Positions 1-64,000 of a stretch of DNA of 64,000 nt are shown here, one piece after another. The stretch comes from Pollenia angustigena (lineage: Eukaryota; Arthropoda; Insecta; Diptera; Polleniidae). Each line of letters opens with the position of its first letter. The first letter of the stretch is position 1. The stretch spans positions 216,174,208 through 216,238,207 of the forward strand of contig OV884058.1 of NCBI GenBank assembly GCA_930367215.1. The letters are read 5' to 3'. The notes beneath the pieces are model-generated. The model was not told the origin of the DNA. It saw only the letters and a program-made list of their open reading frames with translations, and searched no databases. The position numbers and the translations under genes are program-made.

Positions 1-292
1 GCTCAAAAGTAGCTACTGAATTCTGTAGAGTTGTATTTTTTGAACAAACTTTGATTTAATATTTAGCAGTTTTCTTTCAAAATACAACTCTATTCGATAT
101 TGCATCTGCAAAATTTAATTAACAGCTAAAAACAGGCTAAGTCGGATTTTACAAACAGCAAATGTTCTTGAAGCAAGTCTTTTGAATTCTGACAAAAACA
201 AGCTAAGTCTGCTTTTTTTTTTTTTTTTTGAACAAGTCTTTTGAATTCTCTTTTTGTGTTAATAAAAAAGCAAAAGAGAATCGAAGTAACTT
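1..292. other. AT-rich intronic or repeat sequence, nothing recognised
   Basis: No exon, terminal repeat or RNA motif was recognised. It contains a long T tract near 218-229. If the receptor gene model is right, this lies in an intron downstream of exon 4. Confidence 0.4.
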
Positions 293-884
293 CCCAGCGG
301 GAGAATGAGGAATTGATTACATAAATAATTAAAAAAATAATGCATTATTTTCGAAAGAATAATAATGCATTCATTGGAATCGAGAAGGTAATTTCATCAG
401 ACACAAAATTTAAGCACTGATTACCACGTATATTCCCACATTTGCAGAACAAGGAATGTATTGTTTCTGTTAGTAACAATTATTCGTGTTTTTGCTTTAC
501 ATACATATTTCCTTAATAAAAATCCGTTATTTTTTTGCTGCCTTTATGTCGCCTACTTATAATTTTTATTTTAGTCGCAGTTTGTGTTTGAAAGCGTACG
601 GTCAAAGCACAAATTATATGTCTGTGGGTCAAAGTTATTTAAAGTAAACAGGTATTTAAAAATGTATTCCAAACGGCATTGGAGAAGACTTTTATTATAA
701 GACTTTTGAATAATATAATTTATTCCAAAGAATGAATTATTTAATTCATTCGTAGGATACATTAAAATAATTTATTACAATCCTAGGACATGGTCTGTGT
801 TAAGAATAATGAATTCTGGAATCAAATATCATACAAGATATGTATTACTTTCTCGATTCCTATTAATTCCATTTTCCCGCTGGG
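293..884. mobile_element. MITE with CCCAGCGGG terminal inverted repeats
   Basis: The left end reads CCCAGCGGGAGAATG and the right end is the inverted copy of CCCAGCGGGAAAATGG. A second inverted block, GGAATCGAGAA(A/G)GTAAT, lies further in on both sides; on the left an extra AT-rich insertion separates the blocks. Both ends are flanked by TT, a possible 2-bp target duplication. There is no coding capacity. The termini resemble those of the CCCAGT family found elsewhere in this window. Confidence 0.65.
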
Positions 885-1023
885 TTATTTTCCCTCTCTC
901 CTTTTTTTTCACTCTCTCCGAAAAACTCAGACTTGCTTAAAGAAAAATGGATGTTTGTAAAAACAGACTTACAATAAAGAAACGAGGATAAAGGAAAAAT
1001 TTTAAAGAATCATACTAGCGGAA

Positions 1024-1422
1024 TTCACACCGAGCTTGTTAGTTTGTTAGTCGTTAATCGTTACTTTTTTACACGCATTTTGTTTTTGTATATTTAACGC
1101 GCTACCGTATTAACATTTAACAAATTAACGACACGGCACCCCTGATAAAACAGTTGTTAGTTGGTAACTCACTACTTACCGTCAGCGAACGTTATTTGTG
1201 TCAAAGCGTGAGTAATTAAATGGTTGACAATTGTTTTTTTTACACTTTCTCGTGGCATGTTTTATTTTTTCCAGAATAATAAATTGTGTCAGAGCAATAT
1301 TTCAGTTGTTTCACTACGAAAGCTACCAGACTAACAAAGTTTTAAAAAGGGAGTTGTTCACAGTTGGTAACTTTAACTAATTAACAAACTACCGAGTAAC
1401 AAATTAACAAGTTCGGTGTGAA
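1024..1422. mobile_element. MITE with TTCACACCGARCTTGTTA terminal repeats
   Basis: The left end (TTCACACCGAGCTTGTTA) and the inverted right end (TTCACACCGAACTTGTTA) form imperfect terminal repeats of about 25 bp around 400 bp of non-coding sequence. No clear target duplication was found, so the superfamily is unassigned. Confidence 0.6.
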
Positions 1423-2159
1423 TACCACTACTGTTTGTAAGCCAATTTAACACAAAAGGTTAAAATTAATATAAAAAAAGGTAGTGTTTGGCTTTGAAAC
1501 GTTGCTTGGCAACTTAATAGAAAAACTCCTTTTCAATTGAAGCACAGCCACGAATATCGTTCTAAAAGCCACTTTTTGCAGACTGTTTTTGCAGTAGTAG
1601 AGTTGTGTCGTTCCGGAACGACCTAGTTCCATTCAACGATTCCTTAAAAGGAACGGTGCGGACTATTTCAATAGTTTAAATTTTGTCGTTGCAATCCGTT
1701 GGATGATCACATGTATTTTGGTAGGGTTATTTTTTGTGTATTGATCAATGTTGCCTACTTTTGTGTATTTTTTTCGTGACATATAAAAAATTTCTAATTA
1801 AATCAATTACTTATGTGATCCAAAGCAATATATTTTAGCAATATACCACTCATTATTATTTGTTATTATTTTTTACAAACATTCTAAAAAATACATAATT
1901 CTTATGTGGGTAGTTGTTACTAGGGATGAAACGATACGAGTAAATACAAGTACATATTCGATACTTTTATATAAGTACAAAGTATTTTTGTAATCGATAC
2001 TTAGCAACCGAGTACCAAGTAGTATCGGTAAAAAAGTACTCGGTATCGGTCAAAAGTAATCGTTTAACTTTGGTATTGAAATTAATCTTACATTTTTGAT
2101 TACTTTCCAAAGCTGGAGCAGCAGTAACGGTATCAAGAAGTCGTTTGACCAGTAAACAC

Positions 2160-2866
2160 TAGGGATGCCAATCCCGAATACCGAAAACCCGGGATTATTC
2201 TAAAAATTTAAGTCCCGAATCCCGGGGTTTGATATAAAAATCCCGAGATTTTGGGCTAAGTAAAAATTCAATATTAAAACATACTGGCCATGAATCTAAT
2301 TTTTAACTGGTTACAAAAAAGTCAAAAGTGAATAAATGTTACATGCAATGCATTATGTACCACGAAAACAAAATCAGTGGTGGGTCTTTTTTCTATGTGG
2401 ATGATAATAGAACTGCGCACGCAAAATGCAAGTTGGGTTCGACCAAAAGTCTTTTGACACATATAAGTTTATTTTATTAGATAAATACTTCTTATATATA
2501 ATTCAGATAAAATAAATTAAATATTGTCATACAGCATATATGCAGTTATGTATTTACGATACCACCTAGAAGTGTTGAATGCGAATATTGGTTTCGTCGG
2601 CAGCATATGTTTGCGATAAAATAAGATATCAATTATCTGACGTCATTGATTTGTTTAAGAATCTTTTTAATATATAAGTTTTTATACGTAATACTTCCAT
2701 ATTACTTTAAAAGAATACATTAAAAAGTTTTATTTTGTAATGAGTTTAATTTTCTTCATGAATTAATTTGTTTTAATTCTTATACATAAACATTAAATTA
2801 TAATTATATGAATTTTAAAATTGGCTTTTATATATGATCCAGATCTGGTCCCGTTTGGCATCTCTA
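2160..2866. mobile_element. Nested hAT-type MITE
   Basis: The ends are TAGGGATGCCAATCCCG and, inverted, TAGAGATGCCAAACGGGA. The 8-bp flanks GTAAACAC and GACCACAC match at 5 of 8 positions, a decayed duplication. The left arm holds repeats of ATCCCGRGATT. It is non-coding and younger than the hAT at 1921-3957 that contains it. Confidence 0.6.
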
Positions 2867-2867
2867 G

Positions 2868-3284
2868 ACCACACCTATAAACCACATATCGTCTAGGTCC
2901 ATTTCCTCAATTTTTGGCTATAGGAAGTCCGTTATCATCCCGCGATAGCGAACACCATTCACGATAATTGCTTGGCCGACCTCATTTTCGAAGACGCCGC
3001 TAGCCGCAGAACTAACTGGGGAGCATGCACATATATTATCCCATTTCCTACAGACCCGGTTTGCTGAAATTTACGCGCAATTCTCCCGATTGTGGAAACA
3101 TTTGGTCGATTAAACTGACCAAAAAAATCACGATGTGCATTAAATGCATTTTGATTGAACGCCCATTTTCGTAAAAGGCTCTATTAATCTTAACGCGCTG
3201 CTCAATTGTGTACCTTTCAATAATCGAAGTTGTCAAATATTGAAACAAAAAACTTGACGTTAAGGTGTGACTCACAATTAACAT
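2868..3284 (-). pseudogene. Mariner-type (IS630/Tc1/mariner superfamily) transposase remnant
   Basis: The minus strand encodes the usual N-terminal helix-turn-helix region of an insect DUF4817-type mariner transposase. YTIEQRVKINRAFYENGRS (about 3170-3230) leads, after a frameshift, into GQFNRPNVSTIGRI and KFQQTGSV. After a large internal deletion the frame resumes with ENEVGQAIIVNGVRYRGMI, an in-frame stop, and EEMDLDDMWF. Known relatives continue with a catalytic-core QQDGATCHT segment; here the coding ends at the edge of the neighbouring MITE. The gene is dead. A better preserved relative lies at 34622-35300. Confidence 0.7.
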
Positions 3285-4165
3285 AATGGATTATGGTGTT
3301 ACCACCCTTAATTATATATTTATCAATTTAAAAATAAAATACATAAATTATTTAGCTTAATTTCTTCGACCTTCTTAAAATTATTTCCTTTTTTTAAAAC
3401 ATTTGTTTGAAATATAAAAAAACCAAAAAATCCCTGAAGCTATCCATTGAGATAGCGAAATATTGGATAAATTTTAAATAAATATTCTTTATATAAAACG
3501 GACCTTGAGCTTGAGAAATTATTGAAAGGAAATAAAATACATCTTTACATTTAAGATAAATTCATAGTGACATTGTTGATTTCTGGAGTAAAAGGTGAAT
3601 GAAGGATGTTATCCTGAACGTTCTATAAAACTTGTTTCCTAAGATAAAAAGATTTTTCGAAAGGAAATTGGTACTAGGTGGTAACTAAAAGTGGTCTCAA
3701 TCTTTACACTTATCGTTTTGCACAAAAAAATTCAAATAGGTCGAAGTTCTTATTTTATTGTATAGAACTAAAACACTAATAAGAACGTTTTGCAATGCTG
3801 CTCTCTATTCGTTTATCATACAAACCGATACAAGTACCCATACAAGTAACTAAAAATCGATACTTTTTTTTTTGATTCTAAGTAGGTATCGATACTTTAC
3901 GAGCGATACCACATCGAGTAAAAGTATCGATACCTTAGAGGTATCGTTTCATCCCTAGTTGTTACGCCACAACATAAAAAACAAACAATAACAAATATTT
4001 GATTGTTGACCTTTTAACGAACGACGGAGAAGTTTTTTCGTTCTTCGTTCATTCATTGTTCAAAGTAAAAACCGGAACGATGAACGAAAGGAACGACCTA
4101 GTTCCTTTGATCTTTCGGATCGGTCGGAACGATTCCACAAAAGGAACGATTTTGCGCAACTCTAC

Positions 4166-4762
4166 AGATTACCGTCAACATTACTCTCTTACACTGTTTA
4201 AACACCAAATAACCGAAAATTATTCACCTTAAGAAGAAGAAGGTTGTAAGTTACTAACAAAATGATACAATCGAAATGGTTTTGCAAAGTGGAATAACGT
4301 TTTAAAAGCCTTTTGCATAAAAGTTTTTATTATTATTAATATTTTTAATAATCTAAAAAACAAAAATTAAAAATAAATAATCCTGCCTGTTAAAAACGTT
4401 TTTTTTTTGCTCTACTGAAAAATAATTATTTTGTAACTTAAAACGTTATTCGCGGCTGTGATTCAATTATTGAGTACCCAAATGAAATGTTTTGAGTTTT
4501 ATTGAGTAACGAAAGGTAGTAGAATCTTCCAGCATTAATTAAGTGGCTAGATTTAGCCATTTTTCTTCACGTTTAGCCAAATTTCCTTTAATTTATAAAA
4601 AAATTTAGACGAAAAAATATTATAAATACTATATTATGTAGTTGTTTTTTTTGAACCTCTCTTATGCCCGTTATTTCTACAAAATTAAATCTAGATGTGT
4701 ATGGAAATCTATGGTGTTAAAGCTGTCATATTTTAAAAGAAAACTGAAGGTTAAAATACGTA
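4166..4762. other. Non-coding stretch, nothing recognised
   Basis: AT-rich sequence with short A and T runs. No exon with plausible splice sites and no terminal repeat pair was recognised. Confidence 0.35.
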
Positions 4763-5041
4763 CACTGAAAAAATTTTCTTCACAGATCCAATGAAATTTA
4801 CTTTAAAATTCAACCTATGTAACCTTTCATTGGATTAATGAAGGATTAATAAAATCAATGACAAAATTTTCATTGATTTTATGAATCCTCATTGAAAAAA
4901 TGGATAAAATAAACGTTTGTCATTAAACTAATGCAAAATTTTCAATGATTTTATGAAACATTTCATTAATCCAATGAAAGGTTACATAGGTTGAATTTTA
5001 ATGTAAATTTCATTGGATCTGTGAAGAAATTTTTTTCAGTG
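4763..5041. mobile_element. Foldback MITE, TA target site
   Basis: A nearly perfect palindrome of about 280 bp. The left arm (CACTGAAAAAATTTTC, then CACAGATCCAATG) is inverted at the right (ending TTTTTCAGTG). Both ends abut TA (4761-4762, 5042-5043), as expected for the Tc1/mariner superfamily. The arms cover most of the element, so a transcript would fold into one long hairpin. Confidence 0.8.
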
Positions 5042-5371
5042 TAGGCCAAATAAACGTTGAAATAGGTAAAGATAACTGTAAGGTTCGAACATGACTAGCT
5101 TTCTTTTTGTAGAAATTACGGGCATTAATTAGTTAATAGAAACAACTTTTGCAATAAAACAAATCAATTTTATCGATAACACTGCTCAACACATCAAATG
5201 TTTCCTGACTTCTGTCCATTGTTTTTAGTTAAATTGAAAGTGCTGATTACTATAAGCAGTGATGGGCATTTGCTTTGTTCCTCGGCACGCACGATTGCTC
5301 TATAATATTCTGCTTGGACAACTAAGCAAATCAAGCCCATAACTGTTATAAAGGAATACAATAATACTTAC

Positions 5372-5563
5372 CGATATTATTAAAGCTGATAGAACCATGC
5401 AAAACCTTATTCATGGTTAGCGAAGTATCAAAGATCATTACAAAAATTAAAATCAAGCAGTACCAGGTACGAACATGCGACCAGGAGAAGCTAAAATAAC
5501 GTGGATGAGCCATGGTAATGCCATAAACAGGCATTATGCCAAATAATTCAGCCATCAAAAAAA
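5372..5563 (-). CDS. Receptor exon 4 (first two membrane helices)
   Basis: The acceptor ACTTTCCTTAG and the donor ATCG|GTAAGT bound 192 nt. Joined to exon 3 it reads K-IFLMAELFGIMPVYGITM, then HPRYFSFSW, WYCLILIFVMIFDTSL and GSISFNNI. This matches the N-terminal quarter of sugar gustatory receptors. The 12-bp target duplication of ribozyme array 1 begins 5 bp from the exon edge and supplies the polypyrimidine tract. No convincing next exon was seen between 1 and 5371. Confidence 0.82.
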
Positions 5564-8500
5564 CTAAGGAAAGTAAAAAAATATTAAAAATTTGGACTAA
5601 AAACCATAAATAGTTCAACAAAATAACCACAATACTAATTATTGTTCAAGCTAAGGCACGAGCTCTATGTGTACATTTGTCCTTCAAGTTGTGCTGAAAA
5701 AGGTCAACAGAAAAGAGAAAGACAAAGTGGAAAAAAAACAAAAAAAATGTACTTGGACTTCAAGAAAAATTCTTGACGAAAGTACGAAAAAACAGAAGTA
5801 AAGGAAAAAACATGTAAAATCAATTAAAATGGATAATCATTCAGGAAAGCAAATTTCGATCTACCAAATGTTAAAATACACTTTGGTTTAAGGATTGATG
5901 TTTGACTAGTGACGTCAGCAGTCGTCGATGGCTGCGAGTGTAAGACGGCAAATCCATCTGAGGAGATCGAGTGGTTGCGATCGAAACATGTCATGGTAAC
6001 CTGCCGGCCAGGGTTCGAGCCCGAGCCACGTCAAGAATGAAAGATTATCAATAACAATTTTAATTAATTTTCATGTTGTAAAATTCCTTTCTTCACAAAA
6101 ATAATTTAATAAAAATTAAATTTCATGAACTTAAGCCTAATTAAAAAAAATATTAAAAATTTGGACTAAAAACCATAAATAGTTCAACAAAATAACCACA
6201 ATACTAATTATTGTTCAAGCTAAGGCACGAGCTCTATGTGTACATTTGTCCTTCAAGTTGTGCTGAAAAAGGTCAACAGAAAAGAGAAAGACAAAGTGGA
6301 AAAAAAACAAAAAAAATGTACTTGGACTTCAAGAAAAATTCTTGACGAAAGTACGAAAAAACAGAAGTAAAGGAAAAAACATGTAAAATCAATTAAAATG
6401 GATAATCATTCAGGAAAGCAAATTTCGATCTACCAAATGTTAAAATACACTTTGGTTTAAGGATTGATGTTTGACTAGTGACGTCAGCAGTCGTCGATGG
6501 CTGCGAGTGTAAGACGGCAAATCCATCTGAGGAGATCGAGTGGTTGCGATCGAAACATGTCATGGTAACCTGCCGGCCAGGGTTCGAGCCCGAGCCACGT
6601 CAAGAATGAAAGATTATCAATAACAATTTTAATTAATTTTCATGTTGTAAAATTCCTTTCTTCACAAAAATAATTTAATAAAAATTAAATTTCATGAACT
6701 TAAGCCTAATTAAAAAAAATATTAAAAATTTGGACTAAAAACCATAAATAGTTCAAAAAAATAACCACAATACTAATTATTGTTCAAGCTAAGGCACGAG
6801 CTCTATGTGTACATTTGTCCTTCAAGTTGTGCTGAAAAAGGTCAACAGAAAAGAGAAAGACAAAGTGGAAAAAAAAAACAAAAAAAAATGTACTTGGACT
6901 TCAAGAAAAATTCTTGACGAAAGTACGAAAAAACAGAAGTAAAGGAAAAAACATGTAAAATCAATTAAAATGGATAATCATTCAGGAAAGCAAATTTCGA
7001 TCTACCAAATGTTAAAATACACTTTGGTTTAAGGATTGATGTTTGACTAGTGACGTCAGCAGTCGTCGATGGCTGCGAGTGTAAGACGGCAAATCCATCT
7101 GAGGAGATCGAGTGGTTGCGATCGAAACATGTCATGGTAACCTGCCGGCCAGGGTTCGAGCCCGAGCCACGTCAAGAATGAAAGATTATCAATAACAATT
7201 TTAATTAATTTTCATGTTGTAAAATTCCTTTCTTCACAAAAATAATTTAATAAAAATTAAATTTCATGAACTTAAGCCTAATTAAAAAAAAATATTAAAA
7301 ATTTGGACTAAAAACCATAAATAGTTCAACAAAATAACCACAATACTAATTATTGTTCAAGCTAAGGCACGAGCTCTATGTGTACATTTGTCCTTCAAGT
7401 TGTGCTGAAAAAGGTCAACAGAAAAGAGAAAGACAAAGTGGAAAAAAAAAACAAAAAAAAATGTACTTGGACTTCAAGAAAAATTCTTGACGAAAGTACG
7501 AAAAAACAGAAGTAAAGGAAAAAACATGTAAAATCAATTAAAATGGATAATCATTCAGGAAAGCAAATTTCGATCTACCAAATGTTAAAATACACTTTGG
7601 TTTAAGGATTGATGTTTGACTAGTGACGTCAGCAGTCGTCGATGGCTGCGAGTGTAAGACGGCAAATCCATCTGAGGAGATCGAGTGGTTGCGATCGAAA
7701 CATGTCATGGTAACCTGCCGGCCAGGGTTCGAGCCCGAGCCACGTCAAGAATGAAAGATTATCAATAACAATTTTAATTAATTTTCATGTTGTAAAATTC
7801 CTTTCTTCACAAAAATAATTTAATAAAAATTAAATTTCATGAACTTAAGCCTAATTAAAAAAAAATATTAAAAATTTGGACTAAAAACCATAAATAGTTC
7901 AACAAAATAACCACAATACTAATGAAAGTAAAAAATATTAATAAAAACTATAATATAAAAAACATGTTTAAATATGGTCACCTCCAACAATACTATGTTA
8001 AAAGAAAATTTTAACCATATTATGTTTAATTTATCCATATTATTGTCAACGACAACCATATTATAGTTAAAATAGTCATCCATCAAGAAGCAACAGGCTT
8101 ATTATGGTTGCCTCCGATCATGTTATGGTTAATAATAACTTAAATATGTTTAACACTTATAATAGCATGGTTAGTTTTCAACCATAGCATGTTCCTCTTG
8201 AAAAAGATTGTTGATTTAAAAACAAATAATTGTCATATTTTACCATAACATGTTTAGAGGCCAACCATATTATGGTTGTGGCTTCTTCATAGGGGAATAA
8301 TTTAACCATTATATGGTTGTCGGTGACAAATATATGGTTAAATTAAACACTATATGGTGAAAATTTTCTTTAAACATAGTATTGTTGGAGGTGACCATAT
8401 TTAAACATGTTTTTTTCTCTGCGTGTACACTTGGAAATGAAAGAGGGTACTTATGAGTTTGTCATTCTGTTTGTAATTCCTACAAGCTATTTTGGGGAGA

Positions 8501-11500
8501 AGTATTTCTGTGGAAAGCAATCGTCAAATATGGACCGATACAAATAAAATTTGTCAAGATGATTTGAATTGAAATAAAATAAGTCTGGTCAAAATTTGAT
8601 CTAAAAACCAACGTAATAAAATGGTTTATAGGCAGAAATACTCTTCTGAGAAAGAAGTTTGTTTGGGGGCCATATGAAATTATGGACCGATTCTGACCAT
8701 TTTCAGTAGGCTTTGTCGTTATGAATTGAAACCTATGTACAAATTTTTATCGAATTACCTTAAATAAGCGACCTGTACGTTGCGCACAAAGTTAGATCGA
8801 GAAACAACCAGCTGGACGGAGTGACATTGTTAAATCGACTCAGAAAGTGATTCTCAAATTTATGATAAAATTTCGTGGATATTTTTTATTTTTTTTTTAA
8901 TTGTACCAAAAATGGATGAACTGTACCAATAAAGTTTCGTTTGTACTAAATTTGGTACAATTCTATCACAAATCCTATCAGTGGTATGAGTACAACAAAA
9001 TTATGTCGAATAGATTTTATAAAAAAATCATTGAAAATGATACGACTTATAAAGTTTATAAAAACCCTACCGGTGATTGAACTAGTACCTAACTAGTACT
9101 AAACAAGTACAAAAATATTCAGTACTAGTTCTCAACTATTGGTTCTAAGCGTGTACTAGTACACTTGGACCACATTGGGACCACATAAGAAACAGTTTGT
9201 TACTAGTTCTTGTGTATACAAAAAATGACCATTTTGCATTAAAAATGGCATAAATAAATGATTTCTAATCAAATTTAAGAAGCAGAATCCAAATACAAAT
9301 ATGTAATCGAATTTCAGTTTTGTTGCACAAAAATTCTATCAGCTATAAGTGGTGCAATTGTACTACATCAAGCACAGGTTAGTTTTTTTTTTTTAATTTA
9401 ACGCCCTTAGCACCAGTACCTCTTGTTCTAGGAACTATACTAGTGGCATTTTGACAATTAACTCTTAATATACTGCATGGAACTAAACAAACGTACACTA
9501 CTGCAGTACTGTTACTTTTTTAATTTAATTACCGATATCGTTAAGTAACGAGAAATCTCGGTTACTTTAACGAATTTGTTAATCTCTTTTTTTAATAAAC
9601 AAATATTTTTGCTTAGAAATATTGACGACAAATATCGGTAAAAATATAAGAATGTCAAAGTTGAAGTTTTTTAAATTTAATAAAAACAAATAAAATAACT
9701 TTTTTCCTTCTTTTATTTACACATTTTAAAGGTCAAATTAAACAAAATATAAGATTTATTAATAAAAACATTTTAAATATTTTTTATAACTAGGCCCTGG
9801 CCGGCAGGTTACCATGACATGTTTCGATCGCAACCACTCGATCTCCTCAGTTGAATTTGCCGTCTTACGTGGTCTTACTGCCGGCCTGTGTTCGAGCCCC
9901 AGCCACGGTCAAGAATGAAAGATTATCCATGACAATTTTAATTAATTTTCATGTTGTAAAATTCCTTTCTTTCATAAAAATAATTTAATGAAAATTAAAT
10001 TTGATGAACTTAAGCCTAATTATAAAAAATATTGAAAATTTGGATTAAAAACCATAAATAGTTCAACAAAATAACCAGAATACTGATTATTGTTAAATCT
10101 TGGGCACGAGCTCTATGTGTACATGTGTCCTTCAAGTTGTGCTGAAGAAGGTCAACAGAAAAAAGAAAGACAAAAATGAAAAAACAAAAAAAATGTACTT
10201 TGGATTTCAAGAAGAATTCTTGACAAAAATACGAGAAAACAGAAGTAAGGAAAAAACATGTAAAATCAATTAAAATGGATAATCATTCAGAAAAGCAAAT
10301 TTCAATCTACCAAAGGTTAAAATACAATTTGGTTTAAGGATTGATGTTTGACTATTGACGTCAGCAGTCGTCGATGGCTGCGAGTGTAAGACGGCAAATC
10401 CATCTGAGGAGATCGAGTGGTTGCGATCGAAACATGTCATGGTAACCTGCCAGCCAGGGTTCGAGCCCCAGCCGCGGTCAAGAATGAAAGATTATCAATG
10501 AAAATTTTAATTAATTTACATGTTGTAAAATTCCTTTCTTTCATAAAAATAATTTAATGAAAATTAAATTTGATGAACTTAAGCCTAATTATAAAAAATA
10601 TTGAAAATTTGGATTAAAAACCATGAATAGTCCAACAAAATAACCACAATACTGATTATCAGGGCAAGGAAGTTCATGCACTTAAAATCGCAAAATATGC
10701 GCATAAAACATGCACTAAAAATCGCAAAATATGAAAAAACTTTTTTAAAACTGCATAAAGTTTGGCTTGTATTTTTCGCCGATTTGACCTTCTACTTTTC
10801 TTATTTGAACGACAGCATGACGCTTCAACCGTGTTCAACCGAGGTGTTCAATGATTTAAACCCCTGGAGTTCGGTTATTGTCTCGACTAGAAACCCATTG
10901 TTTAAGTGAATAAATTCGAATTGAGCCTTTGTATTAGGTACGTTTAAAATATTGTTTACTTTTTATAGCGACTGCATTATTTTCGTTAAAATTATTTACC
11001 ACATCCTTAAATTCTTCAAAATTTTTGGCATAATACTCCATCTTGTTATACATGCTTGAAACGCGAAGGTGACTTTAAAAACTTGCATGTATGGCATGAG
11101 CTTAGCATGTGACATGTTACATTGTTGGGTAAGATACCTTTAAAAAATGTCAAGTAGAGCAACATTTTATTTTTATTTAAGTCTTCTAAAAGAGAAATTG
11201 AGTCTTTGAAAGTTCGAGCTAATGAAGCATGATTCATTCACCTTTTCCAACTTTACAATATTAAACAAAAATTTGTGTTTACTCTGTTCTTCTTCGGCAT
11301 TCAAGATCCCAACAATTACGTATACCACGAAACGTCCTTCAGTGTCCATTGTTTCGTCAATAGACAGCCACAAATTATGTGGCTTAATCCTTTCAACAAC
11401 GTCACATAGTTCTATAGTGTACAACTTGACGAGATAAGTTTTTCTAAGGGTTGTTTCCGTAGGATTGGTTGGTATATTTGTTTAAAGAAATTCTAAAATT

Positions 11501-14500
11501 TTGGTTGATTAGCTTATATAAAGGTATATCTGCAGACACCAGAGCATCACACAATTCCAAACAAATTTTACTAGTTTTATCCTCAGAAGTTGATTTTCTT
11601 GAAACTGAAGTTTGCGAAACGTTTTCATAAATCATAAATCTGTGTGTTTCTGGCTTTGAATGTGCTGATTTACTACAAATTTTTAAATGAAACACCTTTT
11701 TGTAAACTTTGCAAAAAAGTACTTTTCCATCTATTTTGAAGACTCAAAAACACACGTTTTTAAAATATTATTTTTTGATATTTTTTCTTTTGGCATTTTT
11801 TTTTTTCCTTAAAACCAATTTGTTTTATCAATACTTTTTGGATTTTAGGTCATACTTACAGCGTAAATCCAAAATATTCTGTTTAATTCTTTTTTTTTTC
11901 GCCGAACGTTATTTTTATTTGAGGCTTTTTCAAGTAAAAAAAAACCGTAAACAAAATGAAATGTCAAAAAAATTTTATTGTTACTTCTACAATTATGTAC
12001 ACAATTATACAAATTGTATAATTTTTAAAATTTGTTAAACATGGCTACAAAAGGTGCTACTTTTTAAAAGTAAAAGAAACAAGGTGAAATTATAATAAAA
12101 TGTAGGTAATTCAGTACCAAACACCAACATGTTGTTGCTTTTGCTCCTTGAAAATGTCAGAGTTAGCAGATTTTCCCATACTTTTTTGACAGCTTCAGGG
12201 CTGAAACAACTATAACTAGCTGATCCACTGACTACACCTTATAAAGAATTCGCCTTGAACAGAAAGATATTTTCTAAACAAAAAACTAAGAAGAGAGCAA
12301 TTTTTTTTTATAAATATTACAAAATATGAAGAAAAATTTGAATTTATAACAAAATATCCCAAAATATGACGAAAAATATGCATTTATAATAAAATATGCA
12401 AAAACATGCAATTAAAGCAAAATATGCAAAAATATGCACTAACAAATTGATGCCATTTTACTGGAAACATTGTGATTCGCAAATATATTAACTTTAGGTG
12501 GGTCTCAGAGTAACGACAACAAACATGCATTTGCATGAAGTCCCTTGCCCTGCTGATTATTAATAAAAAAAAATATAAATAAACTTGCTTGTAAATTTTT
12601 TTTTAATAAAACATAAATGACATCGAGTTAATATTGGTTATATTTCGCAACAAATGGGTAAGTTTCAAATCTTTTTATATACGTTTAGGAAAAAAGTTCA
12701 AGGTGCTTGAGCCACTCTGGCACAACATTCTGCTCATAATTTTTACACCCAGGATATTATGTATTTGTGCTTATGTGTTTTACACATTTAATTGTTGGTT
12801 CCACCCCACATGTTAGTATACCTGGCTGGCTGGTTGTCTATCTAAGCTAACCTTGTGCGCAAATTTCTTTCCGGAATAGAGTTTTTGTGCCCATAAACCG
12901 TCTTGTTTTGTAGGTATTTAAGTCTTATTAAGACCACCAACATTTCATGGTCAGCTAAATGAGCATAGCAAATTTAATTGGAATCGGTCGGTTTCACAGT
13001 AACATCACGTGAGCCCAGAAAATAGGCTACTTTTTCAATAGGGGCAGGGCAAGTGATACCCTCCATAGGATGCCAATATTAAATATCGCATATTAAGAGT
13101 AGCACCCATTTTCTTGAACTTTTTGTAGCAGGATCGTCGGAGCCAGAACATTTAAATATGATAGCAGCAGGGGAAGTGGGACCCCGCATAGGATGCCAAT
13201 GTAAATTATCGCATACCTTAGGAACTGCAGGGAAGTGGGTGTTATATTGAGAATGTTTAAACTTGGTAGGAGTCATTCTAATTATAAACTACACCTAGCA
13301 GTAACCCATAGAACGAAAATAATTAATACCGCATATCGGCAGACAAAAGTCTTCAGGCTTTGTATGACCCATTCTTATGGTAATTTACACCTTTAAAAAA
13401 AATGAATGGGGTAGTTGCAGGGGAAGCAATTAATATGTATATAAAAATTAAAATTCGTATGTTTCTGTGATTGTTCCGGATTTTGCTGAAATTTTCACAG
13501 TCATTTCCTGGTCACCCGGTCACAAAGCATACAGAGATGAAAAAAGTGACGCATGAAAAATGCCTAAATCATTTGCGAGGAAAGCTTTCGAAGAAAGAGA
13601 AAGAAACCGTTTTTTGGTAGTGAAGTGGCAATGTGTAAAAACTGGCCGCTACTATCAACACAAATTGCGTAATCAAAACAAAAAATGCAAAAAGGGCAGC
13701 TTTCGAAGAAAAAAAACAGAAAAAAATACAATATTTTCTTTCTCGTGACGCCTCTGTGTGCTCTGTGACCCGGTGTTAAAGTAAAAGCTTCCGAATTCGG
13801 AATAAATAGTTTAGTTATTAATACAAAATATCTTGCAAAAAGCAAGCTAGACTAAACCCACAGAAAAACATGTTAAAGTAAATTCACCTCCAACAAAACT
13901 ATTTTTAAAGAACATATTTAACATATTTTGTTTAATTTAACCATATTATTGTCACCGACAACCATATTATGGTTAAATTAGTCATCCGTCAAGAACATAC
14001 AACCATATTATGGTTGCCTCTAAACATGTTATGGTTAAAAATAACTAAAATATGTTTAACACTTATAATAAATAGCTTGGTTGATTTCCAACGATTACTC
14101 TTGGAAATGATTTTAAAACAAATTATTGTCATATTTAACCATAACATGTTTAGAAGCAAATATAATATGGTTATGGATTATTGATAGAGGACTAATTTAA
14201 CCATAATATGGTTGTCTGTGATAATAATATGGTTAAATTATACATAAAATTTTTAAAATTTTCTTTAAATATATTTTTGTTGGAAGTGACCATATTTAAA
14301 CACGTTTTTTCTCTGCGTGTAGAAAAGGACAATATAAATGTCTAAATATCTGAAAAAGGACAAAAGGTAATTTTGGTATTTAGGGGTAGCAAAGCGCACC
14401 GGATTTGACTAGTAGCTTATAAAAAGTAACTTTTATTAAAGCTTCTATGTCATCTCATAGTAGTAATCATAGAAATAGCAGTAGATATTTAGATAATAAT

Positions 14501-16459
14501 TGGCATTGAAATCTTTTATGTAAATTCTAACCTCACAACAGACCATTTTTGGCGGAAATATGATTTCCCATAGGTCATTAATACTTCGGTTTATGGTCGG
14601 GCTTCATCGACTCTACTATCTTACTTTTTTAACAGTAAAAATTGGCTTATTTAATTTACATTTTTAATCTTATAACAGAATATTTATTACGTTATTATTT
14701 AACAAATGCTTTTTTCTTGTCATCAGCTACCGATATTGTTACCGATAAAAATTGTTAAATTTTCATTACAGAATAGCTCTTAACTACAATTATCGTCAAC
14801 TAACGAATTTTGACTACGAAAATTTGTCGTTAAAAAGTTACAGAATTTCAGAACAGAAATACTTTTAATATAATCAATAACCTAGTAAAAACTTCGCTTA
14901 CTTTTACAAAATTAATAGCTTCTTTCACTTATTATTTAGTAGTTTTCTTCTATAACTACTTCTGTAACATCTTCTATGACTACTTTTTTCTGGATGTGTG
15001 TGGTTAAAAAAATAATGACTAACATTTGAATGCGTTCATTTAGGGACATTAGACTGGTCGCATCTTGTATGGGATTTTTTTTTAATTTAATTGTTTGCGC
15101 TGCTTAAAATATGAGGTTTGGCGTAAGAAATCATGATCTAATTTTTCAGGTCAATCCGACGGTGCCTAGCCGTGCCGGGTGGGGCCCAAAGTTCCCCATA
15201 TTATAAAAAAAAACATCTTTTCTATCAGATCTTTATAGTTGTACTAGTTGAAAAGCCGAAAATCAGAAATATGGCTTCGTTACGATCTTCCGCAGAGAAA
15301 GTACTTCAAGTGTGCCAAATTTCAGCTTCCTATGTCATCAGATGGCTTCAGGAAGTTGCGGAAAGAATAGAACATACATACATGCAAACATTCTGACAGA
15401 CTAAGAAATTATATATTGTATAGATAGATTAACATATCGATGCCTTACTTCCTCAACCTCGTAACTTAAAAATACGGTTTTGACTTTTTCATATCAAACG
15501 ACTGTATTTTTTGTGTTCTAACACTGCAACAACTTATTATTTCAAAACAATTTACATAGATGAAATTTAAATTTAATAATTCCATTTTAACTTTAACCCA
15601 AACACCGAAGAATGCAAAGATAAAACGTTTTTGTTTTCTCTCCTAAAAAGTTGTATTTTTTAAGATACGAGGTTGAGAAAGTAAGGCATCGATATGTTCG
15701 CGCAACTAAAAAACGCTTTAGCTCATTGAAAAACTAAAAAAAACCGAAATTAGGCAATAAAATTTACTTTAAGAAAGGTAAATTATGGACCGATCTTCAC
15801 GAAATTGCACTTTATCATTTATAGTCCTATAAAACTGTGACGTACCAAATTTTGCTTCGCTAGCGTTGTTTTTTACGGTTTTAGGCGTACTAAACTGTTT
15901 TCGGGAGTAGTGTTTATATGGGGCTTAGGGTAAATTATGGACGGATCTTCACGAAATTTAGCAGCGTGATTTCCAGTCAAATAAAACAAATTTTTGCAAA
16001 ATCTTATTTCATTCCGTGCTTTGTTCCAGCATTTTTGTTATTTTTTGTAACAAAATTATTAATTTTTTTAGGTGGTGGATCCACATTTTGATTCATAGCT
16101 CTGGTCCTACTAAGCCGATTTTGCTGGCTTTCAATCCCAAATTGCTTAGGATAACTGCAAGCAATTTGGCACCAAGTTCATTTGTTCATTTCTTTTGAGT
16201 TGTTCGAAAGTGAGCGTGTTTTCAACAGACGGACAGACAGACGGACATGGCTAAATCGACTTAGAATTACTCAAGGACCCAGAATATATATACTTTATGG
16301 GGTCTGAGTTGAATGATAAAAAAGTTTCACACGGAATGACAAACTTAATATACCCTCTTCACAACTAATTGTGGTGGAGAGTGTAAAAAATTGCGATCAG
16401 TCTAAGGGACATCCCTTGTAAAATTCATCGGTTCTTTCATTAGAACTGTAAGTAGTGCT

Positions 16460-16495
<36 letters not shown>

Positions 16496-17400
16496 ATTAC
16501 TAAACACATTATTTTGTAGGCGAAGTTTTTACTGGGAAGTAATTCAGAGTCTAACTGCCTATTTCATGATGTCACTCGAACGCTTTCGTTCGCACAAATT
16601 ACATTTAAAACCAAAACAAATTTTGAGAGTTTTTTTTTTTTTTTTTTGTTTTACATGTAATTTGTGTAATTGTTTACAACCGCCAGAAACAAATGTGTTG
16701 GATACAAAAACATTATTTCACTTGAAATTTAACACTTAACACTTACTCTTCCCCACCGCTTCATGGAAACTACCTTCGTACATGAAATTATCTTTAGCGC
16801 CTTTGCGAAATATTTCTGAAAAAATTCAACAGAATGTTAAACATTATTAATATATAAATGAATCATCTCAAATTACTGGGAAGTTTATCCAAATCATTCT
16901 GATGTGAATAATTAAGCTGTTCTTTGCCTGTTTTAAAACTCGTGTAAAAATTCTCGGAATCCCTTATTAAATGCATGCGAAATGTATTCTTCACTGGCAA
17001 GTTCAAAATAAATTTTTTTAATTTTATCTCATCACTTACTGAAATGCTATAAAATAGTTTAAATAAAGTTATTAGGAAAACAAAATGAAATATTTATGAA
17101 TATTATTATTATTTTATTCTCTTACCTCCAATTTCACCAAGTTCAGTTAAAACAAACTATTACTTTGACTTTCAGTTAACAATACGTTTATACTGGTAGT
17201 TAATTATAACTGAACTTGGCGAAATTGGGGTTCATATAAAAAATAGTTGTAATTAAAAATGAATTAAACAGTTTCAATTTAAAATTATTTTTAACTTACC
17301 TGTTCGTATTTGCAATTGAAGGTTTGTTTGTTTTATGGCTTTGATTGTTAGTTTTATTTAATTTGCCGAACTTTTTGTTAAATTGCTTAAAAATTTTCAT
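5372..17400 (-). CDS. Sugar-type gustatory receptor (Gr5a/Gr61a/Gr64 clade), first four exons
   Basis: Insect sugar receptors are seven-pass membrane proteins that form ligand-gated cation channels in taste neurons. Four minus-strand segments with consensus GT and AG borders join in phase: 17300-17400, 16877-17046, 16747-16815 and 5372-5563. The joined product (about 177 residues) has a polar N-terminal cytoplasmic region, then GSFHEAVGK-IFLMAELFG-IMPVYGI, the family's typical entry into the first membrane helix (the known pattern is FHxAV..PVxxLAQxFxxMPVxGI). A second helix follows (WYCLILIFVMIFDTSL), ending ...GSISFNNI. Intron 3 is 11,183 bp of transposons. About 60 percent of a normal receptor (helices 3-7) is missing and should lie left of position 1, or the gene is broken. 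The paralogue cannot be named. Family assignment comes from motif memory, not a search. Confidence 0.72.
5947..6005 (+). ncRNA. Type I hammerhead ribozyme, array 1 unit 1
   Basis: The order is GGCA-AAT-CCAT (stem I), CTGAGGA, GATCG/CGATC (stem II, loop AGTGGTTG), GAAA, CATGTC, ATGG-TAACC-TGCC (stem I). Stem III is ACA/TGU with no loop, so activity is expected mainly from a double hammerhead across adjacent units. Predicted cleavage is after GUC, between 5992 and 5993. All core positions match the known consensus CUGANGA...GAAA...NUH. Confidence 0.87.
6516..6574 (+). ncRNA. Type I hammerhead ribozyme, array 1 unit 2
   Basis: Identical in core and stems to unit 1. Predicted cleavage lies between 6561 and 6562, which would release a 569-nt monomer together with the unit 1 site. 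Confidence 0.87.
7088..7146 (+). ncRNA. Type I hammerhead ribozyme, array 1 unit 3
   Basis: Intact core and stems. Predicted cleavage lies between 7133 and 7134. Confidence 0.87.
7661..7719 (+). ncRNA. Type I hammerhead ribozyme, array 1 unit 4
   Basis: Intact core and stems. Predicted cleavage lies between 7706 and 7707. Confidence 0.87.
7955..8428. mobile_element. Foldback MITE, copy 1 (CTCTGCGTGTA end)
   Basis: A long imperfect palindrome whose arms carry AACATGTTTAAATATGG, TCACCTCCAACAATACTATG and ACCATATTATG motifs. It ends CTCTGCGTGTA on the right. The left tip is worn. A second copy lies at 13859-14321. Non-coding. Confidence 0.65.
8429..9756. other. Intronic repeat-derived sequence, unresolved
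   Basis: Part (about 8600-8870) resembles the widespread fly repeat carrying ATGGACCGAT and AAATCGACTCAGAAAG, a distant relative of 15780-16388. Around 9060-9200 there is a cluster of ACTAGTAC motifs, and around 9530-9650 inverted CCGATAT motifs. No exon was recognised. Confidence 0.4.
9803..9861 (-). ncRNA. Degenerate hammerhead ribozyme in the inverted fragment of array 2
   Basis: On the minus strand CTGAGGA, stem II GATCG/CGATC, GAAA and ATGTC are intact. The stem I strand before the core reads TCAA instead of CCAT and cannot pair with ATGG. It is likely weak or inactive. It is the only hammerhead in the sense orientation of receptor intron 3. Confidence 0.6.
10393..10451 (+). ncRNA. Type I hammerhead ribozyme, array 2
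   Basis: Same core and stems as array 1 (CCAT/ATGG, GATCG/CGATC, GAAA, ACATGT, GGCA/TGCC). Predicted cleavage lies between 10438 and 10439. It is followed by GGTTCGAGCCC. Confidence 0.82.
10660..12552. mobile_element. hAT transposon inserted at the end of array 2
   Basis: The terminal repeats CAGGGCAAGGAAGTTCATGC and, inverted, CAGGGCAAGGGACTTCATGC are flanked by a perfect 8-bp duplication, CTGATTAT (10652-10659 and 12553-12560). Sub-terminal regions are dense in AAATATGCA motifs, typical hAT transposase-binding repeats. A broken transposase lies inside on the minus strand. It is younger than array 2. Confidence 0.88.
11040..11720 (-). pseudogene. hAT transposase remnant (CGGBP1-like subgroup)
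   Basis: Minus-strand pieces in several frames read in order: KVLFCKVYKKV (worn zinc-finger region), SKPETHRF, CLELCDALVSADIPLYKLIN (about 11520-11570), TNQS, VVERIKPHNLWLSIDETMDTEGR (split here: the IDET-MDTEGR part holds the expected catalytic Asp) and VIVGILNAEEE, KLEKVN. Further on are FKDSISLL and HVTCH-like remnants. This order matches hAT transposases related to CGG-binding protein 1. Several frameshifts and a missing C-terminal half make it non-functional. Confidence 0.65.
12570..13512. repeat. Intronic sequence with a degenerate direct repeat of about 126 bp
   Basis: CATAGGATGCCAAT plus flanking sequence occurs at about 13066 and 13191, in two diverged direct copies (each with ATCGCATA and a G-rich GGGGMAAGTG lead). 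A fly repeat-like stretch (AAACCGTCTTG...TAAGTCTTATTAAGACC) precedes it. No coding function is seen. Confidence 0.4.
13513..13775. mobile_element. MITE with CACCSGGTCACARAGC terminal repeats
   Basis: The left end CACCCGGTCACAAAGCATAC faces an inverted right end, CACCGGGTCACAGAGCACAC. A second inverted block (GTGACGC / GCGTCAC) lies inside. About 263 bp, non-coding, no clear target duplication. Open frames across it are by-products of the inverted repeat. Confidence 0.6.
13859..14321. mobile_element. Foldback MITE, copy 2 (CTCTGCGTGTA end)
   Basis: Same family as 7955-8428: CCTCCAACA / TGTTGGA(A/G)G arms, ACCATATTATGG repeats and the right tip CTCTGCGTGTA. The left tip reads CCCACAGAAAAACATG, a worn version of the inverted right tip. 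Confidence 0.65.
14322..14880. other. Intronic AT-rich sequence, nothing recognised
   Basis: No terminal repeat pair, exon or RNA motif was found. It contains a mirrored AATTGTTAAATTTTCATTAC / TTGTCGTTAA theme that may be old repeat sequence. Confidence 0.3.
14881..16536. mobile_element. CCCAGT-family element, copy 1
   Basis: The left end CCTAGTAAAAACTTCGC and the inverted right end CCCAGTAAAAACTTCGCC are flanked on both sides by AA, a possible 2-bp target duplication. Inside lies the repeat at 15780-16388. The arms match copies 2 (19647-30094) and 3 (57530-58809), including AATAGCTTC near one end and CCAATGAATTTTACAAGGG near the other. No transposase was recognised in any copy. Confidence 0.7.
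15780..16388 (+). repeat. Interspersed fly repeat (GTAAATTATGGACCGAT ... GTGGTGGAG end)
   Basis: Nearly identical to the right part of 50790-51842. It has two units of the GTAAATTATGGACCGAT repeat (about 153 bp), a middle segment with GGTGGTGGATCCACATTTTG, the conserved GACGGACATGGCT...ATCGACTTAGAATT block, and the end TAATATACCCTC...CACAACTAATTGTGG. Such ends occur widely in fly genomes. The element class is not known to me. Confidence 0.6.
16747..16815 (-). CDS. Receptor exon 3
   Basis: A 69-nt exon bordered by the acceptor TTTTTTCAG and the donor GTAAGTG. It encodes IFRKGAKDNFMYEGSFHEAVGK, written here without a break only to show its end: the family-typical FHEAV segment just before the first membrane helix. 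The 61-bp intron between exons 2 and 3 has the usual fly length and pyrimidine tract. Confidence 0.78.
16877..17046 (-). CDS. Receptor exon 2
   Basis: The acceptor TATTTTATAG precedes C + 56 codons + A, followed by the donor GTAATT. It encodes the polar N-terminal segment ISVSDEIKLKKF ... NDLDKLP. The last A pairs with AA of exon 3 to make Lys. If unspliced, the frame would stop a few codons later. Another AG inside the exon (CAG at 17039-17041) would shift the phase relative to exon 1, so the upstream acceptor is preferred. Confidence 0.65.
17128..17228. repeat. Short inverted repeat in receptor intron 1
   Basis: CCAATTTCACCAAGTTCAGTT (17128-17148) pairs with AACTGAACTTGGCGAAATTGG (17208-17228), a hairpin with 20 of 21 pairs and a 59-nt loop. 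The AACTGAACTTGGTGAAATT motif recurs at about 19241-19259, so this is probably the tip of a repeat family rather than a gene-specific element. Confidence 0.6.
17300..17400 (-). CDS. Receptor exon 1 (start codon)
   Basis: ATG at 17400-17398 opens 33 codons of a basic, polar leader (MKIFKQFNKKFGKLNK...). The exon ends in AG at the donor CAG|GTAAGT, a perfect consensus. The two leftover bases join the single C that opens exon 2, completing a Ser codon. This start was chosen because the donor and phase agree. The short N-terminal exon itself is not conserved enough to confirm. Confidence 0.55.
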
Positions 17401-17431
17401 TTCGCTCAAATCAATATGTACGCGCACGAAG

Positions 17432-17439
17432 GTTTATAT
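17432..17439 (-). promoter_or_regulatory. TATA-like site upstream of the receptor start
   Basis: On the minus strand TATATAAA lies about 32-39 bp upstream of the ATG. If it is the core promoter, the 5' leader would be only about ten bases, so an upstream promoter or non-coding exon is also possible. Confidence 0.3.
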
Positions 17440-18460
17440 AAAAGCTCTTAATAACTTGAAAAATATTGTTCTCGTTTTAAAGATACTTTTCCAAATGCTT
17501 GATATTTTTGTTTTCTATTTTGTGTGGGTGCTTTTTAAGTTCTTAATCTGCCACTCCATTGTTTTCTTATTGCTATAATTATCATTAAAAAAAACTAATA
17601 TTTCATATTAAACGCTAGTGACACGAACATTTTAAACTTTAAACACAAATACAGTGTAATTTGCAAAAAAGAAGGGTTGTTCTGCAAGGATTTGTGCAAA
17701 AACGACAATATTAAAACATTAGCATGTTTAGAAGTGCTGACAGAGATAGAAAATTCAAAAAGTACCAATTAATTTTAAATTTTTATCGGAACCAAAAAAA
17801 AATTAGGTGATAGAAAATATTAAAAAAAAAACTTTACTTTCTTAAACAAAAAACAATTAAATAAATAAAGTACACCACAGAGTTTAGAGAAAAATGTTCA
17901 AGAGCTTACCCTATTCAAGACCAATGGGCAATCGTGAACCCGCCAGAACAAAATTATCCCCAGAGGAACGCGAACTGACACCAAAGTAGTCTCATGATAG
18001 GTCTTTGGCGGTAGAGACCGGTTCAAGTTTTAACATTTTCTATGAAAAAGACCTATCACTTTTACATGGGGTTGTCATCGCAGGGGGTCAATTGACTCCA
18101 TTCGACCAGTCATACATCTATCCTCAATGAACGTGTTTAGTGTTTGTTACAACAATGTGCATAGTATTATTTTAATACAATATTTGTTCGATAAAATGTA
18201 GTATTATTTCAATAAAACAAGTCCTAGAGCTAAATTTAAGAACCTAATTATAGAAAGTCCCAAAAAATGTTCATTCATTAATTTTTCTACCTTTTTGCTC
18301 TTCATATACCAGTTAAATAATTGGGTCCCCTTTCATTGGTCATGAGTTCTTTCTTTCTTTTTGAACTTGTTCTGTTTTCACAAGGCCTAGGACCAAGTCT
18401 GTTGAAAATTATTAAATTTAGTTAAGATTTTCCAGACCCCAGTTTTCAGCTTTTGCGTAA
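17440..18460. other. Sequence upstream of the receptor gene, no gene recognised
   Basis: AT-rich. Short frames here show no family resemblance. It may contain the distal receptor promoter, but no specific element can be supported. Confidence 0.35.
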
Positions 18461-19113
18461 GTCTAGTTTACACTATCCCACAAGTCTTACGTATTTCATT
18501 ATACTTTGAGAGATAGATATCTAATCAGTTTTTTTGCGACTGTCAAAGAATCTAACTTAACCTGACTGTTTGTGTTCACACCATCACACAAAGTATAAAC
18601 ACTCAAACATGAAATAAAATGCAACCCTGATCCAATGAAAAATATTATTGCTTAGCCATTTAAAAAAAATGATGAAGTCGTATAGGATGTCAAACTTTTC
18701 TTCATAATACTTGTCATTTTCATCACACATGCAATCACACTATCAGACTTTTACATATAAAAGCTAGATTACACTATTTGACAAGTCTTACGTATTCCAT
18801 AATACTTTGTGAGATAGAAATCCAATGAGTTTTGTTGCGACTGTCAAAGAATCTAATATAATATGACAGTTTGTGTTCACACCATTACACAAAGTATAAA
18901 CACTCCCACATGAAAAAAAATGCAACCCTGATCCAATGAAAAGTATTATTGTTTAGAAATTTTTCAAAAAGCGATGAAGTCGTAATGGGATGTGAAACTT
19001 TTTTCATAATACTTGTAATTTTCGTGACAAATTGCATTCACACCATCACACTTTGTCACATTACTTGAGTTTTTGACATGTATTAATACAAACTATAATA
19101 GTGTAAACTAGCC
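18461..19113. mobile_element. MITE with an internal 301-bp tandem duplication
   Basis: Ends GTCTAGTTTACACTAT and, inverted, GGCTAGTTTACACTAT. The body is two direct copies about 301 bp apart (ACAAGTCTTACGTATT at 18480 and 18781; AATGCAACCCTGATCC in both). Copies differ by scattered point changes. Non-coding. Confidence 0.65.
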
Positions 19114-19646
19114 TTTACGTAACAAGATAATTCACCTTGATTAACAACATTTTTTTTTTCAACTTTTTAAATTTGACTTAAGATGTTGTGTCAAAATGCC
19201 ACAGATATGTTTTTGACAGCTATTACTGATATTTAATTTAAACTGAACTTGGTGAAATTTGCCGTTAGATTGCAATCCAATAAGTTTTGACTAAATACCA
19301 ACATAATAAGATTATTTTTAGATATAAAGACTATATTCCGGCTATGTGAAATAATGTACCAGTTTTCAAAATATTCAATGGTCCTTCTGTTACTACGTTT
19401 ATTTTTTTTTTTTATATAAGAAAGAGCAAAAATTATTGTGTATTTTGAAATTTATTTGCACATTTTTGATTTAATTTTACTTTTGTTGTCATACGAATGT
19501 GTGCCACATCGAAATAAAACCGTAAAACGGTTAAAAGTGTGGCAATGCTTAAAATCTCATTTGCAAATAGTGTCGTTAATCAGCAATTGTTTTCATGAGT
19601 AAGCTATTCGCAAATAAAAATTTAAATCACTGTTGATGCGGCAATA
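19114..19646. other. Intergenic sequence, nothing firm
   Basis: Contains a copy of the AACTGAACTTGGTGAAATT motif (19241-19259) and a poly-T tract. No gene or terminal repeat pair is supported. Confidence 0.3.
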
Positions 19647-21218
19647 CCCAGTAAAAACTTCGCCTACAAAATAATGTGTTCAGTAATCAGAAAAACTAAA
19701 AAGCACTACTTACAATTCTATTGAAAGAACCAATGAATTTTACAAGGGATTCTCCAAAATGAACGCATTAAAAAGTAAGTCATTATTTTTTAACTATGTA
19801 CATTAGGGTGGTTCTTAAAATTAAAAGTTGGATTTTATCAAGTCTCAATTTCCAACTCGGTAGCTATTAGTAAAAAACTATTAAAAAAAAATTTTAGGTA
19901 CATCTGAGAAGATTAAGGCACGTCGCACACTGGGGATTTCGCGGAAAAAAGTCAAATTGTCAACATAGTCTTTATGCAATATGCAGTGATATGTTGCAAT
20001 TTTCGACTTAATGGTACAATAAAATCAAAAAGAATTACTCCGATCTGACTGCCAGTTTTTTTTATATCCGTTTCAAACTCAGAACTTGTGTGTTTTACCG
20101 AACCAACTTAATTTAAACCTAAGAATTTAAATGCGAATATTTTTTTACTATGTGAGCTAACGTTTTTCTTTTTTTTTCTATTTAAAGTAGTATGTTTCAG
20201 TATACTAAAATTGAAAAAAAAAATCTGCAGAGACTTAAGTTTTTTTTTTTTTTGTGTATTTTTATGAACATATAACAAAAATCCCATTTTTCTCCAAACA
20301 TTCGGACCTGCAATTTGATCTTTACTTTTCTTTAGTTTGAAATCACTACTAATACATTGTCTTATATCGGTTTTAACATTATTAATCAATTTCAAGTGCC
20401 ACCAGGTGCCACCTCTCAATTTGTTGCATTACACAGTACAACATTTTTCAGCTGATTGATTCGGGACTTAATTCTGATAAGGCTCTTTTGTTTAACATAA
20501 CTCGAGAACCACTAGTCGGATTTTGCTGAAAAAAATTTTGAAAAATCAAGAATTACAACTACTTTCATCTGTTTATATAACATTTTGCTACATAAGCAAC
20601 AGTTTCGCAGTTATAAATAAATGTATGAAGAAAAAAAATATTTTTTGCCCAAAAAATTTAAATTTTTTATTTTTAATTCATAAAAAATCCAAAACAGTAA
20701 AAAAAGTTTCAAGTCCTATTACTTTCACGTGAAGTTGCATAACCTATGAAATAAATGAGATATAAATCATGAAAATCGATGAACGCGTTTCGCTTTTATT
20801 AACAATTAAGTGAAGGTATGCATTTCAAAAATTTGCTCGAGACATGCCCAAAATTCTTTGCAAAAACATTTATGACTTTTTTATGATTCTTAGAATTCAA
20901 AAAAAAAAAAAAAAAGTAATAAACAAAAGTAATAAGCGGTAATAAATGTGCGTGGACATTTAAAAGGAAAAAAGGAAAGTGCACTTTTTTAATTATTTGG
21001 GGTTTTCCGTTGGCTACTTGTATGATTTTTTTACAGAAATTCCACCCACATCTATTAGTGCTCATGTTTTGGAACGTACCTGTCAGTAAAATATTGAAAA
21101 ATACGTAGTATTTATAGGTGTTCATTTATCGATTTTTGTCATTCAACTAGTGCTGACGAACGCGAAAAGCACAACCGATTTTTCTCCGTTTTTTTTTTTT
21201 TAATTATAACTGAAACTA

Positions 21219-23067
21219 ATGACCAAGAGTTTTACGGCAATGGAAAGTTTTTCTATTTCTCATGGGGTTTTATGCTCGAAGCTTCTGGAATTTGACAAAG
21301 ACAGAACAAAATTAAAACAGTTTTTGCAACAATTGCACGTTGGCTTAAACGATACTAGAGCATGTGAAATTTTGGATACAATATATAAAAACTTTTACTG
21401 TAACTTCAAACAAAGATGGCAGGATTCTAACCGTACGAAGTCATGATTTGAAAAAAAGAATGCAAATTGGCTTGAAGGCACATTAACAATTAAGTTTACT
21501 GAGGCTGAATGTTCTACCAGTTCTGCACTTGGTCGGCCACGCAAATCGTTTGAGGAGTGCTTTGATCGCGCCAAACAATACAAAAGGGATGAAGTACGGC
21601 CTATGTTTCCTCAAGAAGTAATTGATTTTTCTTCTAGTATTTCAAAAACCAACCACAAAATTTGTACATTAAAAACTTTGGGGATGTTTACAAAGCTTGA
21701 ACTTACAAAAGAAAAATACGAGTATCTAATGCATTGGTTACAAAATTAAGGATATAACATACTCGTACTATACAAACAACTCACGAAAGAAAAAACTAAC
21801 AGTTATCCTCTAGAAATTTCTATTACTGAAAGTTCAGGCAGTGTACCTCTGCAAAATCTGTTGGATCATACTGCTAAAAGAGTCCTAGAGACCAAATCAG
21901 TAAAGGAAATAAATAAAATTGAAAGCGAAAATCTAACAATGTACTATAAATGGGGATGTGATGGGGCATCTGGTCAAAGCGAATACCAACAGAGGTTTTC
22001 AGATGATCAAATTTCTGACTCTCATTTATATATGACATCAGTTGTACCACTAAAATTATCATTGAGTGATGACATAAATAAATTAGTATGGAACAACAAT
22101 AAACTTTCTTCCACACAGTATTGTAGAACACTACAGTTTGCATACGTTAAAGAGAGTCGATGAGGAGATATCTCAACTAAAAGAATTTGAGTTAACAGTA
22201 AATAATCGTAACTTTAAAGTAAAACATGAATTATATTTTACAATGATTGACGGCAAGACAGCACAATCAGTAACAGAGACACCAGCAGCATCTTCTTGTT
22301 TTATTTGTGGAGCAACAACATCCAAAATGAATAAAATCGAAGAAGTTCAAGCTATGCCCGTAAATGAACAAGCACTGCAATTTGGTATGTCACCACTTCA
22401 TGCGCGTATTAAGCTGATGGAGTGTCTTTTGCATGTAGCTTACAATATTGAATTTACAAGTGGAAGAGTCGACTCAAATACTCGTCCGATAAGAGAAGCC
22501 CGAAAATGTTTGATAAAGCGTGAAATTAAAGAGAAAATTGGAATACAGGTTGATACTGTTAAACAAGGCTCTGGTACGACAAATTCAGGAAATACGTCAC
22601 GAAGATTCTTTGCTAATCCTGCTTTGATTTGCGAAATCACGGGTCTAGATGAAGACATAATCAAGAGGTTTTCAACACTTCTCGAAGCTATAACCATTAC
22701 CGAGGCACTAGATTCGAAAAAATTTGGTGATTTTTGTCTGGAGACGGCAAAAAAGTTTGTTGCACTGTACGAGTGGTACAATATGCCACCAACACTCCAC
22801 AAAATTCTGATTCATGGAAAATATATAATTGAAAAGTGTATTTTTCCTGTAGGCTTATTATCCGAAGAGGCTCAGGAAAGTCGTAACAAAGACTATAAAA
22901 AATATCGCCTTAGACACTCCAGAAAATGCAGTCGAATTGCCACGAACGTAGATAATATGCACCGAATGATGGTAACATCAGATCCCATGATCTCACACTT
23001 GACTCCTTCATTTAGCCAGAAAAAGCATAGTGATATAAGCGACGAAGTTAAGGCTCTTTTAGAATAA
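21219..23067 (+). pseudogene. Transib transposase, broken by two stops and one frameshift
   Basis: Transib enzymes cut DNA by a DDE mechanism and share their core with the RAG1 recombinase. From ATG 21219 one frame runs to 22160 with stops at 21444-21446 (TGA) and 21747-21749 (TAA). It includes WGCDGASGQSEY, whose Asp at 21960-21962 is the expected first catalytic residue. A shift near 22150 moves to the frame ending at 23067, with TMIDGKTAQS (second Asp, 22249-22251), zinc-ligand-like CFIC, FGMSPLHARIKLMECLLH, GNTSRRFF, LHKILIHG and the end segment SEEAQESRNKDYKKYR. The third acidic residue was not assigned. About 616 codons, near full family length. Confidence 0.88.
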
Positions 23068-23068
23068 T

Positions 23069-23411
23069 AAATTAAAAAGTAGATTTAAAATAAATAATAA
23101 ATTAAAAATTAAAAAAATCACTTAAATTTTTTGTTAGTTAGGCCTATTTACATTGTAGGTAACGATATACATTTTTCTAGCTTTCTTTATTTAGATTACT
23201 TTTGTGTATAACTATATAAATAAAACTAAGTTTGTGATGAAATTAAAAATAGATTTAAAATAAATAATGAATTAAAAATTAAAAAAATCATTAAATTTTT
23301 TTGTTAGTTAGGGCTTTTTACATTGTAGGTAACGATATACATTTCTCTAACTTTCTTTATTTTGATTATTTTGTGTATTACTATATAAATACAACTTAAT
23401 TTGTGATGAAA
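23069..23411. repeat. 171-bp tandem duplication in the Transib tail
   Basis: Two direct copies (23070-23240, 23241-23411) share GATTTAAAATAAATAAT and TTACATTGTAGGTAACG, with a few substitutions. They lie between the transposase stop and the right terminus. Confidence 0.8.
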
Positions 23412-23472
23412 TCATTATATTTTTTGACAAATATATTTTTTTCCTCACCTCCATACAAAAATCCCCAGTGTG

Positions 23473-23889
23473 CGTCGCCCGCCCGCCGAAGTTTGAGAAA
23501 ATCCTTAATTTTTGGCTAAAATTTCAAAAATTAAACGTTTATAAATATTTACTTCTTTTTTTATAAAAAATATTTTTGGTTTAAAATGGCTTTTTGACAT
23601 AACCTGCATAAATATATCGTCACCCAAAAAGCGAAACGTCCTAACTAAAAAAATATCTATATTGATTTTACATAAATTTAAATTTAATTGTTTATTTTTT
23701 ATTAATACGATTTTCGTATGACGTACTTAATTCCCAATTTTTTCATATTTAATAAATAAACTGAAATTTATTGTTGAGGGAAAGCTAGCTAAATGTGTTA
23801 TATTAATATTATTCGGCTTGAGGTCTGTTTCATAAATTATAATAAAAATAAAAACTCTTGTTCTGTTTTAATTTTTAATTATTTATTTA
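23473..23889. other. AT-rich filler between Transib and the Penelope remnant
   Basis: After the CGTCG duplication and a GC-rich CCCGCCCGCCG patch, the sequence is AT-rich with no recognised element. Confidence 0.3.
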
Positions 23890-23996
23890 TTCCAATATTT
23901 CCACCAACTTTGTTGGTCATCCTCAGGGAAATAGTTACGATCTAAAAAATATAATTTTAAAACATGTTTCTTAATTTAAACAAACAATTAATTTAC

Positions 23997-24509
23997 TTAA
24001 TATTTAATGCAGTGTTGTCCGATGTTATCGTTTAAAGTTTTTCTCACTGACTGTCTTATAATTTTCTTTTGTTTATTAATCTTGTGTTTGTTAATTGTAT
24101 GACGATATATGTGAGCGCAATTATCAGTATCCGTTTTGTAGTTAATTCTCTTTTCGTTTGGTGTATTTATAATATGTAGCATCTCCTGCATGTATCGTTT
24201 AGTGTAATTATTCTCTCCCACAAGTATTCTCACCTTATCGAAGTGTGGTTGATGTCCCGTTTTTGCACAGTGGGCTGCTAGTGCTGTTTTTTTTTTTTTT
24301 TTGTTAAAGGTTTGTCATTTGATTTTAAGTCGGATTTGTGCGATGATAATCTTGTCTTTAGTTTTGTCTTCGTTGTACCAAATATATCTTTTGGCATATG
24401 TCAGTATCGTCCCCTTTACAAGCTGATATACTAGATTGGATTTATCTAGTTTGTCTATTCTGGATTTCATGTTATTAAACAATCTGTTCATTGTGTTGCT
24501 CGTTTTCAT
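23997..24509 (-). pseudogene. Penelope-type GIY-YIG endonuclease remnant
   Basis: GIY-YIG nucleases nick DNA to prime Penelope reverse transcription. The frame begins MNRLFNNMKSRIDKLDKSNL-VYQLV, shifts, continues IFGTTKTKLKTRLSSHKSDL (the GTT..KxR..HK signature with its catalytic Arg), then an AAAAA-rich stutter. It ends TALAAHCAKTGHQPHFDKV, NNYTKRYMQEMLHI (conserved Glu) and a short tail to 23997. At least one frameshift and a damaged YIG (FGT) argue against activity. Confidence 0.75.
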
Positions 24510-24550
24510 TGCTAATAAGTAATTTTCTTTGTTGTATATGTCTGAGAAAG

Positions 24551-24602
24551 CTAGCTTCTATGCGCATTTCACTGGTTGCTTAGGCCAGCTCATCAGGAAA
24601 AT
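24551..24602 (-). ncRNA. Type I hammerhead ribozyme of the Penelope-like remnant
   Basis: Minus strand: TTTTC (stem I), CTGATGA, GCTGG/CCAGT (stem II), GAAA, TGCGCA, TA, GAAGC (stem I). Stem III (AUGC/GCAU) is self-complementary without a loop, exactly the design of the 569-bp arrays. Predicted cleavage is after AUA, between 24559 and 24558. Stem I is short and partly wobble-paired, so activity is uncertain. Confidence 0.7.
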
Positions 24603-27102
24603 ATTAAACAAAAAAAAAAACCCTAAAGCGAATAAGAATTATAAACACTCTAAGTCTTACTTTTAACAATATCAAAGCTTAAACAAAACACCAACAACAA
24701 ACAGTGAGTTTATCTTTTCTTATTATTTTTATTTTACTAAATATTATAATTTTGTGTTCATGTTAGTTTGTTATTGATTTTTTAATACATCCGGGATATT
24801 TGCGTCTATAATCTTGGACAACTTTTAATACATATTGTTTTTGCTCTTCATTTTTTTCCATTAGTTTGACTCCCCTTTCCGCAGTGTCGTCGACTACCCT
24901 TAATTGCCCAATAATTTCTTCAGAATTTGATTCTAAGAACTCTTGATTTATAAGGAATCTTTCGAAAAAAAGTTTTGTTTCCATGGACACAAATTGTTGC
25001 ATTACATTGTCTATGATGGTTGAAATATTTTGATTAGCAATAATGGGTCGCTTTATATTTTGAGCACCGTCACCAACATTCTTAAGGGCTTCAACCATTT
25101 TTGCTTTAGTGCTGTTCGGTACTCTTGAATCAAAAAATGCTAGAGCAATGTTTTCAAGATTTAATTACCACTAATGGCTTTGCATTTTTGTAATGGCAAC
25201 TCGCGACAAGCAGTGTGACCCTTTTAGCATTTTCACTGCTAAATTTAGCATTATTTATTTTGATTTAACAGCGAATTTTTGAAATAGCATTTAGCATTAT
25301 TATCAGCATTTTTGTAATATTTTTTTAGCATTATTTAGCATTTTTTAATCTTAAAAATTTTATATATTGCTATTTCACAATATAACTTATCACTTCTCTA
25401 TAATCACTCAATCTCTATAATTCTCTATCTCTATAATCTCTATAATTGTATTTTGTCATTTATACGTTTATACAAATGTATAATAATGGTAACCCTGTAA
25501 ACACCAAAAAAAATTAAGGAAGAAATGGTAGATTTTACTACAGAAGAAATAACGGTTTTAGAACAGCAATGCCAAAAGCATACGAATTGATGAACCAAAG
25601 TTCAACTATTGAATACTGGATAGGTGTTTAGAATATGATGAGAACAGATCATATTCTAATGGTATTTGCCAACAATTTGGATATTAAGGAAAAGGCTGTT
25701 TTCCTAAACGCCTGTTGCAATGTAGTAATACAAGGCGACATGTTCTTAAATGCATCCATAAACATTTTGACAATGCATTTAGTTCCGAAATGCAACTTTG
25801 TAGTTGTCACTGTGCAGAGAAAAGCAAATAAAGCAGTTAAAATAATGTAGATGCAAAACATATTCATATACAATACAAAGTAGGTGAAAATTTAAGTACA
25901 CAATGCATCAACACGGTATTGAGACATTGGGAACACACGTTTAGGAAAACAGCCAAACTATTCATATAATGGTGTGTTTAATGTGTAATTAAAAATACTA
26001 AAAATGCTGTTGAGTAGCCTTTTATGTTTTCAATGATAATTTTTGTTTTTACTTATATTTTGTATTTAATAATATATATCTGTGGCAATAAATAATAATG
26101 GCTTAAGTTGACTAAAGTGCTTGTTAATTTTATTACATATTCTTATTATCTTCTTCAAGATCTATAACGCAGTTAAATTTCAAGTATAAAATGTCATTAT
26201 TTATAAAACTTTACGCATTTATATTTAAACTTTCACAATACAACACACAATTCATTTGAGACAAAACCCTTAATATCTCAAAACACAAAATTTCGACTTA
26301 AGTCGTTATTATTTATTGCCGCAGATATGTACATATGTATATCGTTACCTAAAACGCAAAAAACCCTATCTAACATTTTGAAAATTTTACAAAAAAACTA
26401 TTTAAAATGATAAACTTATTAATCGCCTTAAACTGTTTGCAATTTATTTTTCTTCTACTTTTCTTGTAAAATCTAAAAGCCCAACCATAATATGCATAGC
26501 CTTGCCTAACCTACTGTCAAAAATTAACAAAAAGTCTCTCAAATGTATTTAAAAAACAAAACCAAAAAACATTTGATTCCGTACGGAATGTGCGGTCAGT
26601 TTCGCCATTTGCTTAAGGAAATGACAGTTTCATAAAACTAAACAAAAATTTTCTTTAAGTTCAATATGATTTACATGGATTTGCACATTTGCTTAAGCCA
26701 ACTTAAGCACATTATGGTTGCGCCTTAACAGTTTCTTTTGACAGTTGACAATGTTGCATATTTTGCAAACTGTAGGTTAGGGCTTTAAGCGTTTATCATG
26801 TAATATTTTGTAGATATGGCCTTATGTTTTTTTTGGTTAAAAAATCGCTAACTTTTGTCAAACTACTAAATTGTTTTTATTAAATAAATCTATGTATTAT
26901 TAGTATTGTGGTTATTTTATTGAACTATTTATGGTTTTTAATCCAAATTTTTAATATTTTTAATTAGGCTTAAGTTCATTAAATTTAATTTTCATTAAAT
27001 TATTTTTATGAAGAAAGGAATTTTACAACATGAAAATTAATTAAAATTTATTGATAATTTTTCATTCTTGACTCAATCTGGGCTCGAACCCAGGTGTTTA
27101 CG

Positions 27103-27160
27103 GACAGGTTACCCTGACATGTTTCGATTGCAACCACTCAATCTCCCCAGAGGGCTTGCC
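27103..27160 (-). ncRNA. Hammerhead ribozyme with a core mutation, array 3
   Basis: Stem I CCCT/AGGG, stem II GATTG/CAATC, GAAA and ACATGTC are intact, but the core reads CTGGGGA instead of CTGAGGA. The invariant A is lost, so cleavage is expected to be impaired. The site would be between 27116 and 27115. Confidence 0.7.
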
Positions 27161-27670
27161 GTTTAACACTCGCAGCCATCGACGACTGCTGACGTCATTA
27201 GTCAAACATCAATCCTTAAACCAAATTGTATTCAACCTTTGGTAGATCGAAATTTGCTTTGAATGATTATCTATTTTAATTTATTTTAACATGTTATTCC
27301 TTTACTTCTGTTTTTTCGTACTTTTGTCAAGAATTCTTCTTGAAGTTCAAAGTACATATTTTTTGTTTTTTCATTTTTTTTTTGTCTTTCTTTTTCTTGT
27401 TGACCTTTTCAGCACAACTTGAAGGACAAATGCAAACATAGAGCTCGTGCCTTAGCTTTAACAATTATTAGTATTGTGGTTATTTTATTGAACTATTTAT
27501 GGTTTTTAATCCAAATTTTTAATATTTTTAATTAGGCTTAAGTTCATTAAATTTAATTTTCATTAAATTATTTTTATGAAGAAAGGAATTTTACAACATG
27601 AAAATTAATTAAAATTTATTGATAATTTTTCATTCTTGACTCAATCTGGGCTCGAACCCAGGTGTTTACG

Positions 27671-27728
27671 GACAGGTTACCCTGACATGTTTCGATTGCA
27701 ACCACTCAATCTCCTCAGAGGGCTTGCC
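27671..27728 (-). ncRNA. Type I hammerhead ribozyme, array 3
   Basis: Intact CTGAGGA and GAAA core. Stem I CCCT/AGGG and stem II GATTG/CAATC keep pairing although both differ from array 1. The upper stem is GGCA/TGTC with a wobble. Predicted cleavage lies between 27684 and 27683. Confidence 0.85.
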
Positions 27729-28238
27729 GTTTAACACTCGCAGCCATCGACGACTGCTGACGTCATTAGTCAAACATCAATCCTTAAACCAAATTGCATT
27801 CAACCTTTGGTAGATCGAAATTTGCTTTGAATGATTATCTATTTTAATTTATTTTAACATGTTATTCCTTTACTTCTGTTTTTTCGTACTTTTGTCAAGA
27901 ATTCTTCTTGAAGTTCAAAGTACATATTTTTTGTTTTTTCATTTTTTTTTTGTCTTTCTTTTTCTTGTTGACCTTTTCAGCACAACTTGAAGGACAAATG
28001 CAAACATAGAGCTCGTGCCTTAGCTTTAACAATTATTAGTATTGTGGTTATTTTATTGAACTATTTATGGTTTTTAATCCAAATTTTTAATATTTTTAAT
28101 TAGGCTTAAGTTCATTAAATTTAATTTTCATTAAATTATTTTTATGAAGAAAGGAATTTTACAACATGAAAATTAATAAAAATTTATTGATAATTTTTCA
28201 TTCTTGACTCAATCTGGGCTCGAACCCAGGTGTTTACG

Positions 28239-28296
28239 GACAGGTTACCCTGACATGTTTCGATTGCAACCACTCAATCTCCTCAGAGGGCTTGCC
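28239..28296 (-). ncRNA. Type I hammerhead ribozyme, array 3
   Basis: Same as the 27671-27728 copy, core intact. Predicted cleavage lies between 28252 and 28251. Confidence 0.85.
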
Positions 28297-30325
28297 GTTT
28301 AACACTCGCAGCCATCGACGACTGCTGACGTCATTAGTCAAACATCAATCCTTAAACCAAATTGTATTCAACCTTTGGTAGATCGAAATTTGCTTTGAAT
28401 GATTATCTATTTTAATTTATTTTAACATGTTATTCCTTTACTTCTGTTTTTTCGTACTTTTGTCAAGAATTCTTCTTGAAGTTCAAAGTACATATTTTTT
28501 GTTTTTTCATTTTTTTTTTTTGTCTTTCTATGTATGTATATAATTTTTTTCATATAAACTTCATTTTATTTCAAAGAAATATAATATTTTCAGGTTAATT
28601 AATGTATAATTCATTCATTAAACTGAATCAATTATTTAAAAAAATTTAGCATTTTAAAATTTTATTTTTAGCATTGTTTTAATCCCCATTTAGCATCCAA
28701 TTTTTTTTAGTTGTGGTCACACTGGCGACAAGTCTTTGTCAATACTTTTAATATAGTGAGTTTTGCAAGAACAAAAAAATCATTATAGGGGGCGTGAATG
28801 GGTAAGTTGCATGAAAACCAAGCTACGACGAATATTGTTACTATAAAAATGCATATTTTTCGCAAGTCATTTTCTTCTTGTTTCGGAAATTAAAACTCTT
28901 CGCGGAACAAAAACATTTTTAGGCTGTTAATAGCTTTTGACATCCACCTAGCGTGATGAGCTGCACCCGGTGCTCGAAACTTTACGGTATTGGGGTTTTT
29001 TGATGTTTTCCCTATGTTTTCTCTTGGCTGTTTTTCTGTGAGCATTGTCTCAACAAAACTTTCAACACAACTGCTGGAATTTTTTAAATGTCGGAATGCC
29101 GTTTTGTTTTCAATCCCAGAACGAAAGTTTTGTAAATAAAATTTTGGCCATGCAGTCTTAAATTGTTCGAAAATGGCCACATTCGGACATCCTTTTTTTA
29201 CAAATTTCTCTTCAAAAATTCTTCGCAAAATAATTTCATAGATATGGTGTCTTCATGGTAACCATAAAAGTGATATATCTTAAAAATGTCTAATGATAGC
29301 GCAGGTTCCATTTATACGACCGGTGTTGACGGCTGTTGTGTCAAATACCATGGCTTTAATGTGGTCCTGAAGGTTCCATTCTTGAATGACATTACAAACC
29401 GCTAATGCTTGTTGTTTTCTGGTTCACCTTCTAAGGAAGGAACTTGAAGCAACTGCTCATTGCATCAGCTTGAAATAATTATAGGCAGCCTGTTAATTTT
29501 ATCGTTTCCAGTTAAAGCGGGTAATAGCTTTCCATCCCAATGCAAGCATAGAGCATCTAGTGTCATGGCTTTGAATTGTTCTTTCAGAACTAAAACGTGC
29601 TCTTTTGCCAGTCTTTGTCTTGCATTTCTATTTATAATATAATTTTGTGGATCTAGTTCTAACGCTTCAACTGTCGCAATAAGAATATGCACTGCTTTTC
29701 TGTCGCTTGGCCTTGTGAAAATTTAAAGCAGACTGTTTGTGAAACAAATGGGCATTTTATGAACATGTTAATATGAAGTATAGGGTTTTTTACGATAATT
29801 TCTAGTTTATTTTCTAAATATACGATTTACAGAAAAGTCGTTTTGAGCTATGTTGTAATAAAATTAGTATTAATTAAATATTAATTATATAAAAAAAAAT
29901 GTTTTCAAACATTGGAGGGCGTGGCGACTCGCCTTAATCTAAACTGATTCGTCTAAAATTTTTTTTAGGATAGTTTTTCTCTTATACCAATCGATTTGGT
30001 GTACGAGAGTATGAAAAAATACGGAAAAAAAGTTTCTAAATAATGAGTGAGAGAAGCTATTCATTTTGAAAAAGTATGCGAAGTTTTTACTGGGTATTCT
30101 CTACTTGCAATATATTTATTTTCGAATAAGTGGTGCGTATAAACGTAGTATGTGTCAATTAGAAACTAAATACCAAATTATTGATCCGCATGCAAAAATG
30201 TGGGTCTATTTGCCAATATTTTTAGATGCAACAAACATCAGCACATTCGCAAAATACCCTCTTCACTGGCAAGATTATGGCATGGGTATAAATATTAAAT
30301 TTATTTAATTTTTTAACTATGATAT

Positions 30326-33300
30326 GGGTAATTCCATGTCAAATCGACCAAGAGTGGGACCCGACCCCTTTCGATTTGAATGAAATTTGGTGAGAAGGTT
30401 CCTTTTATCCTATAAGGAACATATATGAACGAAAAAAATTTTTTAAATTTTTTTTTCAAAAGTTACGTCATATTCAAAATGGCATAATTTCGCCGAATTA
30501 ACCGAATATGTTGAGTTTATTTTTTCTATATCTCAAAAACTACTGCACATACGAAGATGATTTGTATGTCATTTTAAAGAGAATACTTGGGGCTATAAGC
30601 AATATATTGAAGAAAAAATTTTTTTTGGAAAAAATGTAATATCTGCAAAATATTAAATTTTTAAAATGGACTAAGTCAAAAACCTAATTTTTTTTTTGCC
30701 TAATTTTTTTTTATATAATACCTCAAACTGTTCTTTAAAAATCCTAAAACTTTGAAGGAGGTGTTTTTTTTTTTTTTTTAGATATGAATTTTTTTCTTTC
30801 GCAACCTTTAAAAAAATTACCTAAAAATAAAATTTTAAAATTTTAATTTTGAGCAATAAGTATTTATAAAATCTGATTTGTTTGAAAAAGTAATATTATT
30901 GGTAAGATTGTTTTTGTTTATTTGTTGCATCTTTTGTTGGGGCTCAATGTGGGCATTTTTTTAAGAAAAGTACACCTTTTGTCACGTTACGTCTTTGAAA
31001 GTCGTTTTTTCTTCGTCTCTTTTCCTACCGATAATGCCGGGCTGGTTTCTACAGTTAATACAGTAAAAAAATCGCTGTGCTTAATGCACTTTCAGTCGAC
31101 ACTGATTTAATTGTCAACCATATGTAAGTCTGAAATCAATTATTGCAATTATTCGTGTTTGGAATAGCAAAAAGTGTGATTTTTTTTATTTAAAATAAAT
31201 AATAGTCAAAACGGTAATCATGGAAAGTAATAAGTGTTCAATTGGCATAGTTAATAATGAGGTATGCTCTGAGGGAAAATTCATTAATTGTGTAGATCTT
31301 CCTGATAAAGAACGCATTACTCTTAATGCTAGAAGTGGTATTGTGGTCAGTTTTGTTTGCGATAAGCATGATAGAGAATTTTGTGAAAAATACACCTTAA
31401 ACCAAAAAATGTGTGCTGATCCGTATAACATTCATGTAACTCGAGTACAAAAATCATTGAAAGTCGTTACTTTTGAGATTTATACTCATGTTAAGGTAAT
31501 GTTTCCTTTAATTGCACCCGGGAAAAAACTGTGTATTTCGTGTTGGAAAAAAATTAGTATTGAAGTGGAAAAATATCAACAAGTGATGCCCCCATCTGAA
31601 CAAGATGATGTGACATCTGAAATTTGTAGTTCAACAAGTGAAACTGTTTGTTCAAAAACAATTAATCTTGATCGTGTCAATGCTGTTGCAAAAATACTCG
31701 GGTTGTCTCCTCTTAAAAAAAAATACTTAAATCGATCAAAAACTTATGTCCAGCAAAAATATTATGAAATTATATCTAAACTACAATCATGCTGTAAGCA
31801 TGTTACGGATAGTTCTTTTGACTCAATTGACGATGACAATTTAATTGTTGATGACAACCCAGAATTAACTGGAAAAGAAATGATAGTACAGTTGAAGAAC
31901 AAATTTGATAATACTAGCAAATTGAGTGAAAAATTACAAATCCTGTCAGTCTTACCATCAAGTTGGTCAACCCAAAAAATTGTTGATATTTTCGGAGCAA
32001 CTTCGTACATGGCTAAAAAAATTAAAGAAAACGTAAAAAAAGATGGCATTTTATTCATTCCTGAAAAACATAAAGGTCATCCGTTGTTAAAAACCACGGA
32101 AGAAAAAATTCAAGAGTTCTTTAGAAAACAAGACGTCAGCAGAGAACTACCCGGTAAAAAAGAATATAAATCTGCTTATGAAAACGGTCTGCGAGTGCAA
32201 AAACAAAAACGGTTAATCTTGGGTAACCTAAGTGAAATTTTTCACATGTTTAAAGAAAAATATCCATTTGAAAAAGTTGGTTTTTCAAAATTTGCAAGTT
32301 TAAGATCACCCGAATGTGTTCTAGCTGGTGCATCTGGTACGCACGTAGTATGTGTTTGCCGGATTCATGAAAATTTTAAAATGCTATTTCAAGGTGCTAG
32401 ACTTGAAAAACTAAAAATGAAGGATGGATCTCAACCATTTTCTTCATATAAAGATTGTATGAAAATGGTTATTTGTAAAACACCTACGGATGACTGTTAT
32501 CTTGGTGTATGCAATGCTTGTCCCGGCTCGTCCAAATTAAAAAATATTCTCGAAAATCTTTTTACGGAAAACTGTTTAGATGACATTACATATAATCAGT
32601 GGATTCAAGTAGACCGCTGCTCTTTGGAGACAGTTATAAAATCAACTGAAGATTTCGTTGATTTTGTTGTAGAATATATTCCAAAATTACTTTCTCATGA
32701 CTTTGTAGCTAAACAACAAGCCGAATATTTTAAAACTACGAAAAATAATCTTGAGATAGGGCAAGTTCTTGTTGTTGCTGATTTCTCTGAAAATTATTCG
32801 TTTTTACTTTAAAATAGTGTTCAAGGAGTGTATTGGAATAACAGACAAGCGACAATTCATCCATTCGCTTGCTATTATAGATCCATTGCTGAGAATGGAA
32901 GTGATATCGTACCTCTTAGCTTGGTAATAATATCAGATAACTTAACTCATAATACTACTGCAGTTTACAGCTTCCAAGAGACATTAACGACGTTCCTTAA
33001 ACATAAGACTCCAAATATTTCAAAAATAATTTATTTTTCTGATGGTGCTGCATCCCAATATAAAAATCGTTACAATTTAGTAAATTTGATACACCACGAA
33101 GAGGATTTTCAAATTCGAGCAGAATGGCATTTTTTTGCAACTTCTCATGGAAAAGGGCCAAGTGATGGTTTGGGTGGAACAGTTAAGCGATTAGCTAGCC
33201 GAGCCAATCTACAATTGACACCTGATCAACAAATTCAGACACCCGAGCAACTGTGTCGATGGGCGAAAGATAATATTCAAGGAATCAATTTTAATTTCGT

Positions 33301-34323
33301 CTCAGATCAACACATTCAACGTACTGGAAAAAAACTGGAAAATAGGTTTAAAAATGCTTCACCAGTTCAAGGAGTACGTTCCTGTCATGCCGCCATTCCT
33401 ATTTCGAATAAATTTATCAAAATAAAAACTTTATCTTCATCTAGCGAAGGAGAGGATGGTAAATTGAACAATATCGACAAGATTCTGAGCGAACCAGGCT
33501 TTAAAACCAGGTAAAAAATAACGTTTTAATTCTTAATATTGTATTAACATTGAATAAGGCTTCAACATTCATAGCATTTTCATTTATTTTAGGTTAAGAA
33601 AAAGCAGCCCGGCATTAACGGTAGGAAAAGAGACGAAGAAAAAACGACTTTCAAAGACGTAACGTGACAAAAGGTGTACTTTTCTTTAAAAAATGCCCAC
33701 ATTGAGCCCCAACAAAAGATGCAACAAATAAACAAAAACAATCTTACCAATAATATTACTTTTTCAAACAAATCAGATTTTATAAATACTTATTGCTCAA
33801 AATTAAAATTTTAAAATTTTATTTTTAGGTAATTTTTTTAAAGGTTGCGAAAGAAAAAAATTCATATCTAAAAAAAAAAAAAAAACACCTCCTTCAAAGT
33901 TTTAGGATTTTTAAAGAACAGTTTGAGGTATTATATAAAAAAAAATTAGGCAAAAAAAAAATTAGGTTTTTGACTTAGTCCATTTTAAAAATTTAATATT
34001 TTGCAGATATTACATTTTTTCCAAAAAAAATTTTTTCTTCAATATATTGCTTATAGCCCCAAGTATTCTCTTTAAAATGACATACAAATCATCTTCGTAT
34101 GTGCAGTAGTTTTTGAGATATAGAAAAAATAAACTCAACATATTCGGCTAATTCGGCGAAATTATGCCATTTTGAATATGACGTAACTTTTGAAAAAAAA
34201 ATTTTAAAAATTTTTTTCGTTCATATATGTTCCTTATAGGATAAAAGGAACCTTCTCACCAAATTTCATTCAAATCGAAAGGGGTCGGGTCCCACTCTTG
34301 GTCGATTTGACATGGAATTACCC
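30326..34323 (+). mobile_element. Sola-like DNA transposon with 720-bp terminal inverted repeats
   Basis: The left repeat (30326-31044, starting GGGTAATTCCATGTCAAATC) and the right repeat (33604-34323) are nearly identical inverted copies. The flanking ATAT at both sides (30322-30325, 34324-34327) could be a 4-bp target duplication, the length reported for Sola; because ATAT is palindromic, it could instead be part of the repeat. One transposase gene fills the middle. High identity of the repeats implies recent insertion. Confidence 0.8.
31220..33514 (+). pseudogene. Sola-like transposase, single in-frame stop
   Basis: One frame from ATG 31220 to 33514 (about 764 codons) is interrupted only by TAA at 32810-32812, where neighbouring context (NYSFLL-stop-NSVQGVYWN) suggests a Gln codon changed by one base. 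The N-terminal part has paired cysteines (CDKHDREFC, CISCWKK). The middle has a helix-turn-helix-like SWSTQKIVDIFGATSY. The core has VVADFSENYS, IIYFSDGAASQYKNR and HFFATSHGKGPSDGLGGTVK, matching the DDE core of Sola enzymes as I remember it. Assignment to Sola1 or Sola2 was not attempted. Confidence 0.75.
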
Positions 34324-34521
34324 ATATGTTAAAATCTGCTCAAAAATAAAAAAAATCCCAGAAATTGGCGAAATGCAAATGAAAATTTACTTAGGGGGCA
34401 TTCATTTCAGACATGTCTATTTTATTCGTTCTCTTTTGAACATTCTAGCAATAACCTTTTGCATTTACAAACATGTCAGTTTTCATGTCCATATAAATGT
34501 TTTATATTATTTTTATACATA

Positions 34522-35420
34522 TAGGGGTGATTTTTTAGCTACATATTTTCTTTTTGGCAACACTGGTTTAAACAGCTGACGCACGTTTCGTGTTCTGTTT
34601 CACTGTCAAACATCTTCAGTTTGGTCTATAATATAACCATGAAACGAACAACGCTTGGAAATTATTGAATTTTATTATCAAAATGCGTGCTCTGTTAAGA
34701 AAGTTCATCGCGCGCTTCTTCCATTTTATGGTCAGTTTAATCCACCCTCTGAAGCGGCTATTCGAGCTATGGGAGTGAAGATCAGCCAGAAGCATTGCAA
34801 GAGCTACCAATGCATCCAGAAAAAGTCACAGTTTGGTGCGGTTTATGGGCTGGTGGCATCATTCTTCAAAGATGATGCAAATCGTTACGTAACTGTGAAT
34901 GGTGAGTGCTACCTTGAGATGATATCCAACTTTTTTTTTGCCCAAACTTCAAGAGCTTGACTTGCACGACATGTGGTTTTAACAAGACGGTGCCACATGC
35001 CACACAGCACGCTTAACAATGGACTTATTGAGAGGCGAGTTCGGTGAACATTTTATTTCACGTTCGGGACCGGTGAATTGGCCGCCTAGATCGTGCGATT
35101 TAACGCCTTTAGACTATTTTTTGTGGGGCTATGTTAAAGCTCATGTCTATACACACATGCGCGCTTCAATTGACGCATTGGAAGACAACATTGAAGCATA
35201 TATTCATGAGATACCGGCCGAAATGTTGGAAAGAGTATGCCAAAATTGGACTTAGCGGATGGACCATTTGAGGCGCAGTCACGGTCAACATTTGCATGAA
35301 ATAATCTTCAAACATTAAATTATATGGACCGTACTATCGATTCAAATAAAGATTTCATGCATTTTTCTGAATTTTGTGTTTTTTTTATCTTTCCTTTAGC
35401 TCTTAATAAATCACCCATTA
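34522..35420 (+). mobile_element. Deleted mariner-type element
   Basis: The ends TAGGGGTGATTTTTTAGCT and inverted TAATGGGTGATTTATTAAGAG lie between TA dinucleotides. A broken transposase fills it. About 900 bp compared with the usual 1.2-1.3 kb, from loss of the middle of the gene. Confidence 0.78.
34630..35255 (+). pseudogene. Mariner-type transposase with internal deletion and frameshifts
   Basis: Pieces in order: EIIEFYYQNACSVKKVHRAL (helix-turn-helix), FYGQFNPPSEAAIRAM, then a jump over roughly 100 residues to WCGLWAG, FFKDDANRYVTVNGECYLEM, QDGATCHTARLTMDLLRGEF (second catalytic Asp), NWPPRSCDLTPLDYFLWGYVK (third Asp) and the tail MLERVCQNWT. Multiple frame changes make it dead. Better preserved than the related remnant at 2868-3284. 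Confidence 0.82.
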
Positions 35421-35627
35421 TAAACGCCCTTAAAAAATACCCATATTTTTTTAAAAAAGGTCGAAACATAACAAAAATTTACACAAAAAATAAAAAAAAA
35501 TTTAAATTGCCCACTTCTATCAAAATTCACAGACAAACACTTTAATTTTTAAATTATCCCTAAATCTAACCAAATTAACAAAAGCTTTAAATTAACAAAA
35601 ATACCACTAAAATCGTAAAAAGGCTAA

Positions 35628-36379
35628 AGGCTCAGTTAGGCGAACGTTGCTGTACCGTATCTGTACTGTATCCATCAGCTGTTCGCGTTTTGTTATGTGT
35701 AAACCAATACAAAAGCTTACCGAAATGCAATGTACCGTAGTTGATACGTACCAATCTGTATAAAATAGAATTTCATGCCGTTGTTACGTGACATTTGCAA
35801 GACAGTGATGAGCGGCTTGTATGTTACAATGAATGCGGGTAATGTTGCTCTTATTTTTTGGTACTTTTTTCAGTATATCTATGGAATTGCGAAAAACAAC
35901 TTACAATACAACATATTTCCAAATATAAAAATATACATATGTTAAGATGTTTAAAATAAACAAATGCATATACACATACAATGGAAATGTGAAACATATA
36001 AAAGACTTTAAATGGTATCAAAACCTTGTTTGGTGTATGCACATTTACAATATATGTATGCTAAAAATTTATATATGCTACAATACAAATTTATTTATTG
36101 TACATCTATATTATAAATATTAAATTATTAACATTTTTTACATACACAAAATACTGTTTTAATACCATTTAAATCACGTGGTACCTTTTCTGCACAACGG
36201 TCACCATTTGAACATTTTTGATTCCCATCACTGTGTGTTTTGTTTTATGTATACTATTGCTTTTTGTTTATGTATGGGAAAACATATGACACGTTTTTAA
36301 ACGTTCTATAAGTGCACCAACGTGCTTACAGTACGGTGCGGTACATTACGGGTACAGCAACGTTCGCCTAACTGAGCCT
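35628..36379. mobile_element. MITE, AGGCTCAGTTAG family, TAA target
   Basis: Terminal repeats AGGCTCAGTTAGGCGAACG are perfect for about 30 bp and flanked by TAA on both sides (35625-35627, 36380-36382). A TWA duplication points to PIF/Harbinger. 752 bp, non-coding. A 171-bp relative lies at 63021-63191. Confidence 0.82.
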
Positions 36380-37254
36380 TAAGTTGATAAAAAAAAATAA
36401 AATAAAAGAAAGAATTGAAATTATCATACATATAAATTCTTTGGCGTTAGGCAAAAACGGTCTTAAATCAGAATCTTTTTTGGTGTATTTTTATTTGGTG
36501 TATTTCATAGACTTTTTACGTACAGTGCAGATGATTACGATTAGAAGAGAAATAAATTTAATTAAGCCAAACATAAACCTTAAATGGGTTTTTTTGACTT
36601 AAAACCTTTTTGCCTAACGGCAGAGAGAAGTACAATCGCAATCATAAAACAAAAAATTATGATATAATCTTTTTATTTTCATAGAACACAATACCTTAAT
36701 AAGCCCGTTAAGAGTTTTCTAAAAAAAACATAACAATAAATTTCATTCAAAAAAGCTAACAATTAAGAAATCACCTTAAAAAAAATTTAGTCCTCTATAA
36801 TCGTTTGAATTACAAACATTTATTTTCCTCGAGGCAAAACTAATTCAATAAAACTTAAAAAAATTCCATTAAATTTGCTCATTGGAGGAAATTCTACCCT
36901 TAGACTGGACTGTAAACTCATACTTTACAACTCTATCTTAAAGACAGGCGCGGATAAAATAATAAAAATAAAATAATAATAATATTTTTTTAAAGTACAA
37001 ATTTTTGGAAATTCCAGCAAGGTTTTTATTGTTTATTTTTTATTGAATCTCTAACGAAATTTTCAATTAGCATCCAAATCTTAATCTAATAGTTATTTAT
37101 TAGATATTTCCAATGAAACATCTAGTTTACCGTATTCAAATACTTATTATTCTACATTCAATCCCAGCAGGTGTCATTTATATCCAAAGACTTGATAATG
37201 CGTGCGGTTGAATTATTAAAAAGCCTAAGTATTTGCAATATTTTTTTATATACA

Positions 37255-38181
37255 GTGAGCAAAAAAAACTTGTACACTTGTTAAATTAACATACAAACAC
37301 AGAGATTAAAATTAAACATAAGGAAGGGGAAGCACTTAATCTACGAGTCCAAGTGCAGACAGAATTACGTCCATCACTTCCGAAGACATAAATCTGTATG
37401 GCGAAAGTAAGGGGAAGCACTTAATCCACGAAATATTTTTAATACAGCTAAGCACGGTGGCGGCAATATTATGGTTTGGGGGTGTATGAGTGCTAATGGA
37501 GTAGGTAACCTTGTGTGTATCGAGGAAATCATGAATAAAATAGATTATTTAAATATCCTGAAAAATAATTTGCCATAATCCGCCCAAAAAATGGGCTTAG
37601 GGAATGATTTTGTTTGCATGCAAGATAATGATCCAAATCATTCGACCGTTATCGTAAGGGAATGGCTGCTTTATAACACAAAAAAAGGTTTTGCCTTATC
37701 CTCCCCAGAGCCCGTATTTAAATCGTATTGAGTATTTGTGGGCTCATATGAAAACAAAATTAAGAGATTACCACATATCCGGAAAATAATCCTTAAAAAA
37801 CGCTATCAAAGATATCTGGAGTGCTATTCCCCAAGAAGTTACAAAAAATCTAGTCCATTCGATGCCAAGAAAACTTCTTTCTGTTAAAGAAGATAAAGGA
37901 CACCATACAAAATACTGAAAACCTAAATATTTTAATCTTTTTTAAAGTTACGTTAAGTTTTTTGTCCTGTACAACTATTTTTTTGTTTATGAGTTTTAGC
38001 ATATTTATGTTTTTGTTGTTTTTTTTAAGGTTAAAATATAAAAAATTAAAAAGAAGTTTGATTTAAATTAAAATATAGATCTAAAAATTTAATTAATGTG
38101 AAATAAAAGTTATAATATAGTTTTACTTTAATCTCTGTGTTTTCGTTTGTTTTAATCTACAAGTTTTTTTTTGGCTCACTG
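37255..38181 (+). mobile_element. Tc1-like element, 5' half of the gene deleted
   Basis: The ends CAGTGAGCAAAAAAAACTTG and inverted CAGTGAGCCAAAAAAAAAC lie between TA dinucleotides; a further inverted block (AACACAGAGATTA) follows. The rest is the C-terminal half of a Tc1 transposase. Confidence 0.85.
37435..37917 (+). pseudogene. Tc1 transposase C-terminal remnant
   Basis: KHGGGNIMVWGCMSANGVGN, CMQDNDPNHSTVIVREWL (second catalytic Asp in QDND), SPEP.F-NRIEYLWAHMKTKLR in shifted frames (third acidic residue in the NRIEYLW block) and DIWSAIPQEVTKNLVHSMP, ending near 37917. Frameshifts and one stop; the DNA-binding half is missing. Confidence 0.83.
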
Positions 38182-38299
38182 TACGTGTTATATGAATCAA
38201 AATTCTATTCGATAATTTTTTAAGAAAGCACGAATTTGTCGGGGAAAATCCAGATTCCCTTATATTTAAGATATTTTAACATACAACAAAATTTTGTAA

Positions 38300-39560
38300 G
38301 TAAAGAGGTTATTGGCTTTGTTGTAAACGCATTTAAGAGGCTTCAAAGGATATTGATAACGTTGATGTGTCAATTGATGCGAAGGCACTATCATCAATAG
38401 TTTTTAAAGCTTTCACAGGTCTTGACTTAAAAAAATTTTGAAGCATTTGGAGCAGATGGGTGTCCTCTAATGTCAGCAGAAAATAGAGCTGTTAAACAAT
38501 TCTGGGAACAGCGACAAATGCGAAACAAACGCCTTGCTATTCCCATAAATCAAACAACCCAATTTCTAAAAGCAATAAAGTGCCATTCATACAAAAAGCT
38601 ATATCATTTGTTTAAGAAACACCAAAATTTTTTATGTAATCATCCCAAGCGAAACGCAATTTTAGGAAAGTATTAGGGAGCCAAATTCTCTACATTATGC
38701 GAGACAAGATGGGTGTACCGTCACGACTCAATTTTACACTTTGCAACAAGTGTACATCATATAGTAGAAGCTTTGGAAAAAATATCTGAGTGCAAAGGTA
38801 GTATCTCTACCTTTTTATTTAGGAACTCACTTAGTACTTTTGAATTTATTAGCGGATATAAGTGTGATACTTATTGTAACACAGCCGCTTAGTATCATTA
38901 AAGTATCAAAAAGAATCAAGCCTAATCAAAACTTTAATCATGTGCCTTGAAGAGAAAAGAAATAATGCCGAAGAACAATTTAAAGCGATTTTTGAAAATG
39001 TTACAGTTTTTTTGCGTTCAAATTGAGGTTCCAATCGAAGAAACAGGATTTGATCGAAATAATCACATCCAAAATATTGAAGATTACTATCGAGTTGTAG
39101 GTTACATTCCTCTTATTGAATTTATATTAGAAGATTTTAAAACACCTTTCCCAATAGATATCCTAAAAGTATAGAACATACCTAAACATCTACCTCAAAA
39201 TGTAATTAAGTCATATACAGCTAAAAAACTTTGAAAACCACAACTAGCTGATGAGCTGATTATATTTGATAAAAGATATAAACACCTACTAACATCTAAA
39301 CTTGAGCCTGAACTGTTGCATTGGCAACAAACATGGAAAATATCTGAAAATCTATCAGATAACGTTGAAGATGTTTTAATAAACTGTGTTGAAGATATCT
39401 ACCCAAATCTAAGAAAAATATTTCAAATTTTCGTTTCAATGCTCGTCAGTAAGGCTACGAGCGAGTGGTCATTTCCTACCCTTTGTCGAATAAAACATGG
39501 ATCGGATCAACAATGACAGAAGCTAGACTGTACTATCTTAATTTGCCTCACAAGCAAATC
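38300..39560 (+). pseudogene. hAT transposase (DUF4371/ZMYM1-like) remnant, copy 1
   Basis: Segments in order: FEAFGADGCPLMSAENRAVK, NFLCNHPKRNAILGKY, GAKFSTLCETRWVYRHDS (conserved TRW), VHHIVEALEKISE, a polar middle, DYYRVVGYIPLIEFILEDF and the hAT dimerisation end YPNLRKIFQIFVSMLVSKATSE. Relatives end ATSERSFSTLRRIKTW, so the C-terminal border near 39520 is natural. Several stops and frameshifts. Confidence 0.78.
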
Positions 39561-39910
39561 ATTAATTGCTTATTTAAAAAAGTAATTTATTTTAATTTAT
39601 AATGAAGTGATCTAATATCTTATTTAACCTTATTGTTGAGATTTTTTAATATAATATACACTTATGTGACATTTTATTTTAAAAAGCAAAATTTTTAAGA
39701 AACAAACACCAAGTTTCTTAAAAATTTTGCTCCCGAAAAGGGTGAGTTTTTTAGAATAAAACAAACAAAACAGAAACAGACACCAAATTGGGTTTTTTTA
39801 AATAAAATGTCACATTTTTTTGTAGAAAAGAAAACACCATTATGGTTTTTAATAAACTTTTAAAAACAAATTTTTTACTTTTTTGTATCATACAAAATTC
39901 CCCCGCCCCC

Positions 39911-40036
39911 CTAAGGCTCAATTTTAAAAAAATTGAAAAATGTTGGTCTTGACCTAAAAAATTGTGTAGGCATGTCAGCAGAAAATGGAGTTGTTAAAAA
40001 ATCCTGGAATCCGCGACAAATGCGAAACAAACGCCT
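39911..40036 (+). pseudogene. hAT transposase, start of the duplicated copy 2
   Basis: At about 39911 the sequence leaves the hAT tail (CCCCCTAAGGCTCA) and re-enters the gene at the point equivalent to 38415: GLDLKNCVGMSAENGVVKKS ... MRNKRL. It is cut at 40036 by the LINE-A tail and resumes at 56330. Confidence 0.7.
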
Positions 40037-40327
40037 TTTTTTTATTTATTTATTTATTTTTTTATTTGCTTTCCAAAACAACAAGATTAAAAATCTTATA
40101 ATTAAAGTAATAGATTTTTGTAACGTAAAATATAACAAAGTTGTTTGGTACAAATTACAAAATATTACAAAAAATAAAAATTACTATACAATTATTGAAT
40201 TAGTTCAAACATTATTGTCTAACACAAGTTTTGCTAGTATAAAACAATATATAAATAATTTTAATATGAAACATAAAAAATAAATGAAAATCAAAAATAG
40301 AATGAAAATACAATGAAAATCAAAAAT

Positions 40328-43300
40328 TCAATTTGTAGCATACAATTTAAAAATTTCGTTTTTAAATGGCCGAGCGTTGCTTATAAATTTAATATTCGTG
40401 GATAGCGCATTCCAAAGACGGACTGAATGAATATAAAATTGCAATTTTGATACAGAGTTTATATAACGAACACGTACACAGAAAAAATTATTGCCGAATT
40501 ATTTTCAAACAAACGCTTGTTTGAAAATTTTTTTGATTTCTACAAATTTTTTTACTGATTCAATCAATATTTTTGTTTGATTTTAATTTAACCAACAAAA
40601 ATGTGGACAACTCTTCAAAAATTTAATAAACGCGCTATTGGTTTGAAGTTTTCATAATTTTGTATGAAATATTTAACGCTCTTTAATGTTGTCGTCTTTT
40701 TGCATTTTTTTATTGATTGTAAGCAACACTTCTTTATGTGAAATATAAGAACTGCAACAAAAAACACATGCAGTCTATTTTTGGACGCTTTAAAAAAGTA
40801 CAGCAATAAGAAAAATGATAAAATAGCGTGACGAGGTTTGTAGTAAAAAAACAACAAAAACAATAGCAGGTAAAAAGAACGTTTCATTTTTTTTTTAAAC
40901 AACAGAAAAAACACATTATAAGAAACAAAATAAATTTTTGGTTGGTTTCAAAGTTGGTAAAAAAAAAAAACAAAATCCCGTATTCAATTTTTTCAAATAG
41001 TTTGTTTAAATACATCAAATACAAAAATAGAATGATGGCGGAAAACATATCGAGTCGGTCTGCCGCCGTTTTTGGTTACATTTCTTCTTCAGCAAAGGAA
41101 AGGATACAGCAACAGAGAGTGATAAAGAAAAACATTGTGTTGTGTGTATAAATAAGACTTCGTTCAAAAATTATTCCAACAAAAAAAATGTGTCTCAAAG
41201 CCAGCCGGCGGCTCTGCTCTGCTTCATCTTCGCCAACAGTGCTTGCTTGTGTGCGCGTCATTGCTTGTGCCAAAACTTTTTTGTTTGATTCAGCAAAATT
41301 ATTTGTTTGAAATTTATATGAATTTCAGTAAACTTTTTGTTTGATTCTGTAAAATTATTTGTTTGAAAAAATCGGCGTTTTTTTTCAATAAACAAAATGC
41401 AAATAAATTGTTTGAATATGCGAATTTGTTTGTAGGACCGATTTTAGACAAAAAATTGTTTGATTCTACAAATTTTTTGTTTGAATTGGAAAAATAATTT
41501 TTTCTGTGTACGATATTATTTGTTCTTTCAGAAAGTGTAAACAATAATCTCTCAAACAAGTAAGTTGGATGTCGGGAGTGTATGATTTTATGTAAAAAAA
41601 AATCAATGTTCTGATGTTTAGAAGATCTACAAAAGTAACTCCCTATAGTTTTGTTGTGTAATGGGAAATATGGTCATACTTCCCTAGACTAAATACATAT
41701 CTCAATATTGAGTTAAAGGTAGATGTAAGCTTTCTACGACTTGCAGAATCACAATTTGCGTATATCTCGCATCCATATAGTAAAGTTGGCATGAGGTATG
41801 TTTTCGCTAGAAGAATTCGAATTTTGAGTGGGGTAAAATACTGGGTATGCCATAACGCTCATAACATTGAGTATGTTTTCCCTGTTGCGACGTTAATATG
41901 ATCTGACCATGTAAGAAAACGATTAAATGTAATTCCAAGATTTTTTGCCGTTGGTACTATCTCGATTTTCTTATTATTAAGCAATATTGCCGGTTCTTCG
42001 TTTAAAATAGTTGTCTTCTTTGTAATAACTAAGCACTTGGATTTTTTAGGGTTAAGGCACAAACCATTTGCACTTGCCCATTCATATATTCGGCCAAGAT
42101 CCATATTTAAGTTCCCAATGCATCGGCTCATATCATCAAGGCTACTACTAATATATAGTTGTACATCATCAGCATACATATGAACACTGCAATACTTTAG
42201 ATGTTGGGGAAGGTCATTGGTATATATAGTAAAGAGTAATGGACCTAGTATTGATCCCTGTGACACTACTTTCAGAACTGGTAGAGATTTTGAAGTATTG
42301 TTGTTGGCAAAGACGTACTGACGGCGTCCTGTTAAATACGACAACATTAATGTTGTTGATGACGTAGAGAAATTGAACATTTTTAGCAACTTAAAACGAA
42401 GTACATCATGATCTACCGTATCAAAAGCTTTAGAATGATCGAGAAGTACAAGGAAAGAAACATCACCAACATCAATACGCTGTCGCAGTTCTTCAGAAAT
42501 ATCTATTAAGGCCGTTATACAACTATGTTTCGGTCGAAACCCAGATTGTTTTCTAGTTAATAAACCCTTATCATTTACGTATTTGCTTATTTGGTGATGT
42601 AGTAAACGTTCAAATACTTTTGATAAATATGGTAAAATGGCAATAGGGCGATATTCATTTTTAGATTTTGGTATTGGTATTATTTTTGCAAATTTCCAGT
42701 TTTCTGGGTAAACACTTTTTGTAATTATAGTGTTAAATATATGTGTGATATAAGGCAGCATACGCAAAATGACTATTTTTAAAAACTTTGGATAAATCTC
42801 ATCAAACCCAACAGCATTTGATTTAATTGCAAGGCAACTAGATAGTACATCTGATTCGCATACACAATCAAAGTAGAATGGATTATCCATAATATGTGAA
42901 GTTTGTTCATAAAAACCAAGATTTGATTGAACAGCAGGGAGATTTGTAAAAGACTTCTATATCAATAACATCAGCAGAGGGTCTACCAACGCCTATCTCA
43001 AGAATGGCTTTCCAAGTTTTCATATATCCCAATGCAGATGTAAAACGATTCGAATAAAACTGTGATTTTGCGGCTTTTATCAATCTATTTACAACTCTCC
43101 GTGCATCGAGATATTCTGTTTGTAGATCGACAGTCTTGAAGAGCTTCCAACGTTTGTAAGCAAAGTCTCTTCGGACAATTGCCGATTTAATTTCAGGAGT
43201 AAACCATGGTTTCTTCTTAAAATTTTGCTTGACAGTTTTTAGTGGAACAGATTTTCTAAAAATATTTAAACGGTTTTTTTCCAGAAAGTTAAGCTGATTA

Positions 43301-44079
43301 TCTACCGAAGGCATATAATAAATTGTTGTCCAATCGATGCTATCCAGCTCGTAGGATAAAATATCATAATTTATATTTTTATAATCAAAAAAAGTAATAT
43401 TGTCAGTTATGTATAAATAGTGTTTGGAAAAACTTCATGTTGCTGACGAAAAATATATCTAATAATGTACTATTCGTAGCAGTAAAATGAGTTGCAGTTG
43501 TGGTGTTTGTTGGATATAATCCAATAGATTTCATTTCATTGGTTAAATGACTTTCTATAAGATAACATCATATTTGCAAGAGATAGTGTTCAGTGTTTTT
43601 AGGAAGTTGCTTGTGTCTACTCTGCAGTGAGGGCTGTAAACAGAACCTACGAGTAGCTTTTTACCAGTCGCTACAATCTCGACGAACATGTACTCTATTT
43701 TATTAACAGAACTATTTGTTGAATTTATTTCCGAATAGTCATTTTCAACTGCGTTCGAATCGATGCACATTCTACTAATTATATCCTTTCTTACGTACAT
43801 ACCCACACCACCGCAAGGAGTTTTCCTGTCACAACGGTATATCTTAAAATTGGTTTAGTTAACAATTTCATCATGGATAGAATTTTAAAACCACTTTTCA
43901 GAAACACAAATAATATCAACGCCAGAACTTTGAAAGATGTAGCGAAACTCATCAATTTTAGGTTTTAAACTCTGAGCATTGATGTGGCATATCTTAAGAC
44001 CAAATTTTTGTTTGCTTAGTATACGTAGCATGTTAGTTGTCACATCTTTGGAGCTAATTAATTGGCTATCCATGAACAT
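40328..44079 (-). pseudogene. LINE-A ORF2: endonuclease and reverse transcriptase, broken
   Basis: Endonuclease: LKICHINAQSLKPKIDEF and GVDIICVSEKWF (44079-43885), then GGVGMYVRKDI and LLVGSVYSPHC (to 43555), with a deletion before the linker. Linker: KKPWFTPEIKSAI ... YKRWKLF (43314-42907). Reverse transcriptase piece of 343 residues (42890-41859): GFRPKHSCITAL about 117-128, SKAFDTVDH 153-161, QGSILGPLLF 211-220, YADD 239-242. C-terminus: LFERLLFTLSERTNNIV, then beyond the MITE SVRLWNALSTNIKF, stopping at 40328. Frameshifts separate the pieces. Confidence 0.82.
40477..41508. mobile_element. Foldback MITE in the LINE-A 3' coding end
   Basis: CACAGAAAAAATTATT at the left is inverted at the right, between TA dinucleotides (40475-40476, 41509-41510). 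The ends carry many TTGTTTGA / TCAAACAA motifs. Removing it rejoins the LINE-A C-terminus (SERTNNIV with the following RYINS segment), which confirms its limits. Confidence 0.82.
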
Positions 44080-44932
44080 GATTTGTTAACCTGTTTATAT
44101 AAGCAACGCTAGCAAGGCAAACATTATGCTTGAATTAATGAATCAAATAACATAAAAAGATTTAATGCAAAACAATCTAACATAAAAAAATAAAATATTA
44201 TAAAAAAATTAACATAAGAACAATTTTTATAAATAATATTCAAATAAATAAATATATGGGTATAAAAGGGCAGTGTATACATATTTGGGCAGTCAATTAT
44301 AAGAGGTATTACATAGATCCGGAAAAAAGTTATTTAATTGCTCCATGCCATCTATCCGAATAGGCTGCTCATCAGGTTTAAATTTAATGTAAACCAGGCC
44401 ACGCATCGTAAAAACAGACTTTAACCTTTTGGCATTTTTTTAACCAACCGCGGACTGTAGTATTTTAAAATTTGCGGTGGTCAAATTTTCGTTAACATAA
44501 AACGGACGATCAGAGTTTACACCAATATGATTGACCAATAATGGTGTTTTATTACGTTTGCGGAAATTAGCAATAGATTTCAGTACAAATTTTTTGTCGT
44601 AGGGGGAAAATAACTTTACCATTATTACTGCATTTGGTGAAAAATCTCGTTCTTTGTTGTTGTGGTTTTGTAGCCGGTAAATAGCTTTTACAGCTGGTGT
44701 ATTAATGTTAAGAGTTTCACAAATGGTTTGAAACATACGAAACAGGTCTTCATTTTCATTATAGATTAGATTTAGATTAGATATTTTTCTTTATTGAAAT
44801 ATATAATATTACGTATAACAATATTTGTTTTAATATAAAACTTTGATATAAAAATTATAATTATATTTTAAATAAAGATATTTACGGCTTGGTTTTTTAA
44901 CCGTCAGCCGGAAGTTTGCCTTTAAAATATTT

Positions 44933-47900
44933 TTAACTATTGTTAAAATTGTATTCATCGACTAAAAATTTTCTATATGTTAATGCATTTTTTACAAAAA
45001 GATAAAGTGAACTCCAGTTTTCTTCTCTTCCCCCATTTAGAAGATCATAAATTTCATAATCTGTAAGTCTTGAGTACACTAGGAATTTTCTTCGTATATT
45101 TGCAAGTATTGGGCACCTTCCTATAAAGTGCAAAATTGTTTCATCTTCATTCAGGTTACACAAAGAACAAAGAGTGGATTGATTGGTGGTATATTTATTT
45201 GAATTTAGCATTAAAAGATCTCCGCGAGTTTTCATTATTAAGGATATTTGGTGTTGGTTATATTTTTCGTTACAATAGGTAAGGCCTTTTGAGTGGTCTA
45301 AAAACTTATATATTCGTTGTTGACTTTTTAGTGCAGTTTCGCGGTAGTTTTGACTAGATTTAGATTTCATAGTATCAATTAACGATTTGCACGAGTTATT
45401 CCATATGTTTTTAGATTGGTGTATATTATTTGAATTCAAATCAAAAGAATTCAAACGATCAACGTAATTTTTGTACCAGTAAATGTTTTTTGATATTATT
45501 TTTGATGAAAGTCTGTGAGGTAGCCTATGATTTTCATATTCGAAAAGCGTCTTAGAAATATATTGAAGGTGTAGACTGTAAGTATACAGGTGTGCATCTT
45601 CTTGACCGGTTTCTAGAGCAAGTACGTAGTTTGGGGTATTTTCTGGTAATTTTAATATGCGTTTAGTAAAAAACCTTTGCAATTTATCAACAATGTCAAA
45701 CCAACCCAGGCCCCAAACCTGAGCCCCATATGCTTGTATAGATCTGCAAACAGCTTGAAATAACTTCCACTTTGCCTTTAGCGACACATCCCTTTTTGCA
45801 ATAAAACTTTTCCACGTGATATTTACACAAACTTTTGCAGCATCATTTTTTGTAGTTATATGTTTCGTGTAAGACATTGCCGGAGTTAGTATAATACCTA
45901 AATACTTGTATTGAGCCACGACTTTTACCTCATCTCCTTTAAACTTCCACTTTTCATTTAAGGCAACACGACCACCTTTCCTAAAAACCATTATCTCCGA
46001 TTTTGTTAAGTTCACTTCCATTCCCCATGTTTCACAATATATTTCCAAATTATTTATCATTCTCTGTAGGACGCTTATATTTTCGGCAAGAATGACAATA
46101 TCATCCGCATACATTTAAATTCTTATGTTCAGTTCATCTATGAACAGACCGCCTTCCAGTTGCTCATGAAGGTCATTTAGATACAAGGAAAACAACAAAG
46201 GCGACAACAAACATCCTTGTTTTACGCCAGAGTTTGTACTAAAGTAATCTGAGATTTCATCTCCAGTCCATACTGCAGAAAATGTATGTTTATATACATG
46301 TTCTAAAAAGTTAACTATTTTTGTGGACAATCCCATTTGGCGTAGTTTATACATTAAAAGTTGTCTTGGTATGCGATCAAAGGCAGCTTTAAAGTCCACA
46401 AAAAACGCGTAGACTCTCTTATGTTCATGAAACTTGATATTGACAATTGCCGTTAAATTATAGATGCTATCAACGAATAGCCTTTACGAAAACCAGCTTG
46501 GAACTCATTTAAAGTTTTATAGTTTGTGGTCCATTGTGTTAATCTTTCATGTATAGCACCCATCATTATCTTGGCTAAGCAATTCATGAAGGAAATTCCC
46601 CTATAATTGCATGGCATATTAGCATCTCCTTTTTTATGTATTGGGAAAACAATACTACGCTCAAACACCTCAAAAGAACCACTTCCGTTTAATATATTTG
46701 TAAAGACTTTCGCCAAAGCGCTTAAAAAGTTATTACTTGCGTTTATAAAAAATTCATAGGGTATTCTATCCTCACCCGGCGCTTTGTTTTCTTTGACCTT
46801 TGCCAGTACCAACCTAATCTCTTGCAGTGTAAAAACTTTATCTAGATCTGTATCCACGACTAAATTAGCCGCATACTCCATCTCCAGTGCTCTACTTTGC
46901 GGGTTTAACAACATTTCAAAGTATTCTTTAAAATTTTCTGCGCTTATATTATTTCCAACCAATCGTTCTTCTTGCCTTATTTCTTTAGCTACTAGCCACC
47001 ATTGTTTGCTGTCTTTAACCAAGTTTAACTTTTGTTCTAATTGTTTATAATAATTTACTTTTTTTGTTCTACAAATTGTTTGATATTTGTTCTTCTTCTC
47101 TGTGTATTTTTCTTTATCAACATCATCTTGAGAGATTCTAAACTTTTGTAAAGCTGCGAGGGATTTTTGCCTCGCATTATTGCATTGAATATCAAACCAT
47201 TTATTCTTAAATTGTATGTGTTTGCCATTTTTTTTTTGTACTTTATACGATTCAACAATTAATTTCGACATATCGCTTAAGTTAAGATTGTCTTTATATT
47301 TTTGTATTTCATTTAAATTTGAATTAAGCTTGGCACAATAATTATCTTTGTTGTTGTAGTTCCATTTTAACTTTGGCAATAGGTTCATTTTCCTTTTATC
47401 ATTTTGTGTTGTTGTGAAATTAAGGTAAAGTGTGATTGGTAAATGATCAGACCATGTTTGATTATCCACAGTAAATTTTTCGACCATTGTTAATATATCA
47501 AGTGACACTGCGCATATATCATTTACTGAATTTCCTGAACTGCCAACATACGTGAAACAACCTTCTCCATCGCCTGCTGTTCTTCCATTTAAAATCACCA
47601 GACCATAATTATTACAAAAATCGATAAATGTTTTGCCATTTGGTTTTACAACTTTGTCCATTGACTTTCTACCACTTAAGCCAGCCTTAAAGGAATTTTC
47701 GAGAATTTCATCCAAATATTGTTGCTCTTCGCCAATTCTGACATTCAGATCGCCCATTATAATAGGGTTGATTATTTCATTTTCAAGTAAGGCATTAACT
47801 AAGTCCTCAAACTCATTGCCCCAATTTGCACCGCGTAAGTAAGCTGGTATTATCGTGAAGTTTTTTGAATTTAATTTTACAACCATAGTATCAACACTGC

Positions 47901-48294
47901 CATATGTCCTCATTTCAAACTTCACTCCAAAATTAGTTAAATTTTTACGAATACCAAAAACATAGCCACCAATACCTCTTCCAAACCTGCTATTACGTGT
48001 AGCTGATTTCCATTTAATATTAAAATTTTTGAATTTACCATTAAATTTTTCAAAACTACTATTTTCGACATGTGTCTCCAACAATATAAATATATCTGAT
48101 TCCCATAAGTACTCAAATAAATCCAGATTATCAAATTTATTATTTAAACCGTTAACATTATAAGCAATTATTTTAAGTGTACAATTTTTATTTTCATTAC
48201 ATAAATTCTTATCAACTAAACATTGATTAACATTTTTAACTTTACTACATCCGGCTATACTTAGTTTTTTTGATTTAACAATGACATATAACAC
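44933..48294 (-). pseudogene. LINE-B ORF2: endonuclease and reverse transcriptase, one frameshift and one stop
   Basis: Endonuclease: LKIIAYNVNGLNNKFDNL, FILLETHVENSS, PIIMGDLNVRIGEE and TWSDHLPITLYL. Reverse transcriptase: ENKAPGEDRIPYEFF, YRGISFMNCLAKIMMG, FQAGFRKGYS, a one-base frameshift near 46475, VDFKAAFDRIPRQLL, GVKQGCLLSPLLFSLYLNDL, then TAA at 46115-46117 directly before MYADDIVILAE. C-terminal: KYLGIILTPAMSYTKH and a zinc-knuckle-like CSLCNLNEDETILHFIGRC. Only two lesions in about 1,120 codons, so it is a young copy. Clade not assigned. Confidence 0.87.
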
Positions 48295-49136
48295 AAATTT
48301 ATTGAATCAATTTTATCATTAAAAATCGTTTTTAAAAATTCTTTGCCATTTTGACTACCACACATTAATAATTTATCTTTATTCCAAAATAGCCATTTCT
48401 TATCAATTCTCATCCTATCATTTCTCACTAGTATTTTTAAATCTTTATTCAATGACTTAAGTTGTGTTTTTAATTGTAACATAACTTTTTTATTTTGTTG
48501 CTTTTCATCACTTAAATCTTTATCTACGAATACAGAGGTACCTTTAAGTTTCTTGGCGTTGTTAAAAACTGCATTTGCCATTTCTTCCGTCCTGAATTCT
48601 GCCACTCCACATACCGTTTCATCTGTCTCATACAGCTTACGGACCCATTTCACAACCAAATCCGGGATTCCCATTGTTTCAGCACATATTTTAGTAATAT
48701 TTTCTTTCAAATCACCATTTTTTTTAATACCACGGAAGACTACATTTTTTTGTTTGCTTTTATCTACTAGACGCATTAGCTCTTGATGATCCTTCTGATG
48801 TTCGAATTTTAGTATTTTTACCTCTTCCTTCAATGCCTCATTTTCCATCTTTAAATGTCCAACTTGTGAGCAGCAATCTTGCATTGTTTGTTTTACCTCC
48901 TCTATGTCGGCTTTGGTAGATAAATTTTTTAACTTCTCATCAAGCACCGTTTGAATTGAACCTTGAATTATGCTAACGATATCGTTTAGCTGCATATTTG
49001 CCGGTAAACTACTCGCCCCTGCATTTGACATCTCTTCTGGAGTTAACTCCGACTGCTTTCTTTTGGCTTGTTGGGTATTTGGTGTTGACAGTTTACCGTC
49101 GCTGGTTATCGTTCTTTGCATCCTAAAAGTATGCAA
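48261..49136 (-). CDS. LINE-B ORF1 protein, intact 291 codons
   Basis: An uninterrupted frame. Residues 1-45 are polar. About 50-120 is a heptad-rich coiled coil (IQTVLDEKLKNLSTKADIEE onward). About 125-235 is an RRM-like block (NVVFRGIKK ... VCGVAEFRTEEMANAVF ... GTSVFVDKDLS) resembling the transposase-22 / L1-type ORF1 fold. A basic tail follows. It would coat element RNA and act as a chaperone in the cytoplasm. The start at 49136 was chosen as the first ATG; a second Met lies five residues in. Its 3' end overlaps ORF2. Confidence 0.75.
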   Translation of the reverse strand: MHTFRMQRTITSDGKLSTPNTQQAKRKQSELTPEEMSNAGASSLPANMQLNDIVSIIQGSIQTVLDEKLKNLSTKADIEEVKQTMQDCCSQVGHLKMENEALKEEVKILKFEHQKDHQELMRLVDKSKQKNVVFRGIKKNGDLKENITKICAETMGIPDLVVKWVRKLYETDETVCGVAEFRTEEMANAVFNNAKKLKGTSVFVDKDLSDEKQQNKKVMLQLKTQLKSLNKDLKILVRNDRMRIDKKWLFWNKDKLLMCGSQNGKEFLKTIFNDKIDSINLCYMSLLNQKN

Positions 49137-49825
49137 CCGCTTTTTCGTTTTTTATAATTTATATTTAAGATCAACAACAGCTTTTTAAATTTACGTTCCA
49201 AAAAGCTCAATTGTGTTTATTTAAAAGCTCAGTTGTGTATATTTAAAAGCTTTTATATATTTTGCTTCTACAGGTAGCTTTTGTTTACAAATGCAACAAA
49301 ATAAAAATATAACCGGCAACATTTAACACCATCAGCTGACTTTTATACAACTATTAATTTTTTTTTATTTTTTTTATTTGTCTCTCATTGGGATTTTGAC
49401 TAATTTTAAAATCACTTTATACAAAAGTAAATGCAATTATATGCTTAGTTTATTTTTTCAAAACGTGGGTTTTTCTTAATATTTTCGATTTTTCTATGTT
49501 ACAAACTTTATACACGTCTTTCAATTATAAAAACTTTATTCAAAACAGAGAGCACTAAAAACACAACTTTACACCACCGACTATACAGACAATCTCCCAT
49601 TATATGGGACACCATTAATACGAAGATCTGACGCAATAATTGAATTTTCTTGTCGTTGCAGTTGTATTTTTAATTTACCAACTTCACTTTTAAGACTAGT
49701 AATGTCATCTGCAACCGTTTCTAATTTTGAAACTCGTTGGGTAATATTTAAAATATCAGATTTCATATCATTAAAACGTTTATCAAATCCTTCTAACATA
49801 CGCGCCTCACTTTCTGCAATTACTG

Positions 49826-50394
49826 TGTAGTGTTAGATGTTATCTGTTATGTTTATTTCCCTATAGCCCAATATATCTTTATGCAGCTGTAGGGTACCAG
49901 CTCGATGGTCAGGCGTTCTTGCGAACTGCCAAATTAGGAGACTAAAAATAATAAACTAGGCAACAAGTGCCACTTTATGTTTTCAAATCTAAAGTCTGTT
50001 TTATTTGTGGGCTACTGCCCTTTTTATACCAATTCTATCCTATTGCTTACTTATTCTAACTTATTGTATTAATTCTTAATATCTATGTCTCTTACTCAGT
50101 AGCATGTAAATATTATGGTTTTACCCTTTTGCATAATGCAGTGACCAATCAGAATGCATGAGTGAGGAATGTACTCATTTACATTAGACAATCAAAATTA
50201 TGTCACTCACATTCTGATTGATCTGCTTTACCATTGTATTGACTCATGTGTTTGAACAAACACATTGAGTCATTGGGTAAATGCCGTTATTTGATCTTTT
50301 ATTTATGGCATTTACCCTACAATTATTCGGGTGGCATATATACATTTTAGGTTGGCTATTGGGTAAGCAGTGGACGCTTAGCAGGTACACTACA
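49826..50394 (-). mobile_element. Solo LTR in LINE-A ORF1
   Basis: On the minus strand it begins TGTAGTG and ends CACTACA (perfect 7-bp inverted tips). It is flanked by a 4-bp duplication (ACTG on the plus strand, 49822-49825 and 50395-50398), as in Ty3/gypsy-type elements. It contains TATAAAAAGGG and, just downstream, AATAAA, a plausible promoter and polyadenylation signal. No internal region or second LTR is present, so it is the product of LTR-LTR recombination. Confidence 0.82.
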
Positions 50395-50565
50395 ACTGTC
50401 TTTATTATTTCTGTAAATTTTTCTGTAAATTTTTCAAATCTTTTATCTACGAGACCAAGCAATTTGAAGGGTGAATCAGTAGTCGATAATCGCGGCGTTT
50501 TTAAAACATTATCAAAGAAAGAGTTTTGCAAGGGCTCTCTTCCTCTCTTGAGTGCTTTAGATCAG

Positions 50566-50789
50566 TGCCCGGCAGTGTGGCCATATCCAAAAATATTTTA
50601 CAGCTATATCGGGTTTCAAATAATGCTAAAAATGCCAAAAAAAAATCCTAAACTCCAAAAAATAATGCTAAAATTTAAATTGTATTATTGTTTTGTTATG
50701 TTTGTTAATATACCTTTATACATGATTTTTTTTACATAATTCTTCCCTATAATCATATTAATAGAACAAACTGATTAAAAAACAAGTTA
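50566..50789. repeat. Possible hAT terminus and AT-rich sequence
   Basis: CAGTGTGGCCATATCC at 50570 and nearby AATAATGCTAAAAATGCC resemble the ends of the hAT at 25211-28724. No partner end was found, so it is left as a fragment. Confidence 0.35.
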
Positions 50790-51842
50790 GAGTGCTATAT
50801 TCGGCTGTGCCGAATCTTTGATACCCTCCACCGACAGTTCGAATGTTTAATGTATGATGTTATTATTATCTTAAAATGTGACGATTTGTTATTAATTATG
50901 TTTTCCGGTAGTAGGATTTACATGGGGCCTAGGGTAAATTATGGACCGATCATCACGAAATTTCACAGCGTCATTTCTAGTCCTATAAAACTGTGACGTA
51001 CCAATTTCTGTTATGATAGCATTATTAATTATGGTTTTAGGTGTACTAAACTGTTTTCCGGGAGTAGGATTTCTATGGGGCCTAGGGTAAATTATGTACC
51101 GATCTTCACGAAATTTCACAGTATCATTTATAGTCCTTTAAAACTGTGACGAGCCAAAATTTGTTATGATTGCCTTATTTTTTACGGTTAAAGGCGTACT
51201 AATCTGTTTTCCGGTAGTAGGGTTTATATGGGGCCTAAGGTAAATTATGGACCGATCGTCACGAAATTTCACAGTGTTATTTGTAGTCCTAAAAAACTGT
51301 GACGTACCAAATTTTGTTACGCTAGCGTTATGTTTTACGGTTTTAGGCTTTCTAAACTGTTTTCCGGGAGTAGTGTTTATATGGGGCTTAGGGTAAATTA
51401 TGGACGGATCTTCACGCAATTAACCAGTGTGATTTCCAGTGAAATAAAACCAATTTTTGCAAAATCTTATTTCATTCCGTGCCTTGTTCCAGCATTTATG
51501 TTATTTTTTGTAACAAAATTATCAATTTTTTTAGGTGGTGGTTCCACATTTTGATTCATAGCTCTGGTCGTACTGAACCGATTTTGCTGGATTTCAATCC
51601 CAAACTGCTTAGAATAACTACAAGCAATTTGGCACCAAGTTTGTTAATTTCTTTTCAGCTGTTCGAAAGTGAGCGTGTTTTCAACAGACGGACAGACGGA
51701 CATGGCTTTATCGACTTAGAATTACTCAAGGACCCAGAATATATATACTTTATGGGGTCTGAGATGAATAATAAAAAAGTTTCACACGGAATGACAAACT
51801 TAATATACCCTCTTCACAACTAATTGTGGTGGAGGGTATAAT
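50790..51842 (+). repeat. Interspersed fly repeat with four 153-bp tandem units
   Basis: Starts near GCTATATTCGGCTGTGCCG and ends CACAACTAATTGTGGTGGAGG. Tandem units at 50932, 51085, 51238 and 51391 (on GGTAAATTATG) repeat every 153 bp exactly. The right half equals 15780-16388. The period is a multiple of three, and the minus strand is largely open across units with a repeated 51-residue theme (see findings). Confidence 0.7.
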
Positions 51843-51914
51843 AACAATTAAATATTAATTAAACATAAAAAGTCTTAAAACTATAAAACAAATATATGTA
51901 TTTCAGTCTTTATA

Positions 51915-53465
51915 TACGTATTAAAGACCTGCACTAGTGTATCAGTAAGTATTGTTGAAACAGATACACCAGATATATATCTGTTACTACTGATATAAAT
52001 AAGAGAATGAGTGTAACTGATATTGTATGGGTTTGCTTTTGCCCACTCACCATATCCTAAAAACAAAAACAGATGCTTATGGTTTTGGATTGAGTGTGTC
52101 ATAAGATTTTTTGTTTGCTTACAAATATCTGTTGTCACCATAAGTATTTCTACACTATCTGTGGTAATCTGTTGTATTTTAAATATTGTTGGCGAGTTGA
52201 TGAAAATAAGAGAGTTTGTAAAAATTTGTATAAGATCTCAACCAGGGGTGCCAGATGGTTTAAGTAAAAAATCGGCATATTTTCAAAAACAAATCGGAAA
52301 TCAAATAATGAAAAAACGGCAAATTAAAATTACTGTTTTAAACACAATAAAACATATTTTTAATGACAAAAACAACAAAGCAAAACCATTAACCATTACA
52401 TAATGCTTTAAAAAAATAAATAAAAATAAATGTTTTATAAATAAATTTTATTTAAGTAAAAAAATACGGGGTATCTGATAGCAGATTTATATTTTCAAAC
52501 TTAAATAAAAATTTTAATAATTGACACAAAGTTTTATTAAAAGCATTGAACGGTAGAATGGAAATGCGGATTTTATTTTTTAAAGAGTATGTCATCCACA
52601 TGTCTTGTGTCGACTTGAACACACTGTTCAAAACGGAGCCTTATTTTTCGAGAATTTAAAAAAATAAATTACCCAATTTTCTCATGCATGGATAAGGAAC
52701 ACCAAACATTTACCCTGGGGCAATGTAAAGGTATTTGACGTTTCAATCGAAAGTTTTAGGTTTTTGCAGACCAGTAACGGTAGATTTGTTTGTTGGCGTG
52801 GCTATTTAAGTGAAAATGAACTTTGAACAAAATTATCGACGAGCAATTACGTTAGAATCATTACCCTTAAAAAATGTCTCCTCAGCGAACTGTGACTGAC
52901 AAATCCTCCCAATCGGTAATTTCAACGGCGCCAACCTTCCTCCGCACCGTTTATTACTATTTGAAATAATCGCAAACAAAATAGGTACATATCGGTACCG
53001 AAAATTTCAAAAATGTTTGCCTTCCAAAAAAACAAGCAACACATTTTGTTCTTGTAAAGTTTTTTTTTGTTTGTTTTTTTTTTTGTGCTCAAAGCACATC
53101 ACGGAAAAATGATTGAAAAAAATAACTGTTCATGTGTACATATTTTGTTTTTGTAAAAAATTATTTTTTTAGCCAGCCAAAGGGTCGGCTCTTTTGCGTT
53201 GAAAAATAATTAAAAATAACGGTATCGTACAATAAGTAACTTATTGTATTCCATCAGCATCCACTAGGATCTGCTTTCGCGAAACAGATATTAGCAGATA
53301 TGATACTCTCTTTCGCTTTTGTATCAACTTACATCCACTCTTTTACATATCATATCAAGATCAACTTATATCAGAAACACAAGAGCACTCGTCCATACGC
53401 ATCCACTTTAGAAAAACACAGAAACAGATATAAACACATATATCTGTGCAGGTCTTTAATACGTA
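51915..53465. mobile_element. Candidate TIR element, TACGTATTAAAGACCTGCA ends
   Basis: TACGTATTAAAGACCTGCA (51915-51933) is exactly inverted at 53447-53465. Near both ends are ACAGATAT / ATATCTG motifs. The middle contains a CAGGGGTGCCAGATGG start (52246) that may be a further nested hAT fragment. No coding frame was recognised. Confidence 0.6.
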
Positions 53466-54311
53466 TGTACCAGAGAAAACAATGGTTATAAAAAAAATTA
53501 AAGTACTCTAGCACATATCGCCAATTTTCAATACGTGTGCGTACTCGTATCTGTTTATTCTCATACTTGTGTATATCCATGCGCATTTGATTTCATTCAT
53601 GTATGTTCCCTGCAAATAATAGGACCAGTCCACACACGCGTGTAAAGAGTAGTCCACAAGGGACCAGGACTAGTCCAAAAGTAACCCAAACGTATGGAAA
53701 AAACCTGGTCTATTTAACATTACGATGTCCTAGGAGAGGACCATATAACCCACCTTTGGACCACTAAGGAGTAGTTTTAAAACTACTCCATGGTATACTC
53801 AAGAGGATTAGTTTTGAAATCGTTTAAAAACGAAAGCATGTCGTTAAAAAACGAAGACATGTCGTCTCACTACAAACACTTTTTAACAATGACATGGTCC
53901 ATGCTTGCATTACATCGGACCAGTCCATGGAGTAGTCCATTTTATCAAAATGGATCAGGTGGTCCAATTTTATTTGCAGGGTTTAGATAAATCGTTGTTG
54001 TCGTTGTTATATTCATTATCGCTGCTCATTTTTAATTTTAAAACACTAGTCTCACTTGTTTTGTTATGTTGTATTTCACCAGTGTTTTGATATTTTAGGA
54101 TTTGTTGGTTGTTATTTTTTCTTCCTCGCTTTGCTTTATGCATTAAAGGTTTAATGGATATAATTGTTATTTGTTTTATTTAAAAGAGTATTAGGTTGTG
54201 GCTATTGTTTTTTTTTTATTGTTTTTGTTGTTAATATTACGTTTTTTGTGTAGGTATATTGTTTTAATATTTTATTTTTGAGTTTTTGATAATTGTTAAG
54301 AGATTTATATT
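53466..54311. other. Non-coding stretch with GGACCAGTCC motifs
   Basis: Between 53620 and 53965, GGACCAGTCC, GTAGTCCA and GGACCA recur on both strands (GGACYAGTCC at 53621, 53661 and 53918, by eye). This may be an old MITE, but clean ends were not found. The remainder is AT-rich. Confidence 0.4.
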
Positions 54312-54314
54312 TAA

Positions 54315-54998
54315 AGCTGAAGGTCCACACCATGCGTTTATGCGTCTGTTCTTTTTATGCATTTGACAAAAAAGTTGAATCTGTGTAATTGTATATGACA
54401 AGTTACACAGCAAATCGCATAGAATGCATAGACGTATAAACGCATGAATGACAAATCATATTTTATTTTCAATGTTATCGATAAATATGTTTGTGTGGTG
54501 GATTAGTTATTACTATTTTTTTGCATTAAAAGACTTTTTTAATAAGAGAAAAAGCTTTCGTAATAAAGATTTTATAAACTTTAAAGAATAAAATAAATTA
54601 AAATTAAGTTTTAGCACAATTTTACCACGAACAACATTTGCCATTCTCAATATCGATTACTTTTATTTTCTGAGTGTCATCTTTGTTGTGTTTTTATTAT
54701 TTTTTTTTCACAAATGCCATGAATTGAAACTTATTGATGCCGTGAAAAATCACGAATATTTTTATAATAAAAGCTTACTCCTCTATGAATTATATTAAAT
54801 AAATTCCATTAAAATATCAATTACACTCTTTGGCAAAATTGTTTTTAATTGTTAAACATACTGGCACAACAGCTGATAAAAAAAAAACAAATTTGGCGCA
54901 TGAAACGCATTGCATGTAACTTGAATTTAGAAACGCATAAAATGCACAAAAAGTATCACACGCATCTACGCATGAACGCATGGTGTGGACCTTCAGCT
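54315..54998. mobile_element. MITE, AGCTGAAGGTCC family, TAA target
   Basis: Ends AGCTGAAGGTCCACACC and inverted AGCTGAAGGTCCACACC, flanked by TAA (54312-54314, 54999-55001). Sub-terminal ATGCGTT / AACGCAT repeats occur on both sides. PIF/Harbinger-type by target site. Non-coding. Confidence 0.83.
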
Positions 54999-55396
54999 TA
55001 AGAGTGTTGCTTGGAATTTTGTTTTGTTTATGTGTTTTGGAGTTCTTTTTATTATTTTTTAATAATATTACAGTATTTATCGGATATAAGAAACTTAAAA
55101 AATCTAGGGAAAAAATTTCTTATAAGCGTTTTTTTTTTATATACAACTATTTTATATAAGAAACTTATTTCTTATAAAAGTAGCTATGGCCATAAGACTT
55201 TCATATTTTGGTTTTCTGTCTCTTTTTTTGTTACATGGGGTCATCACCTGACAATTTTTTGTTATAATAAACATCAAACTTCATATAAAAAAAACGCTGA
55301 CAAAAATTTTAAAGTTTTTTCTATATGGACTTTGACAAAAAATTGTCAAAAGACCCCATGTTAACGTTTCTAACCTTTAAAATAATTATTGTCTAT

Positions 55397-55510
55397 GTCT
55401 TTTGAGTTTTTCACTATTTTAGATAACGTTGAGAGTCCAATATTATATTTTTTGCAATTTCGCTTCTTTTTATACCGTTTTGTATTTCTTTTAAAATTTT
55501 AACTTTTGTT
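55397..55510 (-). pseudogene. Pogo-type helix-turn-helix fragment
   Basis: KVKILKEIQNGIKRSEIAKN, then after a frameshift LSTLSKIV-like KNSKDI. This matches the N-terminal CENP-B-type DNA-binding helix-turn-helix of pogo transposases. Only about 40 residues survive. Confidence 0.6.
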
Positions 55511-55568
55511 TTTATTGACAAAAAACACAAAGCTTCTCATGAGTACCAGCTCGCTCATCTAAAACTAA

Positions 55569-55822
55569 AGCTGGAGGTCCATAACACGCGTTTTCGCCTG
55601 CACGCAGCGCATGCTTTTATAACATTACTTGCGTTCTACGTTTCAAGTTACATGCAACGCTTTTTATGCAGCAGCAGCTCAAGTAAAAATAAAATTTAAT
55701 TTGTCAAAATCATCTACGCTTTTGTGCATGTAACTTACTACGTATAACTACACAGATTCTACTTTTTTGACAGCTGCGTATGCTGCGAAAAAGCGAGTAA
55801 CGCGTGGTGTGGACCTCCAGCT
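55569..55822. mobile_element. MITE, AGCTGGAGGTCC family, TAA target
   Basis: A shorter relative of 54315-54998: ends AGCTGGAGGTCC on both sides, flanked by TAA (55566-55568, 55823-55825), with ACACGCG / CGCGT sub-terminal repeats. Nested in the pogo-like element. Confidence 0.83.
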
Positions 55823-56127
55823 TAAAAGTAAAAAAAAAAAAAAACTTTGTTCTTGTCATAAAACTGTCAGAAAACAGAGTTGTCCATGAAAACTACATAA
55901 ATTCTGTGTTGCCGTTCGAAGTTTCTTATATAAATTCTTTTTCTCAACATTTTGTGATTTTGGTGTTTAAGAAAAATGTTCTTTTATCAGTTTTTTTCTT
56001 ATAAGCGTTTTTCTTATATGAAACTTTTTTTGGTTAAGAAATCGCAAAAAAGACATGGTGTTTTTGCAAATGTTTCTTATAAGCGTTTTGTTCTTATATG
56101 AGATGTTTTTATATCCGAATAATACTG

Positions 56128-56329
56128 TACTAAGATGTTGTTTTTGCACAATTTAATATTTTATTTATTTATATTGGCGATATGTATTCAACGTAAAGAA
56201 TATTTTTGGAATAAAGTTTGTTTATATTTTATTGAAACAAATTATTCTTTAGTTAAGAAACTGCTATTTTTCTTTTCATTTTATCTATTCTGACGGAACG
56301 TCTGACTCTCTCTATCTTACATAAATATG
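56128..56329. other. AT-rich sequence between the pogo-like element and hAT copy 2
   Basis: It may be the far (5') side of the LINE-A insertion, since hAT copy 2 resumes right after it with GCTATTCCCATAAAT. No element ends are visible. Confidence 0.3.
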
Positions 56330-56345
56330 TGCTATTCCCATAAAT

Positions 56346-56972
56346 TAGGCCTGCCATACGTCCTGGTTTTCCAGGATTGTCCTGGTTTTAGACTACTTGT
56401 CCTGGTGTCCTGGTCCACTATAAATTGTCCTGGTTTTTTGTACAGGTCAAGACAATAATTTGTTAAGTTCTAGAAAAAGTGCAATCTTCTGAACAGTATT
56501 ATAGTTTAGAACATTTTAAGCTCCTCTTTTTATTATTTTTCATAATTTTTATGTACATGTACACGTTAATTTTTTTTATATATGAGGCTATCAGCGCAGA
56601 AGTGGTGTAACCCTAGACTACTTATTATGAGATAATGAGGAGTCAACACTACTCTTGCACTATAGTACTTGGTTTGCAAAACTATGTTTCTAGCGCCATC
56701 TGCTTTGGTTACAAACAGTTGGCTAACTCGACTATTGCACTGTAAAGAACAGTGCAAAGAACATTTATTACACCAGAACCGTAACCAAATTAAATTGTAG
56801 GTTACACCACTTCTGCGCTTATAGCCTCATTTATTGTTGGATTTAAAAATTTTAAATGGATGGTTTTTACATATACATACATATGTATTAAAAAAACTTT
56901 TTTGTTTGTGTAATTTTTTATCCATTTTTTCTATGTTTCCTGGTTGATAGGTTCAAACTTCTGGCAGCCCTA
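56346..56972. mobile_element. hAT-type MITE inside hAT copy 2
   Basis: The ends TAGGCCTGCCA and inverted TAGGGCTGCCA are flanked by CCATAAAT and CCATTAAT (7 of 8). The flanks are the transposase sequence ATTCCCATAAATCAAAC seen unbroken in copy 1, which proves the insertion. Left sub-terminal TCCTGGTTTT repeats. A second inverted pair (GAGGCTAT...CGCAGAAGTGGTGTAACC, about 56583-56828) may be yet another nested MITE. Confidence 0.82.
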
Positions 56973-57520
56973 CCATTAATCAAACAACTCAATTTCTAAA
57001 AGCAATTTAAAAAAGCATTTGTTAAAAAAACGACAAAAATTGTTTAAATATAATCATCCCAAGCGAAACGTAGTTTTATCAAAGTATTTGGGAGCCAAAC
57101 TCTCTACACTATGCTAGACAAGATGGGTGGACCGTCACGACTCAATTTTACACTTTTGGAAAGGTAGTATCTCAACCTTTTTATTAAGGAATACCTTAGT
57201 ACTTTTGAACTCATTTGCGGAATATACATATTAAGTGTGATACTTATTGTAACACAACCGCTTAGTATCATTTTACAAAAGCACGATACAGATCTTCAAA
57301 AAGTTTCAAGCCTTATCAAAACTTTCAACATGTGCCTTGAAGAGAAAAGAAATAAAGCCGGAGAACAATTTATCTACCCAAATCTAAGAAAAATATTTAA
57401 AATTTTCGTGTCAATGCTCGTCAGTAATGTTACGAGCGAGAGGTCATTTCCTACCCTTCGTCGAATTAAAATATGGCTCAGATCAACAATGACCTAAGAA
57501 AGACTGTGCTATATAAAATT
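56973..57520 (+). pseudogene. hAT transposase copy 2, C-terminal part
   Basis: Resumes with NQTTQFLKAI-like sequence, NHPKRNVVLSKYLGAKLSTLC, TRWVDRHDSILHF, an internal deletion, then the hAT dimerisation segment YPNLRKIFKIFVSMLVSNVT-SERSFPTLRRIKIWLR. It ends before CCCAGT copy 3. Less complete than copy 1, but it keeps the SERSF motif that copy 1 lost. Confidence 0.75.
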
Positions 57521-57529
57521 GCCTCACAA

Positions 57530-58809
57530 CCCAGTAAAAACTTCGCCTACTTTTTCAAGTTGAATAGCTTCGTTAACTTTTTATTTTGTAGCTTCCCAGC
57601 AAAAAGTTTGCTTACAAAATAAGCAGAAAAATAATGAGAATTTGACGAGCCGACTACTTACTTTTCTACTAGAAAAAGTACTTATATTTGTTCGAGATGT
57701 CCCAAAAGTAATCCTTTATAATTAAGCCTATTATAACCTAAAAAATAATGTGTTTTTTTATACTTAAAATTTTTATAAAAATATATAGTTACACAAAGTC
57801 AATAAAGTAAAAAATTTTTTTTTTTTAAATTATTTTTTTATATTTTTTTTAATTATTTTTTTTTATTTTTTCTTATTTTATTTTACTTTATTTTATTTTT
57901 TATTTTATTTTCTGTCTCTGGCGGGATTCGATCGCGCAACCTCGGTGCTGATAGACTACCCAGCAAAAACTTTGCTTACAAAATAAGCAGAAAAATAATG
58001 AGAATTTGACGAGCCGACTACTTACTTTTCTACTAGAAAAAGTACTTATTTTTGTTCGAGATGTCCCAAAAGTAATCCTTTGATCCCGCAACCTCGGTGC
58101 TGATAGACTAGCTCTCTACCAGCTAGTCTACCGGGGCAGTGTAGTTTTTGTATTAAAAAACTATGTTTTTTGACTATAATGACATTTTTATTGTCATAAT
58201 GAAAATTTAAATTTTTCTGTATATATTTGAGATATAATAATAAAGTTATTATTTAATATATAACTAATAATCCAAAAAGTGGCGAATAAAGCTACAAAGT
58301 AATGAATTCTTGAAGTCATTAAAATTAGGATTGTAAGTAAAGTTTTTGATGGGTTTGTTCTATAACTAAATCTATAGCAAATTCTATAACTACTTTTTTC
58401 TGGATGTATGCAGGAAAACAAAATAATCAGCCATGTCACAGAGCACAATTCCGTTCGGAAACGGAATTCATTCCGTATTTTGGTGCTTCAGAAAATGACG
58501 AAAAAATGTTTCGGAATGAAACCATTTTTGTTTTCATGAACGGTATGCGAGTTGTCTGTATCTGAAAGGCCATAAAACAATTAAAATACACTTTCCATCA
58601 ACAAACAAATATGTTTTCTTCAATTCCGAACGGAATCATTCCGAACGGAATTGTACTCTGTGACATGGCCCAATGACTTACTTTTGAATGCGTTCATTTT
58701 GGGACATCCCTTGTAAAATTCATTGGTTCTTTCAGTAGAATTGTAAGTAGTGTTCTTATGTTTTTCTGATTACTCAACACATTATTTTGAAGGCGAAGTT
58801 TTTACTGGG
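57530..58809. mobile_element. CCCAGT-family element, copy 3
   Basis: CCCAGTAAAAACTTCGCC at the left and GGCGAAGTTTTTACTGGG at the right are flanked by AA. The host hAT sequence (GCCTCACAAG.AAATC, intact in copy 1 at 39548) is restored when it and one AA are removed. Inside are a related CCCAGCAAAAAGTTTGC sub-element (57595 onward), a tRNA-derived SINE fragment, and an inverted CGGAATTGTACTCTGTGACATGG / CCATGTCACAGAGC pair (58431-58670, split here from a longer arm). Confidence 0.78.
57911..58141 (-). mobile_element. tRNA-derived SINE head, split by an inserted repeat
   Basis: On the minus strand CCGGTAGACTAGCTGGTAG (box A-like D arm) and, past the insertion, GGGATCGAATCCCGCC (box B) form a tRNA-like head. 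The insert 57958-58081 (CCCAGCAAAAACTTTGC ... AGTAATCCTTTG) is flanked by direct copies of ATC(G/C)CGCAACCTCGGTG plus CTGATAGACTA, about 28 bp in total. Pol III transcription is conceivable for the family, not for this copy. Confidence 0.6.
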
Positions 58810-59114
58810 AAGGAAATCGTAAATTGCTTATTTAAAAAGATTTATTTATATTGAACGGATCTTATATTTTATTAAACCTTCTCGTTTTGTTTTTTTTTTT
58901 TATATTATACAATGTGTGTGTGTGTTTTAATAAACTTTTAAAAACAAATTTATTACTTTTTTGTATCATACAAAATTTCCCCCCTAAGGCTCAAGCTGGA
59001 TCCGCGCCTGCTTAAAGCAAATCCAGAGCTACTGCATTCAGTTAGTGTTGCACTACCTCGGCCTTCTTAATAGAAAAAGACGGCAAAAAAAAGATCTTCA
59101 AATCATCACATCCC

Positions 59115-59275
59115 TGGTACGTAAAAAACTCGAACATTCACAAAGACCTTAATGTGCCATCTGTAAAAACTATGATTACAAAACATTCAATAAAATATCT
59201 TAAAAGGCTTGAACTGCACTGAAATCCACTAGCTCGAAATACACTGTGGAACAAATTCAGGTTAGCAAAAGTAAG
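59115..59275 (+). pseudogene. Jockey-type LINE C-terminal fragment
   Basis: WYVKNSNIHKDLNVPSVKT, KYLKRLELH, a stop where relatives have W or another residue, then NPLARNTL. This matches the C-terminal end of jockey-group ORF2 (WYVxNxxIHxDLxxP ... H.NPLA). Only about 50 residues remain. Confidence 0.6.
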
Positions 59276-60406
59276 GTCGATTCTGAAAGTGAGGGGTGAG
59301 TGTTAGTTCGAATTATTTTTTTAATCGGCCTTCAACCTTTGCAGTCAAATGCCGATTTTCAGCATGTTGTTTTTATGGTTTTTTGCCTATAACTCGTCGA
59401 CTAATTGATAGTTTTTAAATTTGTAAAGGCCAAATTATTTTTATTTTTGCGGTGCTTATGAAGCAAAATGTTGGAAAAATTATTTGTTTTTCATGCTTTT
59501 TGAAAATATTTTCCACAAAACTAAGTATTTTTTGCTTTCTGTTTGATCTATAATATGCTTCTCAGTTTCTTCAATAAATTTCATTTGAAAAGAAAACAAT
59601 CATAATACAAACTTTGCGTTTTCCAGCTTAATATTAATTTACTTCTCATTTTTTATGCACCAGTTTTGTTCAGTGTTGGTTTTGAAGAAACATTGAAAAA
59701 GAAATTATAAAAATATGGAAAAAATATAATTTTGAAATGTTAGTTAGAAAAAGTTTTAAGTAAAAAAATTTACTAAATTAAATTAATGATTTGGGCAGTT
59801 GCCGTTTAGCAGGCGGCTGTGGATCAACCTCACTGCTCTCTCTAATATCTCGGTCATCGCCATCATCATCAGAAAGGTCGATAATTTCGTCCAACAGAAA
59901 TTTGAAAATTCTCAGTAGAAGCAAAACAATTTTTAATTTAAAATTTAGGGCATATGAAAAATAATTTCTAATAAGCATTAAAAAAAATATGGACTTAGAG
60001 AAATATCGATTAAAATCTTTTAAAAATCTTATTTCTTTCACTAAAAATTTATTTTATTTATCAACAAACAACAAATATTCCATATTAACTTTGCATAAAT
60101 GTACAACAATTTTATGATAATGTAAGCATTTGCGCCAAATTGTCTTATAGTTAATTTTGTTTTCATTCCTCCTTCTTGATTCCTTTTACTGATGAGCACA
60201 ATCACTAACAACATTTTGTGTAATGAATTGCAACAGGATCAGTTCATAGGTAAAAATAGTACCAGCCACCTAAAAGCAAATAGCAACAATGTCAACAATA
60301 GAATAGTAAACAATAATAACTTAAAAACAAATCAAACAATAAACAGTCAACGACATTGAAATAACGCAAATCAGATTTAATTATAGTTAAACAGATCAAA
60401 TCCTAC
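59276..60406. other. AT-rich intergenic sequence
   Basis: A minus-strand frame at 59778-60041 ends in an acidic then basic stretch (EIIDLSDDDGDDRDI, PPAKRQLPK). It could be the C-terminus of a lost transposase or a chance frame. No family match was recognised; nothing else is supported. Confidence 0.35.
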
Positions 60407-60409
60407 TAA

Positions 60410-60867
60410 AGGTACTTTTACACGTTATGTATTTAGCAGTGTACTTGTAAAATTTCCTACTGCAAAATGCATACAAGTCGTGAAAAGGCAAAATAAATTT
60501 GCTACTGTATATGTCAACTCAAATAAGCAGTGTAACATTTTTCAATTAGAACGTGATCTATTTTGAACTGACGACCCACTTGACATCAGGAGCATTTGGG
60601 GGCAAATATAAATTAAAATCTATTTATTTACTCATATTCTTTAAAAAAAAAAACACACATTTTTAATTAACTGAAATACATATTAAAGTGAATAGAAACA
60701 TAATTTGCTAATGTGAAAGTTTTTAGGTTATGTCAGATAAAACCAAAAACCAACGTGTGAAAACAAAAATTATAAATCCACTAAGTTTGTCCATTTTGAC
60801 AGACATTTGCATTTACATATGGATTTTACATCTGACAAAGCAAAATAAATATCGTGTTAGAGTACCT
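60410..60867. mobile_element. MITE, AGGTACTYTWACACG ends, TAA target
   Basis: The left end AGGTACTTTTACACG and the inverted right end AGGTACTCTAACACG are flanked by TAA (60407-60409, 60868-60870). Third MITE type in the window with a TAA target, fitting PIF/Harbinger. Non-coding. Confidence 0.75.
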
Positions 60868-62004
60868 TAATAGCCTTTCTGCACTGATCAACATCTGCAA
60901 TCCATTTGCGAAGATGTTAATTGACATCTTCCCATAACAAATACATAATGCTGAAAATCAACATCTTTACAAGATGGTTCTATTTCATTTTATTCCATTC
61001 TACATCTTCCGCTAAAGAAAATTTTTTTTGTAAAATATTATTATTTTTTGTTTGTGTTTTTGTATGTACACCACTTACAGTTTTAATGTTAACGCATGTT
61101 TAGCATATTCACGTCTTCCATGCTTTTCACCTAAGCCTATAAGAGGCTTTTTACACTGACCAACATCTGTCTATCTATCTACATACATCAAAGATGTAGA
61201 AAAAATGAAACACTTGTCTACATTGTTTACATCCAACATCTATGTACATTGTAGATTAGAGCAACTCACCAAAAAAAGTGCTCGATGTACCCTCCCAAAA
61301 ATGAGCCTTGGACTTTTTAAGATAAAATTTTAAATATTTCGGCTTTAGCTTTGACCTCTCGTGAGCTGGACCATTTTGAAAAAGGGTCTATTTTTGCATG
61401 TTTTGTTAATTTGAGAATCTGTTTCCTTACCAACATGTACAAATTGGGTATCGTAAGAAAGGTTTTTTAAGGCGCGTCCAACTGTACAATTTGTCCAAGG
61501 ACTATCATCCGTGTCCTTGTTTTAAGGATTTTCTGTAAAAAAAAACGGTTTTAGAATTTTTTGTTAGGGGTTGTTTGTAATAAAAATGGCAAATTAACAT
61601 ATTTTAATCTTTAGTCGATTTAATTAAATACGTGTCTCAGCTTTTTTTTAAATGCGTTCTAATTCGCGTTTTGACAAAAATGCAATGGGGTGGTAACCCT
61701 TCGTTTTAAATAGGGCAATATGGGTATCAAATTTTTTCTTTTGCCAAGTACATCATCTTTGTATGTAAATAATTTAGATTTTTGAATATTAGATGCATTT
61801 TACACGGTGCTCTGGAATATATATAAATGCAATTTTGTGGTAACTCTAATATGATAACGGATTTAGTTTCTAAATCATGTATGGATGAAAATAGGTCTAA
61901 AGAAAGAACAAAAAAAAAAGGATCCACTACTTTTAAATTAATGTTGGTAAAATCACCGGCTGAACATTATAGTTGAGAAAGATCAAATCATGCTTGGAAA
62001 ACAT
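60868..62004. repeat. Repeat-rich non-coding sequence with CATCT motifs
   Basis: GCACTGATCAACATCTGC (60880) and ACACTGACCAACATCTGTC (61155) begin two diverged direct units rich in ACATCT and AGATGT. From 61260 a different sequence with GAGCCTTGGACTTTTTAAG and GTTTCCTTACCAACATG looks like a worn transposon end. No gene was found. Confidence 0.4.
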
Positions 62005-62019
62005 AGGTGCCGATAATTG

Positions 62020-62660
62020 CTAATAGTGCAGCATTTTTTGCCTATAACTGACAAAGATAACTTCAAAAAGAGTATTGCTTGTGCCTGTAAAAAATGTGGG
62101 CGTAACAGAATTTGCAGGTGTCAAGCCAATCGCTTTCATAGGATCCGTGAGCTTTCTTTCAACAAGAACATTACTGTTAAAATCTCCGGCAATAACTATG
62201 TCAGAGTATTTTATGCTTTGCAATTCAAGTTCAAAACAGTTAGGTTTTGGTGTCAATCCGTTTATGTGGCCTATAGACACATCCAAGAAGCATTTTATTC
62301 ACTTCATCCGATATATATATAAAAACAAGTACTCCATATCTTGATCAACTTTTGATTTCCCTGCAATATTTCCAATTATACCATTCTTTAAGAATCTGGC
62401 AACTCCCCCTCTACCTGTTCTATGAGTTGTGGTATTTCTGTCAGATCTATATAAATTGTATCCATTTATATTTAAAGCGTTATCGCCGGTTTTCGGGTGA
62501 AACCATGTTTCTGAAATGCATATGGCATCCACACCAGAGTTTTTAAAAATTACCCGAAACTCACTTATTGAGGCTTTGTGCATTTAAATGACAAATCCTA
62601 AAACCGTTATGTTGCTTTACTAAAAATTTTAACATAGTGCTCATACCGTTATCGAGATAG
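62020..62660 (-). pseudogene. LINE endonuclease fragment related to LINE-A
   Basis: Minus strand: KQHNGFRICHLNAQSL, a frameshift, SEFRVIFKNSGVDAICISET-WFHPKTGDN, GYNLYRSDRN, RGGVARFLKNGI, then after another frameshift IVIAGDFNSNVLVE and ANSVTPTFFTGTSNT. These are the N-terminal catalytic blocks of an APE-type endonuclease (NAQS, SETW, GDFN) and resemble LINE-A ORF2. No reverse transcriptase follows, so it is a fragment. Confidence 0.78.
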
Positions 62661-62847
62661 TTTATTTCCATACCGTATGTGCGGTGAGAAATACGAATGT
62701 CAAATTAACATGACGCAATGTTGATGGAAAATCATAGTAAATTTCTGCATATGTAAAATTGTTATTGTTTTATATTACATACATATATAAAATAACATTG
62801 TTCAAATGTAAATATGTAAATACTCGTTGTTCCTTAAAATTTTGGTG

Positions 62848-62990
62848 CAATCCACTAGCTCAAAATATTTTAAATGATTACGGCCACATTCGCTTAAGGA
62901 GAAGATACACTGCAGCACTCACCCAATCAGAAGGGAGCTTAGCATTTACACGAATGGGAAACTTGATTAGTAAAATTTTTATCAGGCGTT
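62848..62990 (+). pseudogene. Short LINE C-terminal fragment
   Basis: NPLAQNILNDYGHIRLRRRY resembles the jockey-type C-terminus (NPLA, then a basic end) and shares AATCCACTAGCTC with 59226-59238. Very short; it could be chance beyond the shared block. Confidence 0.4.
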
Positions 62991-63020
62991 GACAGGACGC
63001 AGATTTAGTTATTAGAATAA

Positions 63021-63191
63021 AGGCTCAGTTAGCCGGGAGTAACAGTAACTTAACCTTACCGTAAAAAAGTAAGACCGATCTGTTGAGACGTAACATCTTA
63101 CTGCTAACTTTAATCGTTCTAATTGCTTTACATACAACAAAATGAAGCAGCTAATTTGCAACGTTACTGTTGCTCCCGGCAAACTGAGCCT
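63021..63191. mobile_element. MITE, AGGCTCAGTTAG family, short copy, TAA target
   Basis: The ends AGGCTCAGTTAGCCGGGAG and inverted AGGCTCAGTTTGCCGGGAG are flanked by TAA (63018-63020, 63192-63194). 171 bp, largely palindromic. Same tip as 35628-36379. Confidence 0.83.
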
Positions 63192-64000
63192 TAAGATTTG
63201 ATTAATTACACTGGGCATGAAATTGACACTTTTTTTCGTGACAAGCCGGGCACATGGCGTTTTAACATAATTCGGGGACGCTGAATCCAGTCAGTGGTGC
63301 CCGCGGTTTTTTTTTTTAGATTGGCTCTGGTTTTCGAGATATACCGTTATTTCGAAAATGGAGGAGGTTGCACAACATATATTCGCGTAACTCAAAAACG
63401 GTTTAGTTTATTGAAATTACTAAAAAAACCGAAATTCCGCAATAAAATTTCATTTCAGAAAAGTAAAACTCTTTTTCTAATATGAGTAGTCGTTATTGAA
63501 ACATAATTTTTTTTTTTTGAAAAAAAAATTAATTTTTTTATCAAAATTTCGAAATTTTTGTTTTTTAAAAATTCATAAAAAATTAAAAAATACAGCTAGG
63601 CTTCTAATTTTTTGCAGACTTATAAAAAACGAGGCTACAAACATAAATGATTAAAATCTGTTTGCAACTTTTGATTTTATTCACAAAAGTCGACAAATTT
63701 TAATTAATTTAAGATTTTCATAAAACTCAATATTTGTATGGGAGCCCCCTAAGGGATGGTGATAAAGGGAAAGTATAATTTGAGAAAATGTTAAGAACAA
63801 AAAACTAATAGAGGTCAGTTATACATTTTATCCCACTAGGAGTGACTCCAAGGCAGTTGTGGAACCTTTTCTTCAATATATATGAAGAATATAATGTATA
63901 TGAAGCATTTCACAGGATTTTTTTTAATTTTTAAATTCTTTATTCAAAATTATGTACATATATATGAAGAATGTGCGAATGCAGAAAATTTATTTTCAAT
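63192..64000. repeat. AT-rich end of window with a worn fly repeat
   Basis: 63340-63480 (CGCGTAACTCAAAAACGG ... AACCGAAATTCCGCAATAAAATTTC) matches 15700-15775 upstream of the 15780 repeat, so both belong to one longer family. The rest shows homopolymer runs and no gene. Confidence 0.45.

Follow-up and report, generated by a model that had tools for sequence, protein, structure and literature searches.

The window, by which we mean the whole 64-kb stretch of DNA analysed here, contains three loci built from one family of non-coding units, 568-573 bp in length and with a GC content of 30-33%. Locus A (5582-7923, + strand) is the youngest insertion and comprises 4.1 tandem units that differ pairwise by 0-2 aligned substitutions and by the lengths of their A-runs; by eye a single substitution, in unit A2, is real, and the second apparent one reflects the placement of a gap in an A-run. 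When cut at the 3' end common to all loci, the array yields units of 569, 569, 573 and 573 bp and a 58-nt partial unit on the 5' side. The original prediction described this array as a tandem non-coding unit of 569 bp. The tandem arrangement and the non-coding character hold, the longest ATG-started open reading frame in circularised units of A and C being of 56 amino acids, whereas a uniform spacing does not: the distances between predicted cuts are 569, 572 and 573, since the A-runs vary in length, and the CTGAGGA cores start at 5958, 6527, 7099 and 7672. Tandem Repeats Finder, whose longest period is 500, returned no entry for array A. A single switch of sub-type is located at about 6720-6870, with units 1-2 and units 3-4 differing at three A-runs.

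The prediction extended to array A only, and loci B and C are additional insertions in the window. Locus B is formed by an inverted 5' part (9795-9868, - strand; unit positions 517-590 reversed), in which the hammerhead has a broken stem I, and by a direct part (9878-10659, + strand) ending in ACTGAT at 10656, or at 10659 if TAT is counted. Locus C (26899-28528, - strand) has about 2.8-2.9 units and ends in ACTAAT at 26899; its 5' limit of 28528 was set by eye, and BLAST gives 28507. Per unit, the identity to A is 94% for B and 90% for C, that is, a divergence of 6-10%. The units of C differ by 3 aligned substitutions in all, compared with 34-55 per unit between loci. The overlapping parts of B differ at 10 of 213 positions, which indicates that B is older; A and C are young.

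Several other sequences that look mobile were noticed in the window. Directly to the right of array A, at about 7958-8415, a long inverted repeat (AAACATGTTTAAATATGGTCACCTCC and its reverse complement) appears MITE-like by eye, as does a palindromic repeat at about 4809-4997 (TTCAACCTATGTAACCTTTCATTGG and its reverse complement). Open reading frames of LINEs lie between 41859 and 49151; one LINE (44933-49151, - strand) has endonuclease and reverse transcriptase domains and, by eye, short repeats of TCTAA type at its end, and the reading frame 46453-48306 gave 51 matches, the species-named ones being from Stomoxys calcitrans, Haematobia irritans and Glossina fuscipes with 39-49% identity, which is consistent with a higher fly as host. 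At 31199-33514 (+ strand) two adjacent reading frames look like a mobile gene common to many insects. The first has 189 matches, and the named ones among the 120 listed include Psylliodes, Microctonus and Brassicogethes (56-75% identity over part of the length) and one match named 'Cc8L18.2-like'. Finally, a reading frame at 23997-24314 (- strand) has two relatives, P0052 (79% identity) and P0053 (58% identity). We take all three to resemble the short GIY-YIG endonucleases of Penelope type; Pfam recognised none of them.

Ends of the three insertions

All three loci end at one position of the unit, 216-219 nt past the predicted cut, in the sequence CACAATACT[AG]AT (at 7923, at 10656 or 10659, and at 26899). 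The probability that three random ends fall within 4 nt is 0.00016. The 5' ends vary, being located at about unit position 152-160 in A, about 293-310 in C and 517 in B; those of A and C are blurred by A-runs common to the flank and were placed partly by eye. Locus A is flanked by a target-site duplication of 12 bp, or of 16-17 allowing one A of difference, with the sequence GAAAGTAAAAAA on the left (5569-5580, +), where it continues to TATT with one extra A, and on the right (7924-7935, +). Locus C has, by eye, a 9-bp duplication of ATACATAGA on the 5' side (28527-28535, -) and on the 3' side (26889-26897, -). No clear duplication was found at locus B. Its unit positions 517-590 are inverted and followed in direct orientation from unit position 9 (equivalent to 578), with a 13-nt overlap and 9 nt of filler between the two parts, a form which presumably corresponds to the 5' inversion known as twin priming.

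The common 3'-terminal sequence (7875-7923 in array A, + strand; 10 copies in the family) consists of a hairpin TTGGAYT/AGTYCAA followed by the A/C-rich end CACAATACTAAT. In this hairpin, located just before the 3' end, the seven pairs are standard in each of the 10 copies, with pair changes from C-G to U-G and from G-U to G-C. The A/C-rich end AACCACAATACTAAT falls in the loop of a 5-bp hairpin in A and C, as do 8-12% of all positions, and in the inner copy of B one arm of that hairpin is changed. By eye the tails of the LINEs in the window are unlike the 3' end of the unit.

The combination of a common 3' end, varied 5' ends, duplications and an inversion is the footprint to be expected if target-primed reverse transcription started within an RNA that was circular or several units long. 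Together with the B box described below, these features likely make a tandem repeat with a predicted ribozyme into a retrotransposon. A satellite DNA, in which unequal crossing-over spreads the repeat and the hammerhead trims the transcripts as in cave crickets, would also give a tandem arrangement and has an insect precedent in hammerhead repeats of roughly 500 bp (PMC2837043). Nevertheless, three short loci that are dispersed, measure 1.5-4.1 units and share their 3' end, two of them with duplications and the third with a 5' inversion, look like insertions, and we regard a satellite origin as quite improbable.

The hammerhead motif and its copies

The order of elements in the unit is GGCA-AAT-CCAT (stem I), CTGAGGA, GATCG-AGTGGTTG-CGATC (stem II), GAA, ACATGT (stem III), C and ATGG-TAACC-TGCC (stem I). 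As had been claimed from the first reading of array A, a complete motif is found in every one of its four copies, with CTGAGGA, a perfect 5-bp stem II (GATCG/CGATC), GAAA, ACATGT, the site GTC before ATGG and a two-part stem I (CCAT/ATGG and GGCA/TGCC). All core letters and the pairs G10.1-C11.1 and A15.1-U16.1 match a type I hammerhead. Within one copy ACATGT can provide a single A-U pair closed by CATG; across two copies it provides six pairs. A weak closing stem, TGAC/GTCA, was seen by eye around the hammerhead. The four hammerheads of A (+ strand) are located at 5947-6005, 6516-6574, 7088-7146 and 7661-7719, with predicted cuts after 5992, 6561, 7133 and 7706, and the intact one of B (+) at 10393-10451, with the predicted cut after 10438. 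Those of C (-) lie at 28239-28296 and 27671-27728, both with compensated stems I and II, and at 27103-27160, where the core reads CTGGGGA (A6 to G) and is predicted to be inactive. Over the whole family, seven of nine copies are intact, with a complete core and an NUH site. The two damaged ones, this third copy of C and the inverted copy of B at 9795-9868, fit the pattern that decay after insertion would give.

A motif as strict as this was absent from 20,000 simulated units (first-order Markov, one strand). A looser pattern was sought on both strands of 100 simulated 64-kb windows (200 scans): it appeared with stems of at least 4 bp each in 3 scans, and with stems of at least 3 bp each in 10. 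Thus a single loose match means little, and four in a repeat, with compensated related loci, mean more. A different hammerhead-like motif was noticed at 24596-24540 (- strand), with CTGATGA, a 5-bp stem II with G-U at its base and the palindromic ATGCGCAT as stem III. It was rejected as a member of the family on account of the G-U first pair of stem II and of the loose matches in 3 to 10 of the 200 simulated scans; it sits just upstream of the Penelope-endonuclease-like reading frame and might be a minimal hammerhead belonging to a Penelope-like remnant.

The comparison between A and C supports the fold. Stem I is CCCT/AGGG in C and CCAT/ATGG in A (A-U to C-G), stem II is GATTG/CAATC in C and GATCG/CGATC in A (C-G to U-A), and in the outer stem a G-C pair of A becomes G-U in C. 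The 13 pairs thus show two double compensatory changes and one G-U, a count that depends on a gap of one base, placed by structure in loop I of C, which MAFFT places differently at equal cost. For 13 random A-U/G-C column pairs of the A-C alignment, the probability of at least two double changes is 0.0008, whereas the lack of any broken pair among the 13 is unremarkable by itself (P = 0.26). With the gap placed by structure, five A/C changes fall in paired positions and a standard pair is kept each time. Given such compensation between loci, the hammerhead fold was probably selected. Between A and C the hammerhead evolves no more slowly than the remainder of the unit (6 of 58 positions changed, against 45 of 463 elsewhere); between A and B there are no changes in the 96 nt from TGACGTCA through the end of the hammerhead, compared with 34 of 467 elsewhere. 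Upstream of the hammerhead, the sequence TGACGTCAGCAGTCGTCGATGGCTGCGAGTG at 5910-5940, which includes the CRE-like TGACGTCA, is identical across the aligned units of all three loci. The original assignment to a type I hammerhead of the retrozyme kind, with a stem III that would be good only between two copies, is accordingly kept as a prediction from sequence whose fold is backed by covariation, and self-cleavage of the unit RNA is likely.

The motif did not pass the covariance-model search that the original prediction had offered as a check, and for which it had counted the absence of a match as a refutation: Rfam gave no match at gathering score anywhere in the 64-kb window, and no hammerhead at E<=10 in 5400-8000. 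In a 121-base slice (5925-6045) RF00163 (Hammerhead_1) scored 15.3 bits (E 0.33) against a gathering cut-off of 34, and a 131-base slice of locus C gave nothing. In the printed consensus of RF00163, stem III consists of three pairs and a loop, and for this reason we give the Rfam miss less weight than the covariation; it is still a failed test. Folding did not return the hammerhead either. With RNAfold, the 59-nt stretch of A has -11.2 kcal/mol as a hammerhead and -14.9 at the minimum free energy, the double hammerhead of A (two 59-nt stretches) -27.4 against -35.0 kcal/mol, and C -7.9 against -14.2 kcal/mol for the preferred fold; these programs leave the hammerhead core unmodelled. Single-strand folding of three stretches gave no hammerhead, one of them (27694-27730) being too short to contain it. 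The circular fold of one A unit is stable (z = -3.0 against 60 Markov sequences) and lacks the hammerhead. The score below the Rfam threshold and the differing minimum-energy folds speak for an ordinary non-autonomous retroposon that resembles a hammerhead by chance, but the absence of the strict motif from the simulated units and the two double compensatory changes render such a coincidence very improbable.

The B box and possible transcription by pol III

An exact match to the pol III B box, GGTTCGAGCCC, is located at 6012-6022 (+ strand) and is the first of eight in the family. The B box starts 20 nt past the cut in A and B (6012, 6581, 7153, 7726 and 10458, +) and 26 nt past it in C (28226, 27658 and 27090, -); the partial first copy of B has none. 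Exact matches to GGTTCGANNCC number eight in the window, all inside units of the family. No convincing A box was found: the best candidates agree, depending on the consensus, at 6/8, 4/6 or 6/9 positions, at several places each, and none was accepted for that reason. Runs of four T, with five in one copy of C, begin 66-70 nt past the cut (unit positions 66-83), where a pol III transcript would probably end. A tRNA identity of the unit was rejected, as Rfam gave no tRNA match in 5400-8000 or in the slices of A and C and ARAGORN found none.

These data bear on another reading, namely that the unit is a SINE related to tRNA and transcribed by RNA polymerase III; stem-loop II would then be an altered D-arm and the hammerhead incidental. 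The exact B box, present in eight units and nowhere else in the window, speaks for it, as does loop II (AGTGGTTG), which we take to resemble a D-loop. The lack of a recognisable tRNA, the unconvincing A box, the T-runs so close to the cut and the covariation of the hammerhead stems speak against it, and we consider this reading unlikely; the B box itself may possibly be a promoter part or a tRNA relic. There is a precedent in the hammerhead repeats of schistosomes, which are described as SINE-like and tRNA-containing (PMC2770079, PMC4918200); in these Sm-alpha and Sj-alpha repeats the hammerhead is tied to a full tRNA, whereas the fly unit has only the B box.

Proposed mode of copying and relation to known elements

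We propose, as the rather likely interpretation, that the family is a mobile element of retrozyme type without coding capacity, whose predicted self-cutting RNA of about 569 nt would be copied by a borrowed reverse transcriptase from a fixed internal start on circular or multi-unit RNA. The element is real, carries the predicted ribozyme and was probably mobile in recent times. In this mechanism a transcript of at least two units would pair two hammerheads via the palindromic ACAUGU, forming a 6-bp stem III, with the cut between GUC and AUGG, and the monomers would be circularised by a host RNA ligase. A reverse transcriptase that carries an endonuclease, supplied by a LINE or Penelope-like element, would then nick AT-rich DNA, and copying would begin near ACAAUACUAAU, 216 nt past the cut. 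The enzyme would go round 1.5 to 4.1 times and stop anywhere, and the resulting tandem insertion would be fixed at its 3' end and free at its 5' end. LINEs too leave target-site duplications and 5' inversions.

The circle is a plausible template. Units that are near-identical within a locus, with 34-55 differences between loci, are to be expected if one template molecule served each locus, and a fixed 3' end combined with lengths that are not whole numbers of units (about 1.5, 2.8-2.9 and 4.1 at the three loci of the 64-kb window) agrees with repeated copying of a circle. The A-run lengths of A1 and A2 differ from those of A3 and A4, which one round template would give only with a template jump or with crossing-over at a later stage; a mixed template would be another source. 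A linear multi-unit transcript may have served instead, with a fixed internal start on read-through RNA and an upstream stop; circles would play no part in insertion, and the hammerhead may cut other RNA. In vitro, a Penelope-like enzyme can begin at an internal site of RNA that has not been cut, and remains active when the hammerhead is dead (PMC11167929), and the two sub-types within array A fit a template of unlike units. On the other hand, the near identity of units per locus, against 6-10% between loci, comes for free with a circle and from a linear array only after homogenisation, and the stems are maintained by compensation. We hold the linear template to be possible, though doubtful.

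Among known systems, the fly family is best placed with the non-LTR retrozymes, its unit being larger than those described. Animal retrozymes are described with type I hammerheads, tandem non-coding units of low GC content, no LTR and duplications of more than 4 bp (PMC7229834, PMC4918200). The metazoan non-LTR retrozymes of coral, mussel and axolotl share with the fly element the type I hammerhead, the tandem non-coding units, a GC content below 45%, the lack of an LTR, duplications of more than 4 bp and several units per insertion (PMC7229834). The hammerhead repeats of animals measure 150-450 bp and retrozyme RNAs 170-400 nt (PMC7229834, PMC7761336, PMC4918200), a reported range that is not strictly defining, compared with 568-573 bp for the fly unit. 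In the same accounts insects are named without detail, the duplications of Nematostella are of 15 bp, a tRNA is given for schistosomes only, and no promoter or helper is reported. The stem III of the fly element is of the amphibian (newt-like) kind, with one A-U pair and a palindromic tetraloop, whereas most invertebrates are described with a stable stem III. It also has an exact B box, while animal retrozymes seem to be without promoters in the account cited (PMC7761336), and one fixed internal 3' end, unlike metazoan non-LTR retrozymes as described. A common 3' end for animal retrozymes was absent from the literature matches listed; as far as that search goes, the integration signature is new. 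The exact hammerhead pattern had no match in viral_contigs and genome_contigs, collections not meant for animal genomes.

The pDo500 satellite of Dolichopoda cave crickets resembles the fly element in its insect host, its unit of roughly 500 bp, its compensatory stem changes and its double-hammerhead model (PMC2837043). It differs in making up about 5% of one genome (PMC2837043), whereas the fly element forms short dispersed insertions with duplications.

Penelope-like elements provide a possible parallel for the fixed end. In Anolis, the Penelope-like enzyme is described as starting reverse transcription inside the RNA, downstream of the hammerhead and at an AC-rich stem-loop; the ends of genomic copies coincide with these start sites, and the enzyme has no need of its own hammerhead in vitro (PMC11167929). 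Penelope-like elements with minimal hammerheads share with the fly element the short stem III and the tandem or partial-tandem insertions, and the fixed internal 3' end downstream of the hammerhead is in them a demonstrated initiation site (PMC11167929) and in the fly family a putative one. The distance from the cut to the 3' end is 216 nt in the fly element and about 85-92 in those elements (PMC11167929). The fly unit is non-coding, whereas Penelope-like elements code for a reverse transcriptase and a GIY-YIG endonuclease, and by BLAST it has no match to the endonuclease-like remnant in the window. We tentatively suggest, as a bolder and rather doubtful extension, that a Penelope-type enzyme docks at the internal hairpin of the 569-nt circle and inserts 1.5-4 turns of cDNA, in which case retrozymes would be the circular non-autonomous arm of Penelope-like elements, here with their own pol III B box.

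The dipteran hammerheads in print, from Musca, Rhagoletis, Hermetia and D. pseudoobscura, have been assigned to type III, with helices I and II both long (PMC7936874), whereas that of the fly element opens at stem I. A type I retrozyme in a fly was not among the literature matches listed, which is no proof of absence. With the present family, a fly-like genome would hold a type I hammerhead of the dimer type, the ones found in print for flies being of type III (PMC7936874). Array A, with one real substitution by eye besides its A-run lengths, represents young and nearly intact material for work on the RNA, and the family, with its sharp common 3' end, its duplications and its 5' inversion, gives a motif and a putative start site for tests against purified enzymes of LINEs and Penelope-like elements.
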